32,154 nucleotides of DNA from Candidatus Aenigmatarchaeota archaeon (GTDB lineage Archaea; Aenigmatarchaeota; Aenigmatarchaeia; GW2011-AR5; JACRAC01), in NCBI GenBank assembly GCA_016213555.1, contig JACRAC010000026.1, positions 1-32,154 on the forward strand, in the 5' to 3' direction. Below are positions 1 to 32,154 of this stretch, in pieces (position 1 is the stretch's first letter; the number at the start of each line of letters is the position of its first letter). A program made the position numbers and the translations under genes. The notes beneath the pieces are model-generated. The model saw only the letters and a program-made list of their open reading frames with translations, searched no databases and had not been told where the DNA came from.

Positions 1-24
1 TTCCTAGAATATTTTTCCATGAAT

Positions 25-142
25 ACTTTTTACACACAAATTACATCAAGATTTGCGTGTTTCACTGTAGAAATGCTTATTGCTACAAGAATCCGTTATT
101 AGTTTTTACACACTAATTATAGGACTTTTTACACACAGCCCA
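25..142 (+). repeat. Three direct repeats of a TTTTTACACACA-type motif
   Basis: Copies begin at 25, 101 and 124. Copies 1 and 2 match at 17 of 19 bases (ACTTTTTACACACAAATTA and AGTTTTTACACACTAATTA). Copy 3 shares the first 14 bases of copy 1. They lie directly upstream of the TATA box at 151-163, with the last copy about 10 bases from it. Spacings are 76 and 23 bases, so this is not a tight tandem array. A transcription-factor operator is the simplest reading; replication iterons cannot be excluded. The repeats are seen; the function is inferred. Confidence 0.6.
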
Positions 143-150
143 AACCACCG

Positions 151-163
151 AAAAGTATATATA
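151..163 (+). promoter_or_regulatory. TATA box for the zinc-ribbon gene
   Basis: The sequence AAAAGTATATATA, preceded by CCG, fits an archaeal BRE/TATA pair. Its centre at about 158 puts the start of transcription near 184, giving a leader of about 10 bases before the ATG at 195. Confidence 0.6.
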
Positions 164-194
164 CAAGATAAAAACTAATTTCTATTAAGATACT

Positions 195-320
195 ATGGTA
201 ACTTGTTTCTCATGCAAAGAAAGACACGATATAGTATATAGACCAGGAGACGGTCATACATATTGTCCTCCATGTTTTAGAGAGAAAAGTAATTTAGTTC
301 CTATTTCCCAATTTACTTAA
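195..320 (+). CDS. 41-residue zinc-ribbon protein
   Basis: A short open frame from ATG 195 to TAA 318-320. The protein has two CxxC pairs, C4-x2-C7 and C24-x2-C27, separated by 16 residues: the layout of a minimal treble-clef or zinc-ribbon fold that would bind one zinc ion. It contains no other recognisable domain. The 3' end overlaps the convergent ArsR-like gene by 4 bases, as expected for two real genes packed tail to tail. A good TATA box and repeated motifs lie upstream. The role is unknown; tiny zinc ribbons are common in archaea as nucleic-acid-binding or protein-interaction modules. The reading frame, zinc ligands and promoter support it as a gene; no homologue is recognised by eye. 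Confidence 0.65.
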   Translation: MVTCFSCKERHDIVYRPGDGHTYCPPCFREKSNLVPISQFT

Positions 321-820
321 TTTATTAGAAATCTTCTCTTTATTCTCCAAAATCCATAAAGTCCAACAGCTAGTCCTAAAACAACTAAAGAAGCAAAAAA
401 TACTTCAGAAGATATTAAAGGTTGGGTATATAGCATAGGAGAATCTGCTTGAAAAGCTTCTAGAGATTTAGCATTAATATTGTTGTACGAAAGTGTTTGA
501 GAAAATAATCCAATAGAACCTATTGCTAACATCGCAAAGGAGACAGATAAAACTAATACAATTTTCATTGAAATAGTTGGTTTTATTATATCTCTACCTT
601 TATCACTAAGTTCATAATAAACCCATTTATGACCAGTTTCTACTCTTTTCAAAAGCCCTAGCTTCTCAAGCTGTTTCATATGTTCAACTGTTGTAGAAGC
701 AGCTAATCCAAGTTCTTTAGAAACTTCAGAAGGCATTTTCCTTCTAGAGCTTATGCTCTTTAATATATTTACTTTTGTATCGCTTGCTAATGCTTTTATG
801 ATTCCCTTATCTAGATCCAT
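317..820 (-). CDS. Membrane-anchored ArsR-like winged-helix regulator
   Basis: 167 residues. Residues 1-80 form a winged helix-turn-helix of the ArsR type: LASDTKVNILKSI, then a recognition helix around SEVSKELGLAASTTVEHMKQL, then the wing ETGHKWVYYELSDKG. Two hydrophobic segments follow, at about 86-108 and 137-159, with a ~28-residue loop between them and a basic end (KRRFLIN). The predicted topology leaves the DNA-binding domain and C-terminus inside and the loop outside. It is divergent from the beta-propeller gene at 920, with a perfect 6+6 palindrome between them (859-876), so it probably controls that gene and itself. The external loop could sense an extracellular condition or the propeller protein; this is inference. 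Its own TATA-like sequence (CGATAAATAA, minus strand) lies near 843-852, about 26 bases from the start. Confidence 0.8.
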   Translation of the reverse strand: MDLDKGIIKALASDTKVNILKSISSRRKMPSEVSKELGLAASTTVEHMKQLEKLGLLKRVETGHKWVYYELSDKGRDIIKPTISMKIVLVLSVSFAMLAIGSIGLFSQTLSYNNINAKSLEAFQADSPMLYTQPLISSEVFFASLVVLGLAVGLYGFWRIKRRFLIN

Positions 821-858
821 GATAATAAACTGTAAATAAAGTTATTTATCGTTTTGAT

Positions 859-876
859 GTTCGGGAAAAACCGAAC
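859..876. promoter_or_regulatory. Palindromic operator candidate, GTTCGG-N6-CCGAAC
   Basis: Arms at 859-864 and 871-876 are perfect inverted repeats in otherwise AT-rich DNA. The site sits about 12 bases upstream of the TATA box of the beta-propeller gene and upstream of the divergent ArsR-like gene. It is the right size and place for an ArsR-family dimer. The palindrome is seen; the binding partner is inferred. Confidence 0.6.
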
Positions 877-888
877 GATTTATTGACA

Positions 889-897
889 TTTTAAATA
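889..897 (+). promoter_or_regulatory. TATA box for the beta-propeller gene
   Basis: TTTTAAATA is centred near 893, about 27 bases before the ATG at 920, which predicts a leaderless mRNA. Confidence 0.6.
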
Positions 898-919
898 TGT
901 GTGAAAATTAAGTATTATT

Positions 920-2995
920 ATGAAAAGCCCATTAGTACCAGTAATTATAATGAGTGTGATTGTAATTATAGGATCTATTGCATTATACAATATAGTCAAG
1001 CCAACACAATTAGTAAATGATAACCAATCACAACTAAAAAAGTTTTCTTCAGTAGACGAATTAAAAAATTACTTGAAAGAAAATTCCCAATCAAGCTTCA
1101 ATTCTTATAATTTAGGACAGGGAAGCATCGGAGAAGGTAATGTAAGAGAGACCATATCGCCTCAATCTTCAATGTCAGTAGGAAAATCTGTAGACTATTC
1201 TACTACAAATATACAAGTAGAGGGTGTAGATGAGGCAGATATAATAAAAAATGATGAAAAATATATTTATACAGTATCAAATAATAAAGTCGTTATTATA
1301 CAAGCTTACCCAGCTGAAGCAGGAAAGATAGTTGCAGAGATAGATCTGAATGGTAGTACACCTTCCCAACTATTTGTGAACAAAGATAAATTAGTCATAT
1401 TTGCCAGCCAAAACATTTATTACGTACAAACAAAGGCAATAGAAGGAATAAAAGCCCCTGACTATGATACATCAAAAACTATGGTATACGTATATGATAT
1501 ATCGGATAGATCAAATCCAATTTTAAGAAATGATTACATATTAGACGGGTATTACTATAACTCAAGAATGATAGGAAATTACGTCTATACTATAACAAAT
1601 CAGGCAATATACAATTTTGAAAATCCTATAATACCAGAACCTGTATACAAATGTGCAGAAGCAAAATGTTTTGATTTATGGTATTTTGACAGATCTGATT
1701 CAGGGCATCAATTTACTATAATAACATCAATAGACTTGGAATCAGATAAAAGTCAGACAAAAGTATTTCTTTTGGGATATTCGCAAAATCTTTACGTATC
1801 TGAAAATAACATATACATAGTATATTCAAGACAACTTTCAATAAATAACTTTCTTGAAAAGATTATAGGTGCTATAAATCCACTTATCCCTTCTGAAGTA
1901 CAGATAAAAATAAAAGACATTGAAAATTCAAACCTATTCTCAAATGATGAAAAGATGTCAGCTATAGGAAGAGTATTGAATAACTACTCAACTTCATTGT
2001 CTCCAGATGCTCGTTTGGAATTTCAGAAAAAATTTGAAAAAGCTTTTTCACAAGTTCAAGAAGAAGTTGCAAAAGAGATGGAAAGAACTATAATACATAA
2101 AATATCAATACAAAATGGTAACATAGATTATAATGCTGAAGGAGAAGTTCCAGGATACACACTAAACCAATTTTCAATGGATGAGTATAACGGCAACTTT
2201 AGAGTAGCCACAACTACAGAAGGTTGGACGCAAAAGTCAAAAAATCATATTTATGTCTTGGATGATTCTCTTAAAACAATAGGAAAATTAGAGGATTTGG
2301 CATCAGGAGAAAAAATATACTCTGTAAGATTTTTAGGAAATAAAGCATATATGGTTACATTCAGACAAATAGATCCTTTGTTTGTAATAGACTTAACACC
2401 AAATAACCCAAAAGTTCTAGGATTCTTAAAAATAACAGGAGTTTCAGATTACATACATCCATATGACGAAAATCATATTATAGGATTAGGAAGAGATGCT
2501 ACAGAAGAAGGAAGAGTAAAAGGATTAAAAATAGCTTTATTTGATGTATCTGATCTAGAAGATCCAAAAGAAATATCAAAAGTGATAATAGGAGAGCAAG
2601 GAGCATACTCAGAAGCCCTATATGATCATAAAGCCTTTCTATTCAGCAAGGAAAAGAACTTATTAGTAATACCTGCAAGCGTAACAGAAAATAATACTTA
2701 CAATGCTTTCCAAGGAGCTTATGTATTTCACATGAATCTAGAAGACGGTATTTCACTGAAAGGAAGAATAACACATGAAAAGAAGACAAATGAAACTTAT
2801 TACTATTATAATTATGGTTTGCAAATAACTAGATCGTTATACATCGGCAATATATTGTACACTTTATCACAGAAGCTGATAAAAGCAAACAGTTTAGATA
2901 ATTTGAAAGAAGTCAATAGCATAAATATTTCAGAGGAAAATGACTATCCTTATCCAATACCAGTTCCTTTAGAAGAACCTGTTATGCCACAATAA
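920..2995 (+). CDS. Secreted, membrane-anchored beta-propeller protein (Beta_propel/COG4880 type)
   Basis: 691 residues. An N-terminal hydrophobic anchor at about 5-23 (VPVIIMSVIVIIGSIALY) is followed by a large extracellular part. The segment TTNIQVEGVDEADIIKND and the following KYIYTVSNNKVVIIQAY are the hallmark start of the Beta_propel family, described as a secreted beta-propeller distantly related to WD-40 repeats. Blades recur through the protein as DISDRSNPILRND, DVSDLEDPKEISK and similar, each with a short strand-turn-strand pattern. A helical insert (about 315-395) interrupts the propeller. The end is proline-rich (PYPIPVPLEEPVMPQ). The biochemical role of the family is not established; binding at the cell surface is likely. 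It is divergent from the membrane-anchored ArsR-like gene and probably controlled by it. Its stop is 1 base from the convergent gene at 2997. Confidence 0.85.
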   Translation: MKSPLVPVIIMSVIVIIGSIALYNIVKPTQLVNDNQSQLKKFSSVDELKNYLKENSQSSFNSYNLGQGSIGEGNVRETISPQSSMSVGKSVDYSTTNIQVEGVDEADIIKNDEKYIYTVSNNKVVIIQAYPAEAGKIVAEIDLNGSTPSQLFVNKDKLVIFASQNIYYVQTKAIEGIKAPDYDTSKTMVYVYDISDRSNPILRNDYILDGYYYNSRMIGNYVYTITNQAIYNFENPIIPEPVYKCAEAKCFDLWYFDRSDSGHQFTIITSIDLESDKSQTKVFLLGYSQNLYVSENNIYIVYSRQLSINNFLEKIIGAINPLIPSEVQIKIKDIENSNLFSNDEKMSAIGRVLNNYSTSLSPDARLEFQKKFEKAFSQVQEEVAKEMERTIIHKISIQNGNIDYNAEGEVPGYTLNQFSMDEYNGNFRVATTTEGWTQKSKNHIYVLDDSLKTIGKLEDLASGEKIYSVRFLGNKAYMVTFRQIDPLFVIDLTPNNPKVLGFLKITGVSDYIHPYDENHIIGLGRDATEEGRVKGLKIALFDVSDLEDPKEISKVIIGEQGAYSEALYDHKAFLFSKEKNLLVIPASVTENNTYNAFQGAYVFHMNLEDGISLKGRITHEKKTNETYYYYNYGLQITRSLYIGNILYTLSQKLIKANSLDNLKEVNSINISEENDYPYPIPVPLEEPVMPQ

Positions 2996-2996
2996 A

Positions 2997-3362
2997 CTAT
3001 TGGCTTAATGCTTTTCTAAGATCTTTTTTCAACATAACACCTTGTGGCTCTAAACCTTTTCCTGTATCGTTATATACACTTACAACGTCTCCATTATAAA
3101 CAAGATATACAGTAGATTTCATTGGTTTTTTAGTATTATCTCTAGAAACAACTCTTTTTTCTACAGAATCTCCACTCAAAGATTCGTAAGGAACATGCTG
3201 TCTTTGTCTAGATATTCTTCCTCTTCTATCTATAGACTGATATTGTTCTTGAGTGGGTTGTACCTGGGATCCGGCATAACCATCATTTTTTATAGGAGGC
3301 GTTGATGAAAGTGTATAAACTAGTCCTGCTACAATAAGAGGTAAAGCACAATTTCTTTTCAT
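2997..3362 (-). CDS. Small exported basic protein, unknown
   Basis: 121 residues, not recognised. The N-terminus MKRNCALPLIVAGLVYTLSS looks like a signal peptide or signal anchor. The middle (about 25-80) is polar, with many Q, S and R residues, and looks disordered. The end (about 82-121) could form a small beta domain (TVYLVYNGDVVSVYNDTG). It is convergent with the beta-propeller gene, 1 base apart. Upstream there is a TATA box of the same TTTAAATATT form used by two Lrp genes in this window, and a palindrome (3405-3423). Lone cysteine C5 lies before the hydrophobic stretch, so it is not a lipobox. Confidence 0.7.
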   Translation of the reverse strand: MKRNCALPLIVAGLVYTLSSTPPIKNDGYAGSQVQPTQEQYQSIDRRGRISRQRQHVPYESLSGDSVEKRVVSRDNTKKPMKSTVYLVYNGDVVSVYNDTGKGLEPQGVMLKKDLRKALSQ

Positions 3363-3390
3363 AAAACCACTAAGAATATAGTGTAGGCAG

Positions 3391-3423
3391 AATATTTAAA
3401 GATATATGCAATTATTTTGCATA
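3391..3423 (-). promoter_or_regulatory. TATA box plus TATGCAA-N5-TTGCATA palindrome
   Basis: On the minus strand TTTAAATATT (3400 down to 3391) is the TATA box for the gene starting at 3362, leaving a leader of roughly 10 bases. Immediately upstream lies a perfect inverted repeat, with arms at 3405-3411 and 3417-3423. Its position against the BRE/TATA suggests an operator. It could instead be a terminator hairpin for the giant gene ending at 3453, although no T-run follows it closely. Confidence 0.5.
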
Positions 3424-3452
3424 GATAAATGTACCAAACGGTAAACTTTTTA

Positions 3453-6400
3453 TTAAGGTCTTATAACTAAAAAATAAACTAAAGATCCTACAATTATTAA
3501 AATAATGGCAACTGCGCCTATTAATAAAAATTCTGTATTAGATGTTACAGCTCCAGTAATAGCAGAACCTTCTGGTAAAGAGTTGTTAGATGATCCTGAA
3601 GAACCTCCTGAATTAGATCCTGAACCATCAGATATTTTTTTACCTTCATTTGATGTTACATTTTGCTGAATAGATTGATTAAAAAAAGTGGCATTAGAAG
3701 ATTGAGTAGTATTATTTACTTTAGTTATACCACCACTATACAAACTAGAACCTCCGCCACCGCCAGAGCTACCAGATCCTCCACTAGAAGTTTGTGTCAG
3801 AGATGGCGATTTTGTTAGAGGGGTTTTTGTTATGATTATATTTTCAGTATAAATATTAAATCCAGATTTAGTAATAATCAATTGGTATGTTCCTACTGCA
3901 GCAGTAAGAGAATAAAAGCCGCTTGAATCTGCTGTAGTATTATAAATTGTAACACCTCCTTGTTTTAATTCTATTATTGAAAATGCTCCATTAGTTATAT
4001 TGCCTAATACATTTCCTAAAGGAACTAAAGAAATATTCTGTGAACTATTTCCACAAAGAAGGCTTATGTTTTGATTATATAAAACATACCCAGACTTTGA
4101 TATAGAAATGTTGTAAATACCACCAAACAAGCCTAAATTAACAGAGCCATTAGCATCAGAACTAGCTGATGAAACCGCAGAATTATTATAATTGATAAAA
4201 ATATTTGCACCAGAAACATTAGAACCATCAAAACTATCATTTAGATGTACAAAAAAGTTAGATGAAATAGGATACAAAACAAAATTTCTTGTATTAATTT
4301 GGTTAGCCTTTACTAAAACATTTGAAATGCTCTGATTGATATAACAAAAATTATAAGCACTTGTATTGTACACTCCTCCATTCAAAGACATATTGTAAAA
4401 TCCTGCTGAAGACGTTGTGTTAAAGAATTGGCTTCCTACAAAACTAACATTAGAATTTAGTAAATTATTAAATAAATCAGAAACCGTTCCATTTACAGTG
4501 CTAGTAGCATTACTATAGTTTCCTATAGATGTAAGAGTTATATTTAACAAAACATTGACTCCAGGATATAAAATTACTCCAGTTATTGTTTGATCAAAAT
4601 ACCCTGTTTTATTGGCAGTTACATTATAGATACCTAAACTAGCATCTATAGAATAATATCCATTTGAATCAGTTAAATTAGAAATATTTCCTAATACTAC
4701 AGAAGTATTAGCTATAGAAGACCCATTTGAATCAACAACATAACCAACTAGCTTAGATACAGACAATTGAAGAGTAATATTTGAGAGTATTGTTGGACTG
4801 ATAGAATTTACAACAACTCCTTGTTGAATATTTTGAACATAACCTGATTTTGATATAACAACATCATAGGTTCCATTAGGTAAACTTAAAACAAAAGATC
4901 CGTCTAAAGCTGTTAGTGTACTATTTATTGAACTACTGCCTTGTTTTGCTTGAACAGTTGTATTAACAATACCAATATTACTAGAATTTAATATATAACC
5001 ATTTATAGTTCCTGAAAGATTTACCAAGAATAAAATTGATGATGAATTTGTATTATTAAATGTATCATTTGAAATTAGGCTAAGATTATGAATTCCTTGA
5101 GAAAGTCCGAACAAAGTAGTATTAGAACAATTTACAAGAGAAACTAAACTTGAGTTATCAATAGTGTAAGAACATGAGGATACATTACTGATGTCAGTAG
5201 ATGTATAATTTAGATCTATATGATTAGTAAAATATGTAGAATTTGTAGGGCTTTGTATAGTAATAATAGGTGTATTAGAAACAAAGTCTGGAACAGGAGT
5301 AGAATCTGTAATAGTTATATTTAGTTGCTTTAGAGCAGAATTTCCAGCTAAATCTGTAACATTCAACTCAACAAGATAAACACCACTTATATTATAAGTA
5401 TGATTTACATTTGACAACGAAGAATTAAACCCATCTCCAAATAACCAAAAGTATGAAACTACGCCTATGTTATCGGTAGAATTTGAAATAAATTGACTAG
5501 AAAACCCCTCAATAGCAGAAACAAAAGAAAAGTCAGCAATAGGAGCATCATTGTCAACAACAACCAATGTTTGTGTTATTGTAACATTTGAATTTCCTGA
5601 TAAATCATAAACAGTAACATTATATTTGACAGAAGCTGTGCTGTTTGAAGATATATTTATTGTATAATTAAATCCATTGTTTCCATTATTTGGCATTGAA
5701 AAATTATTTCCATTTATAATAATTGTAGCATTCAAAATACCTAGAATATTGTCAGAAGCTGTTATAGAAATATATGCTATTTCTCCTGTAGTAGATGAGT
5801 TTGGAAAATTTATTATAGATATAGAAGGTGCTATATTATCAAAAACAGTTATTGTAATATTTTGAGTGGCATTTAACAAACTATCAGATACAACAAATGT
5901 TAGATTATAAATTCCAGCTTGACTAGAATTAGGTGTCCAATTGAAAATACCTGAAGAAGAATTTAATACAGCACCAATAGGAATATTTAACACAGAAAAT
6001 ATTACAGTATCATTGTCAATATCTGTTGCATTTAATGTAAAAGTTAGTTGTTGTGTAACATTTACAGTTTTATTTCCTACTGTAGATAAAACAGGTGCTA
6101 CATTAGTATTATTGACAAGTATGAAAATAGTTTCATTAGATGATAACAAGCTATCTGAAACAACAAACGTTATGTTATAAATTCCAGCTTGACTAGAATT
6201 AGGTGTCCATGAAAACTGGCCAGTTGTATTGTTTACTGATGCACCATTTGGAAGTCCTAGAGAAGAAAATACAAAACTATCATTATCAGCATCACTTGCA
6301 CTCAAATTAAATGTAAGTAATAAAGTTTCATTAACAGATTTGTTTCCTATTGAGTTCAAAACAGGAGCTCTGTTTGTATTATTGACCTGAATTAGTATAC

Positions 6401-8441
6401 TTTCATTGGATAAAAGAAAAGAATCATTGACAAAAAATATTATAGAATAGTTACCAGCTTGTGTAAAGTTTGGTGTCCATATAAATTGTCCAGAACTAGT
6501 ATTAAAACTAGCTCCAAAAGGAAGTGTTGATATTAAGAATACTATAGAGTCTCCATCTGGATCGCTTGCGGTCAAATTAAATTGTAAACTTGAGTTTTCT
6601 GCAACTGATTTATTACCTACTGTAGATAGAACAGGCGCTCTATTACTATTATTGACCTGAATATTAACAGTCTCATTACTAGTAAGATTTCCGTCACTTA
6701 CAATAAAAGTTATGCTATAGTTACCAGATTGTGTAAAGTTTGGAGTCCAGTTAAACAAACCAGAACTAGAATTTAGAAAAGTTCCACTAGGCAAACTAAC
6801 TGAAGAAAAACTTATATTATCTCCATCTGGGTCAGATCCATTTAGAGTAAACTGTAAAGTTGAATTTTCATTTGTGCTCTTGTTGCCAACAGTGTTTAAA
6901 ATTGGTTGCCTATTTGTGTTGTTTACTTGAATTATAATAGTCTCATTTGAAGATAGTGTAAAATCGGAGACAATAAAAACTACACTATAATTACCACTCT
7001 GAGTAAAATTAGGTGTCCAATTAAATAATTCGGAAGTTAAATTAAACAAAGCGCCGTTAGGTAATCCTATTAAAGAAAATGTAATACTATCTCCATCTGG
7101 ATCAGAGCCATTTATAGTAAATTGTAAAGTTGAATTTTCTAAAACAGATTTATTTCCAATTTGAGATAGGATAGGAGACCTATTAGTATTGTTTACCTGA
7201 ATTACTATGCTTTCATTTACACTAAGAGAGCTGTCAGAAACAATAAAGACTACTGTATAATTTCCAGCTTGTGTAAAGTTTGGTGTCCAGTTAAAAAACC
7301 CGCTTGTGGAATTAAGCACAGACCCTATTGGCAAACTTGATGAAGAAAATATTAAAACATCGCCATCAACATCTGTAGCATTGAGTGTAAATTGTAAAGT
7401 TGAATTCTCATTAGTAGACTTATTTCCAATTTGAGACAGAACTGGATTTCTATTAGTATTATTGACTTGAATAATAATACTCTCATTATCAGTAAGGTTC
7501 CCATCAGAAACTATGAAAACAACTGTATAATTTCCAGCTTGTGTAAAGTTTGGTGTCCAGACAAAAACTCCTGAGCTTGAATTTAAACTTGCTCCTATAG
7601 GCAGTCCTATTGCTGAAAAACTTAAGACATCGGTATCAAAATCAGAAGCATTTAGTGTAAATTGTAAGCTAGAATTCTCATTTACACTTTTGTTACCTAC
7701 TGTAGTTAAAATAGGAGCTACATTTGTATTTACAACAGTAACATTGACTAATGTAGAAGAGGTAGAAAAACTATCGTTTGCTGTAAAATTTATTTGATAA
7801 AATCCTGATTGTGTAAAGTTTGGTGTCCATGAAAAAAATCCAGATGAATTAAAAGAAGATCCAGTAGGTAAATTAGATGCTGAAAAACTTATAGAATCAC
7901 CATCAGAATCATTTGCACTAACATTAAATTGTAAAGTAGAATTTTCATTCACACTTTTATTTGATATAGATGAAAAAATAGGTGCTGAGTTAGAAAAAGC
8001 CTGTGTTAGTGAAGAATCATTAAAAGCTCTTCCATCAATAGAAAAATATAGATTAACAGAAGATCCTCCAGCAGGTATTGTTATATTTATGGGAATTTGA
8101 AGAGATTTTGAAAGACTTGTATTATATATTATGGATAGTGTACCATTAGTATATGTCTGACTAGAACTTGCATGAGAGGAAAATATTGCATACAAAGATC
8201 CTGATCCACTAAACAGACTTGTATATGTTCTAGATCCATTATTTTCTACAAGACTTCCATAAAGAACATCTCCTGAAGAATTAGTACCATAAAAATAGAT
8301 TGCTCCATTATTTCCATCTCTTAACATACTCCCTGTATAAGAAACAGAATTCACTTGATTGACATTAAGAGATGTTGCTGCAAAAACTACTCCTACAAAT
8401 AGAAGAACTGACAAAAATAGCAAATATTTTTTAAATTCCAT
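3453..8441 (-). CDS. Giant surface adhesin-like protein with Ig/cadherin-like, PKD and carboxypeptidase-regulatory-like repeats
   Basis: 1662 residues. A signal peptide (1-22, ending VFAA) is followed by a ~130-residue N-domain. Eight repeats of about 90 residues (153-872) each carry GNKSVNENSTLQF, a D-x-D-x-D calcium-type loop (ASDPDGDS), LPxGA, FxWTPNFTQAGNY and FIVSD. They resemble He_PIG/dystroglycan-type cadherin-like domains. Next come an Ig-like domain (~875-965), a PKD domain (~965-1045, with YFWLFGDG), another Ig-like unit, and about five carboxypeptidase-regulatory-like units (LPNGTYDVVISKSGY and variants). The end is a Gly/Ser linker and a membrane anchor (last ~25 residues, LLIGAVAIILIIVGSL), preceded by ITGAV. 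N-x-S/T sequons are very dense, so heavy N-glycosylation is likely. It is probably a cell-surface stalk or host-attachment protein; that role is inference. The start has a TATA sequence (CTATAAATC) near 8465. Confidence 0.88.
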   Translation of the reverse strand: MEFKKYLLFLSVLLFVGVVFAATSLNVNQVNSVSYTGSMLRDGNNGAIYFYGTNSSGDVLYGSLVENNGSRTYTSLFSGSGSLYAIFSSHASSSQTYTNGTLSIIYNTSLSKSLQIPINITIPAGGSSVNLYFSIDGRAFNDSSLTQAFSNSAPIFSSISNKSVNENSTLQFNVSANDSDGDSISFSASNLPTGSSFNSSGFFSWTPNFTQSGFYQINFTANDSFSTSSTLVNVTVVNTNVAPILTTVGNKSVNENSSLQFTLNASDFDTDVLSFSAIGLPIGASLNSSSGVFVWTPNFTQAGNYTVVFIVSDGNLTDNESIIIQVNNTNRNPVLSQIGNKSTNENSTLQFTLNATDVDGDVLIFSSSSLPIGSVLNSTSGFFNWTPNFTQAGNYTVVFIVSDSSLSVNESIVIQVNNTNRSPILSQIGNKSVLENSTLQFTINGSDPDGDSITFSLIGLPNGALFNLTSELFNWTPNFTQSGNYSVVFIVSDFTLSSNETIIIQVNNTNRQPILNTVGNKSTNENSTLQFTLNGSDPDGDNISFSSVSLPSGTFLNSSSGLFNWTPNFTQSGNYSITFIVSDGNLTSNETVNIQVNNSNRAPVLSTVGNKSVAENSSLQFNLTASDPDGDSIVFLISTLPFGASFNTSSGQFIWTPNFTQAGNYSIIFFVNDSFLLSNESILIQVNNTNRAPVLNSIGNKSVNETLLLTFNLSASDADNDSFVFSSLGLPNGASVNNTTGQFSWTPNSSQAGIYNITFVVSDSLLSSNETIFILVNNTNVAPVLSTVGNKTVNVTQQLTFTLNATDIDNDTVIFSVLNIPIGAVLNSSSGIFNWTPNSSQAGIYNLTFVVSDSLLNATQNITITVFDNIAPSISIINFPNSSTTGEIAYISITASDNILGILNATIIINGNNFSMPNNGNNGFNYTINISSNSTASVKYNVTVYDLSGNSNVTITQTLVVVDNDAPIADFSFVSAIEGFSSQFISNSTDNIGVVSYFWLFGDGFNSSLSNVNHTYNISGVYLVELNVTDLAGNSALKQLNITITDSTPVPDFVSNTPIITIQSPTNSTYFTNHIDLNYTSTDISNVSSCSYTIDNSSLVSLVNCSNTTLFGLSQGIHNLSLISNDTFNNTNSSSILFLVNLSGTINGYILNSSNIGIVNTTVQAKQGSSSINSTLTALDGSFVLSLPNGTYDVVISKSGYVQNIQQGVVVNSISPTILSNITLQLSVSKLVGYVVDSNGSSIANTSVVLGNISNLTDSNGYYSIDASLGIYNVTANKTGYFDQTITGVILYPGVNVLLNITLTSIGNYSNATSTVNGTVSDLFNNLLNSNVSFVGSQFFNTTSSAGFYNMSLNGGVYNTSAYNFCYINQSISNVLVKANQINTRNFVLYPISSNFFVHLNDSFDGSNVSGANIFINYNNSAVSSASSDANGSVNLGLFGGIYNISISKSGYVLYNQNISLLCGNSSQNISLVPLGNVLGNITNGAFSIIELKQGGVTIYNTTADSSGFYSLTAAVGTYQLIITKSGFNIYTENIIITKTPLTKSPSLTQTSSGGSGSSGGGGGSSLYSGGITKVNNTTQSSNATFFNQSIQQNVTSNEGKKISDGSGSNSGGSSGSSNNSLPEGSAITGAVTSNTEFLLIGAVAIILIIVGSLVYFLVIRP
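5826..7985 (-). repeat. Eight tandem ~270-base coding repeats in the adhesin gene
   Basis: The eight Ig/cadherin-like units are also similar at DNA level; for example, a form of GTGTAAAGTTTGGTGTCCA recurs once per unit on the plus strand between 6460 and 7830. Units 2-6 are most alike, while units 7-8 use SSQAG in place of FTQAG. This is a typical substrate for recombination that changes repeat number between strains. Confidence 0.85.
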
Positions 8442-8483
8442 AAAAACCCTTGAGATTATAGATTTATAGATTATAGATAAAGA

Positions 8484-9233
8484 CTATGGTATTACATTAG
8501 GTAAAGTAAAATTATTGCTTAATCCTGCGTTTAATACACGTACAACTAGCTGTCCGTTCGAATATACTGGTAAAGTAGTAATAGTATCTACACCATTTTC
8601 TCTAACAATAGCTGCATATGATTCTACATGACCTTGTACTACACGAGCCAATTTAACCCCATCTTCAAATTGTGAGACAGATTTTAATTTAATTACTCCA
8701 TTTCCTGTAGCTTCTGTATTATCCTGTGTAATTCCAACAATATTAAAAGGTGTACTACCAGGCATTTGTTCAGAATATATCTGAGAACCATCTCTATATA
8801 CAAACATATTTTTTCCAAATATATCAGAATTTATATTAGCAGAATTAGGAGCTATAAGATACGAAAAACTACCAACTTGTATTGGAGGAACAGAAACATT
8901 TCCAAGATCCTTAATACCTGCTTTTACATTTGCATTAAATGGATCTGTAACTACAGAACTAGAATTATAAAGAGTTACAACAACTGAATTTGTAACAGTA
9001 TCAAAAGCTACATCATAAACAGATGGATAAGTTGGCGTTGGACTAGGACTTGGTGAAGAACTAGGCGTAGGAGTTGATCCACCAGAACTTGCTTGTGTAA
9101 CAAAAGTATTATTAGTTATAGGTCCTGAACCTCCACCGCCTCCACAACCAGCTAAATATGCTGCAATACCTAGTGTAACTAATACTCTTTTTCCATTATT
9201 ATAAAGATTATCTATTAGATATCCAGCTCTCAT
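8484..9233 (-). CDS. Archaeal lipoprotein, unknown function
   Basis: 249 residues from ATG 9233; the upstream TTG at 9236 is less likely, because GTGAT just before it serves as a Shine-Dalgarno for the ATG. A charged N-region is followed by a hydrophobic stretch and a lipobox-like YLAGC (Cys at about residue 30). Then come a glycine run and a Ser/Thr/Pro-rich spacer (PTPSSSPSPSPTPT), the usual tether of surface lipoproteins. The remaining ~180 residues are beta-rich with repeated TxVTxxNS-like strands and no recognised domain. The gene lies 42 bases upstream of the giant adhesin gene on the same strand, so the two surface proteins may be expressed together, although the adhesin has its own TATA sequence. 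The lipid-anchored surface location is well supported; the function is unknown. Confidence 0.78.
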   Translation of the reverse strand: MRAGYLIDNLYNNGKRVLVTLGIAAYLAGCGGGGGSGPITNNTFVTQASSGGSTPTPSSSPSPSPTPTYPSVYDVAFDTVTNSVVVTLYNSSSVVTDPFNANVKAGIKDLGNVSVPPIQVGSFSYLIAPNSANINSDIFGKNMFVYRDGSQIYSEQMPGSTPFNIVGITQDNTEATGNGVIKLKSVSQFEDGVKLARVVQGHVESYAAIVRENGVDTITTLPVYSNGQLVVRVLNAGLSNNFTLPNVIP

Positions 9234-9346
9234 CAAATCACTAATTGTATAGACGCCGAAACACTTTAATAGTCGAAATTTTCAACATCAAGAACAAAGC
9301 TTAAAAGCTTTTCTAAGCCTCAGACGAGAGTTGAACTCGCGACCTC

Positions 9347-9376
9347 TTAAGGATCTATGAGAAGACCTCAAAAATT
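9347..9376 (-). other. tRNA-Thr intron 2, position 42/43, 30 bases
   Basis: Exon AAGG pairs with intron CCTT (4-bp central helix). The bulges are TAA and AAG, cut after the second base. Inside, TGAG-GTCTT-CTCA forms a small hairpin. Removal restores pairs T28-A42 and T27-G43. Confidence 0.85.
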
Positions 9377-9390
9377 TACCTTACCAAGGT

Positions 9391-9415
9391 TTAGCGGAAT
9401 GCTAATGACAATTCT
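9391..9415 (-). other. tRNA-Thr intron 1, position 28/29, 25 bases
   Basis: The bulge-helix-bulge motif is clear. Exon AGCG pairs with intron CGCT as the 4-bp central helix. The 3-base bulges are TTA and AAA, each cut after its second base. GAAT/ATTC forms the inner intron helix. Its first two bases complete the TAG stop codon of the overlapping endonuclease frame. Confidence 0.85.
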
Positions 9416-10163
9416 AACGCTCTACCAACTGAGCTACTGAGGCATATTGTTTTAATTTATTTAGATTTCTTATATTCTTTATAAACTTATATTTTAGAAG
9501 TTTGTTCAAGTTTTCTTTCCCGTTTATATCAATTCTCCAATCTTTATAAATTTTAATAGGATTGTACCTATTATCTTTAACATTTGCTATACAAATGGTT
9601 GGTTTTATATTAGCTTCTTCTACAACATTTTTAAAATCTTCAACTAATTTAGCATTTTCAATAGGAAACGAGGCTGTTATTCTAGGATAAACACCTCCTC
9701 TTATAAATCTAAAGCAAAAATCAGTGTCAATAAACCCTGAGACACATGCCATCTTAATATCTATTGAAGACTCCATTATTATCTTCGGAATTCTCAGTTT
9801 ACCCTTTTTATTTCCATTAGGAAGTTCTAGAACATAATGTTTAAAAGTAGCTACTGCTTTGCTTTTGAAAGTAGTATTTATTGTATTCTTTCTTGCTTCA
9901 AAAACTCTAGGATTTTTATTATAAAGACTAATTATCATTGATTTAATTACTATTTCATGGAATTCTCTTTCTTTAGAATAATCTCCAGTATATTGAATCT
10001 TATAGTTTGTAGATCCTTCTCTATCTCTAAAAATACCTAGATAACCATCTCCTATATGAATTCCTGTTTCATATGCTAAAAGACTTGACATTTTAGTTGG
10101 AATCTTTATACCCAATCTAATATCATTCTTACTGAATTCGACATCTGATAAATCTAAGCTCAT
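9414..10163 (-). CDS. LAGLIDADG homing-endonuclease-like protein overlapping tRNA-Thr
   Basis: 249 residues with two LAGLIDADG motifs: YETGIHIGDGYLG (about 31-43, acidic D39) and CVSGFIDTDFCF (about 140-151, acidic D146/D148). This makes a monomeric two-motif enzyme that would cut a long asymmetric DNA site; both motif acids are present. The last ~9 codons (ASVAQLVER) are the 5' exon of tRNA-Thr read as protein, and the stop TAG is formed across the exon 1/intron 1 junction. The gene is therefore beside and overlapping the tRNA, not inside an intron. The tRNA promoter must lie within this frame. The start ATG 10163 has TATA-like TATATTATT about 30 bases upstream. A recent insertion at the tRNA locus, or mobility linked to the tRNA introns, is inference. 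Confidence 0.83.
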   Translation of the reverse strand: MSLDLSDVEFSKNDIRLGIKIPTKMSSLLAYETGIHIGDGYLGIFRDREGSTNYKIQYTGDYSKEREFHEIVIKSMIISLYNKNPRVFEARKNTINTTFKSKAVATFKHYVLELPNGNKKGKLRIPKIIMESSIDIKMACVSGFIDTDFCFRFIRGGVYPRITASFPIENAKLVEDFKNVVEEANIKPTICIANVKDNRYNPIKIYKDWRIDINGKENLNKLLKYKFIKNIRNLNKLKQYASVAQLVER

Positions 10164-10284
10164 ATATAACTAATTTTAAGAAATAATATAGTATGAACCA
10201 TAGAGAGCTCAAAAACACCAAAATATATTTCAAAGAATATAAGTTAATTATAAGCTTTAATTCATTCTATGCCTCTTTCTTTAG

Positions 10285-11433
10285 ATGTATGATGCAGTCT
10301 TAGTCAAATACGGAGAGCTTTCATTGAAAGGCGAAAATAAGAGTTATTTTGAGAAAAAATTAGCAGAAAATATCAAACGTTTATTTAAAAAAAATAAGAT
10401 AAAGCATGAAAAGATAACAAGATACAGAAGCTATCTTATAATAGATATTAAAGAAGATGAAGAAAAAATCAGAAACATATTAATAAGTATTTTTGGTATA
10501 GCTAACTTTTCCTTTGCATATTCTTGCGAAAAAGATATTGAAAAAATTAAGAAGATTGTATTAAAAAATAATTCTTTTTACAAGAAATCTACTTCATTTA
10601 AAGTAGATGCAAGCAGACAAGATAAATCTTTCAAACAAAATTCAATGGAAATAGGAAGAATAGTAGGAGAAACTATTCATGAAAAATACAAAATAAAAGG
10701 AGATATGAAAACCCCTGAAAAGACAGTTTACATAGACATAGCTGATAAAGCATATGTGTATTTTGAAAAAATCCAAGGGTTAGATAATCTACCAACAGGG
10801 TGTGGTGGTAAGGTTATTTGTCTTATGTCTGGAGGTATAGATTCTCCTGTAGCATCAATGCTTGCAATGAAAAGAGGATACTATGTAGTATACTTACACT
10901 TTTACCAAGGAAAAACTAAGAAAGAAGCTAAAAAAATATTAGATATTTTAAAAATTCTAAATAAATATGAAGGATCTTGTAAACTATATCTAGTTCCTTT
11001 TAGTTTATTTCAGACAGCAATGGCAAATGTATTTCCAAACCATGAAATGATATTATTCAGAAGATATATGTTAAGAGTGGCAAACATTATAGCAGAAAAA
11101 GAAGAAGCAAAAGCAGTTATATTTGGTGACAATCTTGGTCAAGTAGCTTCACAAACAATGGATAATATAGTAGCTTTAGAACACGAAATAAAATCATTGC
11201 CAATAATAAGACCTTTGTCTTGCTTCTCAAAACAGGAAATAATAGATCTTGCAAAGAAAATAGGAACCTATGAACTATCTATAAAACCTTACAAAGACTG
11301 TTGCTCAATTGTATCAAAACATCCATCAACAAGGCCAAATATAGAAAAAATTCTAAGATTTGAAAAGGAAAATAAGATAGAAAAACTTGTAGAAAAAACT
11401 ATAAAAGAAATTGAAGAAATTATTATAAATTAA
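10285..11433 (+). CDS. thiI: tRNA 4-thiouridine synthetase ThiI, without rhodanese domain
   Basis: 382 residues. The N-terminal ferredoxin-like/THUMP region (about 1-165) begins with LVKYGELSLKG, which is diagnostic. The PP-loop SGGIDSP is at 182-188, followed by GDNLGQVASQT at 281-291 and the family motif IKPYKDCC (333-340). ThiI adenylates U8 of tRNA and replaces its oxygen with sulfur. The C-terminal rhodanese domain found in the E. coli enzyme is absent, as in many archaeal and Gram-positive members, so sulfur must come from a partner. SufS (21616) and the stand-alone rhodanese (24488) in this window are candidates. The gene is convergent with asnS and overlaps it by 4 bases. A TATA-like TTAATTATAA lies about 30 bases upstream. 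Confidence 0.93.
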   Translation: MYDAVLVKYGELSLKGENKSYFEKKLAENIKRLFKKNKIKHEKITRYRSYLIIDIKEDEEKIRNILISIFGIANFSFAYSCEKDIEKIKKIVLKNNSFYKKSTSFKVDASRQDKSFKQNSMEIGRIVGETIHEKYKIKGDMKTPEKTVYIDIADKAYVYFEKIQGLDNLPTGCGGKVICLMSGGIDSPVASMLAMKRGYYVVYLHFYQGKTKKEAKKILDILKILNKYEGSCKLYLVPFSLFQTAMANVFPNHEMILFRRYMLRVANIIAEKEEAKAVIFGDNLGQVASQTMDNIVALEHEIKSLPIIRPLSCFSKQEIIDLAKKIGTYELSIKPYKDCCSIVSKHPSTRPNIEKILRFEKENKIEKLVEKTIKEIEEIIIN

Positions 11434-12716
11434 GGGCTCTTTCTCAACATAGTTCTTGGAAATGGAATAGCATCCTTGATATTATCTAAACCGCATATCC
11501 ATCTAACTACTCTCTCAACACCAAGACCAAATCCACTGTGAGGAATAGAACCAAATCTTCTACTATCTAAATACCATTGATAATTATCTATATTTTCACC
11601 TTCTTTTTTCAACCCTTCTATCAATTTTTTAATATCTGTTTCTCTCTGACTTCCTCCAATGATTTCTCCAAATCCTTCTGGAGCAAGCATGTCAAAACAT
11701 AAAGCTGTTTTAGGATCTTTAGGATCACTTGGTTTATAGAAAGCCATTATTTCTTTAGGATAGTTTGTAACTATAACAGGAGAAGAAAAATATTTTACAA
11801 GCAACTCTTCTTCAACTGTCCTAAGATCTTTTCCCCATTCTATTGACAAATTTTCTTTCTCCTTCAAAATTTTCAAAGCCTCTGTATAAGTTATTCTAGG
11901 AAAAGGTGCCTTTATCTTTTCAAGCTTACTAACATCTCTTTCAAGTATTTTCAGTTCTTCAGAATTTTTCTCCAATATCCTCTGAACTATAAACTCAACA
12001 AGTTCTTCTGCATATTTTTCTACCTGAGCCAAATCAGCCCAAGCCATTTCCATCTCAGCCATATAGAACTCTGCCAAATGTCTTGATGTCTTACTCTTCT
12101 CAGCTCTAAAACAAGGAGAATTACAGTATATTTTTTCCAAAGAAAATATCATAGCCTCTGCATATAATTGCCATGACTGTGTCAAATAAACTTTATCATC
12201 AAAAAACTTTACTTCAAACAGCGTTGCTCCTCCTTCACAAGCATTTGGAGTAAAAATAGGCGGAGCAACCTCGTAAAACCCTTTGCTTCTAAAAAAATCA
12301 TCTATAGCTGAAAAAACACTAGAACGAATTTTCATAACAGCTGTCATTTTCCTAGATCTAAGCCATAAATGCCTTTCATCTAAAAGCAATTCAGCTGATT
12401 GATCTTTTTTAATAGGAAAAACTTCAGCATATCCAACAATATTTATTTTATCAACGTCAATCTCATAACCAGTAGGAGCTCTTTCATCTTTCTTTATATG
12501 ACCTTCTATCTCAACACTTGACTCTATAAGCAGTTTGTCAATATCTTGCCATTGGTTTTCAAACTTCTCTTTCTTCAAAACACATTGTACTATATCACTA
12601 CTGTCTCTGATAACCAAGAACGTAAATTTATTACTTTTTCTTTCACGATAAACCCATCCGCGTATAGATACTTTTCCTTTTTGCTGAGACATAGCTTCTT
12701 TTATTGATATGAACAT
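11430..12716 (-). CDS. asnS: Asparaginyl-tRNA synthetase
   Basis: 428 residues, full length for an archaeal AsnRS. An N-terminal OB-fold anticodon-binding domain (about 1-105, VSIRGWVYRERK) is followed by a class II catalytic core. Motif 2 lies around CFRAEKSKTSRHLAEFYMAE, and motif 3 is GFGLGVERVVRW near the C-terminus. The segment TNYPKEIMAFYKPSDP is typical of AsnRS and distinguishes it from AspRS. It charges tRNA-Asn with asparagine in the cytoplasm, so this organism need not rely only on the transamidation route. Start ATG 12716 has GGTGT four bases upstream. The gene is convergent with thiI. Confidence 0.93.
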   Translation of the reverse strand: MFISIKEAMSQQKGKVSIRGWVYRERKSNKFTFLVIRDSSDIVQCVLKKEKFENQWQDIDKLLIESSVEIEGHIKKDERAPTGYEIDVDKINIVGYAEVFPIKKDQSAELLLDERHLWLRSRKMTAVMKIRSSVFSAIDDFFRSKGFYEVAPPIFTPNACEGGATLFEVKFFDDKVYLTQSWQLYAEAMIFSLEKIYCNSPCFRAEKSKTSRHLAEFYMAEMEMAWADLAQVEKYAEELVEFIVQRILEKNSEELKILERDVSKLEKIKAPFPRITYTEALKILKEKENLSIEWGKDLRTVEEELLVKYFSSPVIVTNYPKEIMAFYKPSDPKDPKTALCFDMLAPEGFGEIIGGSQRETDIKKLIEGLKKEGENIDNYQWYLDSRRFGSIPHSGFGLGVERVVRWICGLDNIKDAIPFPRTMLRKSP

Positions 12717-12901
12717 AACACACCCAAAATTACTCTTAAAATAATTTTTTTTAAAACTACAAACATATCTATAGCTATTGTTGTAGAGATTAGTATATGC
12801 CTAGCATTTTATATACTTATTCCGTAATATATGGAAAATGTTGCATATTATTGTTAGTTTTATAAAGATTTAGGAACATATGATCCATTATAGCATGAAA
12901 G

Positions 12902-13360
12902 GTGGTAATAATAGTTAAACTTGATGACAAAGATAAGAAAATATTAGAAATTCTAAAAGACCACGGAGAATATACCACCAGACAAATTGCAGATAAAACC
13001 CTTTTACCCATAACTACTATTCATAACAGAATTAAGAAATTAAGAACAAATAAAATAATTAAAAAATACACAATTGAACTAGATCCTATAAAAACTGGTA
13101 AAAGTTTTGTTGCATATATTCTTATTTCAGTTAATCTGCATGTATTGAAACAAAAACAAAAATCTCAATACGATTTAGCAAAAGAAATAAGAAAATTCTA
13201 CTTTGTAGACAGAGTTGATATAGTATCTGGCAGCTCTGACTTAGTAGCTATAACAAAAGTAAAAGATGTAGAAGAATTTGATAAAATTCTCCTAGGAAAA
13301 CTGCAATCCCTCGAAGGTATAGAAAAAACACAATCCCTAATAGTTGTCCATGAAGGATAA
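12902..13360 (+). CDS. Lrp/AsnC-family transcription regulator
   Basis: 152 residues. An N-terminal helix-turn-helix (LDDKDKKILEILKDHGEYTTRQIADKTLLP..TIHNRIKKL, about 7-50) joins a RAM/ligand-binding alpha-beta domain (about 60-150). The start is a GTG at 12902; the expected Lrp N-terminus (VKLDDKDKK) begins only four codons later, and no in-frame ATG exists. AAAGGTG overlaps the start, and a TATA box (TATAAA, 12861-12866) gives a leader of roughly 13 bases. An ATG at 12895 is in another frame and stops after 7 codons. The 185-base gap to asnS on the other strand has several inverted repeats, for example TTCC-N9-GGAA at 12820-12836. Regulatory targets are unknown. It is less like the Lrp proteins at 14927 and 29306 than those two are to each other. 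Confidence 0.85.
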   Translation: MVIIVKLDDKDKKILEILKDHGEYTTRQIADKTLLPITTIHNRIKKLRTNKIIKKYTIELDPIKTGKSFVAYILISVNLHVLKQKQKSQYDLAKEIRKFYFVDRVDIVSGSSDLVAITKVKDVEEFDKILLGKLQSLEGIEKTQSLIVVHEG

Positions 13361-13387
13361 TAAATAATTGATTTAGAGTTTCTAATA

Positions 13388-13915
13388 TTATAAATTGTCC
13401 TTAACACTTGAAATCAAAGCATCCAAAAATCCCAAATAATATTTTCCAGATTCTTCATTAGGCTCATTGATATTTATTTCTGCAGTTTCAACACAATCAT
13501 AAGGAAATTCTTCTTGTTTAAAAATATCTGGAGAATATTTGGGGTTAAGTCTAACATAACTATATATAAAGTTAAATGATTTCAAAGAGCCATCTGAAGA
13601 ATTCCATACAAAATAAAAGCTTGGAGGAACACCACCATAATCTCGATCAGTGGAATTGATCTCTATCCATAAATTATCGTCTTTATTAGTTGTTCTGTTC
13701 TGTTCAAAACTAACTCTATAAGTTGTATCAGAAGTCATTAACTCTGTTGATCCTACAGAAACCTTTGGTCTGCTTCCATAAGAATTAACCCCAGGAGCAG
13801 CAGAGATAGCATCAAAGACTTCAGGAACATAATCAGCAATTGCATTGTAATCAGCAGAAACTCTCTGACGATAATCATATAATTTTTCCAATAATCTTGG
13901 TATCTGTTTTGTCAT
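13388..13915 (-). CDS. Hypothetical protein, third gene of a minus operon
   Basis: 175 residues, not recognised. It is acidic with a mixed helix/strand pattern: an N-terminal helix (TKQIPRLLEKLYDYRQRV) and then a probable beta domain with strands TTYRVSFEQNR, LWIEINSTD, SFYFVWNSSD and FNFIYSYVRLNP. There is no signal peptide or membrane segment, so it is likely cytoplasmic. It lies 36 bases after the pentapeptide-repeat gene on the same strand, and the two probably share the promoter at 14832-14844. Its stop is 27 bases from the end of the convergent Lrp gene. Confidence 0.7.
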   Translation of the reverse strand: MTKQIPRLLEKLYDYRQRVSADYNAIADYVPEVFDAISAAPGVNSYGSRPKVSVGSTELMTSDTTYRVSFEQNRTTNKDDNLWIEINSTDRDYGGVPPSFYFVWNSSDGSLKSFNFIYSYVRLNPKYSPDIFKQEEFPYDCVETAEININEPNEESGKYYLGFLDALISSVKDNL

Positions 13916-13951
13916 ATATATTATTACCCACTAGCCTTTACTATCTAAAAA

Positions 13952-14629
13952 TTACTTACCATAACCAACATTCTTGTTGTTTGTACCATAGCTAGAAACT
14001 CCTAGATTAATAGAACCATAACCACCGCTGCTAACAGAAGCACCATAACCACCAGTTCCCCCACCTGCACTACCATACCCTACAGCAAATCCTTGGCCTT
14101 CTACAGAGTGTTGTATTTTCACAACATTTTCAATAGCATTTTTTGCTCTCAAATACGTATCATAAGGAATTATATTATTCTGTGCCATCAACTGAGTCTT
14201 TACATGATCAACTCCCTCTTTGTTTAAGTCTGATTCATGAAAAGCTGCGCTTTGAAAATTAGTTCCACTCATATCCTTGAAATTCATGATAACATTGAAC
14301 AGTACAGAAAACTGAAAATCAGCTCCTGTTAAAGTAGCATTATCCATCTTAGCATCATTAAATGAGCAATATTTTGCATCAACCTTTGTCAAATCAGCTT
14401 CTCTAAGCTGAGCATCTGTAAAATTAGACCAACTTAAATTAGCTTTTACGAATTTGCATCCATTTAATTTTGCATGTCTGAATCCAGAAAAACTTAAATC
14501 AGAAAAAGAAAAATCAGAGCCTTCTAAATTTAATTCACCAAAATCCCCATTCTTGCAAATAATATTAGTGAAGTTTCTTCTTCCATTTCTATATTCCTCC
14601 ATTATTTGGTTAACTGTCATTGCTTGCAT
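13952..14629 (-). CDS. Pentapeptide-repeat protein with Gly/Tyr-rich tail
   Basis: 225 residues from ATG 14629; an earlier GTG at 14638 is part of the Shine-Dalgarno (GTGAT, 4 bases before the ATG). Residues ~25-135 contain about twenty pentapeptides of the A(D/N)LxF type (LNLEGSDFSFSDLSFSGF, ANLSWSNFTDAQLREADL), which would fold as a right-handed quadrilateral beta-helix. A helical segment (~140-170) follows, and then a ~45-residue low-complexity tail rich in Gly, Tyr, Ser and Asn (GYGSAGGGTGGYGAS). Such tails can be sticky or disordered. Pentapeptide folds can mimic DNA or act as scaffolds; the role here is unknown. It sits between a 57-residue gene (14641) and the 13388 gene in one operon. 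Confidence 0.82.
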   Translation of the reverse strand: MQAMTVNQIMEEYRNGRRNFTNIICKNGDFGELNLEGSDFSFSDLSFSGFRHAKLNGCKFVKANLSWSNFTDAQLREADLTKVDAKYCSFNDAKMDNATLTGADFQFSVLFNVIMNFKDMSGTNFQSAAFHESDLNKEGVDHVKTQLMAQNNIIPYDTYLRAKNAIENVVKIQHSVEGQGFAVGYGSAGGGTGGYGASVSSGGYGSINLGVSSYGTNNKNVGYGK

Positions 14630-14640
14630 AATTATCACTT

Positions 14641-14814
14641 TTATACAGTTGAATATCTAGCAATGTCTCTGTATTGAGAAATTCTTCCTGAGAAATACTG
14701 GTCCTTTGAATATCCATTATTCCAAGGACTGTGGCTATTTATCATATGTTCTGATTTACTTTGTAAACCATTCCTATAATCTGCATTTAGTCTACTACTA
14801 ATTCCGTTCATCAT
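14641..14814 (-). CDS. 57-residue hypothetical protein, first gene of the operon
   Basis: A small frame starting with two ATG codons (14814 and 14811). GAGGAG lies 7 bases before the first ATG, one of the strongest Shine-Dalgarno sequences in the window. The protein (starting MMNGISSRLNADYRNG) is rich in Asn, Ser, Tyr and Arg, has no cysteine and no membrane segment, and is probably disordered. Its stop (TAA at 14641-14643) is 11 bases before the pentapeptide-repeat start, so the two genes are co-transcribed. No homologue is recognised. Together with the next gene's Gly/Tyr tail it suggests a set of low-complexity proteins. Confidence 0.65.
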   Translation of the reverse strand: MMNGISSRLNADYRNGLQSKSEHMINSHSPWNNGYSKDQYFSGRISQYRDIARYSTV

Positions 14815-14831
14815 AATAATCTCCTCTAATT

Positions 14832-14906
14832 AACAATTATATGTTCCTAGAACTACTTAGGCTTTAAACAAAAAATACCTTAAATTATAAGATATCTTTA
14901 AATATT
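14832..14906. promoter_or_regulatory. Divergent promoter region, copy A (Lrp gene / unknown operon)
   Basis: AACAATTATATGT (14832-14844) carries, on the minus strand, the TATA box for the operon starting at 14814. TTTAAATATT (14897-14906) is the TATA box for the Lrp gene, starting exactly 30 bases before its ATG. The 52 bases between include CCTAG and TTAGG half-sites around 14846-14861. The same two elements with the same 52-base spacing recur at 29211-29285. Confidence 0.65.
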
Positions 14907-14926
14907 TACTAGTATAATTAAGGATT

Positions 14927-15427
14927 ATGCCTAAGAAAACTAGTTTAAAATCGAGAATTTTAGATGAAAAAGACACAAAAATCCTGATGATACTACAGAA
15001 GAACGGCCGTGAAAGTTTAACAAGCATAGCAAAAGCAGTTGGTTTGAGCATAGACTCTGTAAATGCCAGGATAAAAGAAATGCAGAATAAAGGAATTTTC
15101 CAGTTTGGAATATTTATAGATCCAAGAAAAATAGGATTTTCAATAGTCACTGATATAAAAATAAAGCTCCACAACATAACAAGCAACGAAAAGGAAGAAT
15201 TTATAAAATACCTGATAAAACATCCAAGAACAATAGATGTAATTGCAATAATGGGAGATTACGACCTTACTTGTGTAATAATATCAAAAGATACAAAAGA
15301 ACTTGAAAAGATATCAACAAAGATACGAGAAAAATATAGCAAGATAATAGCAGATTGGAAACCAATTCTAATAATGGAAACTATCAAATTCGAACACTAC
15401 GATTTAGAACAACCATTTGAAGCATAG
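14927..15427 (+). CDS. Lrp/AsnC-family transcription regulator
   Basis: 166 residues. The helix-turn-helix (ILDEKDTKILMILQKNGRES..IAKAVGLSIDSVNARI) occupies about 11-55. The RAM domain has IGFSIVTDIKIKL, then VIAIMGDYDLTCVIISKD, and ends with KIIADWKPILIMETIKFEHY. The TATA placement predicts a leaderless mRNA. It is clearly a paralogue of the protein at 29306: both share DVI..IMGDYD or VIGDYD, then KIRE/KIRQ, then SKIIADWK/SDIIADWK. It is divergent from the 14814 operon and probably controls it and itself. The ligand is unknown; the family senses amino acids. Confidence 0.87.
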   Translation: MPKKTSLKSRILDEKDTKILMILQKNGRESLTSIAKAVGLSIDSVNARIKEMQNKGIFQFGIFIDPRKIGFSIVTDIKIKLHNITSNEKEEFIKYLIKHPRTIDVIAIMGDYDLTCVIISKDTKELEKISTKIREKYSKIIADWKPILIMETIKFEHYDLEQPFEA

Positions 15428-15461
15428 TGTGATTTTAGAACTTTTCTGCATACATCAAAGA

Positions 15462-16106
15462 ATGAGTGACTATAAAGTCTTGGCTTTTATAGGCCAACAT
15501 ATAGGAGAAGATATTGTATGGCTTAGAGCTACTCAAAACTACAACTCAGTTTACCCAAATGACAATATTCATTTCCATACAATGACTAATAGGTCAGCTT
15601 CTGGAATAGCATGGAATCTAGGATATGCTTATAACTATGGAGCTGAAGATGATGATCAAATTAGTGAAATTGAACAAGTTGTAGAACAAATAAGACCTGA
15701 ATTAGTTCTAGATCTTCATACAGAACAGTTTAGAGATTACAACAAACCATCTTCTATTTATGTGATTCCTTCAGCTATAGGACCTATCGAAGAATTAATT
15801 AAAAACTGCCCAAATTATAATTCCATAGCAATGACTACAAACGAAACTACAACATTAGGATGGGGAATGCAAAGATTTCCAGAAATAAAATCATATGTAA
15901 TAGAATTTTGTTTTGGAGGATTAGAACCAACAGAAGATAACATAAGAGTTATTAGAAATAATTATAAAAGAAATGAACGTGCACAAAAAGATATAGAAGC
16001 TTTTAGAAAACAAATTTTTGAACATCCTGAATTTGAAAATGATGTGATAACTGCAAGAGACTTTATTCATTTCTTATATGAATTAAATAACCCTAACAAA
16101 GCTTGA
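15462..16106 (+). CDS. Aspartoacylase/succinylglutamate-desuccinylase-like zinc hydrolase (M14-type)
   Basis: 214 residues from ATG 15462. A longer frame back to TTG 15417 would overlap the Lrp gene and adds a non-typical N-terminus. Zinc ligands of the AstE/AspA family are visible: H13 and E16 in FIGQHIGED (family pattern HxxE) and H86 in LVLDLHTEQ. The likely catalytic glutamate is in SYVIEFCFGG (about 160). The protein is shorter than the ~300-residue enzymes and contains only the catalytic core. The reaction would be hydrolysis of an amide or peptide bond at a carboxylate-containing substrate; the substrate is unknown. It lies 34 bases after the Lrp gene and may be co-transcribed with it. 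The family call rests on motif spacing only. Confidence 0.66.
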   Translation: MSDYKVLAFIGQHIGEDIVWLRATQNYNSVYPNDNIHFHTMTNRSASGIAWNLGYAYNYGAEDDDQISEIEQVVEQIRPELVLDLHTEQFRDYNKPSSIYVIPSAIGPIEELIKNCPNYNSIAMTTNETTTLGWGMQRFPEIKSYVIEFCFGGLEPTEDNIRVIRNNYKRNERAQKDIEAFRKQIFEHPEFENDVITARDFIHFLYELNNPNKA

Positions 16107-16135
16107 TTTAAAAATACTATTACCATAATAATTCT

Positions 16136-16699
16136 ATGAGAGACAAAGATTCAGAAACATTAATATTAGTCGATGATGAAGGAAATAAAATAGGTCATGA
16201 AAATAGAGTTGTCTGTCATACTGGAAAAGGCAAAAGACATTTGGCATTTGTAGTTCTTCTTACAACCAGAAATCAATTTCTTATCCAGAAAAGAAAACAC
16301 AAAATATTTGATGGTTTATGGGATGTTTCGTGCACAAGTCATCCTATTGCTCTAGAGTTAGAGAAAGGATTAGCTACAATATATGAAGATGAAACAACAG
16401 AAGAAGCTGCACAAAAATGCATGAAATATGAACTTGGCGTAACTACACATTTAAAAAAAATAGGAGCTTTTAACTATTTTGCTCAAGATGGAGACCATTG
16501 CGAAAACGAACATTGTGTAGTGTTAATAGGAAATATAAAAGATGACCCAGAACCAAATCCAGAAGAGATATACGAAATAGATTATATTTCACTAGTAGAT
16601 ATTGTATATAGAATAGAATCCAATCCAGAAGAATTTACCCCATGGCTAAAACATACTGTAGATCTTTTAAAACAAAATGTCAGCCATCTAGGAAGCTAA
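16136..16699 (+). CDS. Type 1 isopentenyl-diphosphate isomerase-like Nudix protein
   Basis: 187 residues. Metal-ligand and active-site motifs of type 1 IDI appear in order: CHTGKGKRH (H28, H35), LWDVSCTSHP (61-70, H69), ENEHC (E123, E125) and FTPWLKH (W170, equivalent to E. coli W161). IDI interconverts IPP and DMAPP for archaeal lipid side chains. One key difference is visible: the catalytic cysteine normally sits two residues before the histidine (CSHP or CGHP), but here that position is Thr67 and the cysteine is at 66. The protein may use the shifted cysteine or may have another Nudix activity. TTTAAAAATAC, about 24 bases before the ATG, predicts a leaderless mRNA. It overlaps the convergent VOC gene by 4 bases. 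Confidence 0.75.
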   Translation: MRDKDSETLILVDDEGNKIGHENRVVCHTGKGKRHLAFVVLLTTRNQFLIQKRKHKIFDGLWDVSCTSHPIALELEKGLATIYEDETTEEAAQKCMKYELGVTTHLKKIGAFNYFAQDGDHCENEHCVVLIGNIKDDPEPNPEEIYEIDYISLVDIVYRIESNPEEFTPWLKHTVDLLKQNVSHLGS

Positions 16700-17082
16700 T
16701 TCTTCTTAATATTTTCCCAAAGACCCATGACATTTCCTTCACAATCTCTGAACGTTGCATAAAATCCCATTCCACCAATCTCTTGTTTAGGAACAAATAC
16801 ACTTCCGCCAGCCTTTTGAATGTCTTTCAAACTTTGATCAATAGACTCTACATCTATTACAAGTACAGGATGTTGAGCTGAAGTACCGCCTCTTTTAAAA
16901 ATACCACCATTAATAGCGCCAACTTCTTTAGGTATCATCTTAGAATCAACTTCTACAGTTCTAGCAATCCAATATTGCATATTTTGAACAGGTTCTATAT
17001 TCCATCCAAATAACTTATTATAAAAATTTCCTGCCCTAACTGGATCATCTGCAGGAATTTCAAAATGAACTACTTTTCCCAT
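16696..17082 (-). CDS. VOC (glyoxalase/bleomycin-resistance-like) family protein
   Basis: 128 residues from ATG 17082. The GTG at 17091 lies within the Shine-Dalgarno GGTGG (17092-17088), so the ATG six bases downstream is the better start. Two beta-alpha-beta-beta-beta halves are seen: HFEIPADDPVRAGNFYNKLFGWNIEP (5-30, read in parts) and VLVIDVESIDQSLKDIQKAGG followed by FYATFRDCEGNVMGLWE. The D-P-x-R-A-x-x-F-Y and F-x-D-x-x-G-N patterns are typical of the 'predicted enzyme related to lactoylglutathione lyase' group. The metal ligands H6, Q/H in the middle strand and E122-type residues could form a divalent metal site. The substrate is unknown. Its 5' leader is unusual (see 17078-17156). Confidence 0.85.
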   Translation of the reverse strand: MGKVVHFEIPADDPVRAGNFYNKLFGWNIEPVQNMQYWIARTVEVDSKMIPKEVGAINGGIFKRGGTSAQHPVLVIDVESIDQSLKDIQKAGGSVFVPKQEIGGMGFYATFRDCEGNVMGLWENIKKN

Positions 17083-17156
17083 TTCAACCACCTATTATTT
17101 TTATGGTGATTGAAATCCAGAAAGAATTTTTAATTCTTTTAAGGATTTTAACCACC
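17078..17156 (-). promoter_or_regulatory. Candidate RNA switch: two mutually exclusive hairpins over the VOC start
   Basis: Reading the minus-strand RNA, three elements follow each other. Element 1 is GGTGGTTAAAATCC (17156-17143), element 2 is GGATTTCAATCACC (17118-17105) and element 3 is GGTGGTTGAAATGG (17092-17079); element 3 holds the Shine-Dalgarno and the ATG. Elements 1 and 2 can pair over 13 of 14 positions, plus an inner 8-bp stem (AAAGAATT/AATTCTTT, 3-base loop). Elements 2 and 3 can pair over 12 continuous positions (one G-U) with a 12-base loop, which would hide the ribosome-binding site. Only one pairing can exist at a time. A TATA box (CTATAAATG, 17192-17184) predicts a transcript starting near 17160, just before element 1. 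The pairings are seen; switching is inferred. The same repeats could be DNA operators instead. Confidence 0.6.
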
Positions 17157-17183
17157 TTATAATTAATAGTTTAATTCTAAAAC

Positions 17184-17192
17184 ATTTATAGA
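17184..17192 (-). promoter_or_regulatory. TATA box for the VOC gene
   Basis: CTATAAATG on the minus strand, centred near 17187, predicts a start near 17160 and a 5' leader of about 78 bases, long for this window. TTTTAATATATATT at about 17215-17202 is an alternative. Confidence 0.5.
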
Positions 17193-17219
17193 CAATCTAA
17201 GAAATATATATTAAAACAA

Positions 17220-18251
17220 CTAACAATATTCTGTACGAGTAGTATCTTCAGAATCTCCCCTATCTGCGGTGTCATATTCTTCTCTTCTAGTTTCAATGAC
17301 CTCTTGTCTTTTCTTAGGAACGCCATTGCCAGGAACACCTCCTAATCTAGCATAAGGAGCAAGTCTTACTTCTATCAGCTGAGGTTTTCTAGAAATCTTA
17401 ATAGATTTACCAACAGGCTCTATAACTAAAGGATAACTAGGATTTCCATTGAGTAATCCTTTTCTTAAAAAATCCGTATATCTAGTTATCTCAGATCCCT
17501 TAACATCTCGTTTATTTTGAGTAGAAAGTTTTACTTCTATTACATCGCCTAAATCAAGTCCTTTTAAAATTGCTTCTTGCAAACGTGCATAATCATGTGA
17601 CTCATACAAATCTCCAAGAACTGCGGTCAAAGCAGTTGATTGATTGCTGACATCTTTATTTTTATCAAGATTATAGCTAACAGGTTTACTTTTACTAACT
17701 GGATGAAAAATAAATGTTCCATTATCTCTAGTTGAAGAAAATCCATAACATTCAAATAAATCATTGGCATCAGCAAATAAAGATTCTAAATCTTTTAACA
17801 TAGAACTTCCAGAAGTATCTATCTTTATAGAGTATCTTTGTTTTAATCCAGCTAACACACTTTCTAAAAACTTTTGATATAGTTCAGGTGCTTGTTGAAC
17901 ATATAAATTATCTAAAGGCTCCTGATCATCTAGACTAAGTCTTTCTCTAAAAAGACCTAACCTAGAATTATCTTTAGGGCGTCCGTCTACTCTAAGACTA
18001 GCTAATCTAGATTCCATTGAAGAAACGTATTCACGATCTCGTGGTTCTTTAGTATAAGCAACTCCATTTCTTCTAGAAAGTTCTTGATATCCTCTACCAT
18101 AATCGCCATTATCTGGCAAATACCCTGTGTGGATATCTGGTCTAGAAATTGCTCTCCTTTCTACATCTAGTTGATCTACATCAGTATCCCAAACAACACG
18201 ATTACCAGATAAAGGTACACTACCCATTGATCCAAAAACAAGTCTTTTCAT
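17220..18251 (-). CDS. Hypothetical protein, Arg/Asp-rich, unknown
   Basis: 343 residues, not recognised. The first ~120 residues are polar and rich in Arg and Asp (DVERRAISRPDIH, EYVSSMESRLASLRVDGRP), probably disordered. The middle (about 125-245) looks like a folded alpha/beta domain: a long helix (ELYQKFLESVLAGLKQRY), strands IKIDTSG and GTFIFHP, and a helix KSTALTAVLGDLYE-type region. A beta stretch follows (DVIEVKLSTQ, YPLVIEPVGKSIKIS). The tail (about 315-343) is charged and ends TEYC. There is no signal peptide or membrane segment. Start ATG 18251 has GGGATG upstream. Its use of Arg over Lys differs from the Lys-rich conserved genes around it and matches the unknown genes at 27808-31929. 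Confidence 0.7.
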   Translation of the reverse strand: MKRLVFGSMGSVPLSGNRVVWDTDVDQLDVERRAISRPDIHTGYLPDNGDYGRGYQELSRRNGVAYTKEPRDREYVSSMESRLASLRVDGRPKDNSRLGLFRERLSLDDQEPLDNLYVQQAPELYQKFLESVLAGLKQRYSIKIDTSGSSMLKDLESLFADANDLFECYGFSSTRDNGTFIFHPVSKSKPVSYNLDKNKDVSNQSTALTAVLGDLYESHDYARLQEAILKGLDLGDVIEVKLSTQNKRDVKGSEITRYTDFLRKGLLNGNPSYPLVIEPVGKSIKISRKPQLIEVRLAPYARLGGVPGNGVPKKRQEVIETRREEYDTADRGDSEDTTRTEYC

Positions 18252-18360
18252 TTTTCATCCCACAAAAGTTGGAAAATATTCTTTTTACTTAAATTGAAAA
18301 CTTAAATATCTGATCAATTTAAAATATTCGATTTTAACATTTTTTTCTCTCAAAAAACCT

Positions 18361-18415
18361 TTTTATACCTTTTTAACACTAATTCACTATGGTGAATGAA
18401 TTAGCTATAGTGAAT
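18361..18415 (+). promoter_or_regulatory. Promoter and overlapping palindromic operators on the start of the Cys-rich HTH gene
   Basis: TTTTATACC (18361-18369) is a TATA box about 26 bases before the ATG, predicting a leaderless mRNA. Nested inverted repeats cover the start codon: ATTCAC (18382-18387) with GTGAAT (18392-18397); CTAATTC (18379-18385) with GAATTAG (18398-18404); and ATTCACTAT (18382-18390) with ATAGTGAAT (18407-18415). Three GTGAAT half-sites are thus packed in about 35 bases. This is strong evidence for an operator, most simply for the encoded HTH protein acting on its own gene. Confidence 0.72.
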
Positions 18416-18808
18416 AATACTTCTATATTAAAAATAGGTCATGAAGTGCTTCAGCCACAAGAAGTTGAGGTATTTTACATAATTCCTACTATTCGAAGCT
18501 CTTTAACAAGATATCTTAAAGATAGAGGATTAAGCCAAAAAGACATAGCAAAGATTTTAGGAATAAGAGAATCAACAGTTAGCCAATATGTCAGTTCAAA
18601 AAGGGCCTCAAAAATCAAATTTAGTGAAAACGTAGAAGAAAAGATAAAAGAATCTTCTAAAAATATAAACTCAAAACTTGATGTAATTAGAGAAACTCAA
18701 AAATTACTAAGATTCATAAGAAACTCAGGAGAGATTTGCAACATACATAAAAAATTATGCGGTCTTCCTGGAGACTGTGCTATTGAGAAAATGGGATGTT
18801 CAATATAG
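18389..18808 (+). CDS. XRE-type HTH regulator with C-terminal cysteine cluster, probable sensor for the suf genes
   Basis: 139 residues. A helix-turn-helix occupies about 36-72 (LTRYLKDRGLSQKDIAKILG, then IRESTVSQYVSSKRA). A helical linker follows (about 80-112). The C-terminus carries four cysteines, C117, C124, C130 and C137, in CNIHKKLCGLPGDCAIEKMGC. Such a cluster can hold an Fe-S cluster or a metal ion. This layout resembles archaeal COG2522-type predicted regulators. The gene stands directly upstream of the suf operon on the same strand, so a sensor of Fe-S status, iron or oxygen is the natural inference, comparable in logic to bacterial SufR or IscR, to which it is not clearly related. 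Palindromes on its own start codon suggest autoregulation. Confidence 0.8.
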   Translation: MVNELAIVNNTSILKIGHEVLQPQEVEVFYIIPTIRSSLTRYLKDRGLSQKDIAKILGIRESTVSQYVSSKRASKIKFSENVEEKIKESSKNINSKLDVIRETQKLLRFIRNSGEICNIHKKLCGLPGDCAIEKMGCSI

Positions 18809-18822
18809 GTGATTAATTAAAA

Positions 18823-18876
18823 ATGAAGAGAAGGGTTATTATAACTTCAAAGAAGATTGATTTCTTTGGAACTTAA
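18823..18876 (+). CDS. Possible 17-codon leader ORF upstream of suf
   Basis: ATG 18823, preceded by GGTGAT at 18809-18814 (the archaeal Shine-Dalgarno consensus, spacing about 8 bases). It encodes MKRRVIITSKKIDFFGT and stops at TAA 18874-18876. It spans both arms of the inverted repeat CAAAGAA/TTCTTTG. It is too short to judge by composition; the ribosome-binding site is its main support. Confidence 0.3.
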   Translation: MKRRVIITSKKIDFFGT

Positions 18877-18903
18877 TAAAAACCTTTCTTTTGAAAAGAA
18901 AGG
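18848..18903 (+). promoter_or_regulatory. Two inverted repeats in the suf leader
   Basis: The first repeat is CAAAGAA (18848-18854) with TTCTTTG (18862-18868). The second is CCTTTCTTTT (18883-18892) with AAAAGAAAGG (18894-18903), a perfect 10-bp palindrome around a single central G. The TTTCTTT core occurs in both, so alternative pairing between them is also possible in RNA. They lie between the HTH stop and the small ORF at 18911. They could be operators or RNA hairpins; the second would mask the AAGGGG before 18911. GTTATTATAAC at 18835-18845 may include the TATA box. Confidence 0.5.
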
Positions 18904-18910
18904 GGTTTAT

Positions 18911-19000
18911 ATGGCAGGATTAGATCCAAACGAAGCGTGTGAACAAGAATTTATTTATAAATTCGTAAGTGAACTAGCTGAGAGCGGAAGAGGTGTTTAA
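18911..19000 (+). CDS. 29-residue leader ORF coupled to sufB
   Basis: ATG 18911 to TAA 18998-19000. The product begins MAGLDPNEACEQEF and ends ESGRGV. Its stop is one base before the sufB ATG (19002), and the sufB Shine-Dalgarno GAGGTG lies inside its last codons: the geometry of translational coupling. Its first five residues, MAGLD, equal those of SufB with different third codon positions, which may be chance or a remnant of partial duplication. It has AAGGGG about 7 bases before its ATG. It may be a regulatory leader peptide or a tiny accessory protein. Confidence 0.5.
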   Translation: MAGLDPNEACEQEFIYKFVSELAESGRGV

Positions 19001-19001
19001 T

Positions 19002-20414
19002 ATGGCTGGTCTAGATACTATACAAGATTTTACAATAGATAGAAGTAGATATGATGATGCAAACCCAGAAGATGTTATATTCAAAGCACCAGAAGGACTA
19101 TCCGAAGAATTAGTTAGAGAGATTTCTAAGCAAAAAAACGAGCCACAATGGATGTTAGAAAAGCGGTTAAAAGCATTAGAGTGGTTTTTGAAAACGCCTA
19201 TGCCAAACTGGGGACCTAACCTAGATAAATTAAACTTAAACAAGATAAGATATTTCATAAGACCTAATGCAAAAGAAGAGAATAGATGGGAAGATGTTCC
19301 TGAAAACATCAGAAAAACATTTGAAAAAATAGGAATACCAGAAGCTGAAAGACGTGCATTAGCAGGAGCTGGTTCTCAATATGACTCTGATATGATTTAT
19401 CATAATTTGAAAAAAGAGTGGGAAGAAAAAGGAGTAATATTTGAAAATATGGATGTTGCTTTGCAAAAATATCCAGATTTAGTAAAGAAATACTTCATGA
19501 CACAATGCATTCCAATTAGCGATCATAAGTTCATAATGCTGCATGCAGCAGTATGGTCAGGAGGAACATTTATCTATGTACCAGAAGGAGTAAAAGTAAC
19601 TCTTCCTTTACAAGCATACTTTAGAATGAACTCAGAACAAGGAGGTCAATTCGAACATACTCTAATAATAGCAGACAAAGGATCAGAAATACAATACATA
19701 GAAGGATGTTCTGCACCACGTTTCGAACAATCTGCATTGCATGCAGGATGTGTAGAAGTTTTTGTGCATGAAGGAGCTAAAGTTAGATATAGTTCTGTAG
19801 AAAATTGGAGTAAGAATACTTTTAACTTAAACACAAAAAGAGCTATAGTAGATAAAAATGGTGTTGTTGAGTGGATAAATGGTAACTTAGGTAGTGGAGT
19901 AACAATGTTGTATCCATCTTCTATATTAAGAGGAGAAGGAGCTCGTTCAGACAGTTTAGGAATTGCATTTGCAGGACCTGATCAAAATCAAGACACTGGT
20001 TCTAAAGTTATACATGCAGCACCAAACACATGTTCAACAATAAAAGCAAAAAGCATAAGCAAAGGTGGTGGCATTTCCTCTTACAGAGGATATCTAAAAG
20101 TTACAAAAAATGCTACTAACATAAAATCTTCTGTAACTTGCGACGCTCTTTTGATAGACGACAAATCTGTCTCTAATACATATCCTTACATGAAAATAGA
20201 ATCAAATAAAGTAGACATAGCACATGAAGCAAAAGTAGGAAAAATAGGAGAAGATGAAATATTTTACCTTATGAGCAGAGGACTAACAGAAGAACAGGCT
20301 ATAAAATTAATAGTTGCAGGATTTATGGAAGAAGTTGTAAAACAACTTCCATTAGAATATGCAGTTGAACTAAATAAACTAATAGAACTTGAAATGGAAG
20401 GCTCTGTAGGTTAA
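19002..20414 (+). CDS. sufB: Fe-S cluster assembly scaffold SufB
   Basis: 470 residues from ATG 19002, seven bases after GAGGTG; a GTG at 18993 is inside that Shine-Dalgarno. SufB is the scaffold of the SufBC2D complex on which sulfur and iron are assembled. The family start (SEELVREISKQKNEPQWMLE), the beta-helix core, and the C-terminal signature are all present: Cys380 in SVTCDALLIDDKS (E. coli C405) and Glu409 in DIAHEAKVGKIGEDE (E. coli E434), followed by YLMSRGLTEEQA. First full-length gene of the suf operon; six bases separate its stop from the longest possible sufD frame. No FeoA, heme or other additional domain is seen. Confidence 0.96.
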   Translation: MAGLDTIQDFTIDRSRYDDANPEDVIFKAPEGLSEELVREISKQKNEPQWMLEKRLKALEWFLKTPMPNWGPNLDKLNLNKIRYFIRPNAKEENRWEDVPENIRKTFEKIGIPEAERRALAGAGSQYDSDMIYHNLKKEWEEKGVIFENMDVALQKYPDLVKKYFMTQCIPISDHKFIMLHAAVWSGGTFIYVPEGVKVTLPLQAYFRMNSEQGGQFEHTLIIADKGSEIQYIEGCSAPRFEQSALHAGCVEVFVHEGAKVRYSSVENWSKNTFNLNTKRAIVDKNGVVEWINGNLGSGVTMLYPSSILRGEGARSDSLGIAFAGPDQNQDTGSKVIHAAPNTCSTIKAKSISKGGGISSYRGYLKVTKNATNIKSSVTCDALLIDDKSVSNTYPYMKIESNKVDIAHEAKVGKIGEDEIFYLMSRGLTEEQAIKLIVAGFMEEVVKQLPLEYAVELNKLIELEMEGSVG

Positions 20415-20429
20415 TTTCTCGTGATACAT

Positions 20430-21623
20430 ATGTTAAATAAAGAACTTGTTACGCAACTTTCTTCAAAGAATGAAGAACCTAACTGGATTTTAGAAAAAAG
20501 GTTAGAAGCTTATGAAAAATACACTAAATTATCAACACCATTATTCAAATATGGAATAGGTATTTTCCTTGAAACCACAGAGTTAGATCTAGAAAACATA
20601 GATCCTATAGAAGAAAATTCTCTTGTTATAACGTGTGAAGATAAAGAAGTGGAAATTCTAACTCTTAAAGATGCATTGAAAAAACATGAAAGTATAATAA
20701 AAAAATACTTTATGAATATAGAAGATGGTAAAATTTCAAGTTTGCATAAAGCATTCGTGAATAATATTAAAGTAGTAGTAATACCAGAAAATAGCTATAT
20801 AGAAAAACCGATAAACATAAAGTTTTCTTTAGATAATACAACAAGTTTAGATCAGGTATTGATAATAGCTAAACCAAATACAAAAGTAACTGTAATAGAA
20901 CATTCTTCAGGAAAACTAGAAAAAGGTTTTAGAAGTCAGGTAGTAGAAATAATAGCACAAGAAAACGCAAAAATAGAATACATATCTGTACAAAACTTTT
21001 CTCACAAGGTAAATAACTTTGCACAAAGAAAAGCTTTTGTAGAAAAAGATTCTTACGTATACTGGCTTGACTGTATACTAGGAAGTAAATTTACTCAGTC
21101 AATAACAACTACTTTTCTAAATGGTACAGGAGCTTGCAGTAAAAATCTTGGATTATTTTTAGGAGATCATAATCAAAGATATGATATTAATGTAGAAACA
21201 GTACACAATGCCTCTAAGACAAATTGTGATATGTACACAAAAGGAGTGTTAAATGATAGTGCAAAAAATGTTTATAGAGGACTTGTAAAAATCCAGCCTG
21301 ACTCATATGGTTGCAAAGGTTATCAAAAATCAGATACACTTCTTTTAGGAGAAAATACAGAAACAGACCCTGTTCCAGTATTAGAAATACATAATAATGA
21401 TGTAAAATGTGGTCATGGTGCTACAGTAGGCCAGATCGATAAAGAAAAAATATTTTACATGATGTCTCGTGGCCTATCAGAGCAAGAAGCAATAGAAACC
21501 ATAATAAAAGGGTTTTTTGACCCAGTATTAAACCAACTTTCTGAAGATCTATCAGAAGAGCTTAGGCAAGCTATAAACAAGAGAGTTGAAAAAGGGCTAA
21601 AAGGTGTTATGATAAATGCATAA
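20430..21623 (+). CDS. sufD: Fe-S cluster assembly protein SufD
   Basis: 397 residues from ATG 20430; GTGAT four bases upstream makes it better than the GTG at 20421. It is a SufB paralogue with the same beta-helix core, but with the SufD-type end: LEIHNNDVKCGHGATVGQID, where the histidine in CGHGA corresponds to the conserved SufD His needed for iron/cluster formation. YMMSRGLSEQEA follows. It carries its own N-terminal NEEPNWILEKRLEAYEKY, the helix shared with SufB. It partners SufB and SufC in the assembly complex. The 3' end overlaps sufS by 8 bases, so the genes are translationally coupled. Confidence 0.92.
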   Translation: MLNKELVTQLSSKNEEPNWILEKRLEAYEKYTKLSTPLFKYGIGIFLETTELDLENIDPIEENSLVITCEDKEVEILTLKDALKKHESIIKKYFMNIEDGKISSLHKAFVNNIKVVVIPENSYIEKPINIKFSLDNTTSLDQVLIIAKPNTKVTVIEHSSGKLEKGFRSQVVEIIAQENAKIEYISVQNFSHKVNNFAQRKAFVEKDSYVYWLDCILGSKFTQSITTTFLNGTGACSKNLGLFLGDHNQRYDINVETVHNASKTNCDMYTKGVLNDSAKNVYRGLVKIQPDSYGCKGYQKSDTLLLGENTETDPVPVLEIHNNDVKCGHGATVGQIDKEKIFYMMSRGLSEQEAIETIIKGFFDPVLNQLSEDLSEELRQAINKRVEKGLKGVMINA

Positions 21624-22863
21624 AACAAAAATAATCTTAGACATTGATAGAATTAAGAAAGATTTCCCTATATTTTCTCAGAAAATAAATGGACATTCTT
21701 TAGTATATTTAGATTCAGCAGCAACAGCTCAAAAACCATCTCTAGTAATAGAAGAAACTACAAGATTTTATACAGAATATAATTCTAACATACATAGAGG
21801 AGCTCATAAATTAGGTGAGTTAGCGACAATAGCATATGAAGAAGCCCATGAAAAAATAGCCAAATTTCTTGGAGCTGATATAGAAGAAATAATATTTACA
21901 GCAGGAACAACAGAATCCCTGAATTTAGTAGCATATTCATTAGTTAAAACTCTGAAACAAGGCGACAAAATAGTTTTGACAGAAATGGAACATCATAGCA
22001 ACATAGTTCCATGGCAGCAACTGGCAAAACAATACGGAGTCAACATAGAATATATAAAAGTAAAAGATTTTCAATTAGATATAGAACATGCAAAGAAAAT
22101 AATAGACAGTAAAACAAAAATAGTCTCTGTGATGCATGCATCTAATGTACTTGGTACAATAAATCCCATTAAGGAATTGGCAAAAATAACTCATGATATA
22201 GGAGCTTTATTTGTAGTAGACGCTGCACACAGTGCACCTAACATGAAAATAAATGTTAAAGACATAGACTGTGATTTTCTAGCGTTTTCAGGGCATAAAA
22301 TATGTGGACCTACTGGAATAGGAGTTTTATACGGAAAAAAACATCTATTAGATAAAATGTCTCCATTCTTGTATGGAGGACATATGATTTCTGAAGTAAC
22401 TTTAAAAGATACAACCTTTGCTGATGTGCCATCAAAGTTTGAATCAGGAACATCAAATATAGCAGGTGCAATAGGATTAGGATACGCTATTGACTACATA
22501 AACAAAATAGGCCTTGAAAACATTCATTATTATGAAACCGAATTAGCAAAATACGCTATTGAGACGCTTAAAAAAATAGTAGGTGTTAAAATTTATGGAC
22601 CTGATGAAAATAGAACAGGAGTTATATCGTTTAACATATCAGGGATACATGCTCATGATGTTGCAACAATCCTAGACAGAGAAGGCATTGCAATAAGATC
22701 CGGCAACCACTGCGCAATGCCTCTTATGAATGCGCTAGGAATAAATGCCTGCAACAGAGCTAGTATATACTTTTATAACACTTTCGATGATATAGACAAC
22801 TTAGTAGAAGCTATAAAGAAAGCTAAAAAAATATTCAAAGTGACAAATGAAACTAGTGAATAA
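21616..22863 (+). CDS. sufS: Cysteine desulfurase SufS
   Basis: 415 residues, standard length. This PLP enzyme removes sulfur from cysteine to give alanine and an enzyme persulfide. Visible features: YLDSAATAQKP at 31-41, TEMEHHSNIVPWQ (122-134), the PLP aspartate in VVDAAHS (200-206), the PLP lysine K228 in FSGHKICGPTG, and the catalytic cysteine C366 in RSGNHCAMPLM. The group II (SufS/CsdA) motif RxGxHCA is intact. Start ATG 21616 overlaps the sufD end, with GGTG upstream. It supplies sulfur to SufU and possibly to ThiI and the rhodanese encoded nearby. Confidence 0.96.
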   Translation: MHKTKIILDIDRIKKDFPIFSQKINGHSLVYLDSAATAQKPSLVIEETTRFYTEYNSNIHRGAHKLGELATIAYEEAHEKIAKFLGADIEEIIFTAGTTESLNLVAYSLVKTLKQGDKIVLTEMEHHSNIVPWQQLAKQYGVNIEYIKVKDFQLDIEHAKKIIDSKTKIVSVMHASNVLGTINPIKELAKITHDIGALFVVDAAHSAPNMKINVKDIDCDFLAFSGHKICGPTGIGVLYGKKHLLDKMSPFLYGGHMISEVTLKDTTFADVPSKFESGTSNIAGAIGLGYAIDYINKIGLENIHYYETELAKYAIETLKKIVGVKIYGPDENRTGVISFNISGIHAHDVATILDREGIAIRSGNHCAMPLMNALGINACNRASIYFYNTFDDIDNLVEAIKKAKKIFKVTNETSE

Positions 22864-22909
22864 GAATTTATTCGTAGATAAACGTGTTGAATGCGTCAGG
22901 TGATAATTA

Positions 22910-23359
22910 ATGCAAAAGCCAGAAAACCCAAATGATTTTGGAGAACTTACAGAAGAAGAAGATATATACAAAGAAAACATTTTAGACCACTACAAGCATC
23001 CTCATAACACAGGATCTCTTAAAGAATATAGTTTTAAGCATAAAGAACTAAACCCTTTATGTGGAGACACTATAGAAATGTTTGTATTATTTGAAAATGA
23101 AAAAGTAAAACATGTAAGTTTTATAGGACATGGTTGTGCAATAAGTCAAGCATCTGCTTCCATGCTTACAGATTATATAAAAAACAAAGATTTGGAAGAA
23201 GTTAAAAATATTAAACGTGATGTAATATTAGAAATGTTAGGAATAAAAATAGGTGTAGTAAGAATGAAATGCGCATTACTTTCATTAAGAACATTATCAA
23301 AAGGGGTTGATAAGTTATCTGGAACTCATAATAAAGATAATATTGGATTATGTAGATAA
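22910..23359 (+). CDS. sufU: SufU/IscU-type sulfur-transfer or scaffold protein
   Basis: 149 residues. AGGTGAT stands five bases before the ATG. The three family cysteines are present: C51 in NPLCGD (with D53), C76 in GHGCAISQASASML, and C121 in RMKCALL. ENILDHYKHPHNTG is the typical N-terminus. SufU accepts persulfide from SufS. Residue K120 before C121 is of the SufU type (IscU has His). The spacing C76 to C121 is 45 residues, close to IscU (about 43) and without the ~20-residue insertion of Bacillus-type SufU. It is thus intermediate between the two. It is in the operon after sufS, fitting the SufS-SufU pairing. Confidence 0.9.
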   Translation: MQKPENPNDFGELTEEEDIYKENILDHYKHPHNTGSLKEYSFKHKELNPLCGDTIEMFVLFENEKVKHVSFIGHGCAISQASASMLTDYIKNKDLEEVKNIKRDVILEMLGIKIGVVRMKCALLSLRTLSKGVDKLSGTHNKDNIGLCR

Positions 23360-23399
23360 TATTTTGACTGCTTTGAAAAATCAGCTATTGGTGAAAAAT

Positions 23400-24152
23400 A
23401 TGAAAGATAAATTAATTATAAAAGATCTATGGGTAAATGTAGAGGAAAAAGAAATATTGAAAGGAGTAGATTTAGAAATAGAATTAGGTAAAACATATGC
23501 AATAATGGGTCCTAACGGTTCTGGAAAATCTACTTTAGCAAACACTATAATGGGTCATCCAAAATATGTTATAAAAAAGGGAAAAATATTTTTGAACGGT
23601 ACAGATATCACAGAGATGAAGACAAACGAAAAAGCTAAATTAGGTCTATTCCTTTCTTTTCAATATCCTTCAGAAATATCTGGTGTTACATTATCAACAT
23701 TTCTAAGAACCTGCTTGAATTCTATAAGAGATGAAAAAATATCTGTTGTAGAATTTCATAAACTAATAAAACAAAAAATGCAAGAATTGAACATGGACTC
23801 TTCATTTAGCAAAAGATATCTAAATGAAGGATTTTCAGGAGGAGAAAAAAAGCGTGCTGAAATATTACAAATGACTATACTGAATCCTAGATTTGCTTTG
23901 CTTGATGAGACAGATTCTGGACTAGACGTAGATGCATTAAAAATAGTTGCATCTGGAATAAACAAACTAAGAGGTCCTAATCTAGGAGTTTTGTTGATAA
24001 CACACTACTATAGAATACTTGAATATATAGCTCCTGATGTTGTACATATAATGTATAAGGGAAAAATAATAAAATCCGGCGGTAAAGAACTTGCAAAAGA
24101 AATTGAAAAGCATGGATATGATTCACTCATACAAGAAACAAAAGTGGTTTAA
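23400..24152 (+). CDS. sufC: Fe-S assembly ABC-type ATPase SufC
   Basis: 250 residues from ATG 23400, preceded by GGTGA. The longer frame back to 23307 only overlaps sufU. Walker A GPNGSGKS is near residue 38, the Q-loop in FQYPSEISG, the signature FSGGEKKRAEI and Walker B FALLDETDSGLD, followed by the switch histidine in LLITHYYR. These are the SufC forms (LDETDSGLD). It powers the SufBC2D complex and has no membrane partner. It ends with TAA directly abutting the sufT ATG. Confidence 0.96.
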   Translation: MKDKLIIKDLWVNVEEKEILKGVDLEIELGKTYAIMGPNGSGKSTLANTIMGHPKYVIKKGKIFLNGTDITEMKTNEKAKLGLFLSFQYPSEISGVTLSTFLRTCLNSIRDEKISVVEFHKLIKQKMQELNMDSSFSKRYLNEGFSGGEKKRAEILQMTILNPRFALLDETDSGLDVDALKIVASGINKLRGPNLGVLLITHYYRILEYIAPDVVHIMYKGKIIKSGGKELAKEIEKHGYDSLIQETKVV

Positions 24153-24458
24153 ATGGTAATGGAAGGAAAAACTTTAGAAGAGAAGGTAATGGAAGTATTC
24201 AAAGTTGTTGAAGACCCAGAACTAAAAATAGATATATGGACTTTAGGTCTGATATATGATCATCAGTTAGATCAAGAAGGTAATCTAAACATAAAAATGA
24301 CTTTTACATCTCCAGGCTGCCCATATGGTCCAATGCTTTTATCAGATATAGAAGAAACCATGCTAGCAGTAGGAATAAAGTCAGTAAAGTTTGATATTGT
24401 ATATGAACCAGTATGGCAACCAAACGATGAAATAAAAGAAATGCTGGGATTACTATAA
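24153..24458 (+). CDS. sufT: SufT-like MIP18/DUF59 family protein
   Basis: 101 residues covering a single DUF59 domain: KVVEDPELKIDIWTLGLIYD near the start, the conserved TSPGCPYGPMLLSDIE (48-64) with one cysteine, and VYEPVWQPNDEIKEMLG at the end. Members (SufT, PaaD, MIP18) help mature Fe-S proteins. Its start ATG follows the sufC stop without a gap, with GTGGT a few bases before. SufT linkage to suf operons is well known in bacteria and archaea, which supports the assignment. Confidence 0.88.
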   Translation: MVMEGKTLEEKVMEVFKVVEDPELKIDIWTLGLIYDHQLDQEGNLNIKMTFTSPGCPYGPMLLSDIEETMLAVGIKSVKFDIVYEPVWQPNDEIKEMLGLL

Positions 24459-24487
24459 TTTTCAGAATAAACTAATACGGCTAAAAA

Positions 24488-24850
24488 ATGAATGATGATA
24501 CGTTCAAGAAAGTAATAGAACTTGCTAGAAACAAATACAATACAATTGAACTAGAAGATGCTAAAAGTTTAATGGAGAAAGAAGAAATATTTCTAATAGA
24601 TGTAAGACCTTCAGATATATATTCTCAAGCACATTTACCAAATTCTATAAACATACCTCTATCAAAACTAGAAAACTCTAAAGACCTTCCAAAAAACATG
24701 GATACTCAAATACTTACTATATGCAACAGAGGAAACTCTTCTTTAGCTGGACTTGTAATACTAAAAGCTCTAGGATATAACAGAGTAAAGAGCATGAATG
24801 GTGGAACACTAGAATGGATTAATAGAGGGTATAAAATAGAACAATCATAA
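24488..24850 (+). CDS. Single-domain rhodanese
   Basis: 120 residues. The domain begins with LEDAKSLMEKEEIFLIDVRPSDIYSQ (read in parts) and AHLPNSINIP (about 48-57). The active-site loop is CNRGNSS with Cys79, which would carry a persulfide. It lies 29 bases after sufT on the same strand and is probably the last suf-operon gene. No clear Shine-Dalgarno is seen. ThiI in this window lacks its own rhodanese domain, so this protein could deliver sulfur to it or to the Suf system; that link is inference. It overlaps the convergent epimerase gene by 6 bases. Confidence 0.88.
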   Translation: MNDDTFKKVIELARNKYNTIELEDAKSLMEKEEIFLIDVRPSDIYSQAHLPNSINIPLSKLENSKDLPKNMDTQILTICNRGNSSLAGLVILKALGYNRVKSMNGGTLEWINRGYKIEQS

Positions 24851-25750
24851 CTTATTCTCAACCATCCATCTTACGTACTTTCTTATTCCTTCTTCTGTTT
24901 TTGTTTGTGGCTTCCATCCTAATTTCTTTATTTTATTTATATCAAGCAAGAAAGAAGGGACGTCTCCTTTCCATCCACCTTTAGCTACCTTTCCAGAAGA
25001 AGTATGTTTAAGTGTTACATTTTCTAATCCCATTTCATCTATAATAATTTTAGCTATACTATCCACAGTTATTTGATAATCAGATCCTATATTATAAATA
25101 TCATTAGTCTGTTTAGCAGCTAAAAAAGTAGCGTCTATAGTATCAGTAATATACAGGTAACTCTTGTTCTGGAGACCATTTCCAAGAATAAGCAATTCTT
25201 TAGGATTCTTTTTTAATTTATGATATAAATCCCAAACAACACCATGATCACTTCTAGGACCAAATATATTTGCATATCTTATAATAACATATTGAATCCC
25301 ATAGAGTCTGGAATACATTTGAATATAATTTTCTCCAGCTATTTTAGAAGCTCCATAATTGCTTATAGGGTTTAGTTCAGATGTTTCAGATATAGAACCT
25401 TTTTTAAGACCATATACAGTAGATGTAGAAGCAAATAATATTTTTTTTATATCAGATTTTCTGCAAGCTTCTAATACATTTATAGTGGCAAGTATGTTAT
25501 TATCAAAGACTTTTCTTATATCATTTGCACTAAGTCTAACATCAGGAAATGCAGCAAAATGGTAAACTATATCTTGCTTATCAAAAATACATTCTTTTGA
25601 TAAATCCTGTTTTATAAAGTTAACATTTTTATTTTCAAGTTTACCTTTGTATGAAGATTTATCAATAATAGTAATGTCATTATTTTTTAAAAAAGAATCC
25701 ATCAACCAAGACCCTATAAAACCTAATCCTCCAGTAACAAGAATTTTCAT
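24845..25750 (-). CDS. NAD-dependent sugar-nucleotide epimerase/dehydratase (GalE-like SDR)
   Basis: 301 residues from ATG 25750 (MKILVTGG); the earlier TTG at 25759 is unlikely. The extended short-chain dehydrogenase fold is clear: GGLGFIGS for NAD binding (about 7-14), D33-type acidic residue in DITIIDKS, VYHFAAFPDVR, STSTVYG, the catalytic NYGASK (YxxxK), and RYANIFGPR. The C-terminal DINKIKKLGWKPQTKTEEGIRKYV is typical of UDP-glucose 4-epimerase-like enzymes. It would supply activated sugars, plausibly for the N-glycans of the sequon-rich surface proteins in this window (inference). The exact substrate cannot be read from sequence. Confidence 0.87.
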   Translation of the reverse strand: MKILVTGGLGFIGSWLMDSFLKNNDITIIDKSSYKGKLENKNVNFIKQDLSKECIFDKQDIVYHFAAFPDVRLSANDIRKVFDNNILATINVLEACRKSDIKKILFASTSTVYGLKKGSISETSELNPISNYGASKIAGENYIQMYSRLYGIQYVIIRYANIFGPRSDHGVVWDLYHKLKKNPKELLILGNGLQNKSYLYITDTIDATFLAAKQTNDIYNIGSDYQITVDSIAKIIIDEMGLENVTLKHTSSGKVAKGGWKGDVPSFLLDINKIKKLGWKPQTKTEEGIRKYVRWMVENKL

Positions 25751-25812
25751 ATATACCAATGGATTTTATTGATATAAAACCTTTTAATTCTGCTTTGAAT
25801 ATATTAGTTAAT

Positions 25813-25920
25813 CCCGAGTTGGCTCAACGGTAGAGCGGTTGGCTGTAGCTTAGTACTGGAGAAATCTCGTGCCATGAATCAGCAACCGACAGGTTGGGAG
25901 TTCAAATCTCCCACTCGGGA
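25813..25920 (+). tRNA. tRNA-Tyr(GUA) with one intron at 37/38
   Basis: The acceptor CCCGAGT pairs with ACTCGGG, discriminator A, no CCA encoded. C1-G72 is the archaeal tRNA-Tyr identity pair. D arm GCTC/GAGC; anticodon arm GTTGG-CTGTAGA-CCGAC (anticodon GTA); variable loop AGGTT; T arm GGGAG-TTCAAAT-CTCCC. A 36-base intron (25849-25884) separates positions 37 and 38. A T-run follows immediately. Confidence 0.94.
25849..25884 (+). other. tRNA-Tyr intron, 36 bases
   Basis: At the canonical position after G37. The bulge-helix-bulge is relaxed: C32-T33-G34 pair with C-A-G near the intron's 3' end, but T35 meets T. GCTG/CAGC is a 4-bp alternative that would compete with the G31-C39 pair. GAG-AAAT-CTC lies inside the intron. 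Confidence 0.75.
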
Positions 25921-25926
25921 TTTTTT
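25921..25926 (+). terminator. T-run after tRNA-Tyr
   Basis: Six T directly after the discriminator base, a common archaeal transcription stop for tRNA genes. Confidence 0.6.
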
Positions 25927-25960
25927 ATTATTCAATTCTTAAACTTCCTTTTAAGAAAAA

Positions 25961-27379
25961 TTATTTTCTACGCTTCTTTCCAGTTATATGTTTATGAATA
26001 TCCTTGAAAGAAAATCCTCCTTCGTCTCGCTCATCAATTCCTATATAGACTCTTTCTGTTTTCTTTGTAGTTGATTTTCCTAAATATCTAAAAGATATAG
26101 ATGCTCTAGGTAACTTCACAGATCCGGTTACAGAGAATAAAGGAACTATCTTATAACTTACAATTCTCTCTTCTCCTCTCTTTAATTCATGGAATTTCCA
26201 AATTAATTCTGTTCCAGCTTCTGTAGTATGTCTAGTAGCCTTTCCACTATCAACAACCTTGAATACAGAAGGAATAAAGTCTCTTATCTCAACATTATTT
26301 ACATTTGAGTGGCTTTTAAATTCTATACCTACTGTAAACTGCTCTCCCTTTTCAACCATTTTCTTTTGTATTATATATTTTCTCATTCCAACTGTTCTTA
26401 ACCTAAATATTATATAGAATAAAGCTAATGCAGCAATCAAAGCTATAGGTATAGGACTATAATCAATACTATACTTGACTAATTTTGTTTCACATACATC
26501 TAAAGGAACGGACCATGTATATGTTTCATTAGATGAATTTGGTGTATCTCCAGAAAAGAATAAAGATCCCCATACATCTTCAGAAACAATTGCCTTACCT
26601 GGAACATTTCCAGTATTTTTTACTGTTATTATAGTAGTTGTTTTAAACAATTCTGTTTTTTGCACTTTTTTAACGTCTGTACTAAACCTTGATTCAACAT
26701 TAAAATCATCATCTATAGTATAAAGAATATTTTCTCCTTCAATAACATCTGCATGAACTTTATAAGAACCTGCTTTAGAACATTCAGGTATTATAAAATA
26801 TTTATCAACAGGTTTGAATTCTTTTGGATCAAATGTAAGTATATCACTGCTGGTCAATATGTTAGATCCCTCAGGACTTGTAACTTTATAAGAAACTTCA
26901 ATACCTACTTTTTTATTTTCATAATTTTTAATATAGAATGTAAGTGTAACATTTCCATTTGGAATCAAATCACCTGAGGCAGAGATATCTTCTATAGCAA
27001 CATTAGACTTCTTAACAATAACAGTAAGATTTTTTGATGTAATTTGCCCTGTTTTTAATGATTCTAATCTTACAACCATTTTGTATAGAGTTGGCTTTGT
27101 TGAGTTATAAGGAGCAAAATATATAGTGGCCTTAGATGGCTCTGAAGATAATACAGGAATATTTGTAGGTATTGTTGCCCATGAAGGCATATTATCTATA
27201 GAAAATACCAAGAAATCATCAATATTACTACTCATAAGAACTTCAACAGATGCTGTATCTCCTGCACTAACAGCAACACTATCACTGCTAAGTTTAAAAT
27301 CAAATGCATGTGCCATAGGCAGTAAAGCTAACGACATTACCAAAACTACTAAAAATAACCCTATATTACCCCATTTCAT
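25961..27379 (-). CDS. Exported membrane protein with Ig-like/COG1361-type domains
   Basis: 472 residues from ATG 27379. This start gives a clean signal peptide (LFLVVLVMSLALLPMAHA, cut near residue 25), and TTTATATATC at 27409-27400 sits exactly right for a leaderless mRNA; the longer frame back to 27424 would cover that TATA box. Three or four Ig-like/NEW3-type beta domains face outside (about 26-305): VTLTFYIKNYENKKVGIEVSYK and TTTIITVKNTGNVPGKAIV are typical. A membrane segment lies at about 310-327 (IPIALIAALALFYIIF). A ~140-residue C-terminal part follows, with EIRDFIPSVFKVV..ELIWKFHELKRGEERIVSYKI, resembling DUF11/CARDB-like repeats, and ends in a basic tail (KKRRK). Placing that domain inside the cell is unusual for such folds. 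Function unknown. Confidence 0.8.
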   Translation of the reverse strand: MKWGNIGLFLVVLVMSLALLPMAHAFDFKLSSDSVAVSAGDTASVEVLMSSNIDDFLVFSIDNMPSWATIPTNIPVLSSEPSKATIYFAPYNSTKPTLYKMVVRLESLKTGQITSKNLTVIVKKSNVAIEDISASGDLIPNGNVTLTFYIKNYENKKVGIEVSYKVTSPEGSNILTSSDILTFDPKEFKPVDKYFIIPECSKAGSYKVHADVIEGENILYTIDDDFNVESRFSTDVKKVQKTELFKTTTIITVKNTGNVPGKAIVSEDVWGSLFFSGDTPNSSNETYTWSVPLDVCETKLVKYSIDYSPIPIALIAALALFYIIFRLRTVGMRKYIIQKKMVEKGEQFTVGIEFKSHSNVNNVEIRDFIPSVFKVVDSGKATRHTTEAGTELIWKFHELKRGEERIVSYKIVPLFSVTGSVKLPRASISFRYLGKSTTKKTERVYIGIDERDEGGFSFKDIHKHITGKKRRK

Positions 27380-27400
27380 ATATCTGTTTGGATTTCCCTG

Positions 27401-27410
27401 ATATATAAAT
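27401..27410 (-). promoter_or_regulatory. TATA box for the exported membrane protein gene
   Basis: ATTTATATAT on the minus strand, centred about 26 bases before ATG 27379. It lies between that start and the stop of the small ORF at 27412. Confidence 0.65.
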
Positions 27411-27411
27411 C

Positions 27412-27540
27412 TTAAGTCAACCACAACTGAAGAAAATTAGGATTTAGAATAAGCATCGCTAAACTTACTTGATCAACAATAGATTGAAGTTTTATATCAA
27501 TTTCTATATAACTTATTGATTTAGTCCTGACATCTATCAT
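27412..27540 (-). CDS. 42-residue hypothetical protein
   Basis: ATG 27540 to TAA 27412-27414. The product starts MIDVRTKSISYIEIDIKLQ and continues as an amphipathic helix (SIVDQVSLAMLILNPNF). GATGAT, close to the archaeal Shine-Dalgarno, lies 4 bases before the ATG. It begins 4 bases after the stop of the interrupted gene and ends just before the next promoter, so it fits as the last gene of the minus operon. No homologue is recognised. It could also be the degraded end of the interrupted gene after a frameshift. Confidence 0.42.
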   Translation of the reverse strand: MIDVRTKSISYIEIDIKLQSIVDQVSLAMLILNPNFLQLWLT

Positions 27541-27544
27541 AAAA

Positions 27545-27802
27545 TCATCTTCTACGACCGTTATCTCTTTGTTCCCTTTCTGGATTTTTTCTCACGTATC
27601 TCCCAACAAGTCTTTTTACATGTCCTACAGGAAGATTTTTTGATCTTGATAAAAATTCAGCAACCTTTTTCTCATTATTATTTTATAAAGCCCTTTCAAT
27701 AGCAGTACAAGCAAATAATCCACTTAAATTACGAGGTAATGTTCCTTCGCTATAAAGTAATCTTGTTGTTTCCACAGAATCTCTTATTTCTGAATATTTC
27801 AT
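27545..27802 (-). pseudogene. Gene interrupted by one in-frame TAA
   Basis: From ATG 27802 (AGGTAA upstream) 39 codons run to TAA at 27685-27683. The same frame continues without other stops for 45 more codons to TGA 27547-27545. Both halves look like coding sequence: MKYSEIRDSVETTRLLYSEG before the stop, and SRSKNLPVGHVKRLVGRYVR, then KNPEREQRD after it. A single base change would restore an 84-85-residue basic protein. Possible readings are a recent nonsense mutation, a sequencing or assembly error, stop-codon readthrough, or just a 39-residue product. The protein is not recognised. It starts 5 bases after the gene ending at 27808, in the same operon. Confidence 0.6.
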
Positions 27803-27807
27803 AATAA

Positions 27808-28158
27808 TTACCTAAAATTAAGAGATCTTCCATTTTCTATTCCTACATAAGGAGACTCTTTCTCAATCATTTCTAATTCAAATCCATCCTGAATTGCGAG
27901 TCCTTTTATGTACATCTTCAAACCTTCTGCTTTCATATGATCTCGATCACTTGAAATATCATTTTTCGGATACAAGGAAACCTTTACCATACCATCTGCA
28001 TATACCACAGTAGCCATTTGACGAAGAAATCCATTATACAATTGGAAAACTGTATCATTAACACCTGTAGCACGTAGTCCAAGATCTCTTTCAGCAGATG
28101 ACGCAACATGTTCTGCCAGACTTGATGAACCGTATACTCTTCCATTTTCAAATATCAT
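27808..28158 (-). CDS. Hypothetical protein in the minus operon
   Basis: 116 residues, not recognised. The predicted pattern is helix (SSLAEHVASSAERDLGLRA), helix/strand (FQLYNGFLRQMATVVYADGMVKVSLYP), helix (MKAEGLKMYIKGLAIQDG) and strand (FELEMIEK), which suggests a small alpha/beta fold. There is no signal peptide or membrane segment. GGATGAT precedes ATG 28158. Arg, Asp and Val are frequent, as in the neighbouring unknown genes. It probably belongs to the operon that starts at 29194. Confidence 0.68.
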   Translation of the reverse strand: MIFENGRVYGSSSLAEHVASSAERDLGLRATGVNDTVFQLYNGFLRQMATVVYADGMVKVSLYPKNDISSDRDHMKAEGLKMYIKGLAIQDGFELEMIEKESPYVGIENGRSLNFR

Positions 28159-28167
28159 ATTATCATC

Positions 28168-28233
28168 CTATTCTCTACAATCTTCTTTCCTATGTTCAAC
28201 ACAAAAATTAAACTCAGAGTTATCTTCTGACAT
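28168..28233 (-). CDS. Possible 21-residue ORF in the operon gap
   Basis: ATG 28233 to TAG 28168-28170, product MSEDNSEFNFCVEHRKEDCRE. It fills the 61-base gap between two operon genes, overlaps the upstream gene's end, and has GTGATC 3 bases before its ATG, although that sequence also codes for the upstream protein. One His and two Cys could bind metal. Weak evidence. Confidence 0.25.
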   Translation of the reverse strand: MSEDNSEFNFCVEHRKEDCRE

Positions 28234-28714
28234 AGTGATCACTATTTAAACGTCTCATAGGAACGTCATCCACTACAACAACGTCCGCAACTGTAGCACC
28301 TGAACCATCATGGTATTTTTCATATTTTCTAGGCTTTAAGACTAGCTCACTATTTTTATCAATTCGTTGATCTTTAGAACCTAAAAGTCTGAATGTTTGT
28401 ACTCTTGAAAATACATTATCTTCTTCACGTTCTCTGTCAAATTCAACAGTAGCAAAAATTCCTCTTGATTCTTGTTCATATAAACATATTACTCTGCCAG
28501 ATACAACATCTTTACTCAAGACATTTTGATAGTTAGTTCTTGATATATCATAACTTAATGCTACTGCACCAATACCTAATGCAAGCAAAGCAGTATTAAA
28601 CGTCTTTTGTAAATTTACTTCATAGGTGAGAACGTCTCCAATGCCTTGTTTATAATCATTTCCTATTTTTCTTACATTTTCATTTAGTTTAGATCTAACT
28701 TTTTCAAAATTCAT
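28220..28714 (-). CDS. Hypothetical protein with one membrane segment
   Basis: 164 residues, not recognised. A charged N-terminal helix (about 1-35) leads into a hydrophobic segment (about 38-55, NTALLALGIGAVALSY). A beta-rich domain follows (about 60-164): VLSKDVVSGRVICLYEQ, GIFATVEFDRER, FRLLGSKDQRIDKN and ATVADVVVVDDVP, with alternating strands and charged turns like a small barrel. The N-terminal anchor could leave the domain outside the cell. GGTG lies before ATG 28714. The motif VVVDD also occurs in the unknown protein at 29838. It follows the exported protein gene at 28727 by 12 bases. Confidence 0.68.
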   Translation of the reverse strand: MNFEKVRSKLNENVRKIGNDYKQGIGDVLTYEVNLQKTFNTALLALGIGAVALSYDISRTNYQNVLSKDVVSGRVICLYEQESRGIFATVEFDREREEDNVFSRVQTFRLLGSKDQRIDKNSELVLKPRKYEKYHDGSGATVADVVVVDDVPMRRLNSDHYVRR

Positions 28715-28726
28715 TTTTCAACACCA

Positions 28727-29194
28727 CTATTTTAAAAAAAATCTCACTTCACTTCTCTGTCCATCATCATTTCCAAATACAGAAGCGTTTAATTTATATT
28801 CCCCAGATTCAGCTAATGTCAAAGTTCTTTGAAAAGATTCACCATCTTTTCTTAAAAATAATGAATGTCTATCTACTGGCGAACCTTGATAGTCAGGAAA
28901 TATAGAAATTTCTCTCCCGTGAGGATAAGTTAAAGAAATTGAACCACACATACCATCATATTCAGGCATAAATAAAACTGATGTATATATTTTAGAAGTT
29001 TTTTCAACAAAAACTTCTCCCAATAAATCAATCTTATCGACAGATTCTATTCTGTATACATCTCCAGTTCTTGGATGTTTTATATTTATTTCTGAAAAAG
29101 GATTGGCAACTTCCGGAGTTTTGGTTCCTCCAAAATAAAGACTTGCTGCCAATACAATACCAGTTGCTGCTTTTGCAATTTTTCTTAAATTCAT
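28727..29194 (-). CDS. Small exported protein, first gene of the minus operon
   Basis: 155 residues from ATG 29194; the frame extends to 29215 but GTGG before the internal ATG and the signal-peptide pattern favour 29194. Its signal sequence is LRKIAKAATGIVLAASLYFGG (read in two parts). The mature part is beta-rich, with INIKHPRTGDVYRIESV, then SLTYPHGREISIFPDY, and ends TLAESGEYKLNASVFGND..RSEVRFFLK, resembling an Ig-like or C2-like sandwich, though no family is recognised. It is divergent from the Lrp gene at 29306 and its promoter carries the 13-mer shared with 14832-14844. Confidence 0.7.
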   Translation of the reverse strand: MNLRKIAKAATGIVLAASLYFGGTKTPEVANPFSEINIKHPRTGDVYRIESVDKIDLLGEVFVEKTSKIYTSVLFMPEYDGMCGSISLTYPHGREISIFPDYQGSPVDRHSLFLRKDGESFQRTLTLAESGEYKLNASVFGNDDGQRSEVRFFLK

Positions 29195-29210
29195 ATAACC
29201 ACTAAATAAT

Positions 29211-29285
29211 AACAATTATATGTAGCTAAGAATATATAATGTTTTCATCAATATAAGCTAAAAATATTAGTTACTTTTAAATATT
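29211..29285. promoter_or_regulatory. Divergent promoter region, copy B (Lrp gene / unknown operon)
   Basis: AACAATTATATGT (29211-29223) is the minus-strand TATA element for the operon starting at 29194. TTTAAATATT (29276-29285) is the TATA box of the Lrp gene, starting exactly 30 bases before its ATG. The two are 52 bases apart, identical to the region at 14832-14906. AGCTAAG and AAGCTAAA lie between them. Confidence 0.65.
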
Positions 29286-29305
29286 AGTATATGTATTTTA
29301 TTAAT

Positions 29306-29818
29306 ATGAAGCAAAAAGAAGATAGTAAAACTAAAGAAATAAACCAAAATTCTTCTATTAAGCATAAAATCGATGCCATTGACAGGCAGATTTTGAATAT
29401 TTTGGCTAAAAATGGAAGAGCTAAACTAACTCAAATAGCTAAAGATATAAAGCTTTCAGTAGTATCTACCAAGAAAAGAGTAGATAAGTTAGAAAAATCT
29501 GTAATAAAAAGATACACTATTCAGACAGACGATAAGATGCTTGGAATAAATACAGGTGTACATATTTACACAAAACTAAAGGACATAACAAGAGACCGCT
29601 ATGATGAATTCATAGCAAAGCTTGTCAAAAATCCAAAAGTTATAGATGTTATCACAGTAATAGGAGACTACGATATCTACATTGTAATGATTGCAAAAGA
29701 TAGGGAAGAAATGGAAGATATGAAATTAAAAATCCGCCAAGATTTCTCAGACATAATAGCAGACTGGAAAGAAGTTATTGTAGCGCGTGTACACAAATTA
29801 GAAGAATATAGTTTCTAG
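29306..29818 (+). CDS. Lrp/AsnC-family transcription regulator
   Basis: 170 residues from ATG 29306, chosen because the TATA box places the transcript start there; the frame extends back to 29291. A polar N-terminal extension (about 20 residues) precedes the helix-turn-helix (IDAIDRQILNILAKNGRAKL..IAKDIKLSVVSTKKRVDKL). The RAM domain has MLGINTGVHIYTKL, then VIDVITVIGDYDIYIVMIAK, and ends with FSDIIADWKEVIVARVHKLEEY. It is a close paralogue of the protein at 14927. It is divergent from the 29194 operon and probably regulates it. The ligand is unknown. Confidence 0.87.
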   Translation: MKQKEDSKTKEINQNSSIKHKIDAIDRQILNILAKNGRAKLTQIAKDIKLSVVSTKKRVDKLEKSVIKRYTIQTDDKMLGINTGVHIYTKLKDITRDRYDEFIAKLVKNPKVIDVITVIGDYDIYIVMIAKDREEMEDMKLKIRQDFSDIIADWKEVIVARVHKLEEYSF

Positions 29819-29837
29819 AAAAGAAGATATTAATATT

Positions 29838-30437
29838 TTAACCAGTTTCTTCATTTGGAAGGTATACAAAATTCCTATCCAAAGAACATCTTTCAATAAT
29901 ATGTCCTACAACACTTCTTATATTTTCAACAGATAAATCATCAACAACAACCAATCCAGGTGCTGCAGCAAATACCTCTTTTTGCATTATTTCTCTTACA
30001 GCATCAGATGTAGCAAATGTTCCTGCATAAGATGTTCCATCTTTTCTTGTAAGAACAACACTTACAAAATCATCTTGACCATAATGTCTTACATCAAGAC
30101 TGTACTCACGATAAAGATCTTGATATTGTGTTAATCTATTTGAAAAAGAATCTGTAACATCAGATCCTTCACGCTTTATATTATATTCTCTATGATGATT
30201 TACTTTTCCAAACAAAACATTACCTGCAAAACTTGGTTTAGGAGTAGGGTTATTCCTAACATGTTCTTGAAAATAATCAGGAAGTCTATTTGAAAATAGA
30301 CTAATAGTACTTGAATATTGACCAGGTAAAATTTGCTGCGAAGGTTCAATACCTTCTCGATAGCATACATAGCCTTGTCTAGCTTCTGCTTCTCCTGATT
30401 TTACATTTACTGTTATAAAACTTCCAACCCAACCCAT
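29838..30437 (-). CDS. Hypothetical protein
   Basis: 199 residues, not recognised. It starts MGWVGSFITVNVKSGEAEARQG, a beta-like stretch. The middle is polar (FSNRLPDYFQEHVRNNPTPKP). The C-terminal ~90 residues look folded: YSLDVRHYGQDDFVSVVLTRKDG, a helix TSDAVREIMQKEVFAAAPG, the strand LVVVDDLS, and a helix VENIRSVVGHIIERC. There is no signal peptide. GGTGTG lies 6 bases before ATG 30437. It follows the 484-residue gene at 30475 by 37 bases on the same strand and is likely in one operon with it. It is convergent with the Lrp gene, 19 bases apart. Confidence 0.68.
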   Translation of the reverse strand: MGWVGSFITVNVKSGEAEARQGYVCYREGIEPSQQILPGQYSSTISLFSNRLPDYFQEHVRNNPTPKPSFAGNVLFGKVNHHREYNIKREGSDVTDSFSNRLTQYQDLYREYSLDVRHYGQDDFVSVVLTRKDGTSYAGTFATSDAVREIMQKEVFAAAPGLVVVDDLSVENIRSVVGHIIERCSLDRNFVYLPNEETG

Positions 30438-30474
30438 TTTTCACACCATATATTATTACTCTATAGATAAAACT

Positions 30475-31929
30475 TTATATACCAACCAATTGTTTTTGTT
30501 TCTTCAGTTCTTCTAGGAACTTTTCATCGTTTTTCTTTAGTTCTGGTAAATCTCTAGTAAATTCTTCTTTTATACCAAAGTCTATTTTCCTTAATCTATC
30601 GATAACATCTTGTTCATTTGTTCCTTTTGCCGTACCATCTGCTACTGCAACTATATATAAAGTTTCCTTAAGATCGTCAACAAATAACCTACAACCTGAA
30701 CCCATATTTCTATAATAACGCACAGATGATCCACCAGGTCTTTTAATATCTGCTGGTTCACCTCCATTTGCTAACGTCTCTAACATCCTGTATGTGGCAG
30801 ATTCTATAGCAATATTACCTAAGGCATCATCTGATTTTTGAGCAAGAGTGCTATCTTGAACATAGATAGCCATATCTAATTCTGACATATATAAAGGATC
30901 TCCCCCAGTCAATGCTCGTTTTATTAAATCAACTTCTTTTCCATCTTTTTTAACATGCCTATATTTCTCAATTACAGATTGAGGAGTCTGCTTCTCTCTA
31001 TCATCTCTTTGACCAAATTCAGATAATATGCTATCAATTTTAGACATGACTTTAGTAGAAGGATCTTCTATTAGTTCTTGAGAATTGTTATCTGATTTCT
31101 TATCATCTTTTTGACTACCAGTCTTATAGCTCTGTAGTTTATCTCTTAATCCTAATATAACATCTTTCACTTGGTATTCTAATTCCATCTTTTGTTTTGC
31201 ACGAGGACTATACTCATCAAAACCATCAACATCAGAATATTCATCTATCCTAGGTCTATAGTAATTTTTAACACCATCAATAAGAGTAAATACTTCTTGC
31301 TCAGTTAGATCATCGAAAGAAAGTAAACTAGCTAAAAATTTCTTTTCATCTTCGGTCCTTTGAACGTTAGTTTTTTTATCAATGCCTTTTGTTTTGTTAC
31401 CATTTTTTGTCTTCTTTTCAGCTTCATCTGTTTTCTTCCTATAAACAGTCTCATAAACAATTTCTCTAAGTCTACCAGTTTTCTTTTTAAATTTTGTTAA
31501 ATATATAACCTCATCTTGAAGGCCTTTTATCTCATACCTTCTCCCATCATCATCTAATTCTGTAAATCCTACACTTAAGGAAAGACCTTCAAATTTATTA
31601 TAATTTTCTGGTTTACCATTTCCATTTTTACTATCATCATTTTGTTTTCCGTGTTCCTGGATTTTCATTCTTCTACGTTCTCTTGAGGACGGTCCTGATA
31701 TTGCTTGATTAACTATTTCATCAGAAACTACAGGTTCAGACAAAGTTGGTTGACCGCTTTCTTGATTAGATTGGTAAAGAACTTCCGTAAGATTTCTAGA
31801 ATCATATCCAGATTTTGAATTAACATCTTGACTACCATTATCATATCCAGAAGAATTTATAGTCGCAGAGCTAGGTCTACCAAAATATCTATTCCAAGTT
31901 TCTCCTATTCTTCTTATTACACGACCCAT
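30475..31929 (-). CDS. Large hydrophilic hypothetical protein
   Basis: 484 residues, not recognised. The first ~115 residues are low-complexity (S, N, Q, G, R), including SRERRRMKIQEHGKQNDD, and are probably disordered. A short beta segment with SVGFTELDDDGRRYEIKGLQ and VIYLTKFKKKTGRLREIVYE follows (about 117-165). A Lys-rich linker comes next (KKTDEAEKKTKNGNKTKG). A helical region (about 195-290) has FDDLTEQEVFTLIDGVKNYYR. The C-terminal part (about 340-484) may be a globular domain: LDMAIYVQDSTLAQKSDDAL, GSGCRLFVDDLKETLYIVAVA, and a final charged helix. The strand LYIVAVADG after FVDDLKETLY looks like a toxin- or RelE-type sheet only superficially. AAGGG and a TATA box (CTTATAAATG, near 31953) lie upstream. 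Confidence 0.7.
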   Translation of the reverse strand: MGRVIRRIGETWNRYFGRPSSATINSSGYDNGSQDVNSKSGYDSRNLTEVLYQSNQESGQPTLSEPVVSDEIVNQAISGPSSRERRRMKIQEHGKQNDDSKNGNGKPENYNKFEGLSLSVGFTELDDDGRRYEIKGLQDEVIYLTKFKKKTGRLREIVYETVYRKKTDEAEKKTKNGNKTKGIDKKTNVQRTEDEKKFLASLLSFDDLTEQEVFTLIDGVKNYYRPRIDEYSDVDGFDEYSPRAKQKMELEYQVKDVILGLRDKLQSYKTGSQKDDKKSDNNSQELIEDPSTKVMSKIDSILSEFGQRDDREKQTPQSVIEKYRHVKKDGKEVDLIKRALTGGDPLYMSELDMAIYVQDSTLAQKSDDALGNIAIESATYRMLETLANGGEPADIKRPGGSSVRYYRNMGSGCRLFVDDLKETLYIVAVADGTAKGTNEQDVIDRLRKIDFGIKEEFTRDLPELKKNDEKFLEELKKQKQLVGI

Positions 31930-32021
31930 TAAGACCCTTAGTTATTAACATTTATAAGTAATTATTTAAATGTTACTATTCAAAAGTAATATAAATACTT
32001 TGTGGTATTGAAATTTAGTAA

Positions 32022-32153
32022 CTATTTAGCTCCTGAAAAAATTGCACATAATTCTTTCTCAAGTTGTTTACCTGGACTCAATCCATGATTATGCCATGTT
32101 GATGCAAGAGATCCTAAGATTTCGTGATGTTCTACGGATGCTTCAGAGCGCCA
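32022..32153 (-). CDS. C-terminal end of a gene running off the window
   Basis: Partial: the last 43 codons, ending ELCAIFSGAK and TAG at 32022-32024; the start lies beyond 32154. The visible part is a helical segment, ASVEHHEILGSLASTWHNHG, then SPGKQLEKELC. No family is recognised from this fragment. The 92 bases between it and the gene at 31929 contain the TATA box of that gene. Confidence 0.5.
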   Translation of the reverse strand, partial: WRSEASVEHHEILGSLASTWHNHGLSPGKQLEKELCAIFSGAK

Positions 32154-32154
32154 A

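Follow-up and report, generated by a model that had tools for sequence, protein, structure and literature searches.

An archaeal gene of the VOC (glyoxalase/bleomycin-resistance) superfamily is preceded by three complementary elements that could fold in two exclusive ways. Is this leader a translational switch belonging to that one gene, or is it part of something wider? The gene lies in the window, the whole stretch of 32,154 nucleotides analysed here, which is contig C11 of an 879-kb archaeal assembly (62 contigs, 87% complete). Genome statistics were computed on 572 kb of the 879 kb, with genes called by a simple ORF script and not by a trained gene finder. We refer to this genome as G000 and to a congener from the same genus as G001; L numbers are contig labels. 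The coordinates of the features are collected in Table 1.

Elsewhere in the window, a covariance model found two tRNA genes, one of 128 nt at 9316-9443 (-) and one of 108 nt at 25813-25920 (+). Both were missed by ARAGORN, and both probably contain introns. The first is overlapped by a 249-aa ORF (9414-10163, -) in which LAGLIDADG-like motifs were recognised by eye. A repetitive 1662-aa protein encoded at 3453-8441 (-) has cadherin/Ig-like repeats, also seen by eye, and a C-terminal membrane segment, and is probably a surface protein.

Table 1. Features of the VOC locus and of related or neighbouring leader families. Positions without a contig label are those of the window.
Feature	Location	Strand	Remarks
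VOC gene, 128 aa	16696..17082	-	Pfam PF00903, E 1.6e-5; PF22677, E 1.1e-6
Gene upstream of VOC gene	18251-17220	-	No family match; 137 nt gap to VOC gene
Predicted archaeal TATA box TATAAATGTT	17181..17190	-	Best match, 6.8 bits; motif derived from upstream regions of this genome
Predicted transcription start	17160	-	About 30 nt past first T of TATA box
Element 1 (E1) GGTGGTTAAAATCC	17143..17156	-	Copy of SD/start region, with ATC replacing ATG
Core hairpin AAAGAATT-aaa-AATTCTTT	17121..17139	-	8-bp stem; present in both alternative folds
Element 2 (E2) GGATTTCAATCACC	17105..17118	-	Anti-SD/anti-start strand; can pair with E1 or E3
A/T spacer ATAAAAATAATA	17093..17104	-	Between E2 and E3; resembles spacers in sister leaders L156, L157 and L150
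Element 3 (E3) GGTGGTTGAAAT	17081..17092	-	Working SD and start region
Putative 23-codon upstream ORF	17084..17155	-	GTG in E1 to TGA; read from sequence
Sister hairpins, G000	L009 16658-16690; L018 5362-5397, 8352-8383, 15142-15173; L105 5698-5728; L014 1929-1957; L106 10304-10338, 16546-16574; L012 3085-3115; L156; L157		
Sister hairpins, G001	L116 9543-9577; L117 3840-3874; L150		
Codon-copy upstream ORFs	L014 1983-1904; L060 2308-2218; L018 15190-15124; L018 8394-8329; L058 6754-6691	-	
Codon-copy upstream ORFs	Window 18911-19002; L106 1611-1671; L050 1503-1598	+	
Hairpin arrays	G001 L115, L117, L125; G002 L134; G000 L051 335-441, L062 4807-4992, L059 15508-15553		

Two exclusive folds of the VOC leader

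Exact counting agreed with the pairings proposed in the first-pass annotation. E1 pairs with E2 at 13 of 14 positions (12 Watson-Crick pairs and one G-U pair) around the inner 8-bp stem, and the stretch ATTTCAATCACC of E2 pairs with E3 at all 12 positions (11 Watson-Crick pairs and one G-U pair). E1 and E3 are direct repeats with 11 of 14 positions identical. E3 had been described as containing the Shine-Dalgarno sequence (SD) and the start codon; the SD does lie within it, together with the first two bases of the start codon. A transcript beginning right before E1 had also been predicted. The best promoter match fits this, since the position of the TATA box and the general archaeal spacing from TATA to transcription start place the predicted start near 17160.

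The leader is unusual for its genome. Its RNA folds at -23.7 kcal/mol (z -3.5), better than all 200 shuffles in the folding check that the annotation had called for, and this z-score ranks fourth among 144 leaders of at least 45 nt. We searched all starts for triplets made of an upstream strand complementary to the SD/start region and a further-upstream strand complementary to that strand. The three-element score of the VOC leader, 26.2, was the highest among 646 starts in the 572 kb of this genome, and E2:E3 formed the longest SD-hiding hairpin stem of 504 leaders. Such hairpins are nevertheless not confined to this gene: SD-hairpins with a stem of at least 7 occur in 38 leaders of this genome compared to 20.7 expected, and hairpins with a stem of at least 8 are found at 1.1 per kb in intergenic DNA compared to 0.2 per kb in genes of the sampled genome. 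The claim that most leaders here are absent or about 10 bases long did not hold: in the sampled genome, gaps longer than 40 nt make up 53% of those between co-directional genes. The gap lengths and the density of intergenic hairpins show the VOC leader to be extreme rather than isolated.

By computation, the two mutually exclusive folds, one leaving the SD free and the other hiding it, are close in energy. When the transcript was grown in silico, the E1:E2 fold (-19.9 kcal/mol) formed before E3 was synthesised. In RNAs of 80-90 nt that start at 17160 and end shortly past the start codon, E2:E3 reached -20.0 to -21.6 kcal/mol compared to -19.9 kcal/mol for E1:E2. With 30 nt of coding sequence included, the energy was -28.5 kcal/mol compared to -21.7 kcal/mol with E1 blocked; here the start region pairs with downstream codons, and this shifts the preference towards E1:E2. 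E1:E2 was dominant in the 37 C ensemble, where the SD was about half unpaired, and at the longest length folded thermodynamics predicted almost only the ON fold. Because E1:E2 wins once 30 nt of coding sequence are present, and because the kinetic order favours the same state, the leader is predicted to be poised, with the E1:E2 fold as its default ON state.

These folds suggest how the leader might work. During transcription, E1 would pair with E2, enclosing the core hairpin, while E3 is still to be made; E3 would then stay free and the gene ON. If E1 were unavailable, E2 would pair with E3, and the resulting 12-bp stem would hide the SD and the start codon, turning the gene OFF. E1 could become unavailable through a 30S subunit or a protein on the SD copy, through translation, or through a transcript start further downstream. 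Candidate triggers are a 30S subunit at the SD copy, recognition of the core hairpin by an RNA-binding protein and the choice of a downstream transcript start. We infer that the transcript starts before E1, that the default state is ON and that the gene is OFF when E1 is engaged or absent.

Two other roles for the hairpins were considered and set aside. An RNA thermometer is not favoured because the predicted temperature response is inverse, with the SD more hidden when hot. A transcription terminator was rejected because the sense strand lacks a T-run after the hairpin and no plus-strand gene ends there.

Recurrence of the plan in the genus

The same three-element plan was found in this genome and in G001 at other genes, which include translation genes and other housekeeping genes. 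In G000, four triplets scored at least 22 compared to none in shuffles. In G001, ten scored at least 20 compared to 0.3 expected from shuffles, among them those of uL30, uS5 and L111. A DNA search of the VOC leader's own genome gave one further match, of 80% over 49 nt (E 1.8e-5) in AT-rich sequence, which lies in the eL32 leader of the ribosomal operon. By plan, the nearest relatives of the VOC leader are those of eL32 and uS9 (L006 19796) in G000 and those of uL30, uS5 and L111 in G001. The proposed module plan runs from E1, a copy of the gene's own SD and start, through the core hairpin to its complement E2, and then through an A/T spacer to E3, the working SD and start. A spacer-type A/T motif precedes 8 of 653 starts in this genome and is by itself a weak class marker. 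The genes with such modules are a mixed housekeeping set with no obvious regulon. The VOC leader is one of many gene-start hairpins built on similar lines and seen in this genus only, which suggests a leader family not described before, of elements that either control translation or were inserted.

A sister class of leaders carries a more distinctive core. This 'LSR' hairpin (model R1) has the form N4-UY-G...C-UC-N4', with a UY/UC (TY/TC in DNA) internal loop between two short stems. Across 11 copies, 8 of 10 base pairs show changes on both sides and 98% of the pairs are maintained; none of 500 shuffles did as well, and the covariation was lost when the partner strand was slid. In the intergenic DNA of G000, a descriptor search located the hairpin at seven places. 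Each copy lay 19-37 nt ahead of a start codon, on the sense strand; with the internal loop altered in six ways as controls, the search gave at most one such case. The literal pattern matched in its own genome only, and the covariance model added G001, with 14 matches in G000 (E up to 0.1) and three in G001. No credible covariance-model match was obtained in 29 other genomes of the order, where one hit reached E 0.059, and no Rfam family corresponds to the hairpin. The sister class is thus genus-restricted among the genomes searched. New matches that were not part of the model (L150, L156 and L157) show the order core, E2, A/T spacer and SD/start. The core hairpin of the VOC leader is plain, not of the covarying TY/TC type, and is absent from the R1 matches; its link to the class is through the shared layout and the short DNA match to the eL32 leader. 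The host genes of the sister hairpins, as named from sequence, are EF1A-, SecY-, uL2-, eL32-, eS28-, PheT- and Rad50-like, among others.

Whether the flanking elements follow their own gene was assessed on 14 leaders that were picked by the sister hairpin and not by complementarity. E2:E3 complementarity was 8.4 within the same gene compared to 5.9 across genes (permutation p 5e-5), and that of E1 with its own E2 was 7.0 compared to 5.7 (p 1.5e-4). In a subset of nine leaders, E2:E3 remained at p 5e-5 and E1:E2 was weaker (p 0.038). The anchored continuation of the outer stem by E1:E2 was not significant in the sister leaders (p 0.16). The own-gene complementarity suggests that both E1:E2 and E2:E3 are maintained gene by gene in the sister class, E2:E3 more clearly.

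Further leader families were observed alongside these modules. The sufB leader at 18848-19002 (+) of the window has two hairpins followed by an ORF (MAGLDPNEACEQEFIYKFVSELAESGRGV, then a stop codon) with an inner hairpin, which ends at the SD of sufB (MAGLD...); similar pieces occur at L054 180-230, L050 1525-1597 and L065 4841-4868. Several upstream ORFs open with a copy of the first 5-9 codons of the downstream gene that has diverged almost only synonymously. Most have a hairpin between the copies, and the real SD lies near the end of the ORF; the search for them demanded matching peptides, so this is a biased sample. Intergenic arrays of hairpins with differing stems and constant short spacers (TGTAC or GGATCC-like) were also seen, and the intergenic hairpin density rises to 4.1 per kb in G001.

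The first-pass annotation had recognised in the VOC leader the classic plan of a translational switch. Two exclusive and nearly equal pairings tied to the gene's own SD and start, and the recurrence of the plan at other genes, speak for such a plan; the leader has no aptamer-like core and shows no sign of a ligand. Our preferred reading, to which we give about even chances, is that the VOC leader is a two-state leader acting at the level of translation and, at the same time, belongs to a class of gene-start modules specific to the genus.

Origin of the module and competing readings

Some of the junctions at which modules sit differ between congeners. In G000, uL30 and uS5 start 2 and 11 nt past the preceding stop codon, compared to 76 and 143 nt in G001, where both carry modules. 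For eL32 the module is in G000, and the junction is tight in G001 and likewise in other relatives. G001 also has whole modules duplicated exactly in tandem, on L111 and L124, and the ends of the modules differ gene by gene. These differences between congeners look insertion-like and suggest fast turnover. Ordinary leaders, none of them of the VOC type, precede the VOC homologues of 12 other genomes in the class, and neither G001 nor G002 yielded the VOC gene. Within the VOC leader, E1 and E3 look like two start-region copies left by an insertion, with E2 as an inverted copy between them. The recurrence at many unrelated genes and the turnover in presence and absence speak for a leader module that was inserted and against a riboswitch specific to VOC.

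The main rival to a two-state leader follows from this same origin. The leader could have arisen largely as the by-product of inserting a small palindrome, which duplicated the start region (E1 and E3) and brought or produced an inverted copy (E2): E1:E2 would quiet the displaced old site, E3 would keep the gene translated, and there would be no regulated switching. The empty and occupied junctions at uL30, uS5 and eL32, the tandem duplicates, the many unrelated host genes, the other start-region copies in this genome and a predicted fold that leaves E3 free are all consistent with it. However, copies that have diverged still keep the E2:E3 complementarity of each gene, and compensatory change is seen in the sister hairpin, features that a decaying by-product should lose; the module ends are also not uniform between genes. 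We regard this as a realistic possibility but, on the whole, doubt it.

Translation of the upstream ORF offers another route, in which a ribosome on a near-leaderless transcript reads from GTG to TGA, is coupled to the VOC start and opens the hairpins as it passes. The open frame covers the whole leader, with its GTG about 5 nt past the predicted transcript start and its TGA one base before the ATG, and other leaders here hold ORFs that start with the gene's own first codons. Yet the GTG lies inside the SD-like copy, the E1 copy of VOC lacks an ATG and the peptide is unlike VOC, and an open frame of this length is not rare in such DNA. We consider this reading improbable.

A chance or neutral quasi-palindrome, arising by local template switching in AT-rich DNA, appears equally improbable. 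The three-element score of the VOC leader was reached by one of 6000 dinucleotide shuffles of the leader itself, so that about 0.1 such cases are expected over all genes of the genome, and only about 0.006 among the 35 ORFs of the window. Fold-back replication errors are a known source of direct-inverted-direct repeats, and the arrangement of E1, E2 and E3 fits them. Against this, the plan recurs in the genus well above the shuffle expectation, and the VOC core appears to resemble the hairpin of the eL32 leader.

A ligand-binding riboswitch for the VOC substrate or a related metabolite would accord with two exclusive folds that control access to the SD, but is very improbable given a simple hairpin with no conserved aptamer-like core, the lack of an Rfam match even at permissive thresholds, homologous VOC genes without the leader and unrelated genes preceded by the same plan.

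Relation to known systems and significance

The VOC leader had been said to match no known riboswitch, and the searches agree: no Rfam family matched it at gathering or permissive thresholds, the latter giving chance-level matches only, and no description of such elements was found in the open-access literature searched. In translational riboswitches and other SD-sequestering leaders, as in the VOC leader, alternative pairings set the access to the SD and an upstream strand (here E1) captures the anti-SD strand (here E2). Unlike translational riboswitches, the VOC leader has no aptamer domain, sign of a ligand, conservation with the gene family or Rfam match. In erm-type translational attenuators, segments pair exclusively, and the real SD is preceded by a copy of it. 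The VOC leader shares this arrangement, but in the archaeal leader a ribosome on the upstream copy would switch the gene off, which is the reverse polarity, and no leader peptide with signs of stalling is apparent. To our knowledge, descriptions of structured translational leaders are few in archaea and almost absent for lineages with small genomes.

L7Ae-bound k-turn leaders of archaea are mRNA leader structures through which an RNA-binding protein is proposed to control translation (PMC5539422). In contrast, the VOC core is a plain hairpin in which no k-turn is seen, and the internal loop of the sister class is UY/UC, not tandem G-A pairs. MITEs, Rickettsia palindromic elements, Correia and ERIC elements belong to the palindromic mobile elements of bacteria and archaea; like the modules, they are small and lineage-specific and present at many unrelated genes or leaders, and they affect the expression of their neighbours (PMC10969869). 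The modules differ in that only the short core recurs, the flanks being gene-specific copies or complements of the local start, and in that they sit on the sense strand directly before start codons; no transposase or terminal repeats were identified with them. The passages on mobile palindromic elements in PMC10969869 on which we draw describe no gene-specific flanks of this kind.

The logic of the VOC leader, as read from its sequence, would be that already known from SD-sequestering leaders. On a broader view, which we think rather unlikely as a whole, a hitherto undescribed class of small insertion modules in one archaeal genus lands at translation starts, leaving a copy of the start on each side (E1 and E3) and an antisense copy between (E2). 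Each gene that receives an insertion would thereby gain its own SD-hiding two-state switch, of which the VOC leader would be a well-preserved example.

The module family supplies many natural variants for direct tests of the pairing rules. If our reading of the leader is true, the recurrence of the plan at ribosomal-protein, EF1A, SecY and unrelated genes, together with its gene-specific antisense strands and its rapid gain and loss between congeners, would represent a way in which sets of genes acquire control at the level of the SD; alternatively, such genes may have no choice but to put up with insertions at the start codon.
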